Shown here one piece after another: positions 1-64,000 of a stretch of DNA of 64,000 nucleotides. The translations under genes and the position numbers were made by a program. Source of the DNA: Limosilactobacillus reuteri (GTDB lineage Bacteria; Bacillota; Bacilli; Lactobacillales; Lactobacillaceae); assembly GCF_020784725.1 (NCBI RefSeq), contig NZ_JAJGTZ010000044.1, positions 124,001-188,000 on the forward strand. The letters are read 5' to 3'. A model generated the notes under the pieces. The model was not told the origin of the DNA and did not search any database. It saw only the letters and a program-made list of their open reading frames with translations. Each line of letters opens with the position of its first letter. Position 1 is the first letter of the stretch.

Positions 1-1
1 A

Positions 2-817
2 GCCAAGATGAATTTAGCGATTAGAGGAATTGATAGTGATTTAGGCCCCCACCAAGGAGACACCTTCACTAATGATTTACATAAAGGTGTTCGTTTTAAC
101 TATATTTTGGCTAATCCACCATTCAACATTAAAAATTGGGGTGGCGAAAAGCTTCAAGAAGATGCTAGATGGAAATACGGTGTTCCACCAACAGGAAATG
201 CAAACTATGCCTGGATCGAACATATTATTAGTAAATTAGCACCAGATGGGAAAGCAGGCTTTGTCTTAGCTAACGGTGCCTTATCGACTTCTAATAAGGA
301 AGAATTTGCTATTCGTAAAGCGATTTTAGAAGATGATAAGATTGATGCAATTGTTGCTTTACCTGAAAAAATGTTTTATTCGACAGGAATTCCAGTTTCA
401 TTATGGTTTATTGATATGAATAAGGAATCTGAGGATGAACGCTCGCGAAAGGGTGAAACATTATTTATTGATGCACGTAATTTAGGTGAGATGATTGATC
501 GAACTCATCGTGCATTTAATGATGATGATATTAAAAAAGTAGCGGATACTTACCATGCTTACCGTGGTACAAATGATCAAGAATATAAGGATGTTGCTGG
601 CTTTTGTAAAATTGCGAAGTTAGATGAGATTGCAAAAAACGATTATGTATTAACTCCTGGCCGCTATGTTGGTCTTGCTAAACAAGAAGACGATGGCGAA
701 CCATACGAAGTTAAAATGAAGAGACTAACTAGTGAATTAAAAGAACAATTTGAGGAAAGTAACAAGTTACAAGCCCAAATTAAAGATGTATTGAAGGAGC
801 TTGGATATGAAATTTAG
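2..817 (+). CDS. hsdM: Type I restriction-modification DNA methyltransferase subunit HsdM (C-terminal part, gene starts before window)
   Basis: This is the C-terminal ~270 residues of the N6-adenine methyltransferase subunit of a type I R-M complex, which modifies the site chosen by HsdS using S-adenosylmethionine. The methyltransferase motif IV NPPF is visible near residue 38 of the visible part (ANPPFNIKNWGG), followed by the usual GFVLANGALST and MFYSTGIPVSLWF segments. The tail (from about position 690) is charged and probably coiled coil for subunit contact. The frame is already open at base 2, so the ATG at 8 is internal. The stop at 815-817 overlaps the start of the next gene, hsdS, which implies translational coupling. 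Confidence 0.95.
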   Translation, partial: AKMNLAIRGIDSDLGPHQGDTFTNDLHKGVRFNYILANPPFNIKNWGGEKLQEDARWKYGVPPTGNANYAWIEHIISKLAPDGKAGFVLANGALSTSNKEEFAIRKAILEDDKIDAIVALPEKMFYSTGIPVSLWFIDMNKESEDERSRKGETLFIDARNLGEMIDRTHRAFNDDDIKKVADTYHAYRGTNDQEYKDVAGFCKIAKLDEIAKNDYVLTPGRYVGLAKQEDDGEPYEVKMKRLTSELKEQFEESNKLQAQIKDVLKELGYEI

Positions 818-1340
818 GTTATCTGAAATTGGCAAGGTTGTTGGAGGTGGAACGCCATCAACTAAACACCCAGAATATTATACTGAATTAGGAATTCCAT
901 GGCTTACTCCTAAAGACTTGAGCGGATATAACAAGATGTTTATAGCAAAAGGCAGTAGGAGTATAACACATGAGGGATTGGCGAAGTCTAGCGCTAAATT
1001 GCTTCCTGCTAATAGCATTTTAGTCAGTTCTCGTGCTCCAATTGGCTACGTAGCTATTGCTAAAAATACCATTGCAACTAATCAGGGATTTAAAAGCATT
1101 ATTCCTAACGAAAAGTTAGTAATTCCTGAGTATTTATACTTTGTTATGAAAACTAGTAAACAAGATTTAGAGCAAATAGCTTCTGGATCAACTTTTAAGG
1201 AAATTTCTACTAAAGTCATGTCAAATTTTGAAGTTGATATACCCAGTTTAGATGAGCAGAAGAAAATATTAAGATATCTTTTACCAATTACCAGAAAAAT
1301 AGAGAAGAATAGTAAGATAAATGATAATTTAATGGTTTAG
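807..1340 (+). CDS. hsdS: Truncated HsdS: N-terminal target-recognition half (TRD1a)
   Basis: Encodes 177 residues corresponding to one target-recognition domain plus the first central conserved helix of a type I specificity subunit; full-length subunits are about 350-420 residues. The ATG at 807 is preferred over the TTG at 801 because AAGGAG at 794-799 sits 7 bases upstream. The protein begins MKFRLSEIGKVVGGGTPS, typical of a TRD, and stops just after the helix end SKINDNL, exactly where a 14-bp site (1318-1331) shared with three other places lies. It is co-oriented with and overlaps hsdM. In this configuration it lacks a C-terminal half, so it is likely a donor half-gene, or a half-subunit able to pair as a dimer. 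The inverted half-gene beside it would complete it in frame after inversion. Confidence 0.85.
   Translation: MKFRLSEIGKVVGGGTPSTKHPEYYTELGIPWLTPKDLSGYNKMFIAKGSRSITHEGLAKSSAKLLPANSILVSSRAPIGYVAIAKNTIATNQGFKSIIPNEKLVIPEYLYFVMKTSKQDLEQIASGSTFKEISTKVMSNFEVDIPSLDEQKKILRYLLPITRKIEKNSKINDNLMV
1318..1331 (+). repeat. HsdS inversion site 1
   Basis: TAAATGATAATTTA, coding for the (I)NDNL stretch at the end of the central helix in the truncated hsdS. Identical 14-bp copies lie at 1937-1950 (minus), 3435-3448 (plus) and 4048-4061 (minus). The match to site 4 extends to 17 bp (AGATAAATGATAATTTA). It is the presumed crossover region for the neighbouring tyrosine recombinase. Confidence 0.75.
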
Positions 1341-1963
1341 AAAAATTTATTTAATATCTCATTCCTCAGGGCAGTAAGTATTACATTCTGCTTTGAATTC
1401 TGTGTAATCAATAATAAAAGTTCTCCAATTTTATTTATTTGATCAATAGTAAAATTATCAAGAGTAGGAATAGGTAAGTTGCGTAAAGTTGATAATGATA
1501 TAAATTGTTGCGTACTGCCTGACAGATGAGAATTTATATAACTTTGCCCTTCTTTACTAATTAGATAAAGATAGACTAGGTTAGCAAGATCCGATGTTTC
1601 TCCTGCTTTAATTAAACCGACATTTTTTATTGCAAAGTTGACTGGATTTTCTATAACTTTATAGATAATACCTACTGTTCCAATCATACTAACAAGAATA
1701 TCATTTGTATTAACCTTACTTCTCTTATTTATTTCCTCAAAATCAAGTTTTGAAATTAACTTTGTTTTAGAAAAGTCTATGGTATTTTCTTTTATAGCTT
1801 TAGATGTAACAAGAGGGTAACCAGTTTTTTGCTGTTTAGGAGAATTATGAGTCCCATCTCGTACATCTAATAGTTTTTTCAAAGCAACATATTGTTCTTT
1901 CTTAACAGAATCAAAATATGCAGTTGTAAATTTAAGTAAATTATCATTTAATCTACTAAGCAT
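1337..1963 (-). pseudogene. hsdS: Inverted hsdS C-terminal half-cassette (TRD2a), silent
   Basis: A 208-residue reading frame on the opposite strand to hsdM/hsdR. It starts inside the conserved helix (SRLNDNLL), runs through one target-recognition domain (KKLLDVRDGTHNS ... SGSTQQFISLSTLRNLPIP) and ends in the C-terminal conserved segment LRNEILNKFF, like NKYF at the end of the complete hsdS downstream. It has no N-terminal TRD and no convincing ribosome binding site before the ATG at 1963. It is therefore best read as a stored cassette rather than an expressed gene. Inversion between sites 1 and 2 would fuse it in frame to the truncated hsdS at 807, giving a subunit of about 375 residues. Confidence 0.8.
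1937..1950 (-). repeat. HsdS inversion site 2
   Basis: Reverse-complement copy of TAAATGATAATTTA at the 5' end of the inverted TRD2a cassette. The codon phase (aat gat aat tta, NDNL) is the same as at site 1, so recombination with sites 1 or 3 gives in-frame chimeras. Confidence 0.75.
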
Positions 1964-2005
1964 CTCTCTGTGGTGTATTATTTTTCAAAAACGGAGAATT
2001 GATTC

Positions 2006-2980
2006 ATGCAAAGAGTAGAGTCTGAAAAATTGATTCAAAAAATGTTGCCATACTTGAATAATCAACAATTATTATGTCTAAGAAATGCACTAGATGAACT
2101 AATTACTACGGGGAATAAACAAGTAGATAGTTATAAGGATAACCAACAGTTACTTGCTAAATACTTTGCTTCTAAAAGAGCAGAAGGATGCTCGGAAAAA
2201 TCGTTAAAGTACTATAAAACTACCATTACTAAAGCTCTGTCCTCAATTGGTAAAAATGCTAAAGAAATCGTGACAGATGAGCTACGTAACTATCTGACTA
2301 ATTATCAAGAAGTTCATAACTCTAGTAAGGTAACTATTGATAATATTAGAAGAATCCTTTCTAGCTTTTTTAACTGGTTAGAAGATGAGGACTATATTAT
2401 CAAGAGCCCAGTAAGAAGGATTCATAAGGTTAAGGTTTCAACAACTGTGAAGGAAACCTACACTGACGAAGAATTAGAAAAGTTACGTGATAATTGTAAG
2501 AATATTCGTGATTTAGCAATGATTGATTTCCTTGCTTCAACAGGTATGCGGGTTGGAGAATTGGTATTGTTGAATAGAGATGATATTAATTTTCAAGAGC
2601 GTGAATGCATTGTTTTTGGTAAAGGTAGTAAAGAAAGAATTGCTTATTTTGATGCAAGGGCTAAATTGCATTTGCAGAAATATTTATATACTCGTACAGA
2701 TAGTAATGAAGCATTATTCGTTTCGTTATATAAGAAACATACACGATTAACAATTGGGGGAGTTGAATCACGATTAAAGCATTTAGGTAAAAGATTAGGA
2801 ATTTCGCGTGTATATCCACATAAATTTAGAAGAACGTTAGCTACAACAGCAATAGATAAGGGAATGCCGATCGAACAATTACAGCGTCTTTTAGGACATA
2901 AACGAATAGATACAACTTTACATTATGCGATGGTTAAACAACAAAATGTAAAGATAGCACATAGAAAGTATATAGGGTGA
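2006..2980 (+). CDS. Tyrosine recombinase (XerC/D-like), probable HsdS invertase
   Basis: A 324-residue site-specific recombinase of the phage-integrase family. The SAM-like core-binding domain covers roughly residues 40-140 and the catalytic domain 150-320. Visible catalytic residues are R182 (STGMRVGEL), H272 and R275 (PHKFRRTLA), H298 (LLGHKR) and nucleophile Y307 (TLHYAMV). GGAG at 1993-1996 lies 9 bases before the ATG. The gene lies between the inverted hsdS cassette and the complete hsdS, and its stop is only 6 bases before the latter's GTG. This is the usual place for the dedicated recombinase that shuffles hsdS halves, as in the pneumococcal SpnIII-type loci. Dedicated action on the 14-bp sites is inferred from context. 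Confidence 0.92.
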   Translation: MQRVESEKLIQKMLPYLNNQQLLCLRNALDELITTGNKQVDSYKDNQQLLAKYFASKRAEGCSEKSLKYYKTTITKALSSIGKNAKEIVTDELRNYLTNYQEVHNSSKVTIDNIRRILSSFFNWLEDEDYIIKSPVRRIHKVKVSTTVKETYTDEELEKLRDNCKNIRDLAMIDFLASTGMRVGELVLLNRDDINFQERECIVFGKGSKERIAYFDARAKLHLQKYLYTRTDSNEALFVSLYKKHTRLTIGGVESRLKHLGKRLGISRVYPHKFRRTLATTAIDKGMPIEQLQRLLGHKRIDTTLHYAMVKQQNVKIAHRKYIG

Positions 2981-2986
2981 TGGAAT

Positions 2987-4042
2987 GTGAAAAAACAATT
3001 AGGGGAAATTGCTAATCTAAAATATGGGAAGATGCCTAATAAAGATTTAATCCGAGATAGTGGATATCCAATATTTACGGGTTACAAAATATCTGGGTTT
3101 TATCCAATTTATATGTATGATAAGTCTGTAATTATTGTTGTTGCTCGTGGTGTTGGCGGTACAGGAGATGTAAAGATTGCCCCACCAAAATCATTCATAA
3201 CTAATTTATCAATTATAGTGGATATTATTAATGATAAGCTTATAAATAAAAAATATTTACAGCTTCTTTTAGGTAGCTTGAATTTACGCAATCTAGATTC
3301 TGGGTCAGCTCAATCTCAAATTACTATTGCAGCTTTGTCTAAAGTCGAGTTAGACTTGCCAAAGAAAGATATTCAAGATGAAATTGCAAGTAAAATTGAA
3401 CTGATAGAGAGAAAAATACAACTTAATAAAAGAATAAATGATAATTTAGATGCTTTATTAACTAATATATTCAAAAAATATATGATTAATGACGATTTTG
3501 AAAAATCAGACTTAACTCAAATTGCAAATTATAAAAATGGGTTAGCTATGCAAAAGTATAGGCCTAATTCTAATGAAGAAAGCTTACCAGTTCTTAAAAT
3601 AAAAGAGTTAAATCAAGGAAATACTGATGATTCGTCCGATAGATGTTCGGCTAATCTTGATAATTCTGTAATAGTTAATACTGGCGACATAATTTTTTCG
3701 TGGTCAGGAACTTTATTAGTAAAAAATTGGACGGGAGACAAAGCAGGTCTTAATCAACATTTATTTAAGGTTACCTCTAATAAGTATCCTGCATGGTTTA
3801 TCTATGAATGGACTAAGTATCATTTATTGAGGTTTCAAGCAATTGCCGCTGGAAAAGCTACAACCATGGGTCATATCAAAAGAAGTGATTTAAAATCATC
3901 ACCAGTATATATTCCCTCTCAATTATTTTTAGAGAAAATGGATAGTCAACTAGCACCAATTTATAGTCAAAGATTAAACCTAATTAAAGAAAATCAACAA
4001 TTATCGAAACTTAAGCAGACTTTGCTTAATAAATATTTTTAA
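2987..4042 (+). CDS. hsdS: Complete type I specificity subunit HsdS (TRD1b + TRD2b)
   Basis: The 351-residue specificity subunit that directs HsdM and HsdR to a bipartite DNA target. TRD1 covers about residues 1-120, the first conserved helix 125-160 contains NKRINDNL, TRD2 covers 170-300, and the terminal helix ends LLNKYF. It starts at GTG 2987 behind AGGGTGATGG; no ATG fits. This is the only complete hsdS in the present configuration and is co-oriented with hsdR. Inversion sites lie in the central helix (3435-3448) and just after the stop (4048-4061, opposite orientation), so its second half is itself an invertible cassette. Its TRD sequences differ from those of the two half-genes, implying different DNA targets. 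Confidence 0.92.
   Translation: MKKQLGEIANLKYGKMPNKDLIRDSGYPIFTGYKISGFYPIYMYDKSVIIVVARGVGGTGDVKIAPPKSFITNLSIIVDIINDKLINKKYLQLLLGSLNLRNLDSGSAQSQITIAALSKVELDLPKKDIQDEIASKIELIERKIQLNKRINDNLDALLTNIFKKYMINDDFEKSDLTQIANYKNGLAMQKYRPNSNEESLPVLKIKELNQGNTDDSSDRCSANLDNSVIVNTGDIIFSWSGTLLVKNWTGDKAGLNQHLFKVTSNKYPAWFIYEWTKYHLLRFQAIAAGKATTMGHIKRSDLKSSPVYIPSQLFLEKMDSQLAPIYSQRLNLIKENQQLSKLKQTLLNKYF
3435..3448 (+). repeat. HsdS inversion site 3
   Basis: TAAATGATAATTTA within the central helix of the complete hsdS (codes NDNL, same codon phase as sites 1 and 2). It marks the junction between TRD1b and TRD2b. Confidence 0.75.
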
Positions 4043-4047
4043 GCTGC

Positions 4048-4061
4048 TAAATTATCATTTA
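4048..4061 (-). repeat. HsdS inversion site 4, outside the gene
   Basis: Reverse-complement copy of the 14-bp site (17 bp identical to site 1), 5 bases after the hsdS stop and upstream of hsdR. With site 3 it brackets TRD2b as an inverted pair, mirroring sites 1 and 2 around TRD2a. Being noncoding here, its conservation argues for a recombination role rather than a coding constraint. Confidence 0.75.
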
Positions 4062-4095
4062 TCTCCCTAAATCAAACAGAAAGAGGTGATTTATT

Positions 4096-7000
4096 GTGGC
4101 AAGTTATCTTAACGAAGAAAATATCGAGGGCATTGCTTTAAGATGCCTTGATGAAGCTGGCTATCAAGTCTACAAAAGTGCTAGTTATACTAGCCCGAAT
4201 GCAGAAATAGATGCTGAGAGAAATAATGATCATACACAATCTATTTTAAAAGGACAATTAGAAAACGCCTTACGCAAATTAAATCCTGGGTTTAATGATG
4301 AAGTATACCGTAATGCCATTCATCAATTTGAGATGCTAGCAGATAGCCCAGATATGATGCTTAATAATCATAAGCTTCATGAATTAATTATCAGCGGAGC
4401 AAAAGTAAAAACATCAATTAAAGGTGAAGACCGAACTATAACTTTGTATCCGATTGATTTTAAGAATGTTGATAACAATACTTTTGTTGCAACAAATCAA
4501 TTTACAATGAAACAAGGAGAACATGAAAGAAGACCAGACATTACTCTTTTTATTAATGGGCTTCCTTTAGTTACATTTGAATTAAAGAACCCAGCAAATG
4601 CGAATGTAGGTATTCAACAAGCTTTTGCCCAATTTTCTACTTATAAAGAAGAGATATCTTCTTATATGCAATATAACGAAATTTTAATTGTTTCTGATGG
4701 GATTAATGCGCGAGCTGGGTCATTAACAGCAGGAATTGATCGCTTTATGCGGTGGCGCGAGCCGAAAAATGTAGATATTGACGATTCAATGATGGAATTA
4801 GAAATATTGATAAAATACATGCTTACCCCATCTGATTTATTAAACATCATTCAGAATTTTATTCTTTTTGAAAGTGATGGCGATAAGACAATCAAGATTT
4901 TAGCAGCATATCATCAATACTATATGGTTAATAAAGCTGTAAAAAGAACATCAAAAGTATTGGCTGATCCTGATGACAAACGAATTGGTGTTGTTTGGCA
5001 TACGACTGGTTCTGGTAAATCATTGTCGATGGTCTTTTATTCTGGAATAGTAGCTCGTAAACTTGGTAATCCAACTATTTTAGTAATTAACGATCGTAAT
5101 GATTTAGATGATCAGTTATTTGGTACCTTTGCGGCTGCTCATGAATATCTACAACAAAACCCCGATCACGCTGAATCACGAGGAGAAGTTCGTAAGTATA
5201 TGAGTAAGAATTCTGGCGGGATTGTTTTTAGTACAATCCAGAAATTCTCACCAAACTTTGATACAGGTGAAGAACATATGCCTATACTTACAAACCGTTC
5301 TAACGTTATCGTAATGGTTGATGAAGCTCATCGGTCTCAATATGGAATGCAAGCAAAACTAACCGATAATGGTATTCGTTATGGATATGCTAAATATTTG
5401 CGTGAGGCTCTTCCTAACGCCTCATTTATTGGTTTTACAGGAACACCAATAAATACTGAAGATAAATCTACCGTGGCAATGTTTGGAAATTACATTGATG
5501 TTTATGATATTACTCAAGCAGTTAATGATCATGCCACGGTCCGGATTTATTATGAAAGTCACGTTTTCCCATTAAAGCTTAAGGACAATGCAATTGATGA
5601 ATATCAAAAGTTAATTAAAGAAGCTGGTATCAATGACGATCCTAATCTTAGGGAAACTGAGCGACGGAATCGGGCATTTACTAGATTAGAGGCCCTTGCC
5701 GGTGCAAAACCACGGTTAGAAAAAATAGCCCAACACTTTGTTCATCATTTTGAATCACGACAAAAGGAAGAATTTGGTAAGTCGATGATTGTTGAAATGT
5801 CACGACAAAATGCAGTAAAGCTATATAATGAAATTGCAAAATTACGTCCTGAGTGGATCAATGATGATATTCATAAGGGAAAAATCAAAGTTATTATGAC
5901 ATCTAATGCTTCTGATGGCCCAGAATTTGCTAAATTTAAGACAAGCAAACAAGATCGATTTACGTTACAACAACGAATGAAAGATAACAATGACGAATTA
6001 CAAATTGTAATAGTGGTTGATATGTGGTTAACGGGCTTTGATGTTCCAAGCATGAATACCATGTACATTGACAAGCCAATGCAAGGACATAATCTTATCC
6101 AAGCAATTGCTCGTGTTAATCGGGTGTTTAAGAATAAAGATAGTGGGCTAATTGTTGATTATATTGGGATTGCTGATGCTCTTCGTTTTGCCTTAAATGT
6201 ATATACAAAGGATGACCAAGGAAAAGTTGGAATTAATGTTGATCGTGCACTAATGCTTCTAAAAGAGAAATATGACATTATTAAAGAAGATTTCCTATAT
6301 GGGATTGATTACTCAGAATTTGATTCTGATGATAGCCAAACTCGTCAGAAGGCAGTTACTCGTGTTGTAAATGAATTAGCTGCAGAGGACGATGAAACAA
6401 AGCAAAAATTCTTTGATGTAGTAACAGAACTTCAAAAAGCTTATGCATTAGTTTCAACACAGCCTGAAGCCCAAGATTTAAGCGCGGAGATTGCATTCTT
6501 TAAAACGGTTAAAGTATTTTTAACTAAACTTGAGGCTCCTGATAATCCAGACGATAGTAAGGAGATTCATAGCTCAGTCGATTATCGAATGCAACAACTA
6601 TTAGATCAATCAATTATTTCAGAGCCGAACGTTGACATTTATCGTGACCTAGGATTAGAACGCCCTAACTTAGATTTAATCTCAGAACAATTTCTTGAAA
6701 AAGTAAATGAAATTACTGAGAAAGATCTAGCAATTACTCTTTTAGAGAAACTGTTAAAAGGGCAAGTAAAAGCCTACCAAAAAACGAATATTGTTAAAGG
6801 CAAGAAGTTTGAGGAATTACTTCAAGAGTCAATTGATGATTACAATAAGCGGGGAATTACCAGTGAAATTGTAATTAGAAAGTTAATTGATATGGCTAAG
6901 GAAATTAATAAAGAACAACAAGAAGGTAAGAATCTGGGACTTTCAAAAGAAGAAGTGGCTTTTTATGATGCACTAGCTGATCATGAGAAAGCTGTTCAAG

Positions 7001-7221
7001 AATTAGGAGAAGAAAAGTTACATCTTATTGCTGCTGAATTAGTAAAGACTGTAAAGCAACAATCAGGGGTCGATTGGGAGCGGCGCAGTAATGTTCGTGC
7101 TAAAATGCGTGTTGCAGTTAAACATCTACTACGTAAGTACGGTTATCCACCTGATATTGCTCCAGATGCAATTAAGACCGTAGTAAAGCAAGCTGAACAA
7201 ATGGCTTCTCAAGAGAGCTAA
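4096..7221 (+). CDS. hsdR: Type I restriction endonuclease subunit HsdR
   Basis: The 1041-residue motor/nuclease subunit, which translocates DNA with ATP and cleaves unmodified DNA at a distance. The PD-ExK-type nuclease region is near residues 147-166 (RPDITLF ... FELKNP). Walker A is at about 302-309 (TTGSGKSL), the DEAH box at about 408 (VDEAHRSQ), helicase motif III is GFTGTPI and motif VI is QAIARVNRVF. The C-terminal helical region joins the complex. Start is GTG 4096, 5 bases after AGAGGTGAT. It follows the complete hsdS by 53 bases that contain inversion site 4, and ends at a strong terminator. Full length, no damage seen, so restriction should be active with the current HsdS. Confidence 0.96.
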   Translation: MASYLNEENIEGIALRCLDEAGYQVYKSASYTSPNAEIDAERNNDHTQSILKGQLENALRKLNPGFNDEVYRNAIHQFEMLADSPDMMLNNHKLHELIISGAKVKTSIKGEDRTITLYPIDFKNVDNNTFVATNQFTMKQGEHERRPDITLFINGLPLVTFELKNPANANVGIQQAFAQFSTYKEEISSYMQYNEILIVSDGINARAGSLTAGIDRFMRWREPKNVDIDDSMMELEILIKYMLTPSDLLNIIQNFILFESDGDKTIKILAAYHQYYMVNKAVKRTSKVLADPDDKRIGVVWHTTGSGKSLSMVFYSGIVARKLGNPTILVINDRNDLDDQLFGTFAAAHEYLQQNPDHAESRGEVRKYMSKNSGGIVFSTIQKFSPNFDTGEEHMPILTNRSNVIVMVDEAHRSQYGMQAKLTDNGIRYGYAKYLREALPNASFIGFTGTPINTEDKSTVAMFGNYIDVYDITQAVNDHATVRIYYESHVFPLKLKDNAIDEYQKLIKEAGINDDPNLRETERRNRAFTRLEALAGAKPRLEKIAQHFVHHFESRQKEEFGKSMIVEMSRQNAVKLYNEIAKLRPEWINDDIHKGKIKVIMTSNASDGPEFAKFKTSKQDRFTLQQRMKDNNDELQIVIVVDMWLTGFDVPSMNTMYIDKPMQGHNLIQAIARVNRVFKNKDSGLIVDYIGIADALRFALNVYTKDDQGKVGINVDRALMLLKEKYDIIKEDFLYGIDYSEFDSDDSQTRQKAVTRVVNELAAEDDETKQKFFDVVTELQKAYALVSTQPEAQDLSAEIAFFKTVKVFLTKLEAPDNPDDSKEIHSSVDYRMQQLLDQSIISEPNVDIYRDLGLERPNLDLISEQFLEKVNEITEKDLAITLLEKLLKGQVKAYQKTNIVKGKKFEELLQESIDDYNKRGITSEIVIRKLIDMAKEINKEQQEGKNLGLSKEEVAFYDALADHEKAVQELGEEKLHLIAAELVKTVKQQSGVDWERRSNVRAKMRVAVKHLLRKYGYPPDIAPDAIKTVVKQAEQMASQES

Positions 7222-7230
7222 TTATTAAAG

Positions 7231-7269
7231 TAAAAAGACTAATTGCTGTTACAACAACTAGTCTTTTTA
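7231..7269 (+). terminator. Rho-independent terminator after hsdR
   Basis: Perfect 11-bp stem TAAAAAGACTA / TAGTCTTTTTA with a 17-base loop. The right arm carries the T-run. It lies 10 bases after the hsdR stop and faces the convergent higA-like gene. Confidence 0.85.
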
Positions 7270-7277
7270 CCATTCAC

Positions 7278-7517
7278 TTATTTTCGGTTATTAATATCTC
7301 TTTGCAACTTCAAGAAATAATTGTCAGAGACATGAAACACTTGTCCTAACCGTTGTGAAATATCTGTATTAATTATTAACTTATTATGCAGGATATGGTC
7401 AATTTGCTCTAAAGAAATAGTGGTTTCCTCTGATAAAGTTACTGGTGATATACTGAGTGGAATCATAAATTCTTCTTGTAAAATTTCACCAATAGTTGGC
7501 AATGGAATTTTCGTCAT
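7278..7517 (-). CDS. Orphan HigA-like antitoxin (XRE family HTH)
   Basis: A 79-residue helix-turn-helix protein resembling HigA/VapI antitoxins: the N-terminal PTIGEILQEEFMIPLSISP block and the C-terminal RLGQVFHVSDNYFLKLQ block fit that family. The ATG at 7517 is chosen over 7538 because TTAGGAGA lies 7 bases before it. HigA normally binds its own promoter and neutralises a HigB RNase encoded alongside. No HigB-like frame is present on either side, so this is either a solitary regulator or the remnant of a toxin-antitoxin pair next to the R-M locus. Confidence 0.75.
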   Translation of the reverse strand: MTKIPLPTIGEILQEEFMIPLSISPVTLSEETTISLEQIDHILHNKLIINTDISQRLGQVFHVSDNYFLKLQRDINNRK

Positions 7518-7613
7518 TTTACTATCTCCTAAGCTCATAAAATAATCTATTTTAATTATAGCTTAAATTAAAACCCTACTACTTATAAATTCTTTAAACT
7601 TGAAATCGCTTCC

Positions 7614-7641
7614 TTACATTATCACCCAAATGCGTTATAAT
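7614..7641 (+). promoter_or_regulatory. Promoter of first small membrane peptide gene
   Basis: -35 TTACAT (7614-7619), 16-bp spacer, -10 TATAAT (7636-7641). It lies 33 bases before the ATG at 7675. Confidence 0.6.
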
Positions 7642-7674
7642 TAACTTAACTGATCAACAAAGGGGCGATTAGAT

Positions 7675-7791
7675 ATGAAGTGTCCATGTCATAACTTATC
7701 AAAGAACCAAAAGATTGTTTTATTAACACTTGTTGCAGGAGCCTTAATTTGGCCAATGTACTTGCTATATAAGTTGGCAAAGAAGAACTAA
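7675..7791 (+). CDS. Small single-pass membrane peptide (38 aa), tandem paralogue 1
   Basis: Unrecognised 38-residue peptide with its own promoter, an AAAGGGG ribosome binding site and a terminator. It starts MKCPCHNLSKNQK (a CxC pair near the N-terminus), has one hydrophobic helix at about residues 14-32 containing AGALIWPMYLL, and a basic end (KLAKKN). The motif I-x-W-P-M-Y recurs as x-x-P-I-Y in the next two genes. This, with the shared Lys/hydrophobic/Lys layout, indicates a small paralogous family. The function is not known. Confidence 0.65.
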   Translation: MKCPCHNLSKNQKIVLLTLVAGALIWPMYLLYKLAKKN

Positions 7792-7800
7792 TTTTTTCCG

Positions 7801-7832
7801 AAGAATCACTTGCAGGTGGTTCTTTTTCTTTT
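7801..7832 (+). terminator. Terminator after small peptide gene 1
   Basis: Stem AAGAATCAC (7801-7809) / GTGGTTCTT (7816-7824) with one G-T pair, followed by a T-rich tail. Confidence 0.75.
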
Positions 7833-7834
7833 AA

Positions 7835-7843
7835 TGATATAAT
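7835..7843 (+). promoter_or_regulatory. Extended -10 promoter of small peptide gene 2
   Basis: TGATATAAT, an extended -10 element 66 bases before the ATG at 7909. The -35 position falls in the preceding terminator and is weak. Confidence 0.4.
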
Positions 7844-7908
7844 TTAGAGATTAATTTATGTATGAACAAGCTTACTAATGTTGGCTCAAAAAGAAGTAAG
7901 GTGAACTT

Positions 7909-8019
7909 ATGAAACATATTTGGAAACTTAACCTATTTCAAAAGATAATTGTTTGGTTATTTATAATTGCTTTAATTACCTGGCCCATATATTTTTACGT
8001 AAAGGCAAAATGGGGCTAA
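7909..8019 (+). CDS. Small single-pass membrane peptide (36 aa), tandem paralogue 2
   Basis: Unrecognised 36-residue peptide behind an AAGGTGA ribosome binding site. The basic start MKHIWKLNLFQK is followed by a hydrophobic helix (about residues 13-31) with ALITWPIYFY and a short basic end VKAKWG. It aligns with its neighbours on the P-[IM]-Y motif. No terminator separates it from the third gene, so genes 2 and 3 may share a transcript. Confidence 0.6.
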   Translation: MKHIWKLNLFQKIIVWLFIIALITWPIYFYVKAKWG

Positions 8020-8068
8020 AATAAGAGTGTAGGTAGTGATAGGTTTTTGAACAAAGGAGTAGATTCTT

Positions 8069-8194
8069 ATGAAGAAAAATAAAACTGAAAACAAAACTAC
8101 ACAACCTAAGAAGCATTCAAAGAAGAAGTTTACTATTTTAGCCCTTTTAGCTGGCGCTATTGCTTTACCAATCTATTTAGTAAAGAAAGCGTAA
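8069..8194 (+). CDS. Small single-pass membrane peptide (41 aa), tandem paralogue 3
   Basis: Unrecognised 41-residue peptide behind AAAGGAG. A strongly basic N-terminal 20 residues (many Lys) precede a hydrophobic helix with LLAGAIALPIYLV and end KKA. The orientation motif predicts the basic tails on the cytoplasmic side. It shares AGA-I-x-x-P-[IM]-Y with paralogue 1. Similarity to known type I toxins (Fst/Ldr) is not evident. Confidence 0.62.
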   Translation: MKKNKTENKTTQPKKHSKKKFTILALLAGAIALPIYLVKKA

Positions 8195-8211
8195 GATTAT
8201 AACTTATATTG

Positions 8212-8242
8212 AAAAGGATCACGATTAGGTGGTCCTTTTATT
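8212..8242 (+). terminator. Terminator after small peptide cluster
   Basis: Stem AAAAGGATCAC (8212-8222) / GTGGTCCTTTT (8229-8239) with one G-T pair, then TATT. Confidence 0.8.
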
Positions 8243-8272
8243 ATGTCTTTTTAAATTTTTAATGATCGACAT

Positions 8273-8301
8273 TAAACGGAATAATGTTCATTTGTTATAA
8301 T
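8273..8301 (+). promoter_or_regulatory. Promoter of nucleoside hydrolase gene
   Basis: -10 TATAAT (8296-8301) with a weak -35 TTAAAC (8273-8278) at a 17-bp spacing, 50 bases before the ATG. Confidence 0.5.
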
Positions 8302-8351
8302 TAATGTAACCGCTATACTAATGATTCACAAAGAAAGGATGCCGATAACAA

Positions 8352-9293
8352 ATGACCAAAAAGATAATTCTTGACTGTGATCCCGGACATGATGATGCAT
8401 TGGCGTTAACGATGGCGATTGCTTCACCAGAAATTGATGTCCTTGCTGTAACTACCTCTGCTGGAAACCAAACACCAGATAAAACATTAAATAATGCAAT
8501 GCGGATGTTAACCTTACTCCATCGAGAAGATATTCCAGTTGCTCAGGGGAACCAAACTCCGCTGGTCGAGCCGCTTGAAACTGCACCGGAAGTTCACGGA
8601 GAAACCGGCCTTGACGGAGCTGCCCTTCCTGATCCCGATTTCAAAGTTCAACCAATTCCGGCTATTGAATTGATCGCTAAAACCCTTTGTGACAGTGATG
8701 AGAAAGTCACTTTAGTTGTCACCGGTCCAATGACAAATGCGGCCTTATTCTTGCGGGTCTATCCTGACTTGGCAAAAGAAAAGATTGATCAGATTGTCTT
8801 CATGGGTGGAGCAATGGGACTTGGTAACTGGCGTCCATCAGTCGAATTTAATATCTTTGTTGATCCGGAAGCGGCTAAAATTGTAATGAACTTTGGGTTA
8901 CCCCTGGTAATGGCACCATTGAATGTGACCCATAAAGCTCAGATTATGAAGGATGAAATTGAGCAAATCGGGCAAATCGACAATCCAGTTGCCCGGGCTT
9001 TCCATGGTCTCCTAAACTTCTTTGAACAGTACCATGAAAATCCTAAGTGGGGTTTTAAAGGTGCGCCCCTCCATGATCCATGTACGATTGCTTGGTTGAT
9101 TGATCCTACTATGTTCGGTACTGACAAAATGAATGTGGATGTTGAAACTCAAGGCGATCTCACACGGGGAGAGACGGTTTGTGACTACTATCAGTTAACT
9201 GGTAAGCCCCAAAATACTGAAGTCCTTCTTGATATTGATCGTGAGAAATTCATCCAATTGATCATGGATACCCTGCAAAGCTTTTCAGATTAG
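8352..9293 (+). CDS. Inosine/uridine-type nucleoside hydrolase
   Basis: A 313-residue ribonucleoside hydrolase that splits nucleosides to ribose and free base for salvage. The N-terminal Ca2+-binding motif DCDPGHDDA is at residues 8-16. VTGPMTNAAL and GGAMGLGNWRPSVEFN match the family, and the C-terminal HDPCTIAWLID supplies the further metal/catalytic Asp. Length is as usual. The exact base preference (RihA/B/C) cannot be fixed from sequence alone. It is a single-gene unit with its own promoter and terminator. Confidence 0.93.
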   Translation: MTKKIILDCDPGHDDALALTMAIASPEIDVLAVTTSAGNQTPDKTLNNAMRMLTLLHREDIPVAQGNQTPLVEPLETAPEVHGETGLDGAALPDPDFKVQPIPAIELIAKTLCDSDEKVTLVVTGPMTNAALFLRVYPDLAKEKIDQIVFMGGAMGLGNWRPSVEFNIFVDPEAAKIVMNFGLPLVMAPLNVTHKAQIMKDEIEQIGQIDNPVARAFHGLLNFFEQYHENPKWGFKGAPLHDPCTIAWLIDPTMFGTDKMNVDVETQGDLTRGETVCDYYQLTGKPQNTEVLLDIDREKFIQLIMDTLQSFSD

Positions 9294-9306
9294 TCATTTA
9301 GATTAA

Positions 9307-9350
9307 AAATAACCTCCATTCAAGGATTTATCCAAGAATGGGGGTTATTT
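9307..9350 (+). terminator. Terminator after nucleoside hydrolase
   Basis: Long stem AAATAACCTCCATTC / GAATGGGGGTTATTT, shared tail-to-tail with the convergent channel gene. Confidence 0.8.
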
Positions 9351-9351
9351 G

Positions 9352-10077
9352 CTAACGTTTATTTTTCTGAATCAAACGCTTAATTTCGTCTAACTCAGCC
9401 TTTAGTTGGCGATTTTCATGTTGAATTTTGACTAACTGGGCGGAAATCTTCCGTTCGTCTTTTTTAGCAAAGAATTCAGTAATTGTACTGGTAAGCATCC
9501 CAATAAAACCAATTCCCAAGAGCATCAGGACAATTGCGGCTGCCCGCCCAATGCCAGTCTTGGGAATCACATCCCCGTAGCCAATCGTAGTCGCGGTTGT
9601 AATTGCCCACCATAAGGCTGTTTCGTAAGAGACTTTCTCTGAGATACAAAACATTGCAGCCGCAATCATTATGACAGCAATCGTAATATACAAGTAGTAG
9701 AGCAGCTCATTTCGCTCAAAGAAGACGCCCAGACGACCGGTAAAACCGACTAAACGCATAATTCGCATGAGTTTAAGCATCTGAAAGGTCCTACCAATTT
9801 GCCCAATTCGGAAGAGAAAGAAGAGGCTACTGGCAGGAATGATTGATAGAAGTTCAAAGATGTTATCTTTAACAAATTCGCGTTTATTTGGTGAAATAAT
9901 CAGGCGGATAACATAATCACTAAAGAAGACTAGCCATATTCCATTGTCAATCATATTGTAAGGATAAGTATCAATATTGATCCGCTTGGCATAATATGCA
10001 ATCAGCATCCCAATCGAGATAACAGCTAAGATAGCCATAATAATTTGGTAGACAATGTAGGTAAACTTCTTATGCAC
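9352..10077 (-). CDS. Voltage-gated-type potassium channel subunit
   Basis: A 241-residue six-helix cation channel. The K+ selectivity filter TTIGYGD lies between the last two helices. An S4-like helix with regularly spaced Arg/Lys (RIGQIGRTFQMLKLMRIMRL) precedes it, and the C-terminus from about 215 is a charged coiled coil (LVKIQHENRQLKAELDEIKRL) suited to tetramer assembly. It starts at GTG 10077 behind GGCAGGAG. Likely role is membrane-potential or K+ homeostasis. No regulatory RCK/TrkA domain is present. Confidence 0.88.
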   Translation of the reverse strand: MHKKFTYIVYQIIMAILAVISIGMLIAYYAKRINIDTYPYNMIDNGIWLVFFSDYVIRLIISPNKREFVKDNIFELLSIIPASSLFFLFRIGQIGRTFQMLKLMRIMRLVGFTGRLGVFFERNELLYYLYITIAVIMIAAAMFCISEKVSYETALWWAITTATTIGYGDVIPKTGIGRAAAIVLMLLGIGFIGMLTSTITEFFAKKDERKISAQLVKIQHENRQLKAELDEIKRLIQKNKR

Positions 10078-10150
10078 GATTTTTTCTCCTGCCCATAGAT
10101 TTAATTTTATCTTAAGCGTCTATTAAAAGGGATGCAAGAATTATTCTGCT

Positions 10151-13039
10151 CTACTTGCGCTTTCGTTCCCAGACGATCGTAATGATTCCGGCAAGAATGG
10201 TCCAACCAAGGCCAATCAAACTGAGTAATGCACCTAATTTGATTCCCGGCAACTCATAGCTAAAAGTAACATGGTGAATTCCAGCAGGTAAGTATACGCC
10301 TAAGAAAGCCTGGTTTGTTCGTAAGGTAGTTGCTTTTTTACCATTAACTTTCACTGACCAGCCGGTAGAATAAGGAATCGAAGAGGTAAGGACACCAGGA
10401 CGAGTAGTTTTAATCGTTCCCTGAACTTGGTTACGTTTGAATTTAACGTCCTCTAGGCGATGGCGCTGCAATGTTTTAACTTCACGATAATAATTATTAT
10501 CTAGTTTTTCTGCTACTACCTGGTATTTGAGCTCATAAGTTCCGAGTTTTGAAGGTTGGAAGGTAAGTGAAGTTGGAAGCTTGCCATCATAATAACCAAT
10601 ATTAAGCGTTGAATTAGTAACGTACTTAAACAAGGAAAGGGTACTTTGCCGCGCCTGTTCAATCGTAGCGGTTCCAAACTTACTGCCGATATTAAGCTTA
10701 AAGCTAATATCAGGTGAACCATTTAAAACGTGGTAACGCCAATAGCGATAGTGGGTATAGCGCTGATTAATAACATTGCCAGGGTTAAGGATAGTTTCCT
10801 TGAGATGTGCTTGTTCATAGGCAATCTGTTCTTTCATGGAGAAGGGGGTGTACTTAATCTTAGAAAATTCAATATGCAACTCGCTCCCCTTTAATTTTTG
10901 CTGCATTTTTTTACTTTGCAGCTCTGGTAATTGCAATTGATAAGTTTTTTCACTATCGGTATAGGTCAGCTTAGCCGGGTTAACCTTATTCAAGCGGTTA
11001 GAAACTAATTCGCTTTTAAGGGGATAGACATGCATCTTGAGCTTAGCGGCCTTCATTCCTCGGAGTTTTTCTTGCTTATCAACCAGAACACCGGTAGCTA
11101 AAACGCGTTCTTTTGCAGTTGGCGAGAGTGATTGATAATCTTTTTTGCTAATGTAGTTATCTTGCCAGTAAAGTAATGGGAAGGCATAGTTCGTTTTATA
11201 CCGCATCGTTTGCGTGGGTACAAACTCATCTTTACTTTGCGGATTGCTTGGTTGCCCCTCATCGTAATTGATGACTGGATCGGTTGCTTTATCTAAAAAG
11301 TAACCAGCGGGAATCTTTGTCGCGTTCTCACCATTACTTTGAACAAAGAGATATTTAACGCCAAAGAAATTATTCATAACTGTCCGATCATCGGCTTGCC
11401 GAATGGGGATGTTAGCCTGATACTGGTTATTTTGCAGGCTTGTATTAAACTGTCCCAAATATTTATTTTGTAGTGAATAGTAAGAGTCAATGTTATGCAA
11501 TCCGGAAGTAAGGTCGTTATCAAGGTTAGGGCCATCAATAATCTTATTTTGGCTAATGGTTGAAACGCGGTAAAAAGAATTGTTCTTCAAATCCTGATTA
11601 AGTTTACCGTAACGGTTACTGGTAATTGCCTGATACTCTCCCCGGCTCAGCATACTACTAGAGAAATCACCATTATAAGGGAAAGCCGCGTAGATTGCAT
11701 TTACCCCGGCGTTAAGCATTGTAATCGCTAGTAACCACCGGTAAGGATGAGTAAATTTATTTAAGTGAATCAACCAGATGACCATTAGGGAGCCAATTAG
11801 GAAAATAACTGGCATAAAAATATCATTTTCATTTTCAAAAAAGAAGGTTGCGATCAAGACAATGAGGTAAATCCCCGTTGCCCAGCTTAGAACCGCCATT
11901 GTCTTTTGATCGAGTGTCGGAATGTTTTCAGCCAGAATACAGACGGCCATCGCCAATGGAAGGTAGATCAAGAGAGTCCAACGGTTAGACGCTGACATCA
12001 TTCCGTTGAAGAAAGCGCCGACTGCTGGAATTAGCAGCATGATGAGGGCAAGGCCAAGGCTAATCGTTAGCAGGGGATATTTTCGCGGGCGGGAATAAAT
12101 GTAAACAAGGGCGATAAACCCAATCGAAACGATCCCTAGCGCAGACCAGAACATGAAATACCATTGGCCACCGTTAATCAGTGACTTAGGCAAAAAGAGG
12201 TAGTAATAAAGGGGATATGTTTTTAAACCATTAGCAAATAATGATCCAGTCCGGGTTGAATTTGTGACCGCGATAATTTCGGGGACGAGCAAGACCGCTG
12301 ATAAGAGGATACTAGTAATTGTCGCAAAGGCAAGTTTAAGCAAGGCTTTCCCATAATTAAGCGTGCGACGATAATGCGTTCCTACGCGAAGGACAAGATA
12401 GAGGAATGAACCAATTCCTAAAACATAAGCAAGGTAATAGTTGCTTACTAGCATCCATGTAAAGGCACCAGCAAGCGGCCAGGGCGATCCTTCTTGTAGT
12501 ATCCGCTCAATCTGGACCACAATTAACGGAAAGATGATAAATGGTGTGGTAAAGAAAGGCTGAGCGATACAGGCATAGAGTAAAAACGAATTGACCAGGT
12601 AGGTTGTTGCCCCCATCAAAATGACACTATTGCGAAACTTAAAGTGTTGAGCGAAATAGACAAAAGCGAGGCCAACACAATACATCCGGATAATATTAAT
12701 TACCTGGTAAGCAAGGGTAATCTTTGCTGCGGGAAAAAGTAGTGCCAGATAAGAGAAAACATCTCCAATTGTATAGTAAGAATATACTTGAAAGGTATCA
12801 CTGCCTAGTCCCATTTGCCATGACCAGAAGTTTAGACGGGGATGGTGGAAGAAGCTAATCAGTGCTTCCCGATACTTTGCTAGTAAGGGTAAATGCTGGT
12901 TGAGAGCATCTTTGCTGAGGATAAAAGTATGGCCAGTAACTAAATATGTCCCGAAAATACATAAGGCTAAAAAGATGAATAAAATAGTATATTCACCATA
13001 TAGTCTTTTTACTGGTCGTTTTTTAAATGAGAAATCCAT
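10151..13039 (-). CDS. YfhO family multi-pass membrane protein
   Basis: A 962-residue integral membrane protein with about a dozen predicted helices in the first half, a long extracellular region (about residues 480-920) and a final helix before the basic end WERKRK. It matches the YfhO family, GT-C-fold-like proteins linked in Bacillus/Listeria to glycosylation of teichoic acids. The ATG at 13039 is chosen because AAGGAGG lies immediately upstream; the upstream TTG at 13060 is not supported. The direct substrate cannot be told from sequence. It stands alone between the channel gene and a divergent transporter. Confidence 0.85.
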   Translation of the reverse strand: MDFSFKKRPVKRLYGEYTILFIFLALCIFGTYLVTGHTFILSKDALNQHLPLLAKYREALISFFHHPRLNFWSWQMGLGSDTFQVYSYYTIGDVFSYLALLFPAAKITLAYQVINIIRMYCVGLAFVYFAQHFKFRNSVILMGATTYLVNSFLLYACIAQPFFTTPFIIFPLIVVQIERILQEGSPWPLAGAFTWMLVSNYYLAYVLGIGSFLYLVLRVGTHYRRTLNYGKALLKLAFATITSILLSAVLLVPEIIAVTNSTRTGSLFANGLKTYPLYYYLFLPKSLINGGQWYFMFWSALGIVSIGFIALVYIYSRPRKYPLLTISLGLALIMLLIPAVGAFFNGMMSASNRWTLLIYLPLAMAVCILAENIPTLDQKTMAVLSWATGIYLIVLIATFFFENENDIFMPVIFLIGSLMVIWLIHLNKFTHPYRWLLAITMLNAGVNAIYAAFPYNGDFSSSMLSRGEYQAITSNRYGKLNQDLKNNSFYRVSTISQNKIIDGPNLDNDLTSGLHNIDSYYSLQNKYLGQFNTSLQNNQYQANIPIRQADDRTVMNNFFGVKYLFVQSNGENATKIPAGYFLDKATDPVINYDEGQPSNPQSKDEFVPTQTMRYKTNYAFPLLYWQDNYISKKDYQSLSPTAKERVLATGVLVDKQEKLRGMKAAKLKMHVYPLKSELVSNRLNKVNPAKLTYTDSEKTYQLQLPELQSKKMQQKLKGSELHIEFSKIKYTPFSMKEQIAYEQAHLKETILNPGNVINQRYTHYRYWRYHVLNGSPDISFKLNIGSKFGTATIEQARQSTLSLFKYVTNSTLNIGYYDGKLPTSLTFQPSKLGTYELKYQVVAEKLDNNYYREVKTLQRHRLEDVKFKRNQVQGTIKTTRPGVLTSSIPYSTGWSVKVNGKKATTLRTNQAFLGVYLPAGIHHVTFSYELPGIKLGALLSLIGLGWTILAGIITIVWERKRK

Positions 13040-13099
13040 AATTCCTCCTTGGATTAACAATCATTTTTAGGATATCTTTAATATTTTAACAAAAAAATA

Positions 13100-13118
13100 T
13101 TAAGAGTGACGTTCTTAA
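13100..13118 (+). promoter_or_regulatory. Possible operator between yfhO-like and MFS genes
   Basis: Interrupted palindrome TTAAGA-7 bp-TCTTAA, with a second TTCTTAA at 13131-13137 in a repeated context (GACGTTCTTAA / GACATTCTTAA). It lies in the divergent spacer and could be a regulator site; no cognate regulator is adjacent. Confidence 0.3.
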
Positions 13119-13206
13119 TTTTAGTGGACATTCTTAAAATTGGGGTGGTAAGTTCTAAAATGATCAATTACAATAAAAAAGATCTTTATATTAAAGGGGT
13201 AATTTT

Positions 13207-14391
13207 ATGGAAAATATAGGTAACTTTACAACCGCAAAGAGATGGGGATCTTTTCTACTGTTGTATTTAGGATATATGGTTTTGTTTGCTGACCGAACAG
13301 TGATGAACATTTCCCTTGCTTACATCGGTAAAGACTTTCATGTTGGGGCAGCAGCATTAGGGGCAACCGCTAGTGCTTTCTTTTTAGGATATACCTTAAT
13401 GCAGATACCTGGGGGATACTTAACTGATAAGTTTGGTAGTAAACTGATGGTGGTTATTTCCCTGTTTGCCTGGTCGTTAATGACGATGGTGACTGGTTGG
13501 GCATGGTCGCTTGCTGCTTTGATTGCGATTCGTTTTCTATTTGGGATTGCAGAAGGACCATACCCAGCAGCAGCTTTAAAACGAATTTCTGAAAATTATG
13601 ATAAGAGTGAGAAATCACAGGCAACTTCTGCCTTAATTTCATCAAATTACGCCGGGGCAGCAGTAGCACCACTAATTATTGTGCCGATTATTGCTAGCAG
13701 TGGTTGGCGAAATGCCTTTGTTTGGCTTGGGGTTGGCGGGTTTATTATTTTACTTGCTTATTACCTGGTGGAACAGCCAATTAATAATGGTCAAAGAAAT
13801 GGACAGGCTCGTCCCAAGATTGAATGGAAAAAGATTGACCACCGTGTCTGGGCCTTTGTGGTAATTGGACTTGCCTTGAATATCATTACTAAGGGGCTTG
13901 AAACCTGGATGCCAGTTTATTTCTTACAAGAACAAGGAATTAACTTGAAGAACTTGGCCTGGTTAGTACCATTGCCAGTTATTTCTGGAGGCATTGCGGC
14001 ATTTATTTCCGGCTTTGTGATGGTGCATTTATTTAAGAAGCATGAACGATGGATGATTAGTATTGCTTCATTCCTGACCTTGGTTTTCATGTTTGGTCTC
14101 TTCAAGTCAACCTCATTAGTAGGCGTTGTGATCTTTGATGTTTTAATCTATTTTGTCAAATCGTTGGCATTTACTGGCATCTTTAGTTTCATTGCGCAGA
14201 TTTTATCGGAAAAAACTTATGGGTCATCAATCGGGATTGTTAACTTTGGTGGGCAACTCGGCGGTTTTGTTGGTCCGCTCCTAATTGGGTGGATTGTCCA
14301 AGCAGCCGGCTCATATTCGGCTGCTTTCTTCGGGCTTGTTATCAGTGCATTAGTTGCCGTGATTGCATGTTTGTTTATTAGGAAAGCGTAA
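13207..14391 (+). CDS. Major facilitator superfamily transporter (anion:cation symporter-like)
   Basis: A 394-residue MFS protein with 12 predicted helices. The MFS signature in the loop between helices 2 and 3 is GGYLTDKFGSK, and the N-terminal helix contains ADRTVMNISLAYIGKDF. Both fit the ACS group (hexuronate, phthalate, tartrate and similar organic anions). The ribosome binding site is AAAGGGG. It is monocistronic, so there is no neighbour to suggest a substrate. Confidence 0.85.
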   Translation: MENIGNFTTAKRWGSFLLLYLGYMVLFADRTVMNISLAYIGKDFHVGAAALGATASAFFLGYTLMQIPGGYLTDKFGSKLMVVISLFAWSLMTMVTGWAWSLAALIAIRFLFGIAEGPYPAAALKRISENYDKSEKSQATSALISSNYAGAAVAPLIIVPIIASSGWRNAFVWLGVGGFIILLAYYLVEQPINNGQRNGQARPKIEWKKIDHRVWAFVVIGLALNIITKGLETWMPVYFLQEQGINLKNLAWLVPLPVISGGIAAFISGFVMVHLFKKHERWMISIASFLTLVFMFGLFKSTSLVGVVIFDVLIYFVKSLAFTGIFSFIAQILSEKTYGSSIGIVNFGGQLGGFVGPLLIGWIVQAAGSYSAAFFGLVISALVAVIACLFIRKA

Positions 14392-14397
14392 AAAATA

Positions 14398-14500
14398 AGG
14401 GAGCGAGACAGAAGTCACTTGTGACTTCGTTTTCGAGCCCCCGCAAGCAACAATAGGCCTCTAACGTCCGGCTTAGCCAGACGTTAGAGGCCATTGTTGT
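14398..14500. repeat. Intergenic palindromic element
   Basis: Two hairpins in tandem: GAAGTCAC-TT-GTGACTTC (14411-14428) and a long stem made by 14449-14468 and 14480-14498 (GGCCTCTAACGTC / GACGTTAGAGGCC flanked by AACAAT / ATTGTT). It lies between the ends of the convergent MFS and sigma-factor genes. The structure is stronger than needed for termination and lacks a T-run, so it is likely a REP-like repeat. Confidence 0.6.
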
Positions 14501-14570
14501 ACTGCGTATTTACTTTTTATGAAAGTAACTTAACTTATGTCACAGCACCTTATTTTTGCTTTATAAGTCC

Positions 14571-15146
14571 TTACTTCATTAATACTTTTAATAGTTTGCC
14601 ATGGCAACGATGTAAGGCACTTTGGACGCTCCGTTTAGAGCAATCAAGGGTACCAGCAATCTCAGTTATCGAATAACCAGTATGGAGATACACTAGTACT
14701 TTTCGTTCAAATGTCGAACAGTGGCAAAGTAAACGGTCAAGACTCTGCCGGCAATAAATAATGTCATCAGGGGAATGATGTAAAAAGTCGGTAAGTGTTT
14801 CAGCAAAATCATCGCTTAATGCGTAAAGACAGCCTGCTGGGATCCGTTTATGGGCTTGAGTTTGTCGTTGAATATCACGAATCCGGTTGGTTAAGCATTC
14901 CTTAAAAAAGCAGCTAAACATGCGCGGACCTTGATTATTGTATAAACGAATAACTTCTAGCATCACAACACGGGCTTCCTGTTCCCAATCTGCCAATTCA
15001 AGGCCGCTAATATTATATCGTTGCCATAGTCGGCGAACGAGCGGCCAATAACGGCGAAATAACTCTTCGAAGTCCTTATTGCTTCCGCGACGGGTATTGT
15101 TAATCAACTTAAGGTACTTTTCTTCATCTTCTTCATTGAAGCGCAT
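14571..15146 (-). CDS. Sigma-70 family factor, ComX/SigH-like
   Basis: A 191-residue alternative sigma factor. The region 2-like segment (FEELFRRYWPLVRRLWQRY ... DWEQEARVVMLEVIRLY) is followed by a region 4 helix-turn-helix (STFERKVLVYLHTGYSITEIAGTLDCSKRSVQSAL). Size and pattern fit the SigH/ComX group that controls competence genes in lactobacilli, but competence itself is not shown by this window. A GGAG element is 12 bases before the ATG, a rather long spacing that may keep translation low. Confidence 0.85.
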   Translation of the reverse strand: MRFNEEDEEKYLKLINNTRRGSNKDFEELFRRYWPLVRRLWQRYNISGLELADWEQEARVVMLEVIRLYNNQGPRMFSCFFKECLTNRIRDIQRQTQAHKRIPAGCLYALSDDFAETLTDFLHHSPDDIIYCRQSLDRLLCHCSTFERKVLVYLHTGYSITEIAGTLDCSKRSVQSALHRCHGKLLKVLMK

Positions 15147-15493
15147 ATCAAAAATGCTCTCCTTTAAAACTATAATTTACGCGACATGCTTCCCATCATA
15201 GTGTTTGTCCTATTTATTTTTCTTCTCCCCAAATAGGTAAACTGACGACCTAAAAGAAGGGATTCATTCCTTAATTCAGGCAAGATAAAACGTTTTAATT
15301 TTATCACGCAGTTCGCCTCGCGTTGGTATTAATTTATCAAATGTCTTATTTTAGAACAATAACAGAATTTGTATAATCAGAACGATTAATCGAACGTTAA
15401 GGTGAGAAAAGATAGTATTAAGGTTGAATAACCAGTTTTTATAATTCTGAATAATTTTATTTTTGAATACTAATTAAAGAAATGATCAGAAGA
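15147..15493. other. Gene-free stretch upstream of sigma factor gene
   Basis: About 350 AT-rich bases. It contains the sigma factor leader at the left end and isolated -10-like TATAAT sequences (for example about 15375). No coding frame, tRNA or convincing hairpin was seen. Confidence 0.5.
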
Positions 15494-15868
15494 TTAAGGC
15501 CGGGATTGATTGATCAGAGTAACTATACTGGTACTAGTGCATTGATCATTACAATAGATATCGACTTGCCAGGTTTGGATTCGTCGACCACATTTAATCG
15601 GCGTTGCAATGGCCTTTAATTCACCATTTGATACCGCAATGAGGTGCTCTGTGGTAATATTAACTCCGAGAGCTATTTGATCTTGTTGACGATCAGCTAA
15701 CCATTGATTAGCACCTAAGGAAGCTGCGGTTTCAGCGAGGACTGCGTTTATTCCGCCGTGAACAATTCCATAAGGTTGCTTGAGTTTATCACTTACTTTA
15801 ACAGTGATAACGCACTTGTTGGCTGTGACTGATTGAGTTTGAATATCTAAATTTTCTAATAGGTTCAT
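15494..15868 (-). CDS. Hotdog-fold thioesterase (PaaI family), probable DHNA-CoA thioesterase
   Basis: A 124-residue hotdog thioesterase. The active-site block is YGIVHGGINAVLAETAASLGA, with the catalytic acid at E46. The start is set at ATG 15868 (GAGG 8 bases upstream); the longer frame to 16030 would run over the divergent menB start. It faces menB-menE, so the best guess is hydrolysis of 1,4-dihydroxy-2-naphthoyl-CoA (MenI step), inferred from context. Other acyl-CoA substrates are possible. Confidence 0.8.
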   Translation of the reverse strand: MNLLENLDIQTQSVTANKCVITVKVSDKLKQPYGIVHGGINAVLAETAASLGANQWLADRQQDQIALGVNITTEHLIAVSNGELKAIATPIKCGRRIQTWQVDIYCNDQCTSTSIVTLINQSRP

Positions 15869-15901
15869 TATTATTGACCTCACAAAAGGAGTAGAGTAGT
15901 T

Positions 15902-16723
15902 ATGACAACAGTTGATTGGCAACCGGTTAAAGATTATTCTGAAATTATTTTTGAACGAGCGGGAAAGATTGCAAAAATCACAATGAATCGTCCAGAAAAG
16001 ATGAACGCCTTTACCCCCCTTACAATTCAAGAAATGATCGACGCGTTTACCATCTGTCGTGATGATAGCACAATTGGGGTGATTATCCTAACCGGCGCCG
16101 GTGATAAGGCCTTCTCATCTGGTGGTGATCAAGGAGTTCGTGGTAATGGGGGATATGTAGGTCCAGATAAAATTGCTCGGCTTAATGTTCTTGATTTGCA
16201 GCATTTAATCCGTATTATCCCTAAACCAGTTATTGCGATGGTAAAAGGCTGGTCAGTTGGTGGCGGAAATATCTTGCAACTTGTCTGTGACTTAACAATT
16301 GCTGCTGACAATGCCAAATTTGGCCAAACAGGTCCCAAGGTCGGCAGTTTTGATGCTGGTTATGGCTCAGGCTATCTCGCCCGCGTGATCGGTCACAAAC
16401 GGGCAAAGGAAGTCTGGTTCTTAAACCACTTCTACAGTGCCGAAGAAGCTTACCAGATGAACTGGATTAATAAAGTTGTGCCCTTGGACCAAGTTGAATC
16501 GGTTACCTTGGACTGGTGTAACGAAATTTTGAAGAAGTCACCAACGGCATTACGGTTTATTAAGGCTGCTATGAATGCTGATACGGATGGACTAGCTGGC
16601 CTCCAACAACTTGGTGGTGATGCGACGATGCTCTTCTACACCACTGATGAAGGTAAAGAAGGGCGTGATGCCTTTAATGAAAAACGAGACCCTGATTTTG
16701 ATCAGTTCCCTAAGTTCCCATAA
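15902..16723 (+). CDS. menB: 1,4-dihydroxy-2-naphthoyl-CoA synthase
   Basis: A 273-residue crotonase-fold enzyme that cyclises o-succinylbenzoyl-CoA in the menaquinone pathway. Diagnostic MenB features are SSGGDQ at residues 72-77, the oxyanion-hole GWSVGGGN, and [20 protein letters not shown]. Full length. It is followed 14 bases later by menE and is divergent from a thioesterase, so three consecutive steps (MenE, MenB, MenI) are clustered. MenF, D, H, C and A are not in the window. Confidence 0.95.
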
Positions 16724-16737
16724 AAGAGGCAATTTAA

Positions 16738-18159
16738 ATGGAAACACAAAATTGGCTATTAAAGCAAGCAGCAACTCAGCCGAACCAGATTGCAATTGAC
16801 GATGGGAATGAGCGCTTATCATTTATTGAATTAAAAAAACAGGTAGAGGTACTTGTGGGAAAAATTGACTACCTTAATCCTGGTTCGCGGGTTGGTCTCC
16901 TAGCAACCAATAGTCTGATGAGTTATAAACTAGCATTAGCAATCATGTGTAGTGGCCGCACGATTGTCTGGTTGAACTGGCGACTTGCTAGTGAAGAACT
17001 TGAACGGCAGATCAAAGATAGTAAACTTCAGCTGTGCTTAGTTGAAAATTCTCTCTGGCGCTCCGGAATGACGAATCTTTTTAAGTCATACAGTGCATTT
17101 TTGATAACGAGCGCTGATCCAGGAGAGTTGGTTCCAGTCTTTAAATCAAACTGGGTAGCTAGCATCATGTATACTTCCGGTACGACTGGTCAACCGAAGG
17201 GAGTTTTGCAAACTTTTGGCAATCATTTTTATTCAGCAGTCTCTTCCGCATTGAATTTAGGTTTGTCGCCTGCAGATAAGTGGTTATGCGTAGCGCCGAT
17301 CTTTCATATTAGTGGTTTTTCGATTATCATGCGGGGATTAATTTATGGGATGACAGTTCGTTTGGTTGAGAAGTTTCGTGCCGAAGAAATTGAACGAATT
17401 TTGGCAAATGAAACGGTCACCATTATGTCAGTTGTTCCCTTTATGCTAAAAAAGCTTATTCAGCAACAAAATAAGACCAATATACACTATAATTCAGCAT
17501 TTCGTTGTATGTTGCTCGGGGGCGGAACGATTGATCGGGAAACGCTCGAAACATGTCTGCAACGGTCAATTCCTGTTGTTCAATGCTATGGAATGACGGA
17601 AACATGTTCCCAAATTGCGGCATTACGGTCAGCCGATGCACTCCTAAAATTAGGATCAGTTGGGCAGCCACTATTCTCAACCCAACTAAAACTTAGTAAA
17701 GATGGTGAAATTCTGCTGAAAACACCGGCTTTAACTCCTGGCTATCTTAACCTGCCTAATAAACTACCTTCTAAAATGATTGACGGTTGGTACCGGACAG
17801 GAGATATTGGTCACCTGGACCAAGAAGGGTACCTCTATATTGATGGGCGCGCAGATGAAATGTTGATCTCTGGCGGAGAAAATATTTTTCCCCAAGAAGT
17901 TGAGCAGGTCTACCAACGTTACCCACAAATTAATGAAGTTGCAGTCGTTGGTCAAGATGATTCTGTTTGGGGCCAAGTGCCTGTAGCCTTTGTCGTCAGT
18001 GATCGTCGTCTTTCTCCAACTAAGCTAATGAAGTATGGTTATGAACATTTGGCGCGATATAAGGTTCCGCAACAGTATATTTTCGTTTCAGAATTGCCGA
18101 AAAACGCGAGTGGCAAGATTCGTCGGTTTATGTTACGAGAAAAATTGAATAGTGAGTAA
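16738..18159 (+). CDS. menE: o-Succinylbenzoate-CoA ligase
   Basis: A 473-residue adenylate-forming enzyme that activates o-succinylbenzoate to its CoA ester with ATP. The AMP-binding P-loop YTSGTTGQPKG is at about residues 145-155, with A5 YGMTETCSQ, A7 GWYRTGDIG and A10 lysine motif PKNASGKIRR. It is co-transcribed with menB and ended by a strong terminator. Substrate assignment rests on linkage to menB as well as overall similarity. Confidence 0.92.
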   Translation: METQNWLLKQAATQPNQIAIDDGNERLSFIELKKQVEVLVGKIDYLNPGSRVGLLATNSLMSYKLALAIMCSGRTIVWLNWRLASEELERQIKDSKLQLCLVENSLWRSGMTNLFKSYSAFLITSADPGELVPVFKSNWVASIMYTSGTTGQPKGVLQTFGNHFYSAVSSALNLGLSPADKWLCVAPIFHISGFSIIMRGLIYGMTVRLVEKFRAEEIERILANETVTIMSVVPFMLKKLIQQQNKTNIHYNSAFRCMLLGGGTIDRETLETCLQRSIPVVQCYGMTETCSQIAALRSADALLKLGSVGQPLFSTQLKLSKDGEILLKTPALTPGYLNLPNKLPSKMIDGWYRTGDIGHLDQEGYLYIDGRADEMLISGGENIFPQEVEQVYQRYPQINEVAVVGQDDSVWGQVPVAFVVSDRRLSPTKLMKYGYEHLARYKVPQQYIFVSELPKNASGKIRRFMLREKLNSE

Positions 18160-18206
18160 AAAAACGAGGCTGAGAGAAAACAAAGGTTTTCTCTCGCCTC
18201 GTTTTT
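18160..18206 (+). terminator. Terminator after menE
   Basis: Stem of about 20 bp, AAAAACGAGGC-TGAGAGAAAAC / GTTTTCTCTC-GCCTCGTTTTT, with loop AAAG. The same GAGGCTGAGAGAAAA hairpin begins the repeat at 27399. Confidence 0.9.
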
Positions 18207-18219
18207 ACGAACAATAGCA

Positions 18220-18356
18220 AGATAACGTGGAACTAGCTTCGCGTCGTCACAAGGCTCGAGTTTAAGTACGAACGCTAATCAGCCCGTGCCGTGCTAATCA
18301 TCGTTCTAGCTTAGCCCACCGCCTTGTCGAGGAGATTATTTCCTACTTCCATGTCT
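18220..18356 (+). repeat. Dispersed structured repeat, copy A
   Basis: Closely similar to 27461-27600 (same strand) and, reversed, to 56980-57103. It begins AGATAACGTGGAA and ends TTCC-ATGTCT, an imperfect terminal inverted repeat. The shared core reads CCGTGCTAATCA, with internal complementary segments ACAAGGC / GCCTTGT. It lies directly behind a GAGGCTGAGAGAAAA terminator hairpin. No coding potential. Confidence 0.75.
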
Positions 18357-18370
18357 CCAGATTTTTATAA

Positions 18371-18523
18371 TTACTTTTTATTCTTTGCCAACTTTTTGAT
18401 TTCACAATCGTAGTCACAAGCCGCACATTTACCTTGCTTACTTCGTTGAAAAGTCTTAACAAGGAGATAAAAGGCTAACGTAATAATTGCAACAATAATA
18501 ATAACATTAATAATTAATTTCAT
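18371..18523 (-). CDS. FeoB-associated Cys-containing small membrane protein
   Basis: A 50-residue protein with one N-terminal membrane helix (LIINVIIIVAIITLAFYLL) and a cytoplasmic tail carrying CAACDYDC before a Lys-rich end. It matches the small Cys-rich proteins found after feoB in many Firmicutes. Its ATG lies 6 bases beyond the feoB stop, with GGTGAT across the junction as ribosome binding site. It is likely an accessory of ferrous iron uptake. Confidence 0.85.
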   Translation of the reverse strand: MKLIINVIIIVAIITLAFYLLVKTFQRSKQGKCAACDYDCEIKKLAKNKK

Positions 18524-18529
18524 TTTAAA

Positions 18530-20521
18530 TCACCCAATAAACAATCGACCAACTTGAAAGATAATAAATGCAATCCCATAAGCAACGACTAAACTGGATG
18601 CAACAGAATAAAGCATCCACTTTGTAGAACCAGTTTCTTGCTTGATTGTTGCTAACGTTGCAAAACATGGTGCATATAAGAGAATAAAGACCAGTAACGT
18701 GTAAGCAGAAAGCGGAGTCATAAACTGACCAAGGGAAGCGATGAGGAACGCTTTACTGCTTGTGTGGAACATTACCATCATACTAGAAGTAATAACCTCT
18801 TTGGCAAGGATTCCTGTAAACAAAGCACTGATTGGCTGCCACTGGTCAAGACCAATTGGCTTAAAGACCGGAACAAGGATGTGTCCAAGGCCGGCTGCAA
18901 AACTATTAGCCGAATTAGTAACAAAACCACTAGGGCCAAAACTTGATAATATCCAGATTAAAACAGTTCCGGCAAAAATAATTGTCCCAGCTTTTTTAAT
19001 AAATCCCTTACCCTTATCCCATGTGCCGTGCCAAATTACATCAAGACGGGGAAGATGATAGTGCGGGAGTTCAACTACAAACACTGAGCTTTCTTTTACC
19101 TTAAAGATTACTTGATAGAATTTTGCCATTGCTAAAGCCACGACAATCCCTAGGAAGTAGACTGATAAAACAATCAGTGCTTGGTGACGTGGGAAGAAAG
19201 CGGCAACGAATAAACTATAAATCGGTAGGCGGGCTGAACAGCTCATAAACGGCATGATTAAGGTAGTGATCAGTCGTTCTTTAGGCTGTTCAATTGTTCG
19301 CGCGGCCATGATTCCCGTAACATTACAACCAAAACCAATAATTAATGGAATAAAAGATTTGCCATTTAAACCAATCATCTGCATTACCCGGTCTGTTACT
19401 AAGGCTGCTCGCGCCATGTAACCAGAGTCCTCAAGCAAGGAAATGCAGGCAAAGAGCATGAAGATTTGCGGAATAAAGGCTAAAACTCCCCCGACTCCGG
19501 CGATAATGCCGTTAACGACTAGCGACCGTAATGCGGGAATTGCCCCTAGACTAGCGAGGGTTTGGTCAGCAGTAGTTGAAACCGGGCCTGAGATAAACTG
19601 ATCAAGCATATCGGAAAGTGGGGTACCAACCCAATCAAAGGACAGCTTAAACATTACAAAGAAAATTAAGACGAAAATTGGTAAGCCAAGAATCGGGTTG
19701 GTAACGATTTTGTCGATTCGACTTGTCAGCTCAACTTGCCCACCGTTGTTAAGTGGATGACGGGTCTGATCAAGCGTGTCTTCAATAAACTGTAACCGGA
19801 CTTCAAAAATCTGGTCGGCAAACTTTTGCGCGTCATAATATTTTTGTTGCGAAAGCAGGGGAGTTAGCCCTTTTTCTTGGGCAAATTTACGGATTACTTT
19901 ATTCTTGCTTATGAATTGAATCGCTAACCAACGCGCAACTTGGGGTGAAAAAGAATAATCACTTTCCAGCGCTGTACTTGCCTGCCTGATTGCCTGTTTG
20001 ATCATAGGGGGATAATCTAAATCGAGTTGGGTAGGGTGGAGCGAATTACAATTGATAGTTTCTTTTCGTAATTGATCAATTCCTTGGTGTCCACGTGCAT
20101 TTGTTGTCATTACTTTACAACCCAGCCTTTTTTCAAGCAGGTCAATATCGTAGTCGTACCCTGATCGACGGAGGTCATCAATCATATTAAGAACCAAAAC
20201 AACAGGATAGCCGAGTTCCAATACCTCGATTGTTAGCAAAAGGTTTCGTTTTAACTGACTAGCATTTGTAATATTTAAGACCATATTAGGTTGATTATGC
20301 ATTAAGTAGTTAGTTACCACTGCTTCATCTTTTGTCAAAGGATCGAGTGAATATACACCAGGTAAATCGATAATAATAATATCCGTTCCTTTAAGTGTCC
20401 CTTGTTTCTTTTCAACTGTGACTCCTGTCCAATTACCAACATAGGCGTATTTATCAGTGAGCGAGTTAAACAGGGTAGTTTTGCCAGTATTAGGGTTTCC
20501 AATCAGTGCAACTGTTGTCAT
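18530..20521 (-). CDS. feoB: Ferrous iron transporter FeoB
   Basis: A 663-residue GTP-dependent Fe2+ permease. The N-terminal G domain has G1 GNPNTGKT (residues 8-15), G3 DLPGVYSL and G4 NMID. The membrane part contains the two gate regions with conserved Cys (LIIGFGCNVTG, MSCSARLPIYSLF). The ATG at 20521, one base after the feoA stop, is the correct start; a longer frame to 20584 would overlap feoA. Operon order is feoA-feoB-small Cys protein. Confidence 0.96.
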   Translation of the reverse strand: MTTVALIGNPNTGKTTLFNSLTDKYAYVGNWTGVTVEKKQGTLKGTDIIIIDLPGVYSLDPLTKDEAVVTNYLMHNQPNMVLNITNASQLKRNLLLTIEVLELGYPVVLVLNMIDDLRRSGYDYDIDLLEKRLGCKVMTTNARGHQGIDQLRKETINCNSLHPTQLDLDYPPMIKQAIRQASTALESDYSFSPQVARWLAIQFISKNKVIRKFAQEKGLTPLLSQQKYYDAQKFADQIFEVRLQFIEDTLDQTRHPLNNGGQVELTSRIDKIVTNPILGLPIFVLIFFVMFKLSFDWVGTPLSDMLDQFISGPVSTTADQTLASLGAIPALRSLVVNGIIAGVGGVLAFIPQIFMLFACISLLEDSGYMARAALVTDRVMQMIGLNGKSFIPLIIGFGCNVTGIMAARTIEQPKERLITTLIMPFMSCSARLPIYSLFVAAFFPRHQALIVLSVYFLGIVVALAMAKFYQVIFKVKESSVFVVELPHYHLPRLDVIWHGTWDKGKGFIKKAGTIIFAGTVLIWILSSFGPSGFVTNSANSFAAGLGHILVPVFKPIGLDQWQPISALFTGILAKEVITSSMMVMFHTSSKAFLIASLGQFMTPLSAYTLLVFILLYAPCFATLATIKQETGSTKWMLYSVASSLVVAYGIAFIIFQVGRLFIG

Positions 20522-20522
20522 T

Positions 20523-20729
20523 TTATTCTGCCCCCGTAAGCATTGTAAAAACAGCATACCGCAAACCAATTCGTTGGTGATCATTTTCGATTATCACTGG
20601 ACCATGAAAGGGATATTTTTGAACTACTTTAATCGGACACCCTTCACACAAGCCCATATCATGTAATCGGGCAGCAGTGGCTGTGTTTAAACAGTCAAAT
20701 GAGTGAAGAATATAATTTTGTTGAATCAT
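20523..20729 (-). CDS. feoA: Ferrous iron transport protein FeoA
   Basis: A 68-residue SH3-like protein that assists FeoB. It shows the FeoA pattern ARLHDMGLCEGCPIKVVQKYPFHGPVII and ends near RYAVFTML. ATG 20729 has AGGTGG 5 bases upstream. It is transcribed divergently from the suf operon, so iron uptake and Fe-S assembly share one 220-bp control region, which contains several TATAAT-like elements but no Fur site that can be named. Confidence 0.92.
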   Translation of the reverse strand: MIQQNYILHSFDCLNTATAARLHDMGLCEGCPIKVVQKYPFHGPVIIENDHQRIGLRYAVFTMLTGAE

Positions 20730-20864
20730 TATCGCCACCTGCCTTGTTAAATATTCCGAAATTGTATAAGTGTTATATTATATCTTATTATACACTCAAA
20801 TTATTCATCGAGAAAGCGCTTAAAATAAATTGAGATGAATAGTTTTATTTTTTTATTATTCGGA

Positions 20865-20870
20865 TATAAT
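20865..20870 (+). promoter_or_regulatory. -10 element before suf operon
   Basis: TATAAT about 80 bases upstream of the sufC ATG. The -35 is not clear. Confidence 0.4.
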
Positions 20871-20951
20871 AAGAATGTAAAGAATTTATTGATATTTATG
20901 GAATATTTGCCGAGAATATTTTGGAATATTTCGGTCAGGAGGATGAATTTT

Positions 20952-21749
20952 ATGGCAACACTAGAAATAAAGGATCTTCACGTTTCGGTTAAAGATGAAG
21001 AAAGCAAAGAAGAAAAGGAGATCCTTAAAGGGGTTAACCTCAAGATGAAGACTGGAGAAATTCATGCAATTATGGGACCAAATGGAACTGGTAAGTCTAC
21101 ACTTTCTCAAACCATCATGGGTCACCCTAACTATCATGTTACGCAAGGAGATATTCTTCTTGACGGGGAAAGCATTGTTGACATGCCAGTCGATGAACGG
21201 GCACGAAAAGGTCTTTTTCTTGCAATGCAATATCCCGCTGAAATTCAAGGGGTTACTAATGCTGAATTCCTTCGAGCAGCGATCAATGCTCGTCGCCCTG
21301 AAGATGATCAGATTTCAGTAATGGACTTTATTAAGAAACTCGACAAGAACTTGGAATTGCTTGATATGAGTCAATCCATGACTGAACGTTATCTTAATGA
21401 GGGATTTTCTGGTGGTGAAAAGAAGCGGAATGAAATTTTGCAGCTTTTAATGATTGAACCTAGTTTTGCGATTCTTGATGAAATTGACTCTGGACTTGAT
21501 ATTGATGCTCTTAAGGTGGTTTCAAAGGGCGTTAACTCAATGCGGGGCGACAACTTTGGTTCATTAATTATTACCCACTATCAACGTCTTTTGAACTACA
21601 TTGTTCCCGATACGGTTCACGTAATGATGGGTGGCCGAATTGTAAAAACCGGTGGCCCTGATCTTGCTAAGAAACTTGAAGATGAAGGTTACGCTGGCTT
21701 ACGTGACGAATTAGGTCTTGATATCAAACTTGTAGATGATGAAGACTAG
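20952..21749 (+). CDS. sufC: Fe-S assembly ATPase SufC
   Basis: A 265-residue ABC-type ATPase of the SufBCD scaffold. Walker A is GPNGTGKSTL, the signature FSGGEKKRNE and Walker B ILDEIDSGLDIDALK. The start at 20952 follows AGGAGG with a 9-base gap; the upstream 39 codons are not supported. It is the first gene of sufC-D-S-U-B-T, a common Firmicute order, with no transcription stop visible between genes. Confidence 0.96.
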   Translation: MATLEIKDLHVSVKDEESKEEKEILKGVNLKMKTGEIHAIMGPNGTGKSTLSQTIMGHPNYHVTQGDILLDGESIVDMPVDERARKGLFLAMQYPAEIQGVTNAEFLRAAINARRPEDDQISVMDFIKKLDKNLELLDMSQSMTERYLNEGFSGGEKKRNEILQLLMIEPSFAILDEIDSGLDIDALKVVSKGVNSMRGDNFGSLIITHYQRLLNYIVPDTVHVMMGGRIVKTGGPDLAKKLEDEGYAGLRDELGLDIKLVDDED

Positions 21750-21760
21750 GAGGCAGTTTG

Positions 21761-23050
21761 ATGACAGAATTAAACTCAGCAAAAGAACAAATAATTGCTG
21801 CTAGTAAGGCAAATAATGAACCTCAGCAATTGATTGATCGCCGGCTTAGTGCTCGTGAGTTGATGGAAAAGCTCCGTTTGCCGCGGATGCAACGATTCGA
21901 TTTTCGAACTTGGCCCCTTATTGTGGATCGGCCATTGAAATGGATTGAATCAGACACCAGCTTAGTTGAAAAACCAGCCGCCGATGATGAAGTAATTAAG
22001 GTAACCCAGTTGGGACAAACTTTGCTCCACGTTAACTTGCCACAAAAGCTTCAAGATCAGGGGGTTATTCTCACAGATATCTTTGCTGCTGCTCGTGAAT
22101 ATCCTGAACTTTTCAATAAATACTTCATGACTGCCATTAACCCCGAAGAAAACCTCTTAACTGCTTATCATCTTGCTTATCTTAATGCCGGGTTATTCCT
22201 CTATATTCCAAAGAACGTTGAAATTGAAAAGCCAATTGAGGTCGAAATTATTCAGGACAGCACTCAAGATGAGCCCCTGATTTCGCATATTCTAGTAATT
22301 GCCGATCGTGGCAGCCGAATTAAGTTTATCCAGCACCTTACAACGATTGGGGATCATGAGAATGCCGCTAATATGATGATTGAATTAATGGCACAGGAAA
22401 ATAGTGAGATTGACTTTTCTTCCTTAGATGAATTTGGTCCCCATACCCATACTTATTTTAAGCGGCGTGCCGATATTGGCAAAGATGCGCATGTTGAATG
22501 GGCAGTCGGCTTGATGAATGATGGTGCCACAGTTGGTGACATGGATTCCGAATTGCTAGGTGATGGGGGTTATGCTAACTCAAAGATGATTGCCGTAACT
22601 ACTCGTGACCAAGAAGTTGGCGTCAACAACCGTGTTACCAACCATGGCAAGCACACCACTGGATTGATTAACCAGCGGGGCGTCATTCTTGAAAAGTCTG
22701 AATTAATTTTTAATGGAATTGGGCAAATTATTCATGGTGCTCATGGGGCAAAGGCAGACCAACAAAACCGGGTATTGATTATGTCCGATCAAGCACGGGG
22801 AGATGCTAACCCAATTCTGTTAATTGACGAAAATGATGTTGAGGCAGGACATGCGGCTAGTGTTGGCCCAGTTGATCAACAACAAATGTATTACTTAATG
22901 AGTCGGGGAATTCCGCGCGCGCAAGCAGAACGAATGGTTATTCGAGGATTCTTAGGAGCAGTCTTGAGTGCAATCCCAGCAGCGGATGTACGGAATAAGT
23001 TAATTACGATTCTTGAAAGGAAGCTCGCCGATGGACAACAATACGAATGA
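21761..23050 (+). CDS. sufD: Fe-S assembly scaffold SufD
   Basis: A 429-residue beta-helix scaffold protein that forms the SufBC2D complex. The C-terminal conserved region reads [26 protein letters not shown], shared in form with SufB. ATG 21761 is preceded by AGGAGG with 7 bases; the TTG at 21758 is not needed. It overlaps sufS by 20 bases. Confidence 0.93.
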   Translation: MTELNSAKEQIIAASKANNEPQQLIDRRLSARELMEKLRLPRMQRFDFRTWPLIVDRPLKWIESDTSLVEKPAADDEVIKVTQLGQTLLHVNLPQKLQDQGVILTDIFAAAREYPELFNKYFMTAINPEENLLTAYHLAYLNAGLFLYIPKNVEIEKPIEVEIIQDSTQDEPLISHILVIADRGSRIKFIQHLTTIGDHENAANMMIELMAQENSEIDFSSLDEFGPHTHTYFKRRADIGKDAHVEWAVGLMNDGATVGDMDSELLGDGGYANSKMIAVTTRDQEVGVNNRVTNHGKHTTGLINQRGVILEKSELIFNGIGQIIHGAHGAKADQQNRVLIMSDQARGDANPILLIDENDVEAGHAASVGPVDQQQMYYLMSRGIPRAQAERMVIRGFLGAVLSAIPAADVRNKLITILERKLADGQQYE

Positions 23051-24269
23051 TTATTTAGCCGACTTTCCAGCACTTAATCAGCAGGTTAATGATGAACGCT
23101 TAGCCTACCTTGATAATGCTGCGACTGTTCAGCGCCCGCGTCAGGTAATTCAGGCACTTGTTAACTTTTATGAACAAGATAATGCAAATGTTCACCGAGG
23201 GGTTCATACACTAGCAGAACGTGCGACTAAGGATTATGAAGAAGCGCGAAAAAAAGTGCAAAAGTTTATTAACGCGCCGAGTGCTAATGAAATCATCTTT
23301 ACCAAGGGGTGTACGGATGGGTTAAATCTCGTCGTTGCAACCTATGGCGAACAAAATATTCAACCTGGTGATGAGATTGTTATTTCAATCATGGAACACC
23401 ATAGTAACCTTATTCCTTGGCAACAACTAGCTAAGGAAAAGGGCGCTACCTTGAAATATATTGAATTAACTCCAGATGGCGAACTTGATCTTGCAGATGC
23501 TAAAACGAAAATTACCGATAAGACAAAGATTGTGGCAGTAGCCCATGCTAGTAATGTATTAGGAACAGTGACGCCCTTGAAAGAATTAGCAACGATTGCG
23601 CACCAACATGGGGCAATCGTTGTCGGTGATGGGGCGCAAGCAGTTCCACATATGCCGGTCGATGTACAAGAGCTTGATGTTGACTTTTACGCTTTCTCTG
23701 GTCATAAGATGATGAGTCCGATGGGAATTGGGGTTTTGTACGGAAAAGAGAACTTATTACGAGCGATGCCTCCTTACCAATACGGTGGAGAAATGATTAA
23801 TGCTGTTCACCGTAATGAGAGTACCTGGGCTGATATCCCGTTTAAATTTGAAGTAGGAACCCAAAATATTGCTGGAGCGGTTGGCCTGGGAGCTGCGATT
23901 GATTATTTAAATAGTATTGGCATGGATAGGATTGTGCAAAAAGAACAGGAACTTGTTAACTATGTTTTGCCTAAGTTAATTGCCATTCCAGATGTCGAAA
24001 TTTATGGTCCACAATCGCCAGCAAAGCATACTGGGGTAATTGCCTTTAATATCAAAGGCCTTCATCCCCATGATGTTGCTACGGCCCTTGATATGGATGG
24101 AGTAGCAGTCCGCGCCGGTCACCATTGTGCGCAGCCACTCATGGAAGACTTGGGCGTAACAGCAACTGCTCGTGCCAGTTTTTATTTTTACAATACTAAA
24201 GATGATGCTGATCAATTAATTGACGCAATCAAGGAAACAAAGGAGTTCTTTAACATTGGGACTATCTAA
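23031..24269 (+). CDS. sufS: Cysteine desulfurase SufS
   Basis: A 412-residue PLP enzyme that extracts sulfur from cysteine for cluster assembly. The PLP lysine is K226 in FSGHKMMSP, and the catalytic persulfide-forming cysteine is C366 in AGHHCAQPL. It starts at ATG 23031, within the sufD end, behind GAAAGGAAG. The partner acceptor SufU follows with a 14-base overlap. Confidence 0.95.
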   Translation: MDNNTNDYLADFPALNQQVNDERLAYLDNAATVQRPRQVIQALVNFYEQDNANVHRGVHTLAERATKDYEEARKKVQKFINAPSANEIIFTKGCTDGLNLVVATYGEQNIQPGDEIVISIMEHHSNLIPWQQLAKEKGATLKYIELTPDGELDLADAKTKITDKTKIVAVAHASNVLGTVTPLKELATIAHQHGAIVVGDGAQAVPHMPVDVQELDVDFYAFSGHKMMSPMGIGVLYGKENLLRAMPPYQYGGEMINAVHRNESTWADIPFKFEVGTQNIAGAVGLGAAIDYLNSIGMDRIVQKEQELVNYVLPKLIAIPDVEIYGPQSPAKHTGVIAFNIKGLHPHDVATALDMDGVAVRAGHHCAQPLMEDLGVTATARASFYFYNTKDDADQLIDAIKETKEFFNIGTI

Positions 24270-24717
24270 GTTAAACAGTTTATACCGTGAAGTGATTCTC
24301 GATTATGCCGATCATCCACATAATAAAGGAGAATTAGCAACTACTACGAACGCAATGACCCTTCATAATCCTACTTGTGGAGATACGATTAATCTTCAGG
24401 TCGAAATAGAAGATAACAAGATCAAAAATATTGCCTATACTGGTGATGGCTGTACTATTAGTCAAGCGTCAGCAAGCATGATGACTGATGCTGTTAAGGG
24501 AAAAACAACTGAAGAAGCCCTGGCAATGGCAAAGACTTTTTCTGATATGGCAATTGGCAAAGAACATTCAGAAGTTGAATTGGATCAACTAGGGGATGCC
24601 CGGATTCTTACCAGTATTATGGAATTCCCAGCCCGAATAAAGTGCGCCACGCTCTCGTGGTGGGCATTACAACGAGCATTGTTAAAGGATAGCAAGGAGG
24701 AAGAAAATAATGAGTAA
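24256..24717 (+). CDS. sufU: Zinc-dependent sulfurtransferase SufU
   Basis: A 153-residue SufU, which accepts persulfide sulfur from SufS. The zinc ligands are placed as in the family: C41 and D43 (PTCGDT), C66 (GDGCTI) and C130 (RIKCATL). The start is TTG 24256 ([13 protein letters not shown]), supported by AAAGGAG 10 bases upstream and by family length. The 12 extra upstream codons lie inside sufS and are unlikely to be used. Confidence 0.93.
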
Positions 24718-26119
24718 TGATGCAGCTAGCATTATAAATAATAATGACCAGTACGAATACGGCTTTCACGATAACGTTGAACCGGAATATTCAACTGGGA
24801 GAGGGTTAACAGAAGAAACTGTCCGCAAAATTTCAGCTGCTAAGCATGAACCTAAATGGATGCTAGATTACCGACTTAAGGCCTACAAGATTTATAGAGA
24901 ATTACCGATGCCAAAGTTTGGGCCAGATTTATCCGAGTTAGACCTTAAGAACATGCTTTACTACCAAAAGATGACCGATAAAAAGTTTCGCGACTGGGAT
25001 GATGTGCCCGAAGATTTAAAACGGACTTTTGATCGGTTAGGAGTTCCGGAAGCAGAACGAAAATACCTAGCCGGTTCATCTGCTCAATATGAATCCGAAG
25101 TTGTTTATCACAATATGAAAAATGAGTTTGAAAAGTTGGGGATTATTTTTACTGATACAGATACAGCCTTAAAAGAATACCCAGAATTATTTAAGAAATG
25201 GTTTGGTAAATTAGTTCAACCAACTGATAATAAATTCGCGGCCCTAAATGCAGCAGTATGGTCGGGTGGTTCATTTATTTATGTACCAAAGGGCGTTAAG
25301 ACAAAGACGCCAATTCAATCTTACTTCCGGCTTAATGCGGAAAACTCAGGGCAATTTGAGCGGACCTTGATTATTGTTGATGAAGGGGCAAGTGTCGATT
25401 ATGTCGAAGGATGTACTGCTCCCAATTACTCTTCTGATAGTCTTCATGCTGCAGTTGTTGAGGTTAACGTCTGCAAGGATGCTTACTGCCGTTACACAAC
25501 TATTCAGAACTGGTCTGATAACGTTTATAGTCTAGAAACAAAACGGGCAGCAGCGGCAGAAAATGCAACCATGGAATGGGTTGATGGGAACCTTGGCTCA
25601 AAAGTTACGATGAAGTACCCAAGTGTCTACCTTAATGGTGAAGGTGCACGGGGAACAATGCTTTCTATTGCAGTTGCCAGCAATGGAATTCACCAAGATT
25701 CAGGAGCCCGAATGATCCACAATGCTAAAAATACATCTAGTTCAATAGTTTCAAAATCGATTGCTAAGACGGGGGGCTCAACTGATTACCGCGGAACGGT
25801 CCGCTTTGGTAAGCACTCTGATGGCTCTAAAGCCCACGTTGAATGTGATACGATCATTATGGATGACCGATCATCCTCAGATACGATTCCATATAATGAA
25901 ATTGACAATGCTCATGTCGCAATGGAACATGAGGCTAAAGTATCTAAGATCTCTGAAGAACAACTTTACTATCTTATGAGCAGGGGGATTTCAGAAGCAA
26001 AGGCAACTGAAATGATTATTATGGGCTTTGTCGAACCATTTACGAAGGAATTGCCAATGGAATATGCAGTTGAATTGAATCGTTTAATCAGTTTTGAAAT
26101 GGAAGGTTCAATTGGTTAG
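24710..26119 (+). CDS. sufB: Fe-S assembly scaffold SufB
   Basis: A 469-residue core scaffold on which the cluster is built. The hallmark regions [18 protein letters not shown] (conserved Cys) and the C-terminal [20 protein letters not shown] are present. It is preceded by AAGGAGG and overlaps sufU by 8 bases. Full length. Confidence 0.96.
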
Positions 26120-26151
26120 TTGAATTAACAAATAAGTTTGGAGGAACGTTT

Positions 26152-26484
26152 ATGGCTGACGAAAAAGATACCCCCTTTTCACCAATTGAAAATAAAGTGA
26201 TGGATGCGTTGGAAGAAGTTATTGATCCAGAATTGGGAATTGACCTCGTTAACCTTGGCCTTATTTATGATGTTAAGGTTGATGATAATGGTGAATGTAC
26301 GGTTACAATGACTTTAACGACAATGGGCTGTCCATTAGGCGACATCTTAAATCGCGACATTACCAAGGCAGTTACTTCTGTTGAAGGTGTAACTAAATGT
26401 AATATTAACCTTGTGTGGGAACCAGTTTGGGATTTGTCAAGAATGAGTAGGTTTGCTAAAATTGCATTAGGAATTCACGGTTAG
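26152..26484 (+). CDS. sufT: MIP18/DUF59 Fe-S maturation factor (SufT-like)
   Basis: A 110-residue MIP18-family protein with the conserved DPELGIDLVNLGLIYDV block and the TTMGCPLGD cysteine motif, usually involved in transferring Fe-S clusters to apo-proteins. It lies 32 bases after sufB behind GGAGG and closes the suf set. Confidence 0.88.
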   Translation: MADEKDTPFSPIENKVMDALEEVIDPELGIDLVNLGLIYDVKVDDNGECTVTMTLTTMGCPLGDILNRDITKAVTSVEGVTKCNINLVWEPVWDLSRMSRFAKIALGIHG

Positions 26485-26500
26485 ATATAGGAGGTCAGAC

Positions 26501-27391
26501 ATGGATATTAAACGCTTTGTTTATCAACGAAAAAGACTCGGCTACTCACAAGTTGCCTTAAGCAAGGGGATTTGTACCCAGTCGACCTTAAGTAAGTTTG
26601 AAAGCAATGGTCAAATACCTTCACTCACGATTTTGGCGCAGCTTTGCGACCGTCTAGGACTAACGATTGGTGATTTAAGTAAAGACAATACATCCTCAAT
26701 TCGTTATATGAGAAGTCTGCTTGACCAGATTGAATTGGCTTTAATGATTGAACACTTTCCACAGGCAGTTAGTAATCTTAAGAAGATTCGGCTTGAAGAT
26801 TTAAAATCGCCGCAAGATCGGATGCAATATTATTATTTAAAAGGGATGATTTACACTTTAACTAATAATAATGCGTCGACAAGTCTTTTTAACTTTACTA
26901 AGATTTTAGATGAACTGGATGAGCAACATCGGACGATCTTTTCGCCATTAGCATATTTAGGATCAGGAATCTTATATGCACGACAAAATTCAATGGAACA
27001 TGCTGATTTCTTTTTCTCAAAGGTTATTGCATTTTTAAGATCAAAGGCAGATGAAGACTTAGCAGGTGTTGATCGAAACTATTATCTACGGATTGTAACG
27101 ATGATGTACTACGCTGCAGAGTATCATTCATTAAATAAGCGGTTGGAGGTTAGTAACCAAGTTTTGGAGGCTACGACAAAGATCTGTGCTAGCAACCATG
27201 TTACTTATTTCTTACCACGAATTAAATTACTAGAAGTAAATAATGCAATTGAGTTAGGAGAAAACTCGAAAAAAATACGCCGACTTTTAACTGAAGCAGA
27301 AGTATTTGCTCGCTTCAATAAAAACAATGTTGTTGAAGTTCAAGTAGCTGCCCTGTTAAATAACTTTGATAAGACAATTAGTAATAAATAA
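26501..27391 (+). CDS. Rgg/GadR/MutR-type transcriptional regulator
   Basis: A 296-residue regulator with an N-terminal XRE helix-turn-helix (residues about 6-60, VALSKGICTQSTLSKFESNGQIPSL) and a long helical C-terminal region of repeat type. This fits the Rgg group of peptide-responsive regulators. It follows the SufT-like gene by 16 bases behind GGAGG, so it may be co-transcribed with the suf operon. No short hydrophobic pheromone gene is recognisable next to it, so its ligand is unknown. Confidence 0.82.
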   Translation: MDIKRFVYQRKRLGYSQVALSKGICTQSTLSKFESNGQIPSLTILAQLCDRLGLTIGDLSKDNTSSIRYMRSLLDQIELALMIEHFPQAVSNLKKIRLEDLKSPQDRMQYYYLKGMIYTLTNNNASTSLFNFTKILDELDEQHRTIFSPLAYLGSGILYARQNSMEHADFFFSKVIAFLRSKADEDLAGVDRNYYLRIVTMMYYAAEYHSLNKRLEVSNQVLEATTKICASNHVTYFLPRIKLLEVNNAIELGENSKKIRRLLTEAEVFARFNKNNVVEVQVAALLNNFDKTISNK

Positions 27392-27398
27392 AAATAAT

Positions 27399-27436
27399 GA
27401 GGCTGAGAGAAAACTTTGTTTTTCTCCCAGCCTCAA
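27399..27436 (+). terminator. Terminator hairpin at start of repeat copy B
   Basis: GAGGCTGAGAGAAAA / TTTTTCTCCCAGCCTC, placed after the Rgg gene. It is the same kind as after menE. Confidence 0.75.
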
Positions 27437-27460
27437 CTGTTTTCACGAACAATAATAATA

Positions 27461-27600
27461 AGATAACGTGGAACTAGCTTCGCGTCATCACAAAGCTCGA
27501 AGTTAAGTACGAACGATAATTAGTCTGGACCGTGCTAATCACCGCCCCCCAGCTTAGCCCACCGTCTCGTCGAGAAGATTATTTTCCACTCCCATTATCT
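27461..27600 (+). repeat. Dispersed structured repeat, copy B
   Basis: Most symmetric copy. AGATAA-C-GTGGAA (27461-27473) pairs with TTCCAC (27584-27589) and TTATCT (27595-27600), forming a closed terminal stem. It is largely identical to copy A over the first ~45 and last ~60 bases. Its right end overlaps the stop codon of the convergent response-regulator gene. Confidence 0.78.
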
Positions 27601-28252
27601 ATAGGTCTACTAATTGATGTTTAACTGCATAGTGGAGAAGTTCTGCGTGTGAAGCAAGGTTTAATTTTTGCATAATCTTTGTCTTATGGGCTTCAACAGT
27701 TTTAGGGGATATAAACATCTTAGTAGCAATTTCTTTGTTAGTATATCCTAAAACAATTAAAGGCAAGATTTCTTGCTCACGTTTTGAAAGCGGAATGTAA
27801 TTTCCTAAATCGAAGTGCGGTGAACCGCCTTTGATAACTAATAAATCCTTCTTTGTTACCATAATATTATTGTCTAAGTATTTTTCACCATTAATAGCGT
27901 GTCTTAGGGCATGAATTAGTTCTTTCGGAGAGGAACTCTTAAAGATATAGCCATTTGCGCCATTATAAATTGCCTGATTGATGTATTGAGGTTCACTACG
28001 AGAAGAAAAAATAATAATTTTGGTGTTAGGGAAATGTTCATGAATTCTTTTGATTGTGATCAGACCATTTTCACCAGGAGGCATCGCTAAATCCATGATA
28101 ATGATATCAATATCACCTTGTTCAACCCGTAACGAGGCATCTATTCCGGTTGTTTCTTCAGCAATTACTTTAAAATTATCTAGTTGTTCAACCAGATTTT
28201 TAACTGCCATTCGAATGATTGGATAATTATCCGCCACAAGTACTCTATACAT
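27599..28252 (-). CDS. NarL/FixJ-type response regulator (orphan)
   Basis: A 217-residue response regulator. The receiver domain has phospho-acceptor D54 (IIIMDLAMP) and the C-terminal LuxR-type helix-turn-helix is LSKREQEILPLIVLGYTNKEIATKMFISPKTVEAHKTKIMQKL. ATG 28252 is chosen because AGCAGG is 7 bases upstream. No histidine kinase gene is next to it, so its sensor must be elsewhere or it is kinase-independent. Confidence 0.9.
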   Translation of the reverse strand: MYRVLVADNYPIIRMAVKNLVEQLDNFKVIAEETTGIDASLRVEQGDIDIIIMDLAMPPGENGLITIKRIHEHFPNTKIIIFSSRSEPQYINQAIYNGANGYIFKSSSPKELIHALRHAINGEKYLDNNIMVTKKDLLVIKGGSPHFDLGNYIPLSKREQEILPLIVLGYTNKEIATKMFISPKTVEAHKTKIMQKLNLASHAELLHYAVKHQLVDL

Positions 28253-28390
28253 CAATAAACCTGCTTTCATTCTTAAAGTTATCTCTTCTTCAGTATCTTC
28301 TTTTTGCTAATCATTATCAAGATCCAAAAATTATTTTTCACACTTGCTGAAATAGTTTCAATAAACGGCTGGAATAATTGTGAAAATTTA

Positions 28391-28418
28391 TTGCAGAATA
28401 AAACTAATGCTGTAAAAT
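28391..28418 (+). promoter_or_regulatory. Promoter of candidate small RNA
   Basis: -35 TTGCAG (28391-28396), 16-bp spacer, -10 TAAAAT (28413-28418). Confidence 0.5.
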
Positions 28419-28423
28419 AAAAG

Positions 28424-28511
28424 AGGATCATTGATGACATGACAACATCAATGGTCCACAGTAGAAGTATGTTGGCGAAAGTGATTGCAGAATCACCTTC
28501 GCCTTTTATTA
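28424..28511 (+). ncRNA. Candidate small RNA (about 85 nt)
   Basis: This intergenic segment has a promoter just upstream and two hairpins. The first is a 12-bp stem 28425-28436 / 28446-28457 (GGATCATTGATG / CATCAATGGTCC with G-T pairs). The second is a terminator-like stem 28474-28486 / 28491-28503 (GGCGAAAGTGATT / AATCACCTTCGCC) followed by TTTTATT. It matches no RNA family I recognise. A 39-codon hydrophobic frame begins within it (28469-28588), so a leader or toxin mRNA is an alternative reading. Confidence 0.5.
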
Positions 28512-28736
28512 TACCAATTTTTTGTGCTAATGTAATAAAGATTATCTTTTTATCTATAAATTATTTTATGAAAAGAGTGAAAAAGTAAATTGGGCAAACA
28601 AAAAGCCGATTTTAATAACTTTATTAAGTAGTTTGAAGAAAAAATAATAATCATCTAATAATTAATGCATTTACGGATTGTTTGATCTAGAATGTAATTA
28701 TTAGCTATTCTTGAATCAGAGAAAGGTGAAGCATTG

Positions 28737-28973
28737 ATGGCAGAAAAAACATTTACAACAACCGAGCTCGCTGAGTTCGATGGTCGAAATGGACATCCCG
28801 CATACGTTGCCGTTAAAGGTGTTGTTTACGATGTCTCTAACGTTCCGCAATGGAAGGATGGTAAACACCATGGAAACCTTGCTGGTCGTGACTTGACTTC
28901 AGTAATGCCTCGTTCTATCCATCTGGAATCAGTTCTTGAAGGTATCCCTGTTGTTGGCAAACTAGTTGACTAG
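28737..28973 (+). CDS. Cytochrome b5-like heme/steroid-binding domain protein
   Basis: A 78-residue stand-alone cytochrome b5-like domain: TTTELAEFDGRNGHPAYVAVKG is followed by VVYDVSNVPQW and HHGNLAGRDLTS, matching the membrane-associated progesterone receptor branch of the fold. It has no signal peptide or membrane helix. Start is ATG 28737 behind AAAGGTGA. Heme or another hydrophobic ligand may bind, but the classic paired axial histidines cannot be assigned with certainty. Confidence 0.85.
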   Translation: MAEKTFTTTELAEFDGRNGHPAYVAVKGVVYDVSNVPQWKDGKHHGNLAGRDLTSVMPRSIHLESVLEGIPVVGKLVD

Positions 28974-28985
28974 GAATAACTATGT

Positions 28986-29032
28986 AAAAAGCTAGGAATT
29001 GGTAGTTTTAAACTATCTCTCCCTAGCTTTTT
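28986..29032. terminator. Bidirectional terminator
   Basis: Stem AAAAAGCTAGG (28986-28996) / CCTAGCTTTTT (29022-29032) between the convergent cytochrome b5-like and HAD genes. Confidence 0.8.
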
Positions 29033-29849
29033 ATATTGTAACCTTAAAATAATCCCGCAAGTATTTTGCAAGCCCGTTATGTTCGTTATCAATTGTGGTC
29101 ACATCATTAGCAATACTCTTCAACTCGGGAATCGCATTATACATTGCAACACCACGGCCCGCTGCATCAAGCATTTCCAAATCATTATGTTCGTCACCAA
29201 ACGCAATAATATTTTGCCGGTCAATTTGGTACTGCTTAGCGATATAAAACATCCCTGATTCTTTATGAGTGCCACGATGGATCAGTTCTAAGATGTTATA
29301 AGAGCCCCCCCATACTCGTGGTTCAACGAAATCGCCGTATTTTTCATTAACTGCCTTAATGATTTCTTCTTGGTGTTCTGGTTCATATTGGATTGTCATT
29401 GCGATTGGATTGCCTGTTAAGTTAGTCGCGGTTAGGATTTGATCATCGCGCAATTTGTTTGGTAAGAATTCAGGTAAATCATTACTAGCTTGATTAGCCC
29501 ATACATGATGTTTATTTTCAACGGTAATTGTTTTAATTCCTAGTTCTTTCCGATGGGCTAGGAGATCGAGGGCTAACTCTCGTGTTAATTCAACATCGTA
29601 TTCTTTATCCCAGTGCTCATGAGGTATATGTGTCAAGGCCCCATTAAAGTTTACCATCGGGGTCTTGATCCCAATTTCATCGTAAATATGTTTGGCAATC
29701 CGGTAAGGGCGCCCAGTAATGATACTGACAATATGTCCGTCTCGGGCAAGGGCACGTAAAGTTGTAATTGTCTCATTTGTTAATTTTGATTGATTATTTA
29801 ATGTTGTGCCATCAAGATCAAGCGCAATCAAGTGTTGATCCATTACCAT
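29031..29849 (-). CDS. Cof-type HAD-IIB sugar-phosphate phosphatase
   Basis: A 272-residue haloacid dehalogenase phosphatase. Motif I is ALDLDGTTL, motif II ITGRPY, and motif IV FGDEHNDLEML binds Mg2+; a C2B cap lies between. Either ATG 29849 or ATG 29843 could start it, as the upstream AGAAGTGAG is weak. Substrate is probably a small phosphorylated sugar or nucleotide, not resolvable here. Confidence 0.9.
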   Translation of the reverse strand: MVMDQHLIALDLDGTTLNNQSKLTNETITTLRALARDGHIVSIITGRPYRIAKHIYDEIGIKTPMVNFNGALTHIPHEHWDKEYDVELTRELALDLLAHRKELGIKTITVENKHHVWANQASNDLPEFLPNKLRDDQILTATNLTGNPIAMTIQYEPEHQEEIIKAVNEKYGDFVEPRVWGGSYNILELIHRGTHKESGMFYIAKQYQIDRQNIIAFGDEHNDLEMLDAAGRGVAMYNAIPELKSIANDVTTIDNEHNGLAKYLRDYFKVTI

Positions 29850-29986
29850 CTCACTTCTCTTTCCATAAAAAATTCAATTATAATATTGTAAACAAAAACT
29901 TAACCTTTTGCCAAGTATTTTGACTTAAAAAGACTAAAAAATACGTTACAATAAAGATATTACGATAAAGAGGAGCGAAAAATAAC

Positions 29987-31354
29987 GTGCAATTACCAAA
30001 TGAATTTGTCACGAAATACAAAAAACTAATGGGAGCAGAGGCCGATGAGTTTTTATCAGCACTTGCCCAGTCAAGTTATAGTGGTTTTCGCGAGAATCCA
30101 TTAAAGAACGGACAGCCGGTTGCAACAATTGAAAAAGCCACGGGGAAAGTACCGTATGTGCCGACAGGATATTATGGTCAAGTGAATGGAAAATCGTTAG
30201 ACCATGTTACTGGATGGGTATATAGTCAAGAGCCGTCAGCAATGTTTGTAGGAGAAGTGGTTAATCCACAAGCTGGAGAACGAGTGCTAGACTTGTGTGC
30301 AGCTCCGGGAGGCAAAACAACGCATCTGGTTGCTAAAATGAATAACCAGGGATTACTAGTTGCTAATGAAATTTTCCCTAAACGGGCGAAAATTTTGGCT
30401 GAAAACCTGGAACGATGGGGAGCAAAAAATGCAGTTGTTACTAGTGAGAGTCCCGCAGATTTAGAAAAACAATTTCCTCAATATTTTGACCGGATTCTTG
30501 TTGACGCGCCTTGTTCTGGAGAAGGAATGTTTAGAAAAGAGCCTGCCGGAATTGAATATTGGTCACCAGAATACCCTGCTGAGTGTGCTAACCGCCAGCA
30601 AAAGATCCTCGCATCCGCAATGAAAATGCTAAAGCCAGGAGGAACATTAGTATATTCGACCTGTACTTTTGCGCCAGAAGAGGATGAACAAAATATCTCA
30701 TGGCTGCTCAATAGCTATCCAGACTTGAAGCTTATCCCAATCAAAAAGGCAGCCGGAATGGATGATGGCCGTCCGGAATGGGCTGATGGCAATGAAGAAT
30801 TGAAAAAGACAGTTCGCCTATTTCCGCACCATCTTAAGGGGGAGGGGCATTTCATTGCTAAGTTAGTAAATGGTGAGCCAGAGTCAACTGATAAAAAGCG
30901 CAAAAAGAAGAATAAGCGGAAAAAGCAATCGATTGTTAAACCGGACAAAGAACAGGTCAAACTCTTTAACCAGTTTGTTACAGGCGTCTTCCCAGACTAT
31001 CAACCACACCAATTGATTTTATTTGGTGACCAGCTCTATGATTTGCCATTAGAAGAGGCCAAGATCGAGGGACTAAATGTCCTTCGGCCTGGACTTCACC
31101 TCGGCACTTTTAAGAAAAATCGATTTGAACCAGCGTTGGCATGGGCGCTTGCCAGCTTACCACAGGAGGCAAACCGGGTTATTGAACTAAGCCAGGAACA
31201 GTGGCACCAATATGTCCATGGGGATGTAATCAATATTGATGCTGACCTTCCGAATGGTTGGTACTTATTAGTATGTGATGAGCATCCTACTGGTTTTGGA
31301 AAGTTAGTAGGCAAAACAATCAAAAACTTTTATCCCAAGGGGTTACGTTTTTAA
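29987..31354 (+). CDS. RsmF/YebU-type 16S rRNA m5C methyltransferase
   Basis: A 455-residue SAM-dependent RNA methyltransferase. The SAM motif is LDLCAAPGGKTTHL, motif IV DAPCSGEGMF has C176, and motif VI STCTFAPEEDE has catalytic C226. A Lys/Arg-rich linker (about residues 303-315) joins a C-terminal RNA-binding domain, as in RsmF. Start is GTG 29987 after GAGGAGCG with an 11-base gap. It is followed at 18 bases by the SPFH gene. Confidence 0.92.
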   Translation: MQLPNEFVTKYKKLMGAEADEFLSALAQSSYSGFRENPLKNGQPVATIEKATGKVPYVPTGYYGQVNGKSLDHVTGWVYSQEPSAMFVGEVVNPQAGERVLDLCAAPGGKTTHLVAKMNNQGLLVANEIFPKRAKILAENLERWGAKNAVVTSESPADLEKQFPQYFDRILVDAPCSGEGMFRKEPAGIEYWSPEYPAECANRQQKILASAMKMLKPGGTLVYSTCTFAPEEDEQNISWLLNSYPDLKLIPIKKAAGMDDGRPEWADGNEELKKTVRLFPHHLKGEGHFIAKLVNGEPESTDKKRKKKNKRKKQSIVKPDKEQVKLFNQFVTGVFPDYQPHQLILFGDQLYDLPLEEAKIEGLNVLRPGLHLGTFKKNRFEPALAWALASLPQEANRVIELSQEQWHQYVHGDVINIDADLPNGWYLLVCDEHPTGFGKLVGKTIKNFYPKGLRF

Positions 31355-31372
31355 ATTAGGAGGATTATCGAG

Positions 31373-32239
31373 ATGAAGGAAAAAGCAGCCTTTCACGTTA
31401 ACGGCTACCTCGGTTTACTCGGAGCGATAATTATCGGTTTGATTAGTTTGTGGCTGATATTTGTTGGTTTTACGGGTAATTTTCCAGTGGTTTTGACAAT
31501 TGGCATTATTTTATTCTTAATTGTGATTCTTTTTAGTACATCATTGACAATTATTCAGCCAAATGAAGCCAAAGTTTTAACTTTTTTTGGTAATTATATC
31601 GGGACTATTCGTGATGCGGGTTTATTTATGACGGTACCATTTACAAATAAGGAGACTGTTTCTCTTCGTGTCTGCAATTTTAATAGTCAGATTTTAAAGG
31701 TCAATGATTCAAAAGGTAATCCAGTCGAAATTGCGGCCGTAATTGTCTATAAAGTTGTCGATACCGCAAAAGCGCTCTTTTCGGTTGATGATTATGAGCA
31801 ATTTGTTCAAATTCAAAGTGAGTCTGCGGTTCGTCATGTTGCTAGTGAATATCCATATGATAGTTTTGAAGATCAAGATGCAATTACCCTTCGCGGGAAT
31901 CCAACCGAAGTATCAGAACGTTTAACTGCTGAACTGCAAGAACGGTTAAATGTAGCGGGGGTCAAAGTTATTGAAACACGGTTAACCCACTTAGCCTACG
32001 CAACTGAAATAGCGAGTGCCATGCTGCAAAAGCAACAGTCATCGGCAATCCTGTCAGCGCGAAAGATAATCGTTGAAGGAGCTGTTTCAATTACTGAAGA
32101 AGCAATTGAACGACTAAGCAAGGAAGCTAACCTTGATTTAACAGATGAGCAACGTTTGCAAATCATCAATAATATTATGGTAGCAATTATTAGTGAACGG
32201 GGAACGCAACCAGTAATAAATACAGGGACACAAGGATAA
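31373..32239 (+). CDS. SPFH (band 7/flotillin-like) membrane protein
   Basis: A 288-residue protein with two N-terminal membrane helices (about residues 11-60) and an SPFH domain (QPNEAKVLTFFGNYIGTIRDAGL ... VVDTAKALFSVDDYEQFV). A helical region (AIERLSKEANLDLTDEQRLQII) follows, used for oligomerisation. Family members organise membrane microdomains or chaperone membrane proteins. The ribosome binding site is AGGAGG. The stop abuts the lytS ATG directly, which implies coupling with the two-component system. Confidence 0.85.
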   Translation: MKEKAAFHVNGYLGLLGAIIIGLISLWLIFVGFTGNFPVVLTIGIILFLIVILFSTSLTIIQPNEAKVLTFFGNYIGTIRDAGLFMTVPFTNKETVSLRVCNFNSQILKVNDSKGNPVEIAAVIVYKVVDTAKALFSVDDYEQFVQIQSESAVRHVASEYPYDSFEDQDAITLRGNPTEVSERLTAELQERLNVAGVKVIETRLTHLAYATEIASAMLQKQQSSAILSARKIIVEGAVSITEEAIERLSKEANLDLTDEQRLQIINNIMVAIISERGTQPVINTGTQG

Positions 32240-34003
32240 ATGATATATTTAACAATTTTAATGGCTGAGCGCGTTGGTTTAATTATTATTCTAGCGTTTT
32301 TGCTAGTTAGTGTACCCCTATTTCGCCGCCTGTTATTTAATCAAACCATTAGTGCCAAAATTCAGCTAACGATTCTTTTTTCTATTTTTGCTATTATGGC
32401 TAATATGACTGGAATAGAGATCGATGCGAATAACCAGTTGCATAACAAAATTATTCTTACGGCCATTTCAACAAATGACTCGATTGTCAATGCCCGAATT
32501 TTAGCTGTTTCAGTTGCTGGAATTATCGGTGGGCCATGGGTTGGTAGTCTAGTAGGGTTAGTAGCAGGGGTTCATCGGATTATTCAAGGTGCGCCCCTGC
32601 AAGGTTGGTTTTATGTGCCTAGTTCAGTTTTGATTGGTGCGCTTTCTGGTTTTTTGTATCATGATCGAAAAAGTTATTTTAAGGTAATGACGCCGTGGCA
32701 TGGTTTTATTGTAGGGATTTTGATGGAAAGTATTCAAATGCTTTTTATCTTACTGTTCAGTCCCACGGGATGGGTTTTAGTTAAATATATTGCCCTGCCA
32801 ATGATCTTGGTTAATTCGCTGGGGACATCGATTTTCTTATCAATCATTTCAATGTACCTTCACCAAGAGGAAGAACTGCGCGCTATGCAAACTCATTCTG
32901 TCTTGCAATTAACAAATGAAACCTTGCCTTATTTTCGTCAAGGATTAAATAAAAGCTCAGCACAACAAGTAGTCAAAATTATTAAAAAATATACTAATTT
33001 TGATGCAGTGAGTATCACTGACAGACAAAGAATACTTGCACATATTGGAGCTGGTGATGATCATCATATCCCAGGAAATAGACTAGAAACTTCTTTATCT
33101 AGTAATGTGATCAAAACGGGCCAAATAAAGGTCGCAAATAACAGTAAAATGATTGGTTGTATCGATCCCAATTGTCCTCTAGAAGCAGCGATTGTTGCCC
33201 CTCTGCGAATTGGGAATGAAGTTATCGGAACATTAAAAATGTACTATACTGATCAATGGCATTTAACACCGGTTGAAATTCAGCTAGCAATCGGTCTGTG
33301 TGAGATTTTTGCGAACCAAATTGCATTGGGTGAAGCAGAAGTACAGGCGCAATTAGTTCGAGATGCTAAGATAAAAGCTTTACAAGCCCAAATAAATCCG
33401 CATTTCTTTTTTAATGCTATTAATACAATTAGTGCAATTTTACGCCGGGATCAAGAAAAAGCGCGTGAACTTCTCCTTCAACTTAGTAATTATTTCCGGG
33501 CTAACTTAATTGGGGCCCGGGAGACCGAAATTACTTTAGGACAAGAGCGAACGCAAGTCGATGCATACCTTGAACTGGAACAAACTAGATTTCCACATAA
33601 ATATAACATCACCTTTGATCAACAAGTCGAAAATGATGTTTACCTGCCGCCATTTACAATTCAAGTATTAGTTGAAAATGCGCTTAAACATGCTTTCGGA
33701 GCACGTAAAGACCATAATAATGTTCAGATAACAATAAAGCAGCTGGAAGCACGGTTGGAAATTCAAGTGGCTGATAATGGGGAAGGGATTGCACCGGAAC
33801 TTCTTCCTAAACTTGGAAAAGAACCATTGACATCTTCAAAGGGGAGTGGAAATGCGCTATATAATTTGAATCAGCGCTTAATTGGTCTATATGATCAGCA
33901 TAGTGCCCTTCAAATTACAAGTAGTAATAAAGGAACAAAGATCAAAATTTCTTTACCATATCACACTAAGGAAGGTGCAGACAATGAAAGTCTTAATCGT
34001 TGA
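32240..34003 (+). CDS. lytS: LytS-type sensor histidine kinase
   Basis: A 587-residue sensor. The 5TM-LYT membrane domain covers about residues 1-205, a GAF domain about 225-370, and the kinase core has the phospho-acceptor H388 in QAQINPHFFFNAINT. The ATP-binding N box is VLVENALKHAF and G box ADNGEGIAP. It overlaps lytT and pairs with it. In Bacillus and streptococci LytST systems sense extracellular pyruvate or glucose status and turn on lrgAB-type genes, which lie just downstream. Confidence 0.93.
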   Translation: MIYLTILMAERVGLIIILAFLLVSVPLFRRLLFNQTISAKIQLTILFSIFAIMANMTGIEIDANNQLHNKIILTAISTNDSIVNARILAVSVAGIIGGPWVGSLVGLVAGVHRIIQGAPLQGWFYVPSSVLIGALSGFLYHDRKSYFKVMTPWHGFIVGILMESIQMLFILLFSPTGWVLVKYIALPMILVNSLGTSIFLSIISMYLHQEEELRAMQTHSVLQLTNETLPYFRQGLNKSSAQQVVKIIKKYTNFDAVSITDRQRILAHIGAGDDHHIPGNRLETSLSSNVIKTGQIKVANNSKMIGCIDPNCPLEAAIVAPLRIGNEVIGTLKMYYTDQWHLTPVEIQLAIGLCEIFANQIALGEAEVQAQLVRDAKIKALQAQINPHFFFNAINTISAILRRDQEKARELLLQLSNYFRANLIGARETEITLGQERTQVDAYLELEQTRFPHKYNITFDQQVENDVYLPPFTIQVLVENALKHAFGARKDHNNVQITIKQLEARLEIQVADNGEGIAPELLPKLGKEPLTSSKGSGNALYNLNQRLIGLYDQHSALQITSSNKGTKIKISLPYHTKEGADNESLNR

Positions 34004-34715
34004 TGATGAACCGCTTGCTCGTGAAGAACTTCATTACTTAATTCAGGGAAATAGTGAAGTTACAGAAATACTTGAAGCAGATGGCATTTTTATGGCAGAG
34101 GAACAAGTAAAACATGAACACCCAGATATGGTTTTCTTAGATATAAAGTTATCTGATGGAAATGGAATGGCGTTAGCTGAAAAAATAAAATCATTTGCTG
34201 ATAGTCCTCATATTGTCTTTGCGACTGCTTATGATTCCTATGCGTTAGATGCCTTTGAAGCAGATGCAGTTGACTATATTTTGAAGCCATTTTCTGCTAA
34301 AAGGGTCAACGAAGCAATTATGCGTGTCGCCAAATTAATTCCGCCAGATGATGTCGCTGCCAAAACCAAGATGGAATTAAGGCAGAATCCTCGAATTTCG
34401 ATTCAAAACGACGAGCGAACGATCATTTTACAGAAAAAACAAATACTTTACGTACAGGCACAACAAGGATTTGTTTATATCTGGACTTTTAATAAGCATA
34501 AAATCATTAGTCGACAGACGCTCACTAATATTTATGACCAATTAAAATCTCCAGAATTTTTACAGATCCATCGTAGTTTTATTGTTAATTTGAATGGCGT
34601 AACAGAGCTTCAGCCTAGTTTCAATCATACTTATGAGCTGACATTAATCGATGGTAGTAAATTACCAGTAAGTCGATCATATGTTAACACAACCAAAAAA
34701 GCATTAGGTTTATAA
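33984..34715 (+). CDS. lytT: LytTR-family response regulator
   Basis: A 243-residue regulator with receiver domain (D53 in MVFLDIKLSDGNG) and a C-terminal LytTR DNA-binding domain (HKIISRQTLTNIYDQLKSPEFLQIHRSFIVNL). The start is ATG 33984 behind GGAAGGTG; a longer frame to 33882 runs inside lytS. The expected targets are the direct repeats at 34764-34796 before lrgAB. Confidence 0.93.
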   Translation: MKVLIVDDEPLAREELHYLIQGNSEVTEILEADGIFMAEEQVKHEHPDMVFLDIKLSDGNGMALAEKIKSFADSPHIVFATAYDSYALDAFEADAVDYILKPFSAKRVNEAIMRVAKLIPPDDVAAKTKMELRQNPRISIQNDERTIILQKKQILYVQAQQGFVYIWTFNKHKIISRQTLTNIYDQLKSPEFLQIHRSFIVNLNGVTELQPSFNHTYELTLIDGSKLPVSRSYVNTTKKALGL

Positions 34716-34757
34716 AAAGGATTAGTGAATTGTTTATCTTTTCACCAATCCTTTTTT
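34715..34757 (+). terminator. Terminator after lytT
   Basis: Stem AAAAGGATTAGTGAA (34715-34729) / TTCACCAATCCTTTT (34741-34755) with a trailing T-run. Confidence 0.88.
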
Positions 34758-34763
34758 GCGTAA

Positions 34764-34796
34764 GGCATTTTAAGCTAACTGGAGGGCATTTTAACG
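34764..34796 (+). promoter_or_regulatory. Direct repeats, probable LytT binding site
   Basis: GGCATTTTAAGC (34764-34775) and GGCATTTTAACG (34785-34796), start-to-start distance 21 bp, two helical turns. On the opposite strand this reads like the LytTR-type motif (CGTTAAAA, CTTAAAA). It is placed about 125 bases before lrgA. Confidence 0.6.
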
Positions 34797-34917
34797 CAAA
34801 TTTAGGTTATTTAATAGTGAAAACGAATACAAATTAAGAAAAATTAGTAAAATAGATTGTGATAAATGGTATTAACGTTAATGCTTAAACATATTTATCA
34901 TGTTTAGGAGGATTATT

Positions 34918-35337
34918 ATGAAGAAAGAAGAAAAGAAGAAGGAAGCGCCCATTTTAGTTCAAATGGGAATCTTTGCTGCAATTTTATTCGTATCACAATT
35001 AATCTCTAATCTTTTTCCTAAGAGTTTCGTTGTTCCTACCCCATTAATTGGAATGATTTTATTATATATTTTATTAGCTTGCCATATTGTTAAGTTGGAA
35101 CAAGTTGAAAAGTTCGGAGATTTCATGATTAGTTTAATCGCCTTTCTGTTTGTCCCATCAGGAATTCAGCTTGCTGGGAGCCTTGGTTTAATGAAAAAAG
35201 AAGGGCTACAAGATGTAATTGTTATTATTATTTCGACAATTATTTTATTAGCAGTAATTGCTTATGTTGGAGCATTCTTTATTGGGTTACATCATAAATT
35301 GTTCAAGACTAACAAGGGGGAAACTGATAATGACTAA
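34918..35337 (+). CDS. lrgA: LrgA/CidA family membrane protein
   Basis: A 139-residue holin-like protein with four predicted helices and the LrgA pattern PLIGMILLYILLACHIVKLEQVEKFGDFMI. Start is ATG 34918 after AGGAGG. With LrgB it forms a membrane complex. In Bacillus (PftAB) and Streptococcus mutans such pairs carry pyruvate rather than, or as well as, modulating autolysis. Confidence 0.92.
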   Translation: MKKEEKKKEAPILVQMGIFAAILFVSQLISNLFPKSFVVPTPLIGMILLYILLACHIVKLEQVEKFGDFMISLIAFLFVPSGIQLAGSLGLMKKEGLQDVIVIIISTIILLAVIAYVGAFFIGLHHKLFKTNKGETDND

Positions 35338-36070
35338 TGTATTTATTACAAATCTGGCGTTACCTTTTACCGGGGTATTTATTTCGTTGCTGGTCTATTT
35401 AATTGGGATGTGGCTTTTCAAAATTAGTAATGGCTTCTTCCTCTTCACCCCATTGTTAGTAGGGATGGTATTAGGAATTGTAATTTTGGCAATCTGGGCC
35501 AAGGTCGCTAATTCAACGACCGCAATAGTTTATAAAAAATTTTACCAGCCAGGCGGAAATTTGATTTTTTGGTTCTTGAACCCAGCAACAATGGCATTTG
35601 CGATTCCGCTTTATCGCCGGAATGATGTTTTTAAGAAATATTGGGTCGATGTAATTCTCACATTATTTGTAGGTGGATTCATTTCATTATTTTTGATTCA
35701 AGGAACAGCTAAATTATTTGCTCTTTCCCGTGTTTCAACCGCCGCTATGCTTCCTCAAGCAGCTACTACCGCTGTTGCGATGCCAATTGCAAAGGGAATC
35801 GGTGGTGATCCCGCGGTAACAGCGATGGCATGTATCTTAAATGCAGTTATTATTTATGCCCTTGCCGAATTCCTGATTAAGGTCTTTAGGTTAAAGAAAA
35901 TCTCAAAGGTTGGGACTGGTCTTGGTCTTGGATCCGCTGGTCACACTGTTGGATCTGCTAAGGCGGTTCAACTAGGTTCAATTCAAGGAGCAATGGCCGC
36001 AGTGGCAGTTGTTATCGTTTCGTTAGCAATGGACATTTTGGTTCCTATTTATGCTCATCTTTTTATGTAA
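35330..36070 (+). CDS. lrgB: LrgB family membrane protein
   Basis: A 246-residue polytopic LrgB partner containing LFALSRVSTAAMLPQAATTAVAMPIAKGIGGDPAVTAMACILNAV-type signature segments and GSAGHTVGSAKA. Start is ATG 35330, 8 bases inside the lrgA end. It is followed by ldh after 27 bases with no terminator, so the three genes probably form one transcript. Confidence 0.92.
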   Translation: MTNVFITNLALPFTGVFISLLVYLIGMWLFKISNGFFLFTPLLVGMVLGIVILAIWAKVANSTTAIVYKKFYQPGGNLIFWFLNPATMAFAIPLYRRNDVFKKYWVDVILTLFVGGFISLFLIQGTAKLFALSRVSTAAMLPQAATTAVAMPIAKGIGGDPAVTAMACILNAVIIYALAEFLIKVFRLKKISKVGTGLGLGSAGHTVGSAKAVQLGSIQGAMAAVAVVIVSLAMDILVPIYAHLFM

Positions 36071-36097
36071 ATTTTAATTAGGGAGAGAAAAAGAAGT

Positions 36098-37072
36098 ATG
36101 GCGACAGAAGAACATCAAAAGGTTGTTTTAATTGGTGATGGAGTTGTGGGGTCCGCTTATGCTTTTAGCGTGATCCAGCAAGGTTTAGCTGAGGAATTAG
36201 TTATTATAAATAAGAGTAATGAGCGAAGCGTTGGGGATGCACTGGATTTGGAAGACGCAACGCCATTTACTGCCCCAGTAAAGGTTAAGGCTGGTAGCTA
36301 TCAAGATTGTAAAGACGCTGATATTGTTACTATTTGTGCAGGTGCTGCGCAAAAGCCAGGTGAAACACGGCTTAAATTAGTTGAACGTAACTTAAAGATT
36401 ATGAAGGAAATCGTTCAAGAAGTAGTTAATACCGGTTTTAATGGAATTTTCTTAATTGCTGCCAACCCAGTCGATATCTTGACATATGCTGTTCAAAAAA
36501 TTTCTGGCTTTCCAGCACATAAAGTTATTGGATCGGGAACTTCTCTTGATTCAGCACGCTTAAGAGTAGCGATTGGTAAAAAGTTAGCTATTGATCCCCG
36601 AGATGTTCATGTTGATATGTTAGCGGAGCATGGGGATTCAGAATTTGCTGCTTATTCTTGTGGGACAATCGGTGGAACGCCTTTAATGGATTATGTTTTA
36701 GCTAATGGGCTAACAAAGCAAGAATTGTTAAAACTAGAAGAACAAGTACGTAATAAGGCTTATGAGATTATTAACCGGAAAGGCGCAACATACTATGGAG
36801 TAGCGACTGCTTTGGCAAGAATAACAAAAGCAATTTTGTATGACCAAAATACAGTATTACCCGTAAGTGCATATTTAGATGGTGAATATGGAGAAAAGGA
36901 TATTTACCTCGGGACACCGGCTGTAATTGATAAAGACGGTATTCAAAGGGTAGTAGAATTACCATTAGATTCGCGTGAACAAGAGGCTTTAATTAATTCA
37001 GCATCAGTTTTGCGTGAAACGACAGCAAATGGAATGACTAAAGCGGGTCTATTGAACTATCTTTGGAAATAA
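36098..37072 (+). CDS. ldh: L-lactate dehydrogenase
   Basis: A 324-residue NAD-dependent L-LDH that interconverts pyruvate and lactate. The Rossmann motif is [10 protein letters not shown], the specificity loop AAQKPGETR carries the Gln that marks lactate over malate dehydrogenase, and the catalytic H178 lies in LAEHGDSEF. Ribosome binding site GGGAGAG. The position at the end of lytST/lrgAB suggests coordination with pyruvate or lactate exchange. It may be one of several LDH genes in the genome. Confidence 0.95.
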
Positions 37073-37074
37073 AT

Positions 37075-37125
37075 AAAAATGACTAAGATTGAGGAGCAAT
37101 ATTTTCCTCAGTCTTAGTCATTTTT
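37075..37125 (+). terminator. Terminator after ldh
   Basis: AAAAATGACTAAGA...GAGGA / TCCTC..TCTTAGTCATTTTT, a stem of over 15 bp, facing the convergent fructokinase gene. Confidence 0.88.
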
Positions 37126-37147
37126 GCATTATAGTGACCAACGACGG

Positions 37148-38026
37148 TTATTTATTTGTTTCGATTAGGTGCTTAGCCAATGCAAAGTTACCGAGAGTAG
37201 CAGAGCCATTTCCTGGAATGGAAGGATTAACAATGTATTCATCAAGCGATCCAACCGGAAGATAATCGTTCCATAACATTGCAAATTGCTTCCGAACCCG
37301 TTCAAGAAAGGCTGGGCGCGAAACGCTTCCACCGAAAATAATTTTTTGTGGTCGTAAAATGGCAGTGACCTGAACGGCAGCTTGTGCAACGTAATATGCC
37401 ATGATATCCCAAACAGGATGATTATCAGGAACATCTTCGCCACTAATACCGAGCCGCGCCTTGAAAGTTGGCCCAGCTACCAATCCCTCTAAGCAATCGT
37501 GGTGGTAAGGACAGATACCAGTAAAGTTCAGATCAGCTGGGTGTCGTTGTAAACGAACGTGGCCCATTTCAGGGGTACTAATTCCACCAATAAAACGACC
37601 ATCTTGAATTGCACCAGCACCCACGCCAGTTCCAAGGGTATAGTAAACCAAGGCCGGATTATTATACTTATCTTTTAAATTGACATATTCACCGTAAACC
37701 GAACCATTAACGTCTGTTGTCCAGTAGACGGGAATATTGAGGGCGTCAGTCATTGTACCGACAAAATTGCAATTTTGCCATTTAACTTTAGGAGTATCAG
37801 TAATGTAACCATACTTTTCACTAGCCGGATTAGTATCAATTGGCCCAAAACTAGCAATTGAAAGTGCAGCTAGTTCAGGGTACTGCTTAAAAAATTCAAT
37901 TGAAGCCCCTAAAGTTTCTTTGGGGGTAGTTGTAGGGATGACTTTTTTATCAATTTCATTAAAATTTTCGTCACCGACAGCACAGACAAACTTAGTACCG
38001 CCAGCTTCAATACTTCCTAATAACAT
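37148..38026 (-). CDS. scrK: ROK family fructokinase
   Basis: A 292-residue sugar kinase phosphorylating fructose with ATP. The N-terminal phosphate loop is GSIEAGGTKF, and the zinc-binding ROK block GHVRLQRHPAD ... GICPYHHDCLEGL has its His and Cys ligands intact. ATG 38026 follows GAGG with a 9-base gap. Its promoter and flanking ACGTTT operators match those of the alpha-galactosidase gene, tying it to the LacI regulator next door. Confidence 0.92.
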   Translation of the reverse strand: MLLGSIEAGGTKFVCAVGDENFNEIDKKVIPTTTPKETLGASIEFFKQYPELAALSIASFGPIDTNPASEKYGYITDTPKVKWQNCNFVGTMTDALNIPVYWTTDVNGSVYGEYVNLKDKYNNPALVYYTLGTGVGAGAIQDGRFIGGISTPEMGHVRLQRHPADLNFTGICPYHHDCLEGLVAGPTFKARLGISGEDVPDNHPVWDIMAYYVAQAAVQVTAILRPQKIIFGGSVSRPAFLERVRKQFAMLWNDYLPVGSLDEYIVNPSIPGNGSATLGNFALAKHLIETNK

Positions 38027-38051
38027 AATTAAAAACCTCATTTAATTAAAG

Positions 38052-38061
38052 TGAACGTTTA
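38052..38061 (-). promoter_or_regulatory. LacI-type operator downstream of scrK -10
   Basis: TGAACGTTTA, one mismatch from the TAAACGTTTA palindrome found twice before the alpha-galactosidase gene. It lies 22 bases past the scrK -10. Confidence 0.6.
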
Positions 38062-38082
38062 TCAATCTGATAACCATGTTTG

Positions 38083-38111
38083 AGTATAAACCTTAGAAAA
38101 CGGTATCACAA
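38083..38111 (-). promoter_or_regulatory. scrK promoter
   Basis: Reading the minus strand: -35 TTGTGA (38106-38111), 17-bp spacer, -10 TATACT (38083-38088). Confidence 0.65.
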
Positions 38112-38135
38112 GCACAATTACTCTCTTTTTACTTA

Positions 38136-38147
38136 TAAAACGTTTCA
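38136..38147 (-). promoter_or_regulatory. LacI-type operator upstream of scrK promoter
   Basis: TAAAACGTTTCA with core AAACGTTT, about 85 bases from the downstream site at 38052. Such spacing is suited to repressor looping. Confidence 0.55.
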
Positions 38148-39167
38148 CTAATTCAAATTAATTTCGGAACTTTCGCGCCAAGTGGCTTTGGCGGGCAAAT
38201 TAATATGGATAGGGATATCATTCGGATTATTCAGACGGTTAACTAATCTTTGAACTGCTATTTTCCCCATTGAAAGACTTGCTGGATTGATCGATGAAAG
38301 GGACGGAACTAAATATTCAGCAATATCCGAATCATTATAGCTAATAATTTGAAGGTCTTGGGGAACTTTAAGCTGGTGTTGCTTCAGGGCTCGATATGCA
38401 CCGATAGTTAGTTGGTCACTAGCTATTAAGGCGGCCTGAAAATTATCTTTCAAAAGAGTATTCATGCTATCAAAGCCATCTTTAGGAGTCCACCCATTCA
38501 GGGCAATCAATGGAGAAATATTATGAAGTTTTGTCCACATCAAATAGGCTTTAGCTCGAATATCTTGATACGAGTCTGTCGTTTTGCCATTATTATTCAT
38601 GGGATGAATATTTCCACCGATAAAGGCGATTTTATTAAGGCCATTTTCTAGTAGCTGATCAAGAACGATTTGAGTAGCTTCAAAATACGAATTACGGATA
38701 ATATCGTAAACGGGTAGGTAGCGATAGTCGTCAATTAAAACGATATGGGGATTATTTTTAGCTAAATTAGCGTAGAATTCTTGCGTAAAAACTCCGGCGA
38801 CGATTACGCCATCATATTTTTGAGCGTCAGTAAATTGAAATGCTTTATTGGGAAAACGAATAAAACCTTTGATCTGAATATTTTGCTTGGAAGCTTCCTG
38901 AATAATTCCATCATGAACTTGAATGAAATAAGGGTCATGAGCTTCTGTCTCAAGGGAATGAGTGGTGAGTACTAGGATTGAACGAGGAGCTAGCGGCGGA
39001 GTGACGGACCTGTTTAGATGGGGATGGTAATTATACTTTGCTGCTACTTTTTTAATTCGTGCTCTTGTTTGTTCACTTACTGAAAAAGATGAATCATTGC
39101 TTAAGACACGTGAAACGCTGGCAGGAGATACACCAGCCTCACGTGCTATTTTTCTGATACCAATCAT
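38148..39167 (-). CDS. LacI family repressor of the alpha-galactoside regulon
   Basis: A 339-residue LacI/GalR regulator. The N-terminal helix-turn-helix and hinge are IRKIAREAGVSPASVSRVLSNDSSFSVSEQTRARIKKVA, followed by a periplasmic-binding-protein-like sugar domain. It is encoded divergently from a GH36 alpha-galactosidase and upstream of scrK. TAAACGTTTA palindromes occur before all three genes, so it probably represses all of them and itself until a galactoside is present. Confidence 0.92.
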   Translation of the reverse strand: MIGIRKIAREAGVSPASVSRVLSNDSSFSVSEQTRARIKKVAAKYNYHPHLNRSVTPPLAPRSILVLTTHSLETEAHDPYFIQVHDGIIQEASKQNIQIKGFIRFPNKAFQFTDAQKYDGVIVAGVFTQEFYANLAKNNPHIVLIDDYRYLPVYDIIRNSYFEATQIVLDQLLENGLNKIAFIGGNIHPMNNNGKTTDSYQDIRAKAYLMWTKLHNISPLIALNGWTPKDGFDSMNTLLKDNFQAALIASDQLTIGAYRALKQHQLKVPQDLQIISYNDSDIAEYLVPSLSSINPASLSMGKIAVQRLVNRLNNPNDIPIHINLPAKATWRESSEINLN

Positions 39168-39212
39168 AGGAAACCCTCCTTTTAATCAATTTCTAGCATA
39201 ACATATTTTTAG

Positions 39213-39222
39213 TAAACGTTTA
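39213..39222. promoter_or_regulatory. LacI-type operator O1
   Basis: Perfect palindrome TAAACGTTTA in the lacI-type/aga divergent spacer, 46 bases upstream of the repressor gene start. Confidence 0.7.
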
Positions 39223-39261
39223 GTAGTCAATGATGACGGTTAATTATTGTTACATCAACAA

Positions 39262-39275
39262 TGGAAGCGCTTGAC
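39262..39275 (+). promoter_or_regulatory. Probable CcpA cre site
   Basis: TGGAAGCGCTTGAC, close to the cre consensus TGWAANCGNTNWCA. It overlaps the -35 of the alpha-galactosidase promoter, so catabolite repression is likely. Confidence 0.6.
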
Positions 39276-39299
39276 GAAAAATAACTAAACGTTTATTAT
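39271..39299 (+). promoter_or_regulatory. Alpha-galactosidase promoter
   Basis: -35 TTGACG (39271-39276), 17-bp spacer, -10 TATTAT (39294-39299). The operator at 39286-39295 overlaps the -10 and the cre site the -35. An ATG at 39298 lies in the -10 itself and cannot be the start codon. Confidence 0.7.
39286..39295. promoter_or_regulatory. LacI-type operator O2
   Basis: Perfect palindrome TAAACGTTTA overlapping the -10 box, a classic blocking position, 73 bp from O1 (start to start). Confidence 0.7.
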
Positions 39300-39330
39300 G
39301 GAATCGATTTCAAGAAAGGGGCCACAACGA

Positions 39331-41520
39331 ATGATTACATTTGATGAACAGCAACGCGTTTTTCACTTAAAGAATAAAGAAATTTCCTATTTATTTTCAG
39401 TAGAAGAGGGAAATATCCTCAGTCACCTTTATTTTGGACCGGCAATTCGTAATTACCATGGTGAACGCCACTATCCACGAGTTGATCGTGGATTTTCAGG
39501 AAATCTTCCTGGATCGATGGACCGGACTTATTCGAAGGATGATTTATTGCAGGAGTATTCGGGAAACAATACCGGAGATTATCGTGTGCCTGCAATTATT
39601 ATCAAAACAGAAAATGGTTCACGACTGACTGATTTCCGTTACAAGTCTTATAAGATTTTACCGGGGAAGCCGAAACTAGCTGGGTTACCTGCATCTTATG
39701 TTAAAAGTGATAAAGAAGCAGAAACGTTGGAAGTTACTTTGGTTGATGAAACAATCGGTGCACAACTTATTCTTTCGTACACTATCTATAACGAACGGCC
39801 GGTTATTACAAGGAATGCGCGGTTAGTAAACACAAGCAATCAAGAATTACGAATTGAAAAGATTGCCTCAATGCAACTGGATTTAACTAAACATGATTAT
39901 GATGTTATCTCCGTTCCAGGACAATATGCTCTTGAACGACAACCTGAACGGCAAGAATTACGTCGGGGAATAACAGAATTTTCTAGCCGCCGAAATTCTA
40001 GTTCTCATCATATGAATCCGTTTGTGGCCTTGGTTGACAAGAACACCGATGAATTTCAGGGAAATGCTTTGGGAGTGCTCCTTGTCTACTCAGGTAATCA
40101 CCAGTTTACCTTGGAAAAAGATCAGATCGACCAGATTCGCTTAATAACTGGAATTAATGATTATAACTTTGAATGGGTTCTTGAATCGGGAAAAGATTTT
40201 CAGACACCGGAAGCAATCATGGGCTTTAGTCAACAGGGCCTAAATGGGATGTCACAAGTATTCCATAAGTTATTACGGGACCGGGTTGCTCGCGGTAAGT
40301 ATCAATATGCAGACCGACCAATTGTTATTAATAATTGGGAAGCGACCTTCTTTGACTTTGATGATAAGAAGTTAGACCAAATTATTGATGAAGCAAAGCC
40401 ATTGGGAATTGAAATGTTTGTTCTTGATGACGGCTGGTTTGGCCACCGGAATGATGATAATTCATCGCTTGGTGATTGGTTTGTTAACCAGGACAAGCTT
40501 ACTGGTGGATTGAAGCGGGTAGCAGACCGGACCCACGAGCATGGCATGAAATTCGGCCTCTGGTTTGAGCCAGAAATGATTTCAGTCGATTCTAAGTTAT
40601 ATAAGGAACATCCAGACTATGCCTTACATGAACCGAACCGTGGCATGACACTTTCTCGTAATCAATTAGTACTAGACTTTAGCCGTAAAGAAGTCGTTGA
40701 TAATATCTACAATCAAATGTGCTTAATTTTAGATCAGGTGCCGCTTGACTATATTAAATGGGACTTCAACCGTAACCTTACTGAGGTCTTCTCTAGCGCA
40801 GCGGATGCAGAACATCAAGGAGAAGTTAGCCACCGTTATGTTTTAGGTTTATATGACTTAATGGAGCGGTTAGTTACCCGTTATCCTAATATCTTGTTTG
40901 AAGGCTGCTCTGGCGGTGGTGGTCGCTTCGATGCTGGTATTCTTTACTACATGCCGCAAAGTTGGCCATCAGATGATACAGACGCGGTCGAACGGTTAAA
41001 GATCCAATACGGAACATCTTTAACTTATCCAATCTCATCTATGACTGCTCACGTATCAGTTTCACCTAACCAACAAACTGGCCGTTCTACTAGTTTTAAG
41101 ATGCGGGGCGATGTTGCCATGAGTGGGGTCTTTGGCTATGAACTTGACTTAGCAGATTTGACTGAAGAGGATCGGCAAATGGTAAAGGAACAGATCAAGT
41201 TTTACAAGGCTCACCGCCACTTAATTCAATATGGTGACTTTATTCGCTTAGAAAGTCCTTTTGATAGCAATACGGTCGCTTGGGAATTTGTCAGTCCTGA
41301 TAAGTCAGAAGCACTGCTATTTATGTTTAAGCAGTTGCATACTAACCGTTTTGAAATTAATAATACCAAGATGGCGGGACTTGATCCAACAATTGATTAT
41401 CATGATGAGATGACTGATAAGACTTATGGTGGGGATGAATTGATGAATGTCGGTTTGTTCCATGACCCGACTCATACGGGGGACTTCATTTCCGAGGTGC
41501 ATTACTTTAAAGGCGAATAG
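39331..41520 (+). CDS. GH36 alpha-galactosidase
   Basis: A 729-residue glycoside hydrolase family 36 enzyme that removes terminal alpha-galactose from melibiose, raffinose and stachyose. The nucleophile is D478 (YIKWDFNRN) and the acid/base D548 (WPSDDTDA), the same numbering as in well-studied Geobacillus enzymes. No signal peptide, so it acts in the cytoplasm. Start is ATG 39331 behind AAGAAAGGGG; the in-frame ATG at 39298 is inside the promoter. No dedicated galactoside transporter is in the window. Confidence 0.95.
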   Translation: MITFDEQQRVFHLKNKEISYLFSVEEGNILSHLYFGPAIRNYHGERHYPRVDRGFSGNLPGSMDRTYSKDDLLQEYSGNNTGDYRVPAIIIKTENGSRLTDFRYKSYKILPGKPKLAGLPASYVKSDKEAETLEVTLVDETIGAQLILSYTIYNERPVITRNARLVNTSNQELRIEKIASMQLDLTKHDYDVISVPGQYALERQPERQELRRGITEFSSRRNSSSHHMNPFVALVDKNTDEFQGNALGVLLVYSGNHQFTLEKDQIDQIRLITGINDYNFEWVLESGKDFQTPEAIMGFSQQGLNGMSQVFHKLLRDRVARGKYQYADRPIVINNWEATFFDFDDKKLDQIIDEAKPLGIEMFVLDDGWFGHRNDDNSSLGDWFVNQDKLTGGLKRVADRTHEHGMKFGLWFEPEMISVDSKLYKEHPDYALHEPNRGMTLSRNQLVLDFSRKEVVDNIYNQMCLILDQVPLDYIKWDFNRNLTEVFSSAADAEHQGEVSHRYVLGLYDLMERLVTRYPNILFEGCSGGGGRFDAGILYYMPQSWPSDDTDAVERLKIQYGTSLTYPISSMTAHVSVSPNQQTGRSTSFKMRGDVAMSGVFGYELDLADLTEEDRQMVKEQIKFYKAHRHLIQYGDFIRLESPFDSNTVAWEFVSPDKSEALLFMFKQLHTNRFEINNTKMAGLDPTIDYHDEMTDKTYGGDELMNVGLFHDPTHTGDFISEVHYFKGE

Positions 41521-41531
41521 TTTAAAATAAT

Positions 41532-41561
41532 AAAAATCCGAGAAAATTTTCTCGGATTTTT
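41532..41561. terminator. Bidirectional terminator
   Basis: Perfect 15-bp palindrome AAAAATCCGAGAAAA / TTTTCTCGGATTTTT between the convergent alpha-galactosidase and YagU-like genes. Confidence 0.88.
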
Positions 41562-41562
41562 A

Positions 41563-42039
41563 TTATTTTTTACTCTTTATTAATGCATCAATCGTCCACA
41601 TCCAGATTGCATGTCCTAAAAATTCAGAAACATGTTCTTCAAGTGGTTGATCTTTTGCAGCAGGTACTGTTCCCATTAATGGCATTAACTTGAGATGGAA
41701 GAAATCCCAAACGGCAATCCCGAATGGTACTCCATCACCTTTTTTGATCCAAGGTGCCAACTGTCCGCCGATACTATAGAGAACTCCAAAACCAGCTGAG
41801 AAACTAAAGTGAACAACATAACTTACCCATGGCAACTGTTGACCGGAATAGGTATAAGTAGCATGTGTAAGTTGCGCTGGAACGCCAAATTGTTCAAGCA
41901 GTTTTTGTGGTGGGTTTGTTTGATCTCGCTCTGGTGTCCGTGGTGGGAGAATATTTTCCCAACCAAGTTTAACAAGCCCAGCAACAAGCCCAGCGGTTAT
42001 ACCGACTGTAATTGATTTGCCCCAATTAATTTTATTCAT
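41563..42039 (-). CDS. YagU-like membrane protein (DUF1440)
   Basis: A 158-residue integral membrane protein with a first helix SITVGITAGLVAGLVKLGW, the conserved LPPRTPERDQTNPP loop, and a further three helices. It matches the YagU family, linked in E. coli to acid resistance; the molecular role is unknown. ATG 42039 has GGTGA 5 bases upstream, though ATG 42051 is possible. Confidence 0.82.
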   Translation of the reverse strand: MNKINWGKSITVGITAGLVAGLVKLGWENILPPRTPERDQTNPPQKLLEQFGVPAQLTHATYTYSGQQLPWVSYVVHFSFSAGFGVLYSIGGQLAPWIKKGDGVPFGIAVWDFFHLKLMPLMGTVPAAKDQPLEEHVSEFLGHAIWMWTIDALIKSKK

Positions 42040-42111
42040 TTCAATCACCATCCAAGCCTTTAAACATTAAACCAATTGTATCAATCTTAATAAGAATTTC
42101 AATTATTTAGG

Positions 42112-43158
42112 TTAGCGTAAGTGACGCTGACGAGCATATGATAGCAAGTCGGTTCCTAAAACGTATTCAACACGTGAAAGCTCGGTAAATGATGAGCAAC
42201 CAAGGAGCGCGAGCAAGCGTTTGACAATCACTTGCCATTCACCGAGCGTTTGGTCTAATGCTTCATAACCTTCGTTTTGGAGAATGTTGAGGAAGTAACC
42301 AGCAACACCAACTGCCCGGGCTCCTAATACACCAGCCTTGATAACATCGAGGGGAGAAGTAATTCCGCCAGAGGCAATAATTTCAGTTTTACCTCGCCGA
42401 ATTGAATGAGCTTCCAATAGTGATTCGGGAGTTGTTTGTCCCCAGTCCAATAAACTCTCAAAATTAATATCATGATTACGCCGATTCTCAATAGCTGCAA
42501 AGTTTGTCCCGCCACGTCCACTAACATTGATGAGGTGAACATCATGGGTTTGCAGTTTGGCAATCGTCGTTTTGCTCATTCCAAAGCCAACCTCTTTTAC
42601 AATAACTGGGATTTCCAGTTCACTGACAAGATACTGGATATTATCTAACCAATTAAAATCACGATCACCTTCAGGCATAATTAATTCTTGGGCCGCATTG
42701 ATATGCAGTTCAAGGGCATTTGCTTTCAGAAGGGAAATAGCATTTATCGCTTGGTCAAGACTGGCATTTGCACTTAAATTTGCAAAAATAATGCCATTTG
42801 GATTTTCTTCGCGAATTATTTCAAAAGACGAAAAGGATTGGGGGTCTTTTGAAATAATGCTGAGAGATCCAGTTGCCATTGCCAAATGGTGTTTATGAGC
42901 TAATTGAGCAAGTTGTTGGTTGATTTTAAGGGCTTGATCACTTCCGCCAGTCATTGCCTCAATATAAAAAGGACATTCAATTTCTAAATTATCAGCTAAC
43001 TGGACATGCAAATCAACATCATCTGTCGTCATTTCAGGTAAGCTATCATGAATTAGACGCACTTGATCAAAATAATGGTGTTGATGAACCTGGTCATAAT
43101 ATTTAGCAGCTAATGAAAGGTGTTCGTTTTTTCGTTGGGCGTGACGTGATTCCATCAT
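42112..43158 (-). CDS. fni: Isopentenyl-diphosphate delta-isomerase, type 2
   Basis: A 348-residue FMN- and NADPH-dependent isomerase interconverting IPP and DMAPP. FMN contacts are visible in FYIEAMTGGS and ASGGITSPLDVIKAGVLGARAVG. Last gene of the mevalonate operon, 15 bases after pmk. It begins with ATG ATG (43158 or 43155) behind GGAGG. Confidence 0.93.
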   Translation of the reverse strand: MMESRHAQRKNEHLSLAAKYYDQVHQHHYFDQVRLIHDSLPEMTTDDVDLHVQLADNLEIECPFYIEAMTGGSDQALKINQQLAQLAHKHHLAMATGSLSIISKDPQSFSSFEIIREENPNGIIFANLSANASLDQAINAISLLKANALELHINAAQELIMPEGDRDFNWLDNIQYLVSELEIPVIVKEVGFGMSKTTIAKLQTHDVHLINVSGRGGTNFAAIENRRNHDINFESLLDWGQTTPESLLEAHSIRRGKTEIIASGGITSPLDVIKAGVLGARAVGVAGYFLNILQNEGYEALDQTLGEWQVIVKRLLALLGCSSFTELSRVEYVLGTDLLSYARQRHLR

Positions 43159-43173
43159 GGAGCCTCCTTTGAT

Positions 43174-44301
43174 CTACTTGTGGATGGAAGAAAGATGGTG
43201 CTTAACAGATTTTTTGAAGCTTTTTGCGTTATCGAGAAAGTGTACGGATAAAGGAAGTTGTTCGATATGATTTCTGGCCCAGCTCTTTAGAACATTCCCA
43301 AAGTTAGAGTTGCTATCAATAGCGACGATCCCACAATCACCGCCACCAGCACCAGATGTCTTAGCAGCACCACCAAAAGATTCGGCAATTTGACAAAGCT
43401 TAGATAGTGATTCGGTTTCGATGTTTACTCCCGAATTAGTGCCAAGTTGTTTTAAGAGGTCCCGGTTATAACGAATTTCATTTTTAATCGCTTCAAGATC
43501 TTGACGGTGAAATCCATCAACCATTCGTTGAATACATGATTTACTTTTTTCAAGAAAATGATGATATTCAGTTTGCCGCCGTGCTTTAAAAAGGGAAATT
43601 TTATCAACAAGTTGGGAGGTTGATGCTGGTTTACCAGTCCAGCCAATTAAAAGTTCTAGGTTTTTGGGAGCAGTTAGAGACTCAATATTAAGATCAGGCC
43701 AAGGTAAATCAATAATCGTCTTTAAGTCAAGATACTTACGCTGTTGGGCAAGCCACTGCCGATCAAATGAATGGTAGGAAATCCAACCGCCGTATACAGA
43801 AGCGGCAACATCCCCCAACGAACCGTTTCCTTGAACTTCAAAATGGGCGATTGCAGCTAATTTAAAGATTTGGTCCTTGTTAACGGGCAAATTATAGAAC
43901 CGACAAAGGGCCTTAACAGTTGCTACAGTAACAGCAGCAGAGGAACCAAGCCCATATTTTCGACCATTAGCACTGTCTAATTGACTGTCAATATGGATAT
44001 TAAATATCCGTAAGTCGCGACTAAAAGTACGAGCATATTCTTCTGTAACTCTAATAGCAGAAAGAATGTAAGAAAAAGGATTGTCACGTTTGTCAACTAC
44101 CATTTGATCTCCTAAACGCCGCCAGGATAGTTGATCGTTATTATATTGGCGACTAATAATTTGGCCAACTTCTTGAGCGCTTTCCTCAATTGTACAGGTA
44201 ACAAACTGATCCAATGCAACTAAAATTGCAGGATAACCATTTTCAACAACAGCATATTCACCGGCAATATACAATTTACCGGGAGCTTTTTCAGTAATCA
44301 A
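43174..44301 (-). CDS. mvaK2: Phosphomevalonate kinase
   Basis: A 375-residue GHMP kinase, third step of the cluster. The N-terminal APGKLYIAGEYAVVENGYPA, the ATP loop YGLGSSAAVTVATV, and the C-terminal motif KTSGAGGGDCGIV are all present. It starts at TTG 44301 after AAGGGGAC; no ATG or GTG is available. It lies 27 bases after mvaD. Confidence 0.93.
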   Translation of the reverse strand: MITEKAPGKLYIAGEYAVVENGYPAILVALDQFVTCTIEESAQEVGQIISRQYNNDQLSWRRLGDQMVVDKRDNPFSYILSAIRVTEEYARTFSRDLRIFNIHIDSQLDSANGRKYGLGSSAAVTVATVKALCRFYNLPVNKDQIFKLAAIAHFEVQGNGSLGDVAASVYGGWISYHSFDRQWLAQQRKYLDLKTIIDLPWPDLNIESLTAPKNLELLIGWTGKPASTSQLVDKISLFKARRQTEYHHFLEKSKSCIQRMVDGFHRQDLEAIKNEIRYNRDLLKQLGTNSGVNIETESLSKLCQIAESFGGAAKTSGAGGGDCGIVAIDSNSNFGNVLKSWARNHIEQLPLSVHFLDNAKSFKKSVKHHLSSIHK

Positions 44302-44328
44302 AATTTAAAGTCCCCTTATCATTAAATT

Positions 44329-45300
44329 TTATTCATTCCAAATCTTTATTCCAGGTCCCGGTTGTGAAACCACCAACCGTTCTGGGCCAACAATATTGCT
44401 TAATTTTTCAACAATTTTGCTCCGATTTTCTCGGTTGTAAATCACTTTGACGTTCGGACCAGCATCCATCGTATAATAGCAGTTTACTCCTTGACTGCGC
44501 AAGTCTTCCACTGCTTTAATGATGGTTAGCGTTTCAACATTAAAGTAGGTAAAACCGGGATCAGCCGAAAAGGTAAGTGCGTGCATACGAAGGGCATTTT
44601 CTTCAGCAATATGGCCGATTTGGTCAATATCTTTTGCTTTGATAGCTTTCTTTATGGCAACCATATCATCCGCTACCACTTGGCGCCAAGCATCATAGTA
44701 GGGTGAAGTGTCAACACTAGATTGCATTCCAGATCGACTGGAAATTTTTTTCTTTTTTGTATCAACTAAGACTGCTAACATTTCGATTGGAAAATCAACA
44801 TTTTCTAAAACCGGTTGTGCAAACGAGGAGACATCATCAGTTCCTTTTTGCCATTCAACCAGTCCGCCATAAATAGATCTAGTTGCCGAACCGGATCCGC
44901 GCCGGGCAAGCCGTGATAGATCACGTTTTGAGAGATTTAATCCGGCCGCGGTACTGGCCGCGCCTGCTAAGGCAGCAAATGCGGAAGCAGAGGAAGCAAG
45001 GCCAGCTGCAGTTGGAACATGATTAATTGACTCTACGCGTGCAAAAGATTTTATTCCGCTTAGTTGCCGAACAATATTTAGAACATGAACTACTTTTTTT
45101 GCCTCTTTCTTACTAAGTGTTTGTTGATCGATGGCAACTAAGTCTGAAGCAAGGTGATTATCAAAATTCACGGTAGTAGTAGTGTAAAACTCATTAAGTG
45201 TAAGGGAGAGACTGTCAGTTTGTGGAATGATTAATTCTTGATCCTTCTTTCCCCAATATTTAACAAGCGCAATATTAGTATGTGCTTTTGCAGTTGCCAT
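44329..45300 (-). CDS. mvaD: Diphosphomevalonate decarboxylase
   Basis: A 323-residue GHMP-family enzyme that makes isopentenyl diphosphate from mevalonate diphosphate with ATP. AHTNIALVKYWGKKD at the N-terminus and GLASSASAFAALAGAA are diagnostic, followed by SATRSIYGGLVEW. Its ATG overlaps the mvk stop (TAATG). Confidence 0.94.
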   Translation of the reverse strand: MATAKAHTNIALVKYWGKKDQELIIPQTDSLSLTLNEFYTTTTVNFDNHLASDLVAIDQQTLSKKEAKKVVHVLNIVRQLSGIKSFARVESINHVPTAAGLASSASAFAALAGAASTAAGLNLSKRDLSRLARRGSGSATRSIYGGLVEWQKGTDDVSSFAQPVLENVDFPIEMLAVLVDTKKKKISSRSGMQSSVDTSPYYDAWRQVVADDMVAIKKAIKAKDIDQIGHIAEENALRMHALTFSADPGFTYFNVETLTIIKAVEDLRSQGVNCYYTMDAGPNVKVIYNRENRSKIVEKLSNIVGPERLVVSQPGPGIKIWNE

Positions 45301-46250
45301 TAGTTATTCCCTCGCTTATCAAGTGGTTGAAGCCAAATATCATGTGCCCCGTTATCTTTTAGGATACTTGCAAGGCGGCGAGCACCCATAGCTGTTTGCA
45401 TTAAGGCAATCATGCAACCACCGCGACCGCCACCAGTTAATTTTGCACCAAGAGCACCATTGTCACGTGCAACATGAATAAGGTGATCTAATGATGGGTC
45501 TGACACATTAAGAGCAGTTAAATCAGTTTGCGCAAAGTTAAGAGCATCGCCTAATTTTACAATGTCATTTTGCGCAAGATAGTTTTTTGTTTGGTTTACT
45601 AATTCACCGAGATGCTTAATGCGTCCTTCAGCTTTTTCGTTGCTATTTTTCAGTTCATCTTTAACTGCCAAAATAGCTTCCTTAGTAGCACCTTTTTTTC
45701 CGGTATCAGCAATTACTAAAGAAGCATCAAGGCTCATTTCAATTGGTACCCCAATCCGCCCCTTAACATAAAAAAGCGGTTTATCTGAACTGACAGTAGC
45801 AGCGTCTAAACCGGATGGACTACGATGTGTAATTTGTTCTTCAACATCTGCAAGTTGAAGCAATAATGTTCGATCGAGTGGTTCATCATAATAATCAAAG
45901 AATGCTCGAATAATTGCAATCGCACTGGCAGCAGACGACCCCATTCCTCGTTCAGCAGGTAATTGACTTTCGATTTTTAAGTCCCAACCAGTTTCTTGGT
46001 CGTTAAACCTTGCAGATAAAGCGTCAATTAATTTTTTAATTCCAATCATGGAGGAAGGTAAATTTTTTAGACTACCATGATAATAACGGCTTTTAATAAT
46101 TCGCTGGTTATCTTGGCGACTGCTGAGCGTAACTGATAATTGAACGCTTGGCAATGGTAAGGCTATTGCCGGTTGACCGTATACTACGCTATGTTCTCCC
46201 ATTAAAATGATTTTCGCATGGCTAGTACCAATCCCTTGTTGTTTCACCAT
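45300..46250 (-). CDS. mvk: Mevalonate kinase
   Basis: A 316-residue GHMP kinase, first gene of the operon mvk-mvaD-pmk-fni. Motifs: SHAKIILMGEHSVVYGQPAIALPL, RGMGSSAASAIAIIRAFF and LTGGGRGGCMIAL. The upper mevalonate enzymes (HMG-CoA synthase and reductase) are not in this window. About 215 gene-free bases separate it from divergent dinG. Confidence 0.94.
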   Translation of the reverse strand: MVKQQGIGTSHAKIILMGEHSVVYGQPAIALPLPSVQLSVTLSSRQDNQRIIKSRYYHGSLKNLPSSMIGIKKLIDALSARFNDQETGWDLKIESQLPAERGMGSSAASAIAIIRAFFDYYDEPLDRTLLLQLADVEEQITHRSPSGLDAATVSSDKPLFYVKGRIGVPIEMSLDASLVIADTGKKGATKEAILAVKDELKNSNEKAEGRIKHLGELVNQTKNYLAQNDIVKLGDALNFAQTDLTALNVSDPSLDHLIHVARDNGALGAKLTGGGRGGCMIALMQTAMGARRLASILKDNGAHDIWLQPLDKRGNN

Positions 46251-46465
46251 CGTAACCTACTTTCTACATAAAAATTCAAACTTAATCATAGCATAAAACA
46301 GTGATTCTAGCTAAAAACGATTATGGATGTTACCAAATCTAAACATTTTAGCATGAAGAAAGACCGATTCGTGTAAAAATGAGAAATTTATAGTAGAATG
46401 GTGTATCATTTAGTTTAGAATATTTAGTAACTTATATAATAACTTCGGAGAAATATGGTGATAGT

Positions 46466-49330
46466 GTGACACAGCGTAGTAGTCAGCGCACAAAAAAGCG
46501 TGACAAGAGAGCGCCAATCTACTCAGTTGTTGATTTAGAAACGACCGGAACGAATGTTAATCATGGAGATCGAATTATTCAAATCGGTTGTGTTCTCGTT
46601 CAAGATGGCGAAATCATAAATCACTTTGAAACAAAAATAAATCCGCGAGAGAAAATTCCTCGTTCAATTGTTCAATTAACAGGAATTGAAGATAAAGATG
46701 TGCGAAAAGCACCGCTATTTGAGGATATTGCTGGGACTATTTATAGTTTGTTGGCGGAAACGACCTTTGTGGCTCACAATGTTAATTTTGACTTTCCTTT
46801 CTTAAATGCAGAATTAGAGCGAGCTGGATACCCTTCATTATCAATTCCGGCAATTGATACTGTAACCCTTAGTCAAATTCTTCTTCCTACTGCAAAGAGT
46901 TTTCGTTTACGAGATTTAACTAGTTCGTTGCATATTGAGCATGCTCACCCTCATAGTGCAGTATCAGACGCTGAAGCAACGGCAGACCTACTTAATGATT
47001 TGTTAAAACGAGTTCAAGAATTACCAACGCTGACGCTTGAAAAGATTACTCAGTTGAAGCTCAACTTACCTCAGCAAACAGCCGGGGTTTTTGATACTGA
47101 ATTGCAGCGTCGACGTAAATCGTCCCAGCCATTAAGTGAAGAGTTATATGTCTCTCACGGAATTGTTCTTCATAAATCGCGGCCGATCACTGCTAATGGA
47201 CAGCGGGAAAAGCATAAATATCCTTCAACTAAAAAGGCAAAGGAAAAGCTATACGGAGATATATTGAGACTGCGGCCTGTTCAAGCAAAAATGATGAACA
47301 GCATTTACAACAATTATACTCATGATGAACCCAAAAATATGATTGTCGAGGCGGGAACTGGAGTAGGGAAGACATTGGGCTATCTCTTTCCACTAAGTTA
47401 TGTTGCATATCCTGATAAGAAGATTGTTATTAGCACAGCAACCAATATCTTGCAGCAACAAATTATTGATATATCAATCGCGCAGTTAAATAAGGTGTTA
47501 CCTTTTAAGATGAATAGTGTGATTATCAAAGGAAATGCTCATTATATTGATGTTGCACGTTTTGTCCATTCCTTAAGCGTGATTGAAGATTCGAAGCTTG
47601 TTCAGTTGTTGAAAGCTAAAATATTAGTATGGCTGCTTTCAACGCAAAGCGGGGACCTTGATGAACTTAATTTAAATTCTCAGCAGTCGCCGTACTTTAC
47701 TGAAATCCGTCATCAGGGTATTCGGAGCTTGAATCCAGCAAATGCCTTTTACCATGATGATTTTCTTGTTCGGCGGGAAAAGCGGCTTCATCAAGCTGAT
47801 ATTATTATTACGAATCATGCGTACTTGGTTGCTCATGCCCAGGAATTAGGGGATGGGACTCGTCGTCCATATTTAGTAATCGATGAAGCTCAGCACTTAA
47901 GCGAAAGCATTTTAAAACGGTCACGGCGAACATTTAATTTTCAAAAATTACGCACAGCAGTTCATATAATGTCTGGGTTAGTTAATAATGGCAATGACCG
48001 GAACTTAACCGATATTTTCGCTGAACAGGCACTAGGCAGTTATAATGTTGAATTGCTTCGTGGTGACCTCAATGCCGTAGAAGAGGCGGTTGATCTTTTT
48101 CAGCAAGCCCTTTACCGTCAATATATGGCAAGTGCTACTAGTAATCCCGACAATGAATTAATTGAACAACCGCTGCAAAATGATCAGATGATCTCTCTCT
48201 TAGATATTAGTGGACCCGTGATGATGAAGCTGGAGCAAGCATTGAGCAGTGTGCAACTTCATTTTTCCGCTCTTAGTCATCTGTTTAGTAGTCAAGCAGA
48301 CCGATGGTTATTAAGTGATCGTTACCTCATGAGTCAATTTCAGAGTCAGCTTGCAAAATTAATTGAAGCCGACCAGACACTAAATGAATTTAACGAAACG
48401 CTTCAACAACAGGGAGAGGCTACTGCTTTTTGGATTACTATTCGCCAATCAAGTGAACAAAGTGCCTTACAGCTTAGTGGGGGACTATTGGAAGCAACAC
48501 ACTACCTCACAAAGAATGTTTATCCATATTTTGCTCAACCATTATTTGTGGGGGCAACATTGTTTACATCACCACGATCACAGTATCTTTACCACCAATT
48601 AGATTTAGAGCGCAATAATACTTTAACGCGTCGCTTTGCATCCCCGTACAATTACAAACAGAATGCTAAATTATTGATTGCAGAAGATGCTCCAGTACCT
48701 AGTGCGCAAAATAACAGTGACTACATTAAATATCTCAGTGATACGATTTACCAACTAACGAAGAATGCTGATTATCAGACAATGATTTTATTCAACTCAT
48801 TGGTGATGATTGAGCAGGTATATAGCCAACTTCGCGAAACGGATCTATTTGATCAGCGGGATATTTTAGCTCAAGGAATTACGGGTAATCGTGATAAAAT
48901 CTTAAAACAGTTTAGTGGTGGAAAAAATTCGATTCTTCTTGGTGCTTCTAGTTTTTGGGAAGGGATAGACTTACCAGAGTCCGCTCTTGAACTCTTAATT
49001 ATTACGCGCTTGCCGTTTGATTCGCCTGATGAAATAATGAATCGTGCTCATAATAAGTTACTTCAGCAACAAGGGAAAAATCCGTTTTATCATTCAGAAC
49101 TGCCAAAAGCAACGATGCGATTACGGCAGGGGATTGGACGATTATTACGGACAGAAGATGATCATGGGATTGCAGTAGTTCTTGATCCACGACTACAAAC
49201 AAGACGGTACGGGAAGACGATTTTGAGTAGTCTGCCCACTGATTTACCGGTTAATAGTAAAAAAACTGCTGACTTGATTTCAATTACTCAGAAATTTTTA
49301 CAAAATGGTAAAGAGGACAAAGTTAATTAA
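46466..49330 (+). CDS. dinG: DnaQ exonuclease-DinG helicase fusion protein
   Basis: A 954-residue protein with an N-terminal DEDD 3'-5' exonuclease domain (VDLETTG, HNVNFDFPFL, HSAVSDAEAT; about residues 18-180). It is joined to a DinG/XPD-type superfamily 2 domain with Walker A AGTGVGKTLGY, DEAQ box IDEAQHL and motif VI RQGIGRLLRT. The cysteines of an Fe-S cluster are absent, as in the Bacillus-type DinG, which acts as a nuclease more than a helicase. Start is GTG 46466. Confidence 0.93.
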   Translation: MTQRSSQRTKKRDKRAPIYSVVDLETTGTNVNHGDRIIQIGCVLVQDGEIINHFETKINPREKIPRSIVQLTGIEDKDVRKAPLFEDIAGTIYSLLAETTFVAHNVNFDFPFLNAELERAGYPSLSIPAIDTVTLSQILLPTAKSFRLRDLTSSLHIEHAHPHSAVSDAEATADLLNDLLKRVQELPTLTLEKITQLKLNLPQQTAGVFDTELQRRRKSSQPLSEELYVSHGIVLHKSRPITANGQREKHKYPSTKKAKEKLYGDILRLRPVQAKMMNSIYNNYTHDEPKNMIVEAGTGVGKTLGYLFPLSYVAYPDKKIVISTATNILQQQIIDISIAQLNKVLPFKMNSVIIKGNAHYIDVARFVHSLSVIEDSKLVQLLKAKILVWLLSTQSGDLDELNLNSQQSPYFTEIRHQGIRSLNPANAFYHDDFLVRREKRLHQADIIITNHAYLVAHAQELGDGTRRPYLVIDEAQHLSESILKRSRRTFNFQKLRTAVHIMSGLVNNGNDRNLTDIFAEQALGSYNVELLRGDLNAVEEAVDLFQQALYRQYMASATSNPDNELIEQPLQNDQMISLLDISGPVMMKLEQALSSVQLHFSALSHLFSSQADRWLLSDRYLMSQFQSQLAKLIEADQTLNEFNETLQQQGEATAFWITIRQSSEQSALQLSGGLLEATHYLTKNVYPYFAQPLFVGATLFTSPRSQYLYHQLDLERNNTLTRRFASPYNYKQNAKLLIAEDAPVPSAQNNSDYIKYLSDTIYQLTKNADYQTMILFNSLVMIEQVYSQLRETDLFDQRDILAQGITGNRDKILKQFSGGKNSILLGASSFWEGIDLPESALELLIITRLPFDSPDEIMNRAHNKLLQQQGKNPFYHSELPKATMRLRQGIGRLLRTEDDHGIAVVLDPRLQTRRYGKTILSSLPTDLPVNSKKTADLISITQKFLQNGKEDKVN

Positions 49331-49423
49331 ACTTTATCAACTTTTAATTACCGATTTCTGGTATAATCAAAAACGATTGTCATATAAGAATCTAAAAAAC
49401 TAAAGAGATAAGAGGGAAAAGAT

Positions 49424-49942
49424 ATGCAAAGTCGACGTGAAGTTCAGCGTGAACAGAGTCGAGGTTCCTCAATGCGGACAATTCGTAACCTTTTGATTGC
49501 GATTTTACTAATCTTGTTAATAGTGTGGAGTGTTTTTGCAGTTAGCAATCAGCCGCGAAATTCAGCGCGACGACAGACAATTTCACTTGCTGAAAAATAT
49601 GCTCATCTCCAATCTCCTGACCAATTTTATATTTATAATCGGGAGAATACTTACTATACGATTAGTGGCAAAAATCAGCAAAATCAACCGATCTTGGTTA
49701 TGGTTCCCCAACATGGTGGCAAGATCAGGGTTCTAAAACAATCGAGTGGGATTACTGCTGCAAGAGCACGGGCGATGACAAAATCAAATCGCAATCCGCG
49801 TGAAATTTTAAAAGTTGCTCCTGGGATATTTAATGATAAGATTGTCTGGGAAGTAACATATCGTAATCAAAAAGGAAATCTCTGCTACGATCTGATTAAT
49901 TTTAAGACTGGACAATACGTTCAAAATATTAATAACCTTTAA
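49424..49942 (+). CDS. YpmB-like DUF5590 membrane-anchored protein
   Basis: A 172-residue protein with an Arg-rich cytoplasmic start, one membrane helix (NLLIAILLILLIVWSVFAV, about residues 23-42) and an extracytoplasmic domain with PepSY-like repeats (KVAPGIFNDKIVWEVTYRNQKGN). The position between dinG and dnaD is where ypmB lies in other Firmicutes. Function unknown. Confidence 0.8.
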   Translation: MQSRREVQREQSRGSSMRTIRNLLIAILLILLIVWSVFAVSNQPRNSARRQTISLAEKYAHLQSPDQFYIYNRENTYYTISGKNQQNQPILVMVPQHGGKIRVLKQSSGITAARARAMTKSNRNPREILKVAPGIFNDKIVWEVTYRNQKGNLCYDLINFKTGQYVQNINNL

Positions 49943-49959
49943 TAAAAGCTGAAACTAAT

Positions 49960-49986
49960 AGAGGCTGGGATTACTCAGTCTCTTTA
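49960..49986 (+). terminator. Weak terminator or attenuator hairpin
   Basis: AGAGGCTGGGA-TTA-CTCAGTCTCT with a short T-run, between the ypmB-like and dnaD genes. Confidence 0.45.
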
Positions 49987-50024
49987 CTTTTGCAAAAATA
50001 CTTTTTAAGAGAGGAGCTGATTAA

Positions 50025-50729
50025 ATGACAGATGCAAGCCTTTTACAACATTACTTGCAGGCGGGAGAGACCAATATAAGTAATTTGTTGCTACATCATT
50101 ATAAAGAATTGGGGATGACAACCTCTCAATTTGTCTTATATCTTCAGTTCAAATCTTACCAGGACCGAGGAATAATGAATCCAGACGTTCGCACAATTGC
50201 AAAGAACTTAGGAACAACAGAGCGACAGGTGTTTGAACAACTTCACCAAATGATGACAAACCATCTTGTTGAGCAGAAGATGCGAAAAATGGAAGATGGT
50301 AAAGAAGATGCAATATATGATTTTTCGCTCCTTATCAATAAATTAGCGTTGCTCAATGAGAATGACCAAGAGGAAGCAATTAGAGTTGAAAATACTATTA
50401 GTCGGGTTGAAACATTTAATCAGCTAGAGGCCGAATTTGGCCGGCCCCTCTCATCAATGGAATTGCAAATTGTTAATGACTGGTTGGATAAGGATAATTA
50501 TTCGGCAGTAATGATTAAGCTTGCTTTGCGGCAGGCAGTAATGAATAGTGCACTAAATCTTCAGTACATGGATCGGATTCTACAAAGCTGGGATCGTCAG
50601 GGCTTACGAACTGAAAGAGATATCAATGAGCACGAAAAGAGGTTTGAACAGCGAAAAGAGGCTGGACAAAAGCCGGAAAAGAAGACATTAAAAAAGCCTA
50701 AAATACCGATTTATAAATTAGGCGAATAA
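50025..50729 (+). CDS. dnaD: Replication initiation/restart protein DnaD
   Basis: A 234-residue protein with an N-terminal winged-helix DDBH1 domain and a C-terminal DDBH2 domain (FGRPLSSMELQIVNDWLDKDNYSAVMIKLALRQAV ... YMDRILQSW), used with DnaB and DnaI to load the replicative helicase. It ends in a Lys-rich tail. Ribosome binding site GAGAGGAG. Confidence 0.92.
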   Translation: MTDASLLQHYLQAGETNISNLLLHHYKELGMTTSQFVLYLQFKSYQDRGIMNPDVRTIAKNLGTTERQVFEQLHQMMTNHLVEQKMRKMEDGKEDAIYDFSLLINKLALLNENDQEEAIRVENTISRVETFNQLEAEFGRPLSSMELQIVNDWLDKDNYSAVMIKLALRQAVMNSALNLQYMDRILQSWDRQGLRTERDINEHEKRFEQRKEAGQKPEKKTLKKPKIPIYKLGE

Positions 50730-50751
50730 AATTAAATAAAGGGTGGTTGAC

Positions 50752-51669
50752 ATGGAAAAATCTTCTTCTCAAGTAATGAAGGGAATTATATGGGCAGCGA
50801 TTGCCTCTGCTATGTGGGGAATATCGGGAACCGTTTTACAACTTATCTCACAAAACCTAGCAATTCCTGCTACGTGGATGCTTTCAATGCGGACTTTTTC
50901 AGCAGGAGTGATTTTATTAGTAATCAGTGTATTTTTATATGGAAAAAAGATTTTTAACGTATTTAAAACACGTGCAACAGCTATTTCAGTTATTAGTTAT
51001 GCTATTTTAGGGTTGATGGCAAACTTACTTACGTTCTATTATGCTATTCAAACAGGAAATGCCTCAGCAGCAACAATTCTTCAATATCTTTCCCCACTTT
51101 TTATTGTGTTAGGTGGAATTGTTTTTATGCATCGTCGTCCGTTCAGGAGCGATATTATTGCATTTGTTGTTGCTTTGATTGGGGTAGCATTATGTATCAC
51201 GCGTGGTAACTTTACCCAATTAGCTTTACCGTTTGTATCCCTTCTCTGGGGCTTGGGATCTGGGATTACAGCTGCATTCTATGTTGTCCTTCCCCAACGT
51301 GCTGCTGATGAGAATCCGCCAATTGTTGTCCTCGGTTGGGGGACGATGATTGCCGGAATCCTATTTAACCTCTACCGGCCGTTCTGGGTTAACCCGCCAC
51401 ATATTACTACCACGTTAGTAGCATCAGTTGCGACAGTGGTATTATTTGGAACGATTTTACCATTTGGAATTTTGCTTCATGCAACTAGATATGCCCCATC
51501 TGATGTAGTTAGTATCATGGATGCCGTTCAACCAATTACAACTTCGATTTTAAGTGTGATCTTCTTTAAATTGAACTTAAATTGGGCAGAAATTTTAGGA
51601 ATTATTTTAGTAATTATTGCCGTCTATATTCTTCAAAATGGTCGACGAAAACATCCAATTCATTCTTAA
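50752..51669 (+). CDS. EamA/DMT family transporter
   Basis: A 305-residue permease with ten predicted helices in two EamA repeats (first repeat ends GGIVFMHRRPF; second begins about residue 155). ATG 50752 is preceded by AAAGGGTGG. It stands where many Firmicutes have nth after dnaD. The substrate, possibly an amino acid or metabolite exported, cannot be inferred. Confidence 0.88.
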   Translation: MEKSSSQVMKGIIWAAIASAMWGISGTVLQLISQNLAIPATWMLSMRTFSAGVILLVISVFLYGKKIFNVFKTRATAISVISYAILGLMANLLTFYYAIQTGNASAATILQYLSPLFIVLGGIVFMHRRPFRSDIIAFVVALIGVALCITRGNFTQLALPFVSLLWGLGSGITAAFYVVLPQRAADENPPIVVLGWGTMIAGILFNLYRPFWVNPPHITTTLVASVATVVLFGTILPFGILLHATRYAPSDVVSIMDAVQPITTSILSVIFFKLNLNWAEILGIILVIIAVYILQNGRRKHPIHS

Positions 51670-51682
51670 AAAAGTTGATAAT

Positions 51683-51720
51683 AAAAAGGATTGCGGAGAA
51701 AAAATTCCGCAATCCTTTTT
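51683..51720. terminator. Bidirectional terminator
   Basis: AAAAAGGATTGCGGA (51683-51697) / TCCGCAATCCTTTTT (51706-51720), between the convergent EamA and pbp1A genes. Confidence 0.88.
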
Positions 51721-51747
51721 ATTATCTTCAATTTTTAAAAGGTCTTA

Positions 51748-54018
51748 TTAGGGATTAGCTGTGCTTGGTTGCGTAGCAGGGGCAGCCGCAGGGCTAGAAC
51801 TTGAGCTTTGTGCAGGTGCAGATGAACTTGAACTGGCCGGAGCACTGCTTGATGAAGATTCAGTGGGAGCATTATTTCGTTCTTCTGTGCGACTTTCGCT
51901 GCTACTACTTGAAGCAGAACTGGAAGAAGATGAAGACGATGATGAGTCACTTGAGCTAGAAGTAGAACTACTATCACGATCATCTGATGGATATTCAGTA
52001 TAATCGAATGCCCATTTTGAATCACGAATTACAAGCTGACGTTTACCTTTAACTCGAACAGCTTCAACAGTGTCTGGCATCGTCCAATCAGATGCGTGAT
52101 TTTGGCTGTCAAGATATTGCATTAAGTCCTTGTAAAGTAATTGTGCTGATTTTACATATTGTTCTGAAATACTGCCACCAGGTTCAAGTGGGTGGTCATA
52201 ACCAGTCCAAACTGCAATTGAGTAATTCTTGGTATAACCAGCCATCCAGGAATCCATTACGCCAGACTGGCTAGAATTTCCAGGATAGTTTGTCGTTCCC
52301 GTCTTACCAGCTTGGTTAACACCGTTGAGTCGAGCGTCAGTTGCGCTTCCTTGTGAGTCAGTGAAAACTCCTTTAAGCATGTCAGTGATCATGTAGGCAG
52401 TGGCCTTATTCATTGCCCGTTTACCTTTCGGATTGAATTGCTTTACTGAACCATCTTGAGTAGTAATCGAGCTAATGTAGTAAGGTTTGTAGTAGGTACC
52501 CCCATTAGCAAAGGCCGCATATGCAGCAGAAACTTGGAGTGGGGAGATATACAACGCAATTCCGTTTTGTAAAGTATATGGTTGCTTTTGCGAAATTCCT
52601 AACCCATCAAGGAAAGCAGTAGCGCGCTTAATCCCAACGGCTTGCAATGCGCGAATAGCAGGAACGTTCCGTGATTGAACTAAAGCCTCACGCATTGTCA
52701 TATTACCCTTATATTTTTTATCAAAGTCATGAAGGACAGTATTAGTGCCAGGAAAGACAAACCGAGTATCAGCAATTGACTTAAAGGTTGGCCATTGTAA
52801 GTATTCGATAGCCGGACCATAATCCATTAATGGCTTTGCGGTTGACCCAGAACTACGATTGCTTTGTACAGCACGGTTAAGCCCATACACGACATTTCCT
52901 GTATGACGGCCGCCGAGCATAGCAATGATTTGTCCGTTGTGTGGGTCAGTAACAGCAACACCAGCTTGCATTTTATCATTTTGGAACTGAACGTTTTTAT
53001 TTGCAGCATCATAAAGGTGTTGTTGTGCATCCAGGTCAAGATTGGTGTGAACCTTTAGCCCATCACTATATGGGTTGTATCCTTGTGCTTGTAAATCAGC
53101 AAGAACTTGTTTTACATAAGGGTCAACAACTTTAGAATCTACAGCAGTTCCGCTTCCTGAAATATTACCATGATCCGGGTCTAAACCAGCAGTAACACTT
53201 TCGCTTGCTGCTTGGTTAGCTTGGGATTGGGTAATGTAATTGCTGCGGACCATCGCATTTAATACTTCATTTCGCCGTTGCGTTGCATACTTTGTGTTAC
53301 TTACAAGTGGATTATAGTAAGTGGGAGATTGTGGCATTCCGGCGAGAAGAGCTAATTGGGAAAGGTCAAGATCGTTTAAATCTTTACCGTAGTAATACTG
53401 AGCTGCTGTTTGCATTCCATAAATTCCATTTCCCATGTAAACCTTGTTAATGTAGAAATCAAGGATTTGACTCTTGCTAAAATGCTGCTCAACATTAATA
53501 GCAAGCCATGCTTCTTGGGCTTTGCGTTTTAATGTTCGATCAGAGGCAGCTGTTGAGAAGACGGATAATTTAACTAATTGTTGAGTCAGCGTACTTCCTC
53601 CCTGCATCCCGGCTGAACGACCAAAAACATTAGAAGTGGCTGCTCCAAGAATTCGAATTGTATCAACACCATGGTGCTTGTAGAAGCGTCGATCCTCAAT
53701 TGAAACAACAGCATTTTTTAATTGCTTTGGTATTTGATTATCCTTGGCATATTCTCGTTTCTGTGCTCCTAAACGAGAAATCACTCGATTTTGATCATCG
53801 TAAATAGTCGTAATACTCTGACTTGTTAAGTCGCTTCTACTAATTTTAGGAGCGCTTGAGGCATAGTAGAAAAATAATGCTGCAGATGCCACCATTAGTA
53901 GAACGACGATTCCTGCTACCCATAGCAAGATTTTCTTTATTAAGCCGCCAACATTGCGCTGTTGATTGTCATTGTTATTATGACGCTCACTACGCGTTGA
54001 CTGATTATCATTTGACAT
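51748..54018 (-). CDS. pbp1A: Class A penicillin-binding protein 1A
   Basis: A 756-residue bifunctional cell-wall synthase: cytoplasmic start, one membrane anchor (residues about 28-50), glycosyltransferase domain (EDRRFYKHHGVDT, GGSTLTQQLVK) and transpeptidase domain (active serine in SGSTAKPL, SRN, KTGTTN). The last ~80 residues are a low-complexity tail, almost all Ser with some Asp, Glu, Ala and Pro, probably an extended wall-spanning linker. It lies 11 bases after recU, forming the usual recU-ponA pair. Confidence 0.94.
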   Translation of the reverse strand: MSNDNQSTRSERHNNNDNQQRNVGGLIKKILLWVAGIVVLLMVASAALFFYYASSAPKISRSDLTSQSITTIYDDQNRVISRLGAQKREYAKDNQIPKQLKNAVVSIEDRRFYKHHGVDTIRILGAATSNVFGRSAGMQGGSTLTQQLVKLSVFSTAASDRTLKRKAQEAWLAINVEQHFSKSQILDFYINKVYMGNGIYGMQTAAQYYYGKDLNDLDLSQLALLAGMPQSPTYYNPLVSNTKYATQRRNEVLNAMVRSNYITQSQANQAASESVTAGLDPDHGNISGSGTAVDSKVVDPYVKQVLADLQAQGYNPYSDGLKVHTNLDLDAQQHLYDAANKNVQFQNDKMQAGVAVTDPHNGQIIAMLGGRHTGNVVYGLNRAVQSNRSSGSTAKPLMDYGPAIEYLQWPTFKSIADTRFVFPGTNTVLHDFDKKYKGNMTMREALVQSRNVPAIRALQAVGIKRATAFLDGLGISQKQPYTLQNGIALYISPLQVSAAYAAFANGGTYYKPYYISSITTQDGSVKQFNPKGKRAMNKATAYMITDMLKGVFTDSQGSATDARLNGVNQAGKTGTTNYPGNSSQSGVMDSWMAGYTKNYSIAVWTGYDHPLEPGGSISEQYVKSAQLLYKDLMQYLDSQNHASDWTMPDTVEAVRVKGKRQLVIRDSKWAFDYTEYPSDDRDSSSTSSSSDSSSSSSSSSSASSSSSESRTEERNNAPTESSSSSAPASSSSSAPAQSSSSSPAAAPATQPSTANP

Positions 54019-54029
54019 AGTAAACTCCT

Positions 54030-54644
54030 TTACGCTTTTGCAGCAATTATTTTATCAACAGCGTTTAAATATGGTAAACGCGGATTAAGTTGATAATGAA
54101 TTTGATAGCCTTCTTTAGCGATATCAGTTCGCAAAATTGATTTACGGCCGCCATTTTGCTGTTGGTCCCAATATTGAAACAAGTTGGAAGCGGGAAGCAG
54201 GTATAGCAGGTCAAGCTCCGTAAATTTAATGAAAGCAAAACAAATTCCACCCTGTGCTACACATTCACGCATATGTTGAATTTGGTGGGGATGAAAGTTC
54301 TTTAATGGAAAAGAATTTTTATTACGTGTTTCTTTAGCATCAAAATCAATGTAGTATCCACGGTACACCCCATTGTAATCAGTAGTTGATGGACGCCGAA
54401 AATATGCTTCTTTAATAACAGCCGCACTCCGCTTGGGATAATCAACTTTTACAAGCTGAATAGGGGTAGGCTTTTTATGAATAACAGCAATATGGCGAGC
54501 CAGATAGTACTGATTACTATGATTGATCTCATCCTCTAACGACATCCCACGTTTGGCATAAATAGATTGATGTGGTGTCGGTAATTCATTATGTGTATTA
54601 TAGTGTTGTACAGGTTGCTGACCATTGGGATAGTGAATGGTCAC
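54030..54644 (-). CDS. recU: Holliday junction resolvase RecU
   Basis: A 204-residue resolvase with the nuclease core ([23 protein letters not shown]) and the N-terminal [11 protein letters not shown] typical of the family. The GTG at 54644, with TAGGAGAG 8 bases upstream, gives the normal family length; the ATG at 54692 would add 16 unsupported residues. Operon with pbp1A. Confidence 0.92.
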
Positions 54645-54762
54645 GGTGATCACTCTCCTAACTAGAGATTTATTATACCAGACTAGTTGCATAATGATTG
54701 ATACAAGATGATTACAAGTTTAAGTTAAACGGCTTTATATCTGCTTATTTAGGGAGGATTTT

Positions 54763-55335
54763 ATGAAGAGAGTGTGGATTACTGGTTATCGAAGTTACGA
54801 ATTAAATATATTTAATGATGATGATCCCAAAGTTCAAGTAATAAAAGAGGTTCTAAAAAAATATTTAAAGGCTCAATTGGAATTAAATGATGATGAATTT
54901 TGGGTAATAACTGGGCCACAAATGGGAACGGAAAGATGGGGACTTGAAGTTACTTTAGAACTCCAAGCTGATTTCCCACAATTAAAAACAGCTTTAATGT
55001 TTCCTTTTGCAGAATTTGGTAAGCAATGGAATGAAGGAAATCAGTTAAAGCTGACGAAGATTACTCAGCAAGTTGATTTTTTTGCGAATGTTTCAGATAA
55101 ACCATATCAGTCCCCGCAACAATTGCGGAATTATCAGCAGTTTATGCTTACACATACTGATGAAGCTTTTCTCCTTTACGATCCAGAGTATGAAGGAAAA
55201 ACTAAGTATGATTATGAGACAATTCAAAAATATAAAGAAGAAAGTAGGTATTCGATGACTTTTATTGATTTTGATGAACTTCAAGAAGAGGCAGAAGAAT
55301 GGGCTGCGCATCAAAGGGAAAAAGATGAATTTTAA
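54763..55335 (+). CDS. ypsA: YpsA family protein (DUF1273, SLOG-like fold)
   Basis: A 190-residue protein: RVWITGYRSYEL ... WVITGPQMGTERWGLEV ... ALMFPFAEFGKQWNEGNQ and FLLYDPEYEGKTKYDYE match YpsA, a nucleotide-binding Rossmann-like family. YpsA affects cell division and sugar stress in Bacillus and Staphylococcus. The ypsA-gpsB-rnpB order is conserved in Firmicutes. Ribosome binding site AGGGAGG. Confidence 0.9.
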   Translation: MKRVWITGYRSYELNIFNDDDPKVQVIKEVLKKYLKAQLELNDDEFWVITGPQMGTERWGLEVTLELQADFPQLKTALMFPFAEFGKQWNEGNQLKLTKITQQVDFFANVSDKPYQSPQQLRNYQQFMLTHTDEAFLLYDPEYEGKTKYDYETIQKYKEESRYSMTFIDFDELQEEAEEWAAHQREKDEF

Positions 55336-55406
55336 TCTTGCATTTTTTCTTTGATTTGGTATTATAGTTATTGGACTACGCAAACTAAGCAATTGAGGTG
55401 TTTAAG

Positions 55407-55769
55407 TTGGATAACATAAAATTTACTCCACAAGATATTTTGCACAAGCAATTTAAGGAGAGAAATATTGGCAAAGGCTATGACGAAGCGGATGTTGATG
55501 CTTTCTTAGATGATGTTATTAAAGACTACGACACCTATAACAAAGAGCTTGAACGTTTGAATGATGAAAATGAACGTTTGAGAGCAAAGGTTGACGAATT
55601 AAATCGTCAAGTCGAAGTTGGTTCATCTATGAATAGCCAAACTACTTCCCGTCAACCTGTATCGAGCGCTACAAATATGGATATTTTAAAGCGTCTATCT
55701 AATCTAGAACGTCGTGTATTCGGTTCACAATTAGATGGTAGCGATAATAATGACTCACATTTGCTTTAG
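55407..55769 (+). CDS. gpsB: Cell division and wall regulator GpsB
   Basis: A 120-residue DivIVA-like coiled-coil protein. The membrane/PBP-binding N-terminal domain (FTPQDILHKQFKERNIGKGYDEADVDAFLDDVIKDY) precedes a coiled coil to about residue 72, a Ser/Thr/Gln linker and a C-terminal helix (ILKRLSNLERRVF). The start is TTG 55407 with GAGGTG 6 bases before; the GTG at 55398 is part of that ribosome binding site. Works with class A PBPs such as the nearby PBP1A. Confidence 0.93.
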   Translation: MDNIKFTPQDILHKQFKERNIGKGYDEADVDAFLDDVIKDYDTYNKELERLNDENERLRAKVDELNRQVEVGSSMNSQTTSRQPVSSATNMDILKRLSNLERRVFGSQLDGSDNNDSHLL

Positions 55770-55796
55770 TGCGTGTCGAATAGTTTATTAATAATT

Positions 55797-56188
55797 TGCA
55801 AGTTTTGGGTAATTGAGCACAGCTTATGTTGTGTTAGGAAGGTCCATGCTCGCACAGGCTGCGATGCCTGTAGTGTTTGTGCTCGCTGAAAAAATAAGGC
55901 GGGGCACCATTTTATGGTGACGGCGGAAAAACAGGCTAAGGTTTTAACTATGTCTTAGTATTCCTGAAAAGTGCCACAGTGACGATACAATATCGGAAAC
56001 GATATTGGTGGAACGCGGTAAACCCCTCAAGCGGTAAACCCAAACTACGGTAGGGGAGCTTTGGATAACAAATTGAAGTGATTCCAGGGGAGAGTATTTC
56101 GGTACTCTGAGATAGATGATTACCTCGATATAATTATGCCTGATAATTATATTATGACAAAACATGGCCTACAGATACTTGCATACAG
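55797..56188 (+). ncRNA. rnpB: RNase P RNA, type B
   Basis: Catalytic RNA for tRNA 5' maturation. Conserved blocks seen in order are AGGAAGGTCCATGCTCGCAC, GTGCCACAGTGACGATA, GGTGGAACGCGGTAAACCCC, CCCAAACTACGGTAGGGGAG, ATAGATGATTACC and ACAAAACATGGCCTACAG. P1 closes with TGCAAGT (55797-55803) and ACTTGCA (56177-56183). The ends are approximate. It lies after gpsB as in most Firmicutes. Confidence 0.96.
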
Positions 56189-56190
56189 GC

Positions 56191-56214
56191 ACCCGAGTTC
56201 GCTCGGGTTTTTTT
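56191..56214 (+). terminator. rnpB terminator
   Basis: ACCCGAG-TTCG-CTCGGGT followed by T7. Confidence 0.92.
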
Positions 56215-56379
56215 ATTTTAAAAATCAGGGCCTGGTTTTCTAGTTTTTCTTTCCTTGCCTGAGGAAAAACGTTAAACAGTGATAAATTAAATTTTAGGAG
56301 TTTGTGATAGCTACACCTTGAAAATTCTTAAAATAGCAATAAAATATAAATAATCATTTCATTTTATTGCAAGTGCGCT

Positions 56380-56385
56380 TATAAT
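56380..56385 (+). promoter_or_regulatory. -10 element before nrdI-like gene
   Basis: TATAAT 83 bases upstream of the ATG; the -35 is weak. The rest of 56215-56467 shows no gene. Confidence 0.35.
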
Positions 56386-56467
56386 GGTAAAGGGATTTAA
56401 AATGAGTTATTTGTAAATTAACTTATCTCTCGATTAATAAAAAATCAGATAATGAAGTTAGGGAATT

Positions 56468-56944
56468 ATGGATAATAAGAGAATAAAAATTGTATATATG
56501 TCGTTTTCTGGGAATGTACGGTCATTTACTCATCGGCTTCAAGAATACGCAACACAACAGCATCATTTAAATAATGAAAATCCTTTAGTCGATTTATTGG
56601 AGATTTCAGAGGAGACACTTCCGACTGAAAGCGATAGTAAATTTTTTGTTTTACTGCCAACATATATGATTGGTGGGAGTAGATTTACGCCGACCTTAAC
56701 AGAGATCTTAACAACGCCAATGCACGATTATTTGGAAAGTTATGATAATGTTAAACGTTGTGCGGGAATAATTGGCAGTGGAAACTTAACCTTAGGGAAG
56801 ATGTATGTAATAACTGCCAAGACATACGCTAAAGAATACGATTTACCTTTATTAGCAGCGTTTGAATCTCGTGGCACCACCCGAGACATTGAACGCATTT
56901 ATAAAATATTAACTGATAAAGCAAATGAGAATTCATTAATATAG
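56468..56944 (+). CDS. NrdI-like flavodoxin
   Basis: A 158-residue flavodoxin-fold protein: VYMSFSGNVRSFTHRLQ is the FMN phosphate loop, LLPTYMIGG and CAGIIGSGNLTLGKMYVITAKTYAKEYDLPLLAAFESRGT match NrdI. NrdI supplies an oxidant for assembling the Mn tyrosyl-radical of class Ib ribonucleotide reductase. No nrdE/F/H genes are adjacent here, so it is a solitary copy. Confidence 0.85.
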   Translation: MDNKRIKIVYMSFSGNVRSFTHRLQEYATQQHHLNNENPLVDLLEISEETLPTESDSKFFVLLPTYMIGGSRFTPTLTEILTTPMHDYLESYDNVKRCAGIIGSGNLTLGKMYVITAKTYAKEYDLPLLAAFESRGTTRDIERIYKILTDKANENSLI

Positions 56945-56979
56945 TTAAGTTAAAACCAACTACCATTCATAAACAAAAG

Positions 56980-57103
56980 AGATGAGGGGGAATTAACTTC
57001 TTGATAAGGCGGTGGACTAAGGCTAAAACAGTGATTAGCACGGCACGGGCTGATTATCGTTCGGACTTAGCCTTGAACCTTGTGGTTAATTTTCGCGATA
57101 TCT
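56980..57103 (-). repeat. Dispersed structured repeat, copy C (inverted)
   Basis: Read on the minus strand this shares CAGCCCGTGCCGTGCTAATCA with copy A and GAACGATAAT with copy B, and has the same flanking hairpin (57125-57163). It is more diverged than A and B. Confidence 0.65.
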
Positions 57104-57123
57104 TAATAATATTCGTATAAATT

Positions 57124-57164
57124 AAGAGGCTGTTGAAAAAATAAAATTTTTTCTCAGCCTCTCT
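57124..57164. terminator. GAGGCTG hairpin flanking repeat copy C
   Basis: GAGGCTGTTGAAAAAAT / ATTTTTTCTCAGCCTC; related to the terminator hairpins at 18160 and 27399. Confidence 0.65.
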
Positions 57165-57243
57165 TCTTCTTGCGGCTTCTTTTCATTTTGAAGCAACATA
57201 AGGTAAAATAATTAATAGGAATAAGTCTAAAGGAGAGTTTAAT

Positions 57244-58398
57244 GTGCAAACATATCAGTTAATTGCTACTGCTGCTGCCGGTATCGAAGCATTGGTAGGA
57301 AAAGAACTAAGAGATCTTGGCTATGAAGTCAAAGTAGAAAATGGTCGGGTACGTTTTCAAGGGACAATGAAGGATGTCATTCGGACTAATCTCTGGTTAC
57401 GGACGGCAGATCGAGTAAAAATCGTTGTTGGCGAATTCGATGCTCGGTCTTTTGAAGAATTGTTTGATCGTACTGAAAACATTGCATGGGAAGATTTGTT
57501 ACCAATTGACGCGAATTTCCCGGTGGAAGGAAAAAGTCATAACTCACAGTTGCATAACGTACCAAGTGTTCAAGCAATCACTAAAAAGGCGATTGTTCAA
57601 CGTCTTAGTAATGCATATCATCGGCGGACTCGCTTAGCCGAAACTGGTGCCACTTACCCGTTAGAAGTAGCGATTAATAAAGATCATGTTCTTCTTACAT
57701 TAGATACTAGTGGAGAGGGACTTTTTAAGCGTGGATATCGTAAAAATAAAGGTGGAGCACCCTTGAAAGAAAATATGGCAGTCGCCTTAGTAATGCTGGC
57801 TCACTGGTTCCCGGATAATCCATTTGTTGATCCTGTATGCGGTTCGGGAACGATTCCAATCGAAGCTGCATTATACGGGCATAATATTGCGCCTGGAATC
57901 AACCGTTCATTTATTTGCGAACAATGGGTTAACTTAGTTCCAGATGGTTTGTCTGATGAAGTTCGGGATGAAGCCGATTCCTTAGCAAATTATGATATCG
58001 AACTAGATATCCACGGATATGATATTGACCAAAATATGATTGATATTGCTCAAGAAAATTCTCGTGCAGCAGGCTTAACTCATGATATTACGTTTAAACA
58101 ATTAGCCGTAAAAGACTGGCAAACAAGCGAGGTTAATGGCATTATCGTGGCTAACCCGCCATATGGTGAACGGTTAAGTGATAAGGAATCAGTTCATGAA
58201 CTTTATCGGCAAATGGGTAATTTATACCGCCCATTAACAACGTGGAGTAAATATATTTTGACGGCTGATATGGAATTTGAAAAGTATTATGGAGCGCCTG
58301 CAACAAAGCGTCGCAAACTTTATAACGGTGCCTTACGAACAGATCTCTACCAATATTGGGGCAAAAAAGATCGCTCTAAGATCAAAGCCCTTAAATAG
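57244..58398 (+). CDS. ypsC: THUMP-domain RNA methyltransferase (RlmL/YpsC type)
   Basis: A 384-residue class I SAM-dependent RNA guanine methyltransferase. The N-terminal THUMP domain (about residues 45-155) binds RNA. The methyltransferase part has DPVCGSGTIPIEAAL for SAM and VANPPYGERL (motif IV) for the base. It corresponds to the methyltransferase half of E. coli RlmL acting on 23S rRNA. Start is GTG 57244 after GGAGAG. Confidence 0.92.
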   Translation: MQTYQLIATAAAGIEALVGKELRDLGYEVKVENGRVRFQGTMKDVIRTNLWLRTADRVKIVVGEFDARSFEELFDRTENIAWEDLLPIDANFPVEGKSHNSQLHNVPSVQAITKKAIVQRLSNAYHRRTRLAETGATYPLEVAINKDHVLLTLDTSGEGLFKRGYRKNKGGAPLKENMAVALVMLAHWFPDNPFVDPVCGSGTIPIEAALYGHNIAPGINRSFICEQWVNLVPDGLSDEVRDEADSLANYDIELDIHGYDIDQNMIDIAQENSRAAGLTHDITFKQLAVKDWQTSEVNGIIVANPPYGERLSDKESVHELYRQMGNLYRPLTTWSKYILTADMEFEKYYGAPATKRRKLYNGALRTDLYQYWGKKDRSKIKALK

Positions 58399-58461
58399 CA
58401 AGGATTTCAACGAAACTCTTGCTTAAAAAACGCCAAAAAGTGGGGGAACTCTCCCGGTAAT

Positions 58462-58509
58462 AAAAGCCTTAGTAAGGAGTTGCATTGTAACAACCGCTAA
58501 GGCTTTTTC
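58462..58509 (+). terminator. Terminator after ypsC
   Basis: AAAAGCCTTAG (58462-58472) / CTAAGGCTTTT (58497-58507), with an inner GTTG/CAAC hairpin in the loop. Confidence 0.82.
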
Positions 58510-58572
58510 TCTGTTTAGTGGCTGATAGAACACGTGGATGATATAATTAAACTGATATGCTGTTTTCTAAAA

Positions 58573-58968
58573 TTACTCTATTTTGTGGAGGGCCTGATTT
58601 GCTAAATTATGTGCTCCACGATTTTGGCTTTCAGGAATCCATCGGGTAACAACCGTTGGAAAGTGTTGGAGGAGAGGATTTAGTGCTGCTAATTCTTTTT
58701 GGTAATGTTTTGTATAATTTTTGCCGATTGCATCACTTAAGGTACGACTATCAGTATAAAATAGGATTGTTTCATTATTGCTAAAGTGATCAATTAAATA
58801 TTTAAATCCAAAGTGAGCTGCAGCAAATTCGCCATGGTGATTATCCATTCTTTCCTTATCTACTGGAATTGCAAGCTGAATTTGTTTATGATTGGCAATT
58901 ATTATTATTCCCAAACCAGTAGGGCCTGGGTTTCCTTTTGTTGCAGCATCTGTAAAGATTTTGATCAT
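58573..58968 (-). CDS. RNase HI-like protein with altered active site
   Basis: A 131-residue RNase H fold: first Asp D7 in IFTDAATKGN, Glu in HHGEFAAAHFG and second Asp in FYTDSRTL are kept. The fourth carboxylate, normally Asp in NERxDxLA, aligns with His in NRGAHNLA. Gram-positive YpdQ/YpeP-like proteins share this, and some lack RNase H activity. It faces ebsA divergently. Confidence 0.85.
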   Translation of the reverse strand: MIKIFTDAATKGNPGPTGLGIIIIANHKQIQLAIPVDKERMDNHHGEFAAAHFGFKYLIDHFSNNETILFYTDSRTLSDAIGKNYTKHYQKELAALNPLLQHFPTVVTRWIPESQNRGAHNLANQALHKIE

Positions 58969-59006
58969 AAAAACTACCTCTTTTCTGAAAGGATGACATT
59001 ATAATT

Positions 59007-59399
59007 ATGGAAGAAGAAACTCGTTATTTTTACCAACCAGACCTTACGGGAACAATTATTAGCTGGTGTTGGACTTTTCTCTTCTTTATTGCTGGTCTCG
59101 TAATTTGGCTTGAAATTACCCATTTTCAGTGGCTCAGCGCGCTCTTTTTTGCAGTTTTTGTAATCCTTGCCTTATTAGAATGGCGGCGACGAACCGTAGT
59201 AATTACTCCGACTAAAATGGTATTTAACCGCTTGTTACAAAAACAGTATCTCGTTATCCCCATCTCTGATATTCGTCAGCCAGAGTTTACCAAGCATACG
59301 GTGACAATTACTGTGAATGGAGAGGTAATGAGTTTTACCTTTACCACCAAAGCTATTGCACGTTTGAAATTAGCATTGAAACAACAGGGGGTTCAATAA
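59007..59399 (+). CDS. EbsA-like membrane protein
   Basis: A 130-residue protein with two close N-terminal helices (SWCWTFLFFIAGLVIWLEI, WLSALFFAVFVILALLEW) and a cytoplasmic PH-like domain (VVITPTKMVFNRLLQKQYLVIPISDIRQ). It resembles enterococcal EbsA, which lies by RNase H and lspA genes in lactobacilli. Role unclear. The GGGGG in its last codons is the ribosome binding site for lspA. Confidence 0.7.
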   Translation: MEEETRYFYQPDLTGTIISWCWTFLFFIAGLVIWLEITHFQWLSALFFAVFVILALLEWRRRTVVITPTKMVFNRLLQKQYLVIPISDIRQPEFTKHTVTITVNGEVMSFTFTTKAIARLKLALKQQGVQ

Positions 59400-59846
59400 T
59401 TGTTACTTGGGATCGCTATTGGAATTATTTTAATTTTAACAATTTGTGACCAATTATTAAAATGTTGGGTTGCTTCATCACTTGTTCTTGGTGGTAGTAA
59501 ACAGCTAATTCCTGGTATTGTCGAGTTAACTAATTTACGAAATTCAGGTGCTGCTTGGAGCATTTTTGAAGGGCAACAGACTTTTTTTACCATTATAACC
59601 ATTATTGCAATTATTGTAATTGGTTACTTTATCTGGGAGTACCGGAAAAATATCCCTATGCTAATCGGACTATCCTTGATTATGGCAGGAACAATTGGCA
59701 ACTTTATTGACCGGTTAAGACAAGGGTATGTTGTGGATATGTTTGAAACAACATTTATTAAATTTCCAATTTTTAACATTGCGGATATGTGCTTAACAAT
59801 TGGCGTAATCTGGCTAATAATTTGCATCTTAAAGGAGAAAGACTGA
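59400..59846 (+). CDS. lspA: Prolipoprotein signal peptidase (signal peptidase II)
   Basis: A 148-residue four-helix aspartic protease that cuts the lipoprotein signal peptide. N-terminal DQLLKCWV, NLRNSGAAWSIF, the first catalytic Asp region GNFIDRLRQGYVVDM and the second FNIADMCLTIG are all present. It starts at TTG 59400 directly after the ebsA stop, behind GGGGG. Confidence 0.94.
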   Translation: MLLGIAIGIILILTICDQLLKCWVASSLVLGGSKQLIPGIVELTNLRNSGAAWSIFEGQQTFFTIITIIAIIVIGYFIWEYRKNIPMLIGLSLIMAGTIGNFIDRLRQGYVVDMFETTFIKFPIFNIADMCLTIGVIWLIICILKEKD

Positions 59847-59849
59847 CAA

Positions 59850-60761
59850 ATGTCTGAAAAATTAGAATTAATAATTGATAGTGAGATGGTTGGAAGGATT
59901 GATAAGCAACTTGGCCATCACTTTGATCAATTTTCCCGATCACAAATCCAACATTGGATAGAAAATGGTCATGTCCTTGTTAATGGCAAACAAGTAAAAC
60001 CTAAATATAAGTTGCTTGCAGGTGACCACGTCCAAATAATCCCAGAAGAACCACAAAAAATTGATTTAGCACCTGAGAATATTCCTCTTGATATTATATA
60101 TGAAGATGATGATGTTATTGTCGTTAATAAACCGCAGGGGATGGTAGTTCATCCCGCACCAGGCCATCCAGACCATACGCTTGTAAATGCGCTTTTATAT
60201 CATTCGCCATTGTCAACTATTAATGGAGAGTTTCGGCCAGGGATCGTTCATCGGATTGATAAGGATACCTCAGGACTATTGATGGTAGCAAAAAATGATA
60301 TGGCACATCGTTCTTTGACAGCTCAACTAAAGGCAAAAACTAATAAACGAGAATATATTGCACTTGTGCATGGAGTCATAAAAGAAGATAAAGGAACAAT
60401 TGATGCTCCATTGGGTCGCTCATTAAAGGACCGCAAGAAGCAGGCAGTTGTGGTTGATGGACGTCATGCGGTAACGCATTTTAAGGTGTTAGAACGGTTT
60501 AAAAATTATACCTTAGTTGCCTGCCAGTTAGAAACGGGACGAACTCATCAAATTCGCGTTCATATGAAATATATTGGCCACCCGCTGGCAGGAGATCCAT
60601 TATATGGACCGCGAAAAACACTTGCTGGCAACGGCCAATATTTACATGCTCGGTTGTTGGGTTTTAAACACCCCCGAACAGGCAAAGAAATGATTTTTAC
60701 GGCTCCATTACCAGCCTATTTCACAAAAATGCTTGAACATTTACGCAAGACAGACCAATAA
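59850..60761 (+). CDS. rluD: 23S rRNA pseudouridine synthase RluD
   Basis: A 303-residue RluA-family enzyme. The N-terminal S4 domain (about residues 14-75) is followed by the catalytic motif HRIDKDTSGLLMVAKN with D139 as nucleophile. ETGRTHQIRVHMKYIGHPLAGDPLYG matches RluD/YlyB. It follows lspA by 3 bases, the standard lspA-ylyB pair that in many Firmicutes precedes the pyr operon. Confidence 0.93.
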   Translation: MSEKLELIIDSEMVGRIDKQLGHHFDQFSRSQIQHWIENGHVLVNGKQVKPKYKLLAGDHVQIIPEEPQKIDLAPENIPLDIIYEDDDVIVVNKPQGMVVHPAPGHPDHTLVNALLYHSPLSTINGEFRPGIVHRIDKDTSGLLMVAKNDMAHRSLTAQLKAKTNKREYIALVHGVIKEDKGTIDAPLGRSLKDRKKQAVVVDGRHAVTHFKVLERFKNYTLVACQLETGRTHQIRVHMKYIGHPLAGDPLYGPRKTLAGNGQYLHARLLGFKHPRTGKEMIFTAPLPAYFTKMLEHLRKTDQ

Positions 60762-60837
60762 AATTATTGTGTTTAATTAGGAGAACGTTCATAATAATAT
60801 TGATCAATTATTAACAAAGCTTTAGGAGAGTGGGACA

Positions 60838-61923
60838 GTGACAGCACGATACCTAATATTTGAAGATGGCTCAATTTTTGCTGGCGAAGGTTTTGGTTCA
60901 CCAGCTGTTACTTTTGGTGAAGTTGTTTTTAATACCAGTATGACTGGTTACCAAGAAATCATTACTAATCAGGTTTATAATAACCAAATTGTCGTTTTTA
61001 CCCAGCCGAATATTGGGAGTTACGGCATTCAACGTAATATTTATGAATCGATTGTACCAACAATTAAAGGAATTATTGTTCGTTCCCTTGCCGATGCTGG
61101 TACTGATGATAATGGACGGCAATTGACACTTGATAAGTACCTTCAACAAATGAATATTCCTGGAATCGCTAACATTGATACGCGGGCAGTAGTTCATAAG
61201 TTAAGAAAAGCGGAAAAGCCATTAAAAGGAAGCATTGTTCCAGTTCCAGATGATCACGCTTTTGACCAGCTTCACGCGACTGTTTTAACGAACCAGCAAG
61301 TTGCCCAAGTCTCTACTCCTAAACCATATCCTAATCCCGGAATTGGGCTAAGTGTTGTTGTGATTGACTTTGGATTAAAGAACGGAATATTACGGGAATT
61401 AAGTCGGCGAAAATGCAATATTACTGTCTTACCATATACCGCAACCGCTGAAGAAATATTACGATTAGATCCTGATGGAGTTGTACTTTCAAGCGGTCCT
61501 GGAAACCCAAATAATGTCCGTAAATCAGTTCTGGAAATGATTCGTACTGTCCAAACTAAAGTGCCGATGTTTGCTATTGGACTGGGCCATGAATTATTTG
61601 GAATCGCCAATGGAGCAAATGTTCAGCAAATTCCAGTCGAACATCATGGAATGAATCATCCAATTCATGAAATTATTACTGACCACATTGTCTATGCGAC
61701 TCAGGCAGAAGGGTACCTGATTGATCGCAATTCAGTTGACCGCTCCCAGCTTTTTATTACATACGTTGATATGCTTGATAATAGTGTTCAAGGGCTTCGT
61801 CATCGTCGTTATCCAGCATTTTCAGTTCAATTTTTTCCTGATGGCGCACCGGGGCCCGATGAAACTGATGGCTTGTTTGATGAGTTCGTCGATACAATGA
61901 ATAGGAGGGGGGATCGTCATTGA
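60838..61923 (+). CDS. carA: CarA-like carbamoyl-phosphate synthase small subunit lacking the glutaminase triad
   Basis: A 361-residue homologue of the amidotransferase subunit. The N-terminal interface domain is well kept (FEDGSIFAGEGFG, FGEVVFNTSMTGYQE, GIANIDTRAVVHKLRK) and the C-terminal domain has the class I glutaminase fold (VLSSGPGNP). All three catalytic residues are replaced: the Cys of the ICLGHQ motif is G248 (AIGLGHE), and the His and Glu of QYHPEA are F333 and D335 (QFFPDG). The substrate-loop QNHGY is QAEGY. It should not hydrolyse glutamine. It starts at GTG behind AGGAGAG and overlaps carB (ATGA). The 76-base leader shows no PyrR attenuator. Confidence 0.9.
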   Translation: MTARYLIFEDGSIFAGEGFGSPAVTFGEVVFNTSMTGYQEIITNQVYNNQIVVFTQPNIGSYGIQRNIYESIVPTIKGIIVRSLADAGTDDNGRQLTLDKYLQQMNIPGIANIDTRAVVHKLRKAEKPLKGSIVPVPDDHAFDQLHATVLTNQQVAQVSTPKPYPNPGIGLSVVVIDFGLKNGILRELSRRKCNITVLPYTATAEEILRLDPDGVVLSSGPGNPNNVRKSVLEMIRTVQTKVPMFAIGLGHELFGIANGANVQQIPVEHHGMNHPIHEIITDHIVYATQAEGYLIDRNSVDRSQLFITYVDMLDNSVQGLRHRRYPAFSVQFFPDGAPGPDETDGLFDEFVDTMNRRGDRH

Positions 61924-64000
61924 TGGAAAAGTTGAAATCTGTATTGATTATTGGAGCAGGAGCTAACGATGTTCAACACGGGGATGAGCTTGATTCTGCT
62001 ATTTACCAAGTTTCACGAGTTTTTAAACAAATGAAGATAAAAACTATCTTAGCAGATGATAATCCATTTTCGGTAAGCTTAGAAAATGTTGATCACGGTT
62101 GTATTATCCCATTAAAAGTCGAAAGTCTAGTGGATATTATTAATAAGTTTCATCCAGACGCAATTTTACCTACGCTAGGTAATCGGCGAGCTTTTGAACT
62201 TACCCAAGAATTGCTAGAAAAGGGAATTATTCGTAAAGAAAATATTAAACTGCTAGGAGTTCCTGAGGCAACTGTTCGTCAAATTAATAGCGCTGTTTTA
62301 CTTGAACGAACGCTTCGTCAAATGGAAGCCCCGGTTAAGAAAAGCGTAACGGTTAATAATTACCAGGATGCTTTGGATGAGGCAACTAAACTAGGATATC
62401 CAGTTATTATTAGGTCGGTATTACCGAAGAGTAGTAGTACACGTAAAATTGTGCATGATCGAAGTGAATTGGCAAATGCGGTAAAGGTTTGTTTGAGCCA
62501 GTCGCGGGCGGAACAAGTAGTAGTTCAGCAAAGTCTTGCCGGCTATAAGGAAATTGAAGTCGTCGTTCAACGTGATAGCTCTGGAACAATGATGATGTTG
62601 TCAATGATTGAGGATATGGACCCAATTGGTATCCATGCTGGTGATTCAATTGCCTTCAATCCTGTTCAAACACTTCGCGATCGGCAGATTCAAGACATTC
62701 GGGATACGGCTTTTGCTATTACCCGCAAATTAAGAATTGTCGGCACAAATCATATACAGTTTGCCCTAAACCCAAATAGTGATCGTTTTTATGTCATTAA
62801 GAGCAGTCCATACTTTGATCGAATTACAGCGTTTGTGGCGCAATCAACTGGTTACCCAATTGCTCAAGTAACAGCACAATTATATGCGGGAAAGCATTTG
62901 CGGGACATTGATCTTGGGGAAAATTATGTTCATCATGCAGCTCTTATTGAACCAACGATGGATCATATTGCTGCACGAGTTCCAATATGGGGATTCAGCG
63001 ATTTACCAAAAGCTAGTCGGTTACTTGGAACGGAAAAACGGTCGGTTGGGACGGTTTTTGGTATCGGTCGCAGTACTATTGAAGCGCTTTTCAAAGCTAT
63101 CGAATCCCGTTATCACGAGCCAGCTGACTTTCATCTTGCCGCCCAAAAGCAATTGACTGATGACCAATTAATCGCCAAAATTGTCCATCCAGAAGCAGGA
63201 CGACTTTTTGTATTAATTGAAGCAATGCAGAGAGGGTATTCAGTTAACGAATTAGCAGAGATGACAAAGATTGACCCATTTTATTTTGAACAAATTAATA
63301 AAATGCGGCTGTTGATTCGGGAAATTACTGAGCATCCAAATAAAGAACCGGTTTTACAAAAAGCAAAGAGTTACGGCTTAAGCAATCAACTTATTGCAAG
63401 ACTATGGAAAACTACCCCTGAGCAAGTTTATCAGATGAGTTTAGATCACCAATTGTTGACAAGGTACAAGGAAATCGAACCATCAGCCGGAGAGTTTGAT
63501 CAACATACTTATAGTTTTTACTCTGCCTATGAAGAAGAAAATGAAATTAGTCGAACTTCCCAACCGAGTGCCCTTGTAATTGGCACCGGGGGACTACGAT
63601 TAGGATTAAGTAATTCTGGTGATTACTTTGTTGCTATGATATTAAAAGAGCTTCATAATGAGGGCTTTAATAATGTCATTGTAAATTCGAATCCTAGTTC
63701 AGTTACCTTTAATCCAGAGTTAGCTGAAAAACGCTATGTTGAGCCAGTAACGATTGAAAATATTTTGCAGATATTACGGATAGAGCAACCCCAGTATTTG
63801 TTTATTCCTGCTAGTTATAGTAAATTATTGACATCATTGCAGAATTATGACTTAGATGTAAAAATCATCGTAATTCCAGATGAATTACCAACTACTGCTG
63901 CTAGTAGCGATAGGCAACGTTACTCCTTCAATTATGTCTATGATGGTAATTATGCTTATCCATTAGGGACAATGACTGATCTTTTTTCGCCAATTGCATT
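61923..64000 (+). CDS. carB: CarB-like carbamoyl-phosphate synthase large subunit with degenerate ATP-grasp motifs (3' end beyond window)
   Basis: At least 692 residues, open to the window edge. Overall layout is CarB: MDPIGIHAGDSIAFNPVQTL, QFALNPNSDRFYVI, STGYPIAQVTAQLYAG, GTEKRSVGTVFGIG, then the YSFYSAYEEENE junction to the second half. Key sites are lost: the N-terminal GSGPIVIGQ loop reads GAGANDVQH, the glycine loop of RPSFTLGGTGG reads RSVLPKSSS, the Mg-binding EVNPR is KSSPY (K293, S295), and the second-half GSGPIRIGQ reads GTGGLRLGL. No frameshift or stop is seen. Catalysis by the canonical route looks impossible. Confidence 0.88.
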   Translation, partial: MEKLKSVLIIGAGANDVQHGDELDSAIYQVSRVFKQMKIKTILADDNPFSVSLENVDHGCIIPLKVESLVDIINKFHPDAILPTLGNRRAFELTQELLEKGIIRKENIKLLGVPEATVRQINSAVLLERTLRQMEAPVKKSVTVNNYQDALDEATKLGYPVIIRSVLPKSSSTRKIVHDRSELANAVKVCLSQSRAEQVVVQQSLAGYKEIEVVVQRDSSGTMMMLSMIEDMDPIGIHAGDSIAFNPVQTLRDRQIQDIRDTAFAITRKLRIVGTNHIQFALNPNSDRFYVIKSSPYFDRITAFVAQSTGYPIAQVTAQLYAGKHLRDIDLGENYVHHAALIEPTMDHIAARVPIWGFSDLPKASRLLGTEKRSVGTVFGIGRSTIEALFKAIESRYHEPADFHLAAQKQLTDDQLIAKIVHPEAGRLFVLIEAMQRGYSVNELAEMTKIDPFYFEQINKMRLLIREITEHPNKEPVLQKAKSYGLSNQLIARLWKTTPEQVYQMSLDHQLLTRYKEIEPSAGEFDQHTYSFYSAYEEENEISRTSQPSALVIGTGGLRLGLSNSGDYFVAMILKELHNEGFNNVIVNSNPSSVTFNPELAEKRYVEPVTIENILQILRIEQPQYLFIPASYSKLLTSLQNYDLDVKIIVIPDELPTTAASSDRQRYSFNYVYDGNYAYPLGTMTDLFSPIA

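Follow-up and report, generated by a model that had tools for sequence, protein, structure and literature searches.

An apparently inactive CarA/CarB-like pair conserved in Limosilactobacillus and its relatives, probably retained as a sensor or regulator

In its usual form, carbamoyl phosphate synthetase (CPS) supplies a precursor used for DNA and for arginine. In human CPS1 the Cys of the glutaminase-like domain is replaced, and the enzyme remains active, using ammonia and keeping both synthetase sites. The gene pair described here resembles the N-terminal domain of CPS1 in the natural loss of the glutaminase nucleophile from a domain that is itself kept, but differs in that all of its sites are altered, whereas CPS1 preserves both synthetase sites. 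Another related case is the inactive dihydroorotase of ATCase complexes and CAD-like proteins, which passages of one study report to be needed for ATCase assembly (PMC6022934); as described there, this is likewise a dead pyrimidine-pathway enzyme kept for a non-catalytic role, although the enzyme is a different one and its role is the assembly of ATCase. The regulator PyrR2 of Lactiplantibacillus plantarum has been reported to respond to inorganic carbon, and the passages of that report available here name no CO2 or bicarbonate sensor part (PMC3582564). No description of the pair itself was found in the literature searched, which placed most subscription journals and key L. plantarum papers outside its scope.

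The stretch of DNA analysed, hereafter the window, comprises 64,000 nucleotides (positions 124001-188000 of contig sequence G000:C38) and ends within the second gene of the pair (Table 1). The pair shares with the E. coli CPS (PDB 1c30, 1bxr) the two-gene arrangement, the domain order and a CarA of approximately full length, but it is without the catalytic Cys and His, the first-half Mg ligands and the glycine loop. In agreement with the preliminary description, the ATG of the CarB-like gene at 61923 overlaps the CarA-like stop TGA (61921-61923), and no stop or frameshift interrupts the frame, as 61920-63998 translates into 693 stop-free codons. The 3' end, which that description had wanted, was obtained beyond the window (stop codon at L007:4395-4397), giving a frame of 825 codons from the TTG at 61920 or 824 from the ATG.

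Table 1. Features of the locus, in window coordinates
Feature	Position	Strand	Basis or remark
Putative signal peptidase II gene lspA, lying upstream	59400..59846	+	ORF; found in 25/40 chosen relatives' loci
rluD-type pseudouridine synthase gene, directly upstream of the pair	59850..60761	+	ORF
CarA-like pseudo-glutaminase subunit gene, 361 aa	60838..61923	+	CPSase_sm_chain and GATase domains
GGA (Gly) codon replacing nucleophile Cys269 of CarA-like	61579..61581	+	Gly in 114/114 aligned rows
TTT (Phe) codon replacing catalytic His353 of CarA-like	61834..61836	+	non-His in 112/114 rows
CarB-like pseudo-synthetase subunit gene	61923..64000, continues 397 bases beyond the window	+	ORF; CPSase_L_D1, D2, D3 domains
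KSSSTRK at the position of the first-half ATP-grasp glycine loop, CarB-like	62427..62447	+	alignment to E. coli CarB
K-S-S-P-Y replacing Mg/ATP ligands E299-x-N301-x-R303, CarB-like	62799..62813	+	alignment

The CarA-like protein scores 347.9 bits against the model of the CPS small subunit (TIGR01368), over its curated cut-off of 307.35, and carries the replacements Cys269>Gly, Gln273>Glu, Ser47>Val and His353>Phe. We take Cys269 and His353 to be the catalytic residues of the small-subunit glutaminase; a C269S mutation is named in the title of structure 1c30. The CarB-like protein, by comparison, remains under the cut-off of the large-subunit model (TIGR01369; 507.4 bits versus 1027). All three family landmarks noted earlier were located, namely IGIHAGDSI (62625-62651), TGYPIAQV (62847-62870) and YSAYEEENE (63519-63545), and the reported loss of the Mg-binding E-x-N is borne out by Glu299>Lys and Asn301>Ser relative to E. 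coli CarB (L081), accompanied by Arg303>Tyr and Arg129>Ala; Arg169, Glu215, Gly241, His243, Gln285 and Arg306 are retained. Two other claimed losses held in part: the glycine loop of the first ATP-grasp is gone (KSSSTR), but the first-half N-terminal glycine motif survives as IGAGAND, and the second-half motif GSGPIRIGQ is altered rather than absent (IGTGGLRLG, 63579-63605); much of the second ATP-grasp is missing. The protein also lacks the C-terminal allosteric domain (824 versus 1073 aa in E. coli CarB). Across the genus, the six E. coli positions checked within 715-761 of the second ATP-grasp and the five checked within 948-993 of the allosteric (MGS) domain are gapped in 49 of 49 CarB-like rows; the CarB-like forms of g27, g37 and g40, at 1055-1068 aa, are long enough to include an MGS domain and on this sole criterion are taken to have one. 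The fold of both CarB halves is nevertheless predicted to persist, as a model of the L. rudii orthologue, to which the window protein is 85% identical over the window-encoded part, has a pLDDT of 84 and tracks residues 3-923 of E. coli CarB (1c30_A; Z 43.1, 801 aligned).

The altered residues are a fixed property of the genus, and, as had been proposed, both subunits have changed in parallel. C269G and Q273E occur in 49 of 49 CarA-like copies and E299K in 48 of 48 CarB-like copies, versus none of 20 normal copies from the same genus; the CarB fragment L060 is a gap in this alignment and was excluded from the wider one, as was the broken CarB of L059. In the wider alignment, where some species appear twice, Glu299 is Lys or Arg in all 101 main-type rows (the CarB-like rows other than L127 and L178-L189; frames of 817-906 aa), Asn301 and Arg303 are mostly replaced and the glycine loop is eroded, while Arg/Lys169, Glu215, His243, Gln285 and Arg306 are conserved in most copies. 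Positions at which at least 95% of the 20 normal copies share one residue and at least 95% of the pseudo pair share another number 16 of 356 columns in CarA and 42 of 818 in CarB, including C269, Q273, H353, N283, E299, R303 and M378; columns fixed on new residues in this way indicate that the pair has been re-fixed and is not decaying. The reading frames are unbroken in 48 of the 50 genomes of the genus (G015 and G009 being excluded from the count), so that widespread frameshifts, which would have spoken against a functional pair, were not seen. Median dN/dS is 0.017 for CarA-like, 0.032 for CarB-like 1-630 and 0.088 for the CarB-like C-part, based on 14, 13 and 13 of 15 pairs (the others were saturated) and with the near-identical pair L036/L037 kept despite its noisy ratios (0, 0.29, 0.58). 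Catalytic residues are thus gone in the orthologues while the genes are under purifying selection, and the dead pair is present in many lactobacilli and relatives. From the sequences we infer that activity has been lost and that CarA-like and CarB-like form a heterodimer. The earlier proposal of a pseudo-enzyme pair with another function is upheld at this level of evidence, and the pair is very probably a conserved pseudo-enzyme with a role other than CPS.

The main dead form makes up one clade of 43 CarA rows from many genera with a support of 100, in a tree calculated by a quick method, with long branches and with eight active-site columns removed. An origin as a recent copy of the organism's own CarAB is ruled out by this clade. 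Joining the main clade with the ~800-aa and the full-length Lactobacillaceae forms as monophyletic is not rejected (p-AU 0.786, likelihood above that of the free tree), nor is the further addition of the Streptococcus-type forms (p-AU 0.286), and neither AU test demonstrates a clade. If the pair did become a sensor, this may have happened a single time in the Lactobacillaceae and, either separately or as part of one shared event, also in some streptococci. Information on the origin also comes from the neighbourhood. The rluD gene is found upstream of the pair in 35 of 40 relatives' loci and adjoins the normal carB locus in six of nine named genomes, marking the ancestral site of the pyr operon. 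Bacillus, Enterococcus and Liquorilactobacillus have the entire pyr operon after rluD. The pair therefore probably derives from this ancestral operon, either as what is left of it or as an old duplicate that arose inside it. Normal carAB is located at most ~10 kb from the pair in three genus loci read for this question (L315, L316, L317), with the L317 copy downstream on the same strand, and coordinates suggest a similar closeness in G003, G027 and G029.

Among the same 40 loci, which were chosen by hand from the family and the order, pyrR lies in the cluster with the pair in 36, while pyrC, pyrD, pyrF and pyrE were found in none. The pair is preceded by pyrP in two loci and by pyrR-pyrB in three Streptococcus-type loci, and in six genomes (G245, G159, G200, G123, G273, G128) the sole pyrR found is the one at the pair locus. 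No pyrR belongs to the cluster at the window's own locus, in the Paucilactobacillus-type L112 or in g37 (L127, L189). In the genus the gene lies elsewhere, but of the three genomes read in which the normal pyr operon is close by, two have it within ~8-13 kb. Linkage of this kind could be plain inheritance from the old operon. A PyrR RNA leader (RF00515) precedes the pair in four of 20 scanned loci (L178, L179, L187, L188) and was not found ahead of the pair in the scanned loci of the main clade. At the window's locus no such element was detected either, by a scan that scores the pyrB leader of the same genome and the pyrR1 leader of G365 but is incomplete in sensitivity, having missed two normal Lactobacillaceae leaders (Liquorilactobacillus and Latilactobacillus). 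The record of L. plantarum EGD-AQ4 contains two pyrR genes, one of them 33 bases upstream of the pair; since the other pyrR heads pyrB-pyrC-carA-carB-pyrD-pyrF in the near-twin G365, the gene beside the pair would, by elimination, be pyrR2, the regulator with the reported inorganic-carbon response (passages of PMC3582564).

A dead pair that is kept intact, usually next to a pyrimidine regulator gene, probably now serves in sensing or regulation, and the frequent adjacency of pyrR, including the putative pyrR2 of L. plantarum, lends new support to the earlier suggestion that the pair may sense bicarbonate, nucleotides or carbamoyl phosphate. The process would have started from an ancient CPS at the ancestral pyr site (lspA-rluD-pyrR-...-carA-carB-...), which would have lost its three chemistries, namely glutamine hydrolysis, bicarbonate phosphorylation and carbamate phosphorylation, and have been retained as a two-subunit binding protein. 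Of the roles considered for this protein, that of a non-catalytic partner or sensor for PyrR is the most likely, and action with or through PyrR is put at slightly under an even chance. Bicarbonate, a nucleotide or some other ligand bound in the first (carboxyphosphate) pocket, which is retained, would set the shape of the pair, and the change in shape would alter PyrR or the expression of PyrR-controlled genes for pyrimidine synthesis and uracil uptake. In L. plantarum the pair would thereby supply the part still missing from the PyrR2-dependent response to inorganic carbon. Bicarbonate in particular is an unlikely but reasonable candidate for the ligand. If it were bound, with or without a nucleotide, the pair would be an inorganic-carbon sensor of lactobacilli that signals to PyrR (PyrR2 in L. 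plantarum), a still more speculative version.

The strongest competitor, held to be possible but clearly below even, is a repurposed non-catalytic pair unrelated to PyrR, for example one that acts as scaffold to a different enzyme or has an rluD-linked function, with the pyrR linkage as an operon relic. It draws on the window's cluster, which is without pyrR even though the genus copies are strongly constrained, on the frequent presence of rluD, and on intact pairs in genomes that yielded no pyrB (G002, 99% complete; G025, 92%; G039, 86%; G020, 66%), from which it follows that the pair need not serve pyrimidine synthesis. It is countered by the contrast between pyrR and the other pyr genes in the chosen clusters and by the presence of pyrR in all 39 good genus genomes. 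Continued catalysis, in the form of a residual or changed first-half ATP-grasp reaction fed by ammonia or acting on another acid or amine, appears improbable: the first ATP-grasp fold is retained in the model and its five conserved residues persist in most copies, but the uniform loss of Glu299 in main-type rows, the replacement of Asn301 and Arg303, the eroded glycine loop and the gapped second ATP-grasp argue against it. As Glu299 is kept in eight of nine Streptococcus-type and ~800-aa forms, this argument is weaker for those forms.

Homology to both CPS subunits, and the coexistence of normal CarB with the pair in 30 of 50 genus genomes, sometimes less than 10 kb away, would suit a regulatory decoy that assembles with normal CarA or CarB and changes its activity. 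Normal CarB was, however, not found in 13 genus genomes that are at least 90% complete and keep the pair, among them the window's own (99.96% complete), and there the pair cannot modulate the true enzyme; the earlier suggestion of such modulation thus fails for the source organism and is rejected for all genomes in which normal CarB was not found, leaving the decoy very improbable overall. A decaying pseudogene or assembly artefact can be practically dismissed. The catalytic motifs are lost, and G009 carries a broken CarB-like copy within ~18 kb of a broken pyrB and carB, but the intact frames, median dN/dS values of about 0.02-0.03, fixed replacements and recurrence of the pair in many separate genomes refute decay or artefact for the genus as a whole.

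The pair is a two-subunit metabolic enzyme that lost its active sites jointly, and in its apparently dead form it has been held under strong selection throughout a large family of food and gut bacteria. Because at least the CarA-like protein passes a curated model of the active enzyme, reconstructions based on annotation may wrongly credit organisms like the present one with carbamoyl phosphate supply by CPS. The pair beside pyrR, in L. plantarum presumably pyrR2, is a concrete candidate for the inorganic-carbon input to PyrR2 control and, if this is true, a whole metabolic enzyme would now serve as the sensing half of a bipartite regulator acting at the RNA level.

The dead pair, psA (CarA-like) and psB (CarB-like), has lost specific catalytic residues of carbamoyl-phosphate synthase (CPS) throughout the genus of the window. 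Genus copies were aligned with CarA and CarB of E. coli MG1655 and with 20 normal pairs from the same genus; residues are numbered as in E. coli, and the roles assigned to them come from work on E. coli CPS. In psA, Cys269 is replaced by Gly and Gln273 by Glu in 49/49 copies, His353 by Phe in 48 of 49 (Tyr in the remaining one), and Ser47 is replaced in all 48 rows with a residue at that position; normal CarA of the genus has Cys, Ser and His in 20/20 cases and Gln in 19/20. In psB, Glu299 has become Lys (48/48) and Asn301 Ser (45/48), Arg303 is replaced in 48/48 and the glycine loop is eroded, while Arg169, Glu215, Gly241, His243, Gln285 and Arg306 are retained in 48/48. Six checked positions of its second half (E. 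coli 715-761) and five of the allosteric domain (948-993) are missing in 49/49 rows. By NCBIfam, the CarA-like protein scores above the cut-off (347.9 vs 307.35 bits) and the CarB-like protein far under it (507 vs 1027 bits). An AlphaFold2 model of the L. rudii psB orthologue, built with 24 relatives including the window part (pLDDT 84, pTM 0.87), was matched by VIA-align to residues 3-923 of E. coli 1c30_A with Z 43.1 and rmsd 3.1 over 801 residues, the best non-CPS chain reaching 21.7. As modelled, the CarB frame survives and the second ATP-grasp is pared down.

Matches to the pair occur in 50/50 genus genomes, with an uninterrupted full-length frame in 48; the exceptions are G009 (broken) and G015 (a fragment at a contig end). 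In G009 (L059), the sole genus genome with a broken CarB-like gene, pyrB and normal carB are also broken, and the CarA-like frame is intact. Among 15 pairs compared by the Nei-Gojobori method, median dN/dS was 0.017 for psA (14 values), 0.032 for psB residues 1-630 (13 values) and 0.088 for the remainder of psB (13 values), six normal pairs giving 0.015-0.13. Between G025 and G039, psA is 95.8% identical despite a dS of about 2. Columns switched between two nearly fixed residues number 16 of 356 in CarA and 42 of 818 in CarB, active-site positions included. Judged by these sequence comparisons, the dead pair is not decaying.

The host genome (2.0 Mb, 43 contigs, 99.96% complete), whose contig C38 holds the window at 124001-188000, carries the pair in consecutive order with lspA and rluD, followed by a convergent NFACT-type gene; the CarA-like protein, 91% identical to that of L. 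rudii, assigns it to Limosilactobacillus, and the CarB-like protein has 824 aa vs 1073 in E. coli. At the other end of the window, an invertible hsdS system is suspected by eye at 8-7221, where type I restriction-modification genes are accompanied by several partial specificity frames, which lie on both strands and surround a recombinase.

Features of the window around the dead pair
Feature	Position	Strand	Remark
RNase P RNA, class B	55801-56176		
lspA	from 59400	+	consecutive with rluD, CarA-like, CarB-like
rluD	from 59850	+	between lspA and CarA-like gene
CarA-like gene	60838-61923	+	3' of rluD
CarB-like gene	from ATG 61923 (TTG 61920 possible)	+	ends 397 bases beyond window

An ATP-grasp domain search found no other CarB in this genome, the best match being AccC. 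Its pyr genes comprise pyrB, pyrC, a frame-broken pyrD, pyrF and pyrE without carAB, and arcB-arcC is also present; in the operon (L278:3837-4750, C27), the pyrD frame breaks after 171 codons, and pyrB is preceded by a PyrR RNA leader. A normal CarB frame (1036-1123 aa) is present in 30/50 genus genomes, broken in G009 and found in none of the other 19, 13 of which are at least 90% complete. Among 47 genus genomes, pyrB scores above cut-off in 42, is broken in G009 and was not found in G002, G020, G025 and G039, each with an intact dead pair. In G035 (L010, L062), the dead and the normal pair each have carB ahead of carA with junctions of a few bases, unlike the other loci compared, and the record looks re-ordered or artificial. 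G013 (L070) carries a second, very divergent CarAB beside the usual one (CarB 1036 aa, CarA end branch 2.44).

Across the family, 320/397 genomes gave a match to a profile built on the C-terminal part. Some of the weak matches are cross-matches to normal CarB, so fetched loci were judged by their frame length and residues instead. Cys269 is Gly in 40/40 loci chosen for spread (36 from the family, four Streptococcus-type) and in all 114 CarA-like rows, and residue 299 is Lys or Arg in 101/101 main-type CarB-like rows, some species counting twice in both sets. Named carriers are Lactiplantibacillus, Levilactobacillus, Secundilactobacillus, Lentilactobacillus, Paucilactobacillus, Furfurilactobacillus, Apilactobacillus, Limosilactobacillus, Weissella and Periweissella. 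At 80 named loci, 26 CarB have 826-892 aa, 24 of them beside a CarA with I-G-LGHE; in L210 the motif is M-G-LGHE, and L213 lacks a CarA. The 54 CarB of 1058-1123 aa pair with an IC-GHQ CarA (GYQ in one). CarB variants of about 800 aa (genera g4, g8, g35) retain Glu299 in 5/5 examined, long variants of 1055-1068 aa occur in g27, g37 and g40, and among the matches listed several genera have apparently only normal CarB. In g43, which a 98.6% match of the G447 CarB identifies as Streptococcus, four loci (L178-L181; G658, G454, G441, G434) have pyrR, then pyrB in 3/4, then a CarA with Gly in place of Cys269, followed by a CarB that is just 583-591 aa long and retains E299 and N301 in 3/4; normal CarB was not found in these genomes. 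By sequence this is a putative second dead CPS, degraded differently. In g67 (L155, L156, L172, L173; G656, G625), CarB matches occur only as frames of 483-507 aa and separate frames of 278-332 aa, perhaps split CarB genes.

The genomic site suggests two origins, of which either may apply: the pair may be a remnant of the ancestral pyr operon or may have arisen inside it through an old tandem duplication. Among the 40 chosen loci, rluD occurs in 35, lspA in 25, pyrR in 36, pyrP in two and pyrB in three, NFACT lies inside the fetched stretch in 21, and pyrC, pyrD, pyrF and pyrE were found in none. Normal carB adjoins rluD in 6/9 named genomes tested (Bacillus, Gottfriedia, Enterococcus, Vagococcus, Latilactobacillus, Liquorilactobacillus), and the four of these that are annotated share, for the genes sought, the order lspA-rluD-pyrR-pyrB-pyrC-carA-carB-pyrD-pyrF-pyrE; the dead pair thus occupies the ancestral operon site. 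A tandem duplicate is possible because normal carAB is a near neighbour in three genus genomes examined for this, at most about 10 kb away around lspA-rluD and in two different orders: pyrR-carA-carB, 2 kb, lspA-rluD-psA-psB (L315, G033); pyrR-pyrB-pyrC-carA-carB, 4 kb, lspA-rluD-psA-psB (L316, G028); and lspA-rluD-psA-psB, then pyrB-pyrC-carA-carB-pyrD (L317, G011). In the CarA tree, the 43 main dead rows form one group with support 100; its neighbours in the tree are normal CarA from Limosilactobacillus, Lactobacillus and Liquorilactobacillus (support 93), and the split is therefore old.

A link to the pyrimidine regulator PyrR is suggested in L. plantarum EGD-AQ4, whose record reads lspA-rluD-pyrR-psA-psB and whose second pyrR is 66% identical to the one beside the pair. 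G365 shares the locus pyrR (100% identical) and the pair (99-100%), and its second pyrR heads pyrB-pyrC-carA-carB-pyrD-pyrF; by elimination, the pyrR beside the dead pair is therefore PyrR2, the second copy being placed in G365. PyrR2 of L. plantarum reportedly responds to inorganic carbon (PMC3582564). In L. plantarum, pyrR2 is lp_1782 and pyrR1 lp_2704 according to PMC7911632, a legend of which gives lp_0526, lp_0527 and lp_2700 as differentially expressed CPS genes. The pyrR at the dead-pair locus is the only one found in six genomes. In the genus of the window, pyrR is present in 39/39 good genomes, outside the pair's cluster at the loci examined. A PyrR RNA leader was found at only 4/20 pseudo loci scanned, none of main type, and none was found at the window locus; both results count against the link. 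At L187:9148-12101 and L188:9334-11680, dead CarA directly follows a uracil-permease-type gene, a PyrR RNA element lies upstream, and CarB (1063-1068 aa) is likewise degenerate.

Since the ancestor bound bicarbonate and ATP, the Mg ligands and glutaminase are gone, parts of the first pocket are conserved and a regulator gene is adjacent, the dead pair would most simply be a putative binding protein that reports a ligand. That its signal passes to PyrR is a possibility that we rate a little short of even, and we rate bicarbonate as the candidate ligand at about half that probability. The normal carAB neighbours weaken the remnant origin and leave the reading as a ligand reporter acting through PyrR untouched, so that these estimates stand. 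In genomes without pyrB, the retained pair would then act on uptake or salvage genes, which suits the orders pyrP-psA-psB in g27 and pyrR-pyrP-psA-psB in g40.
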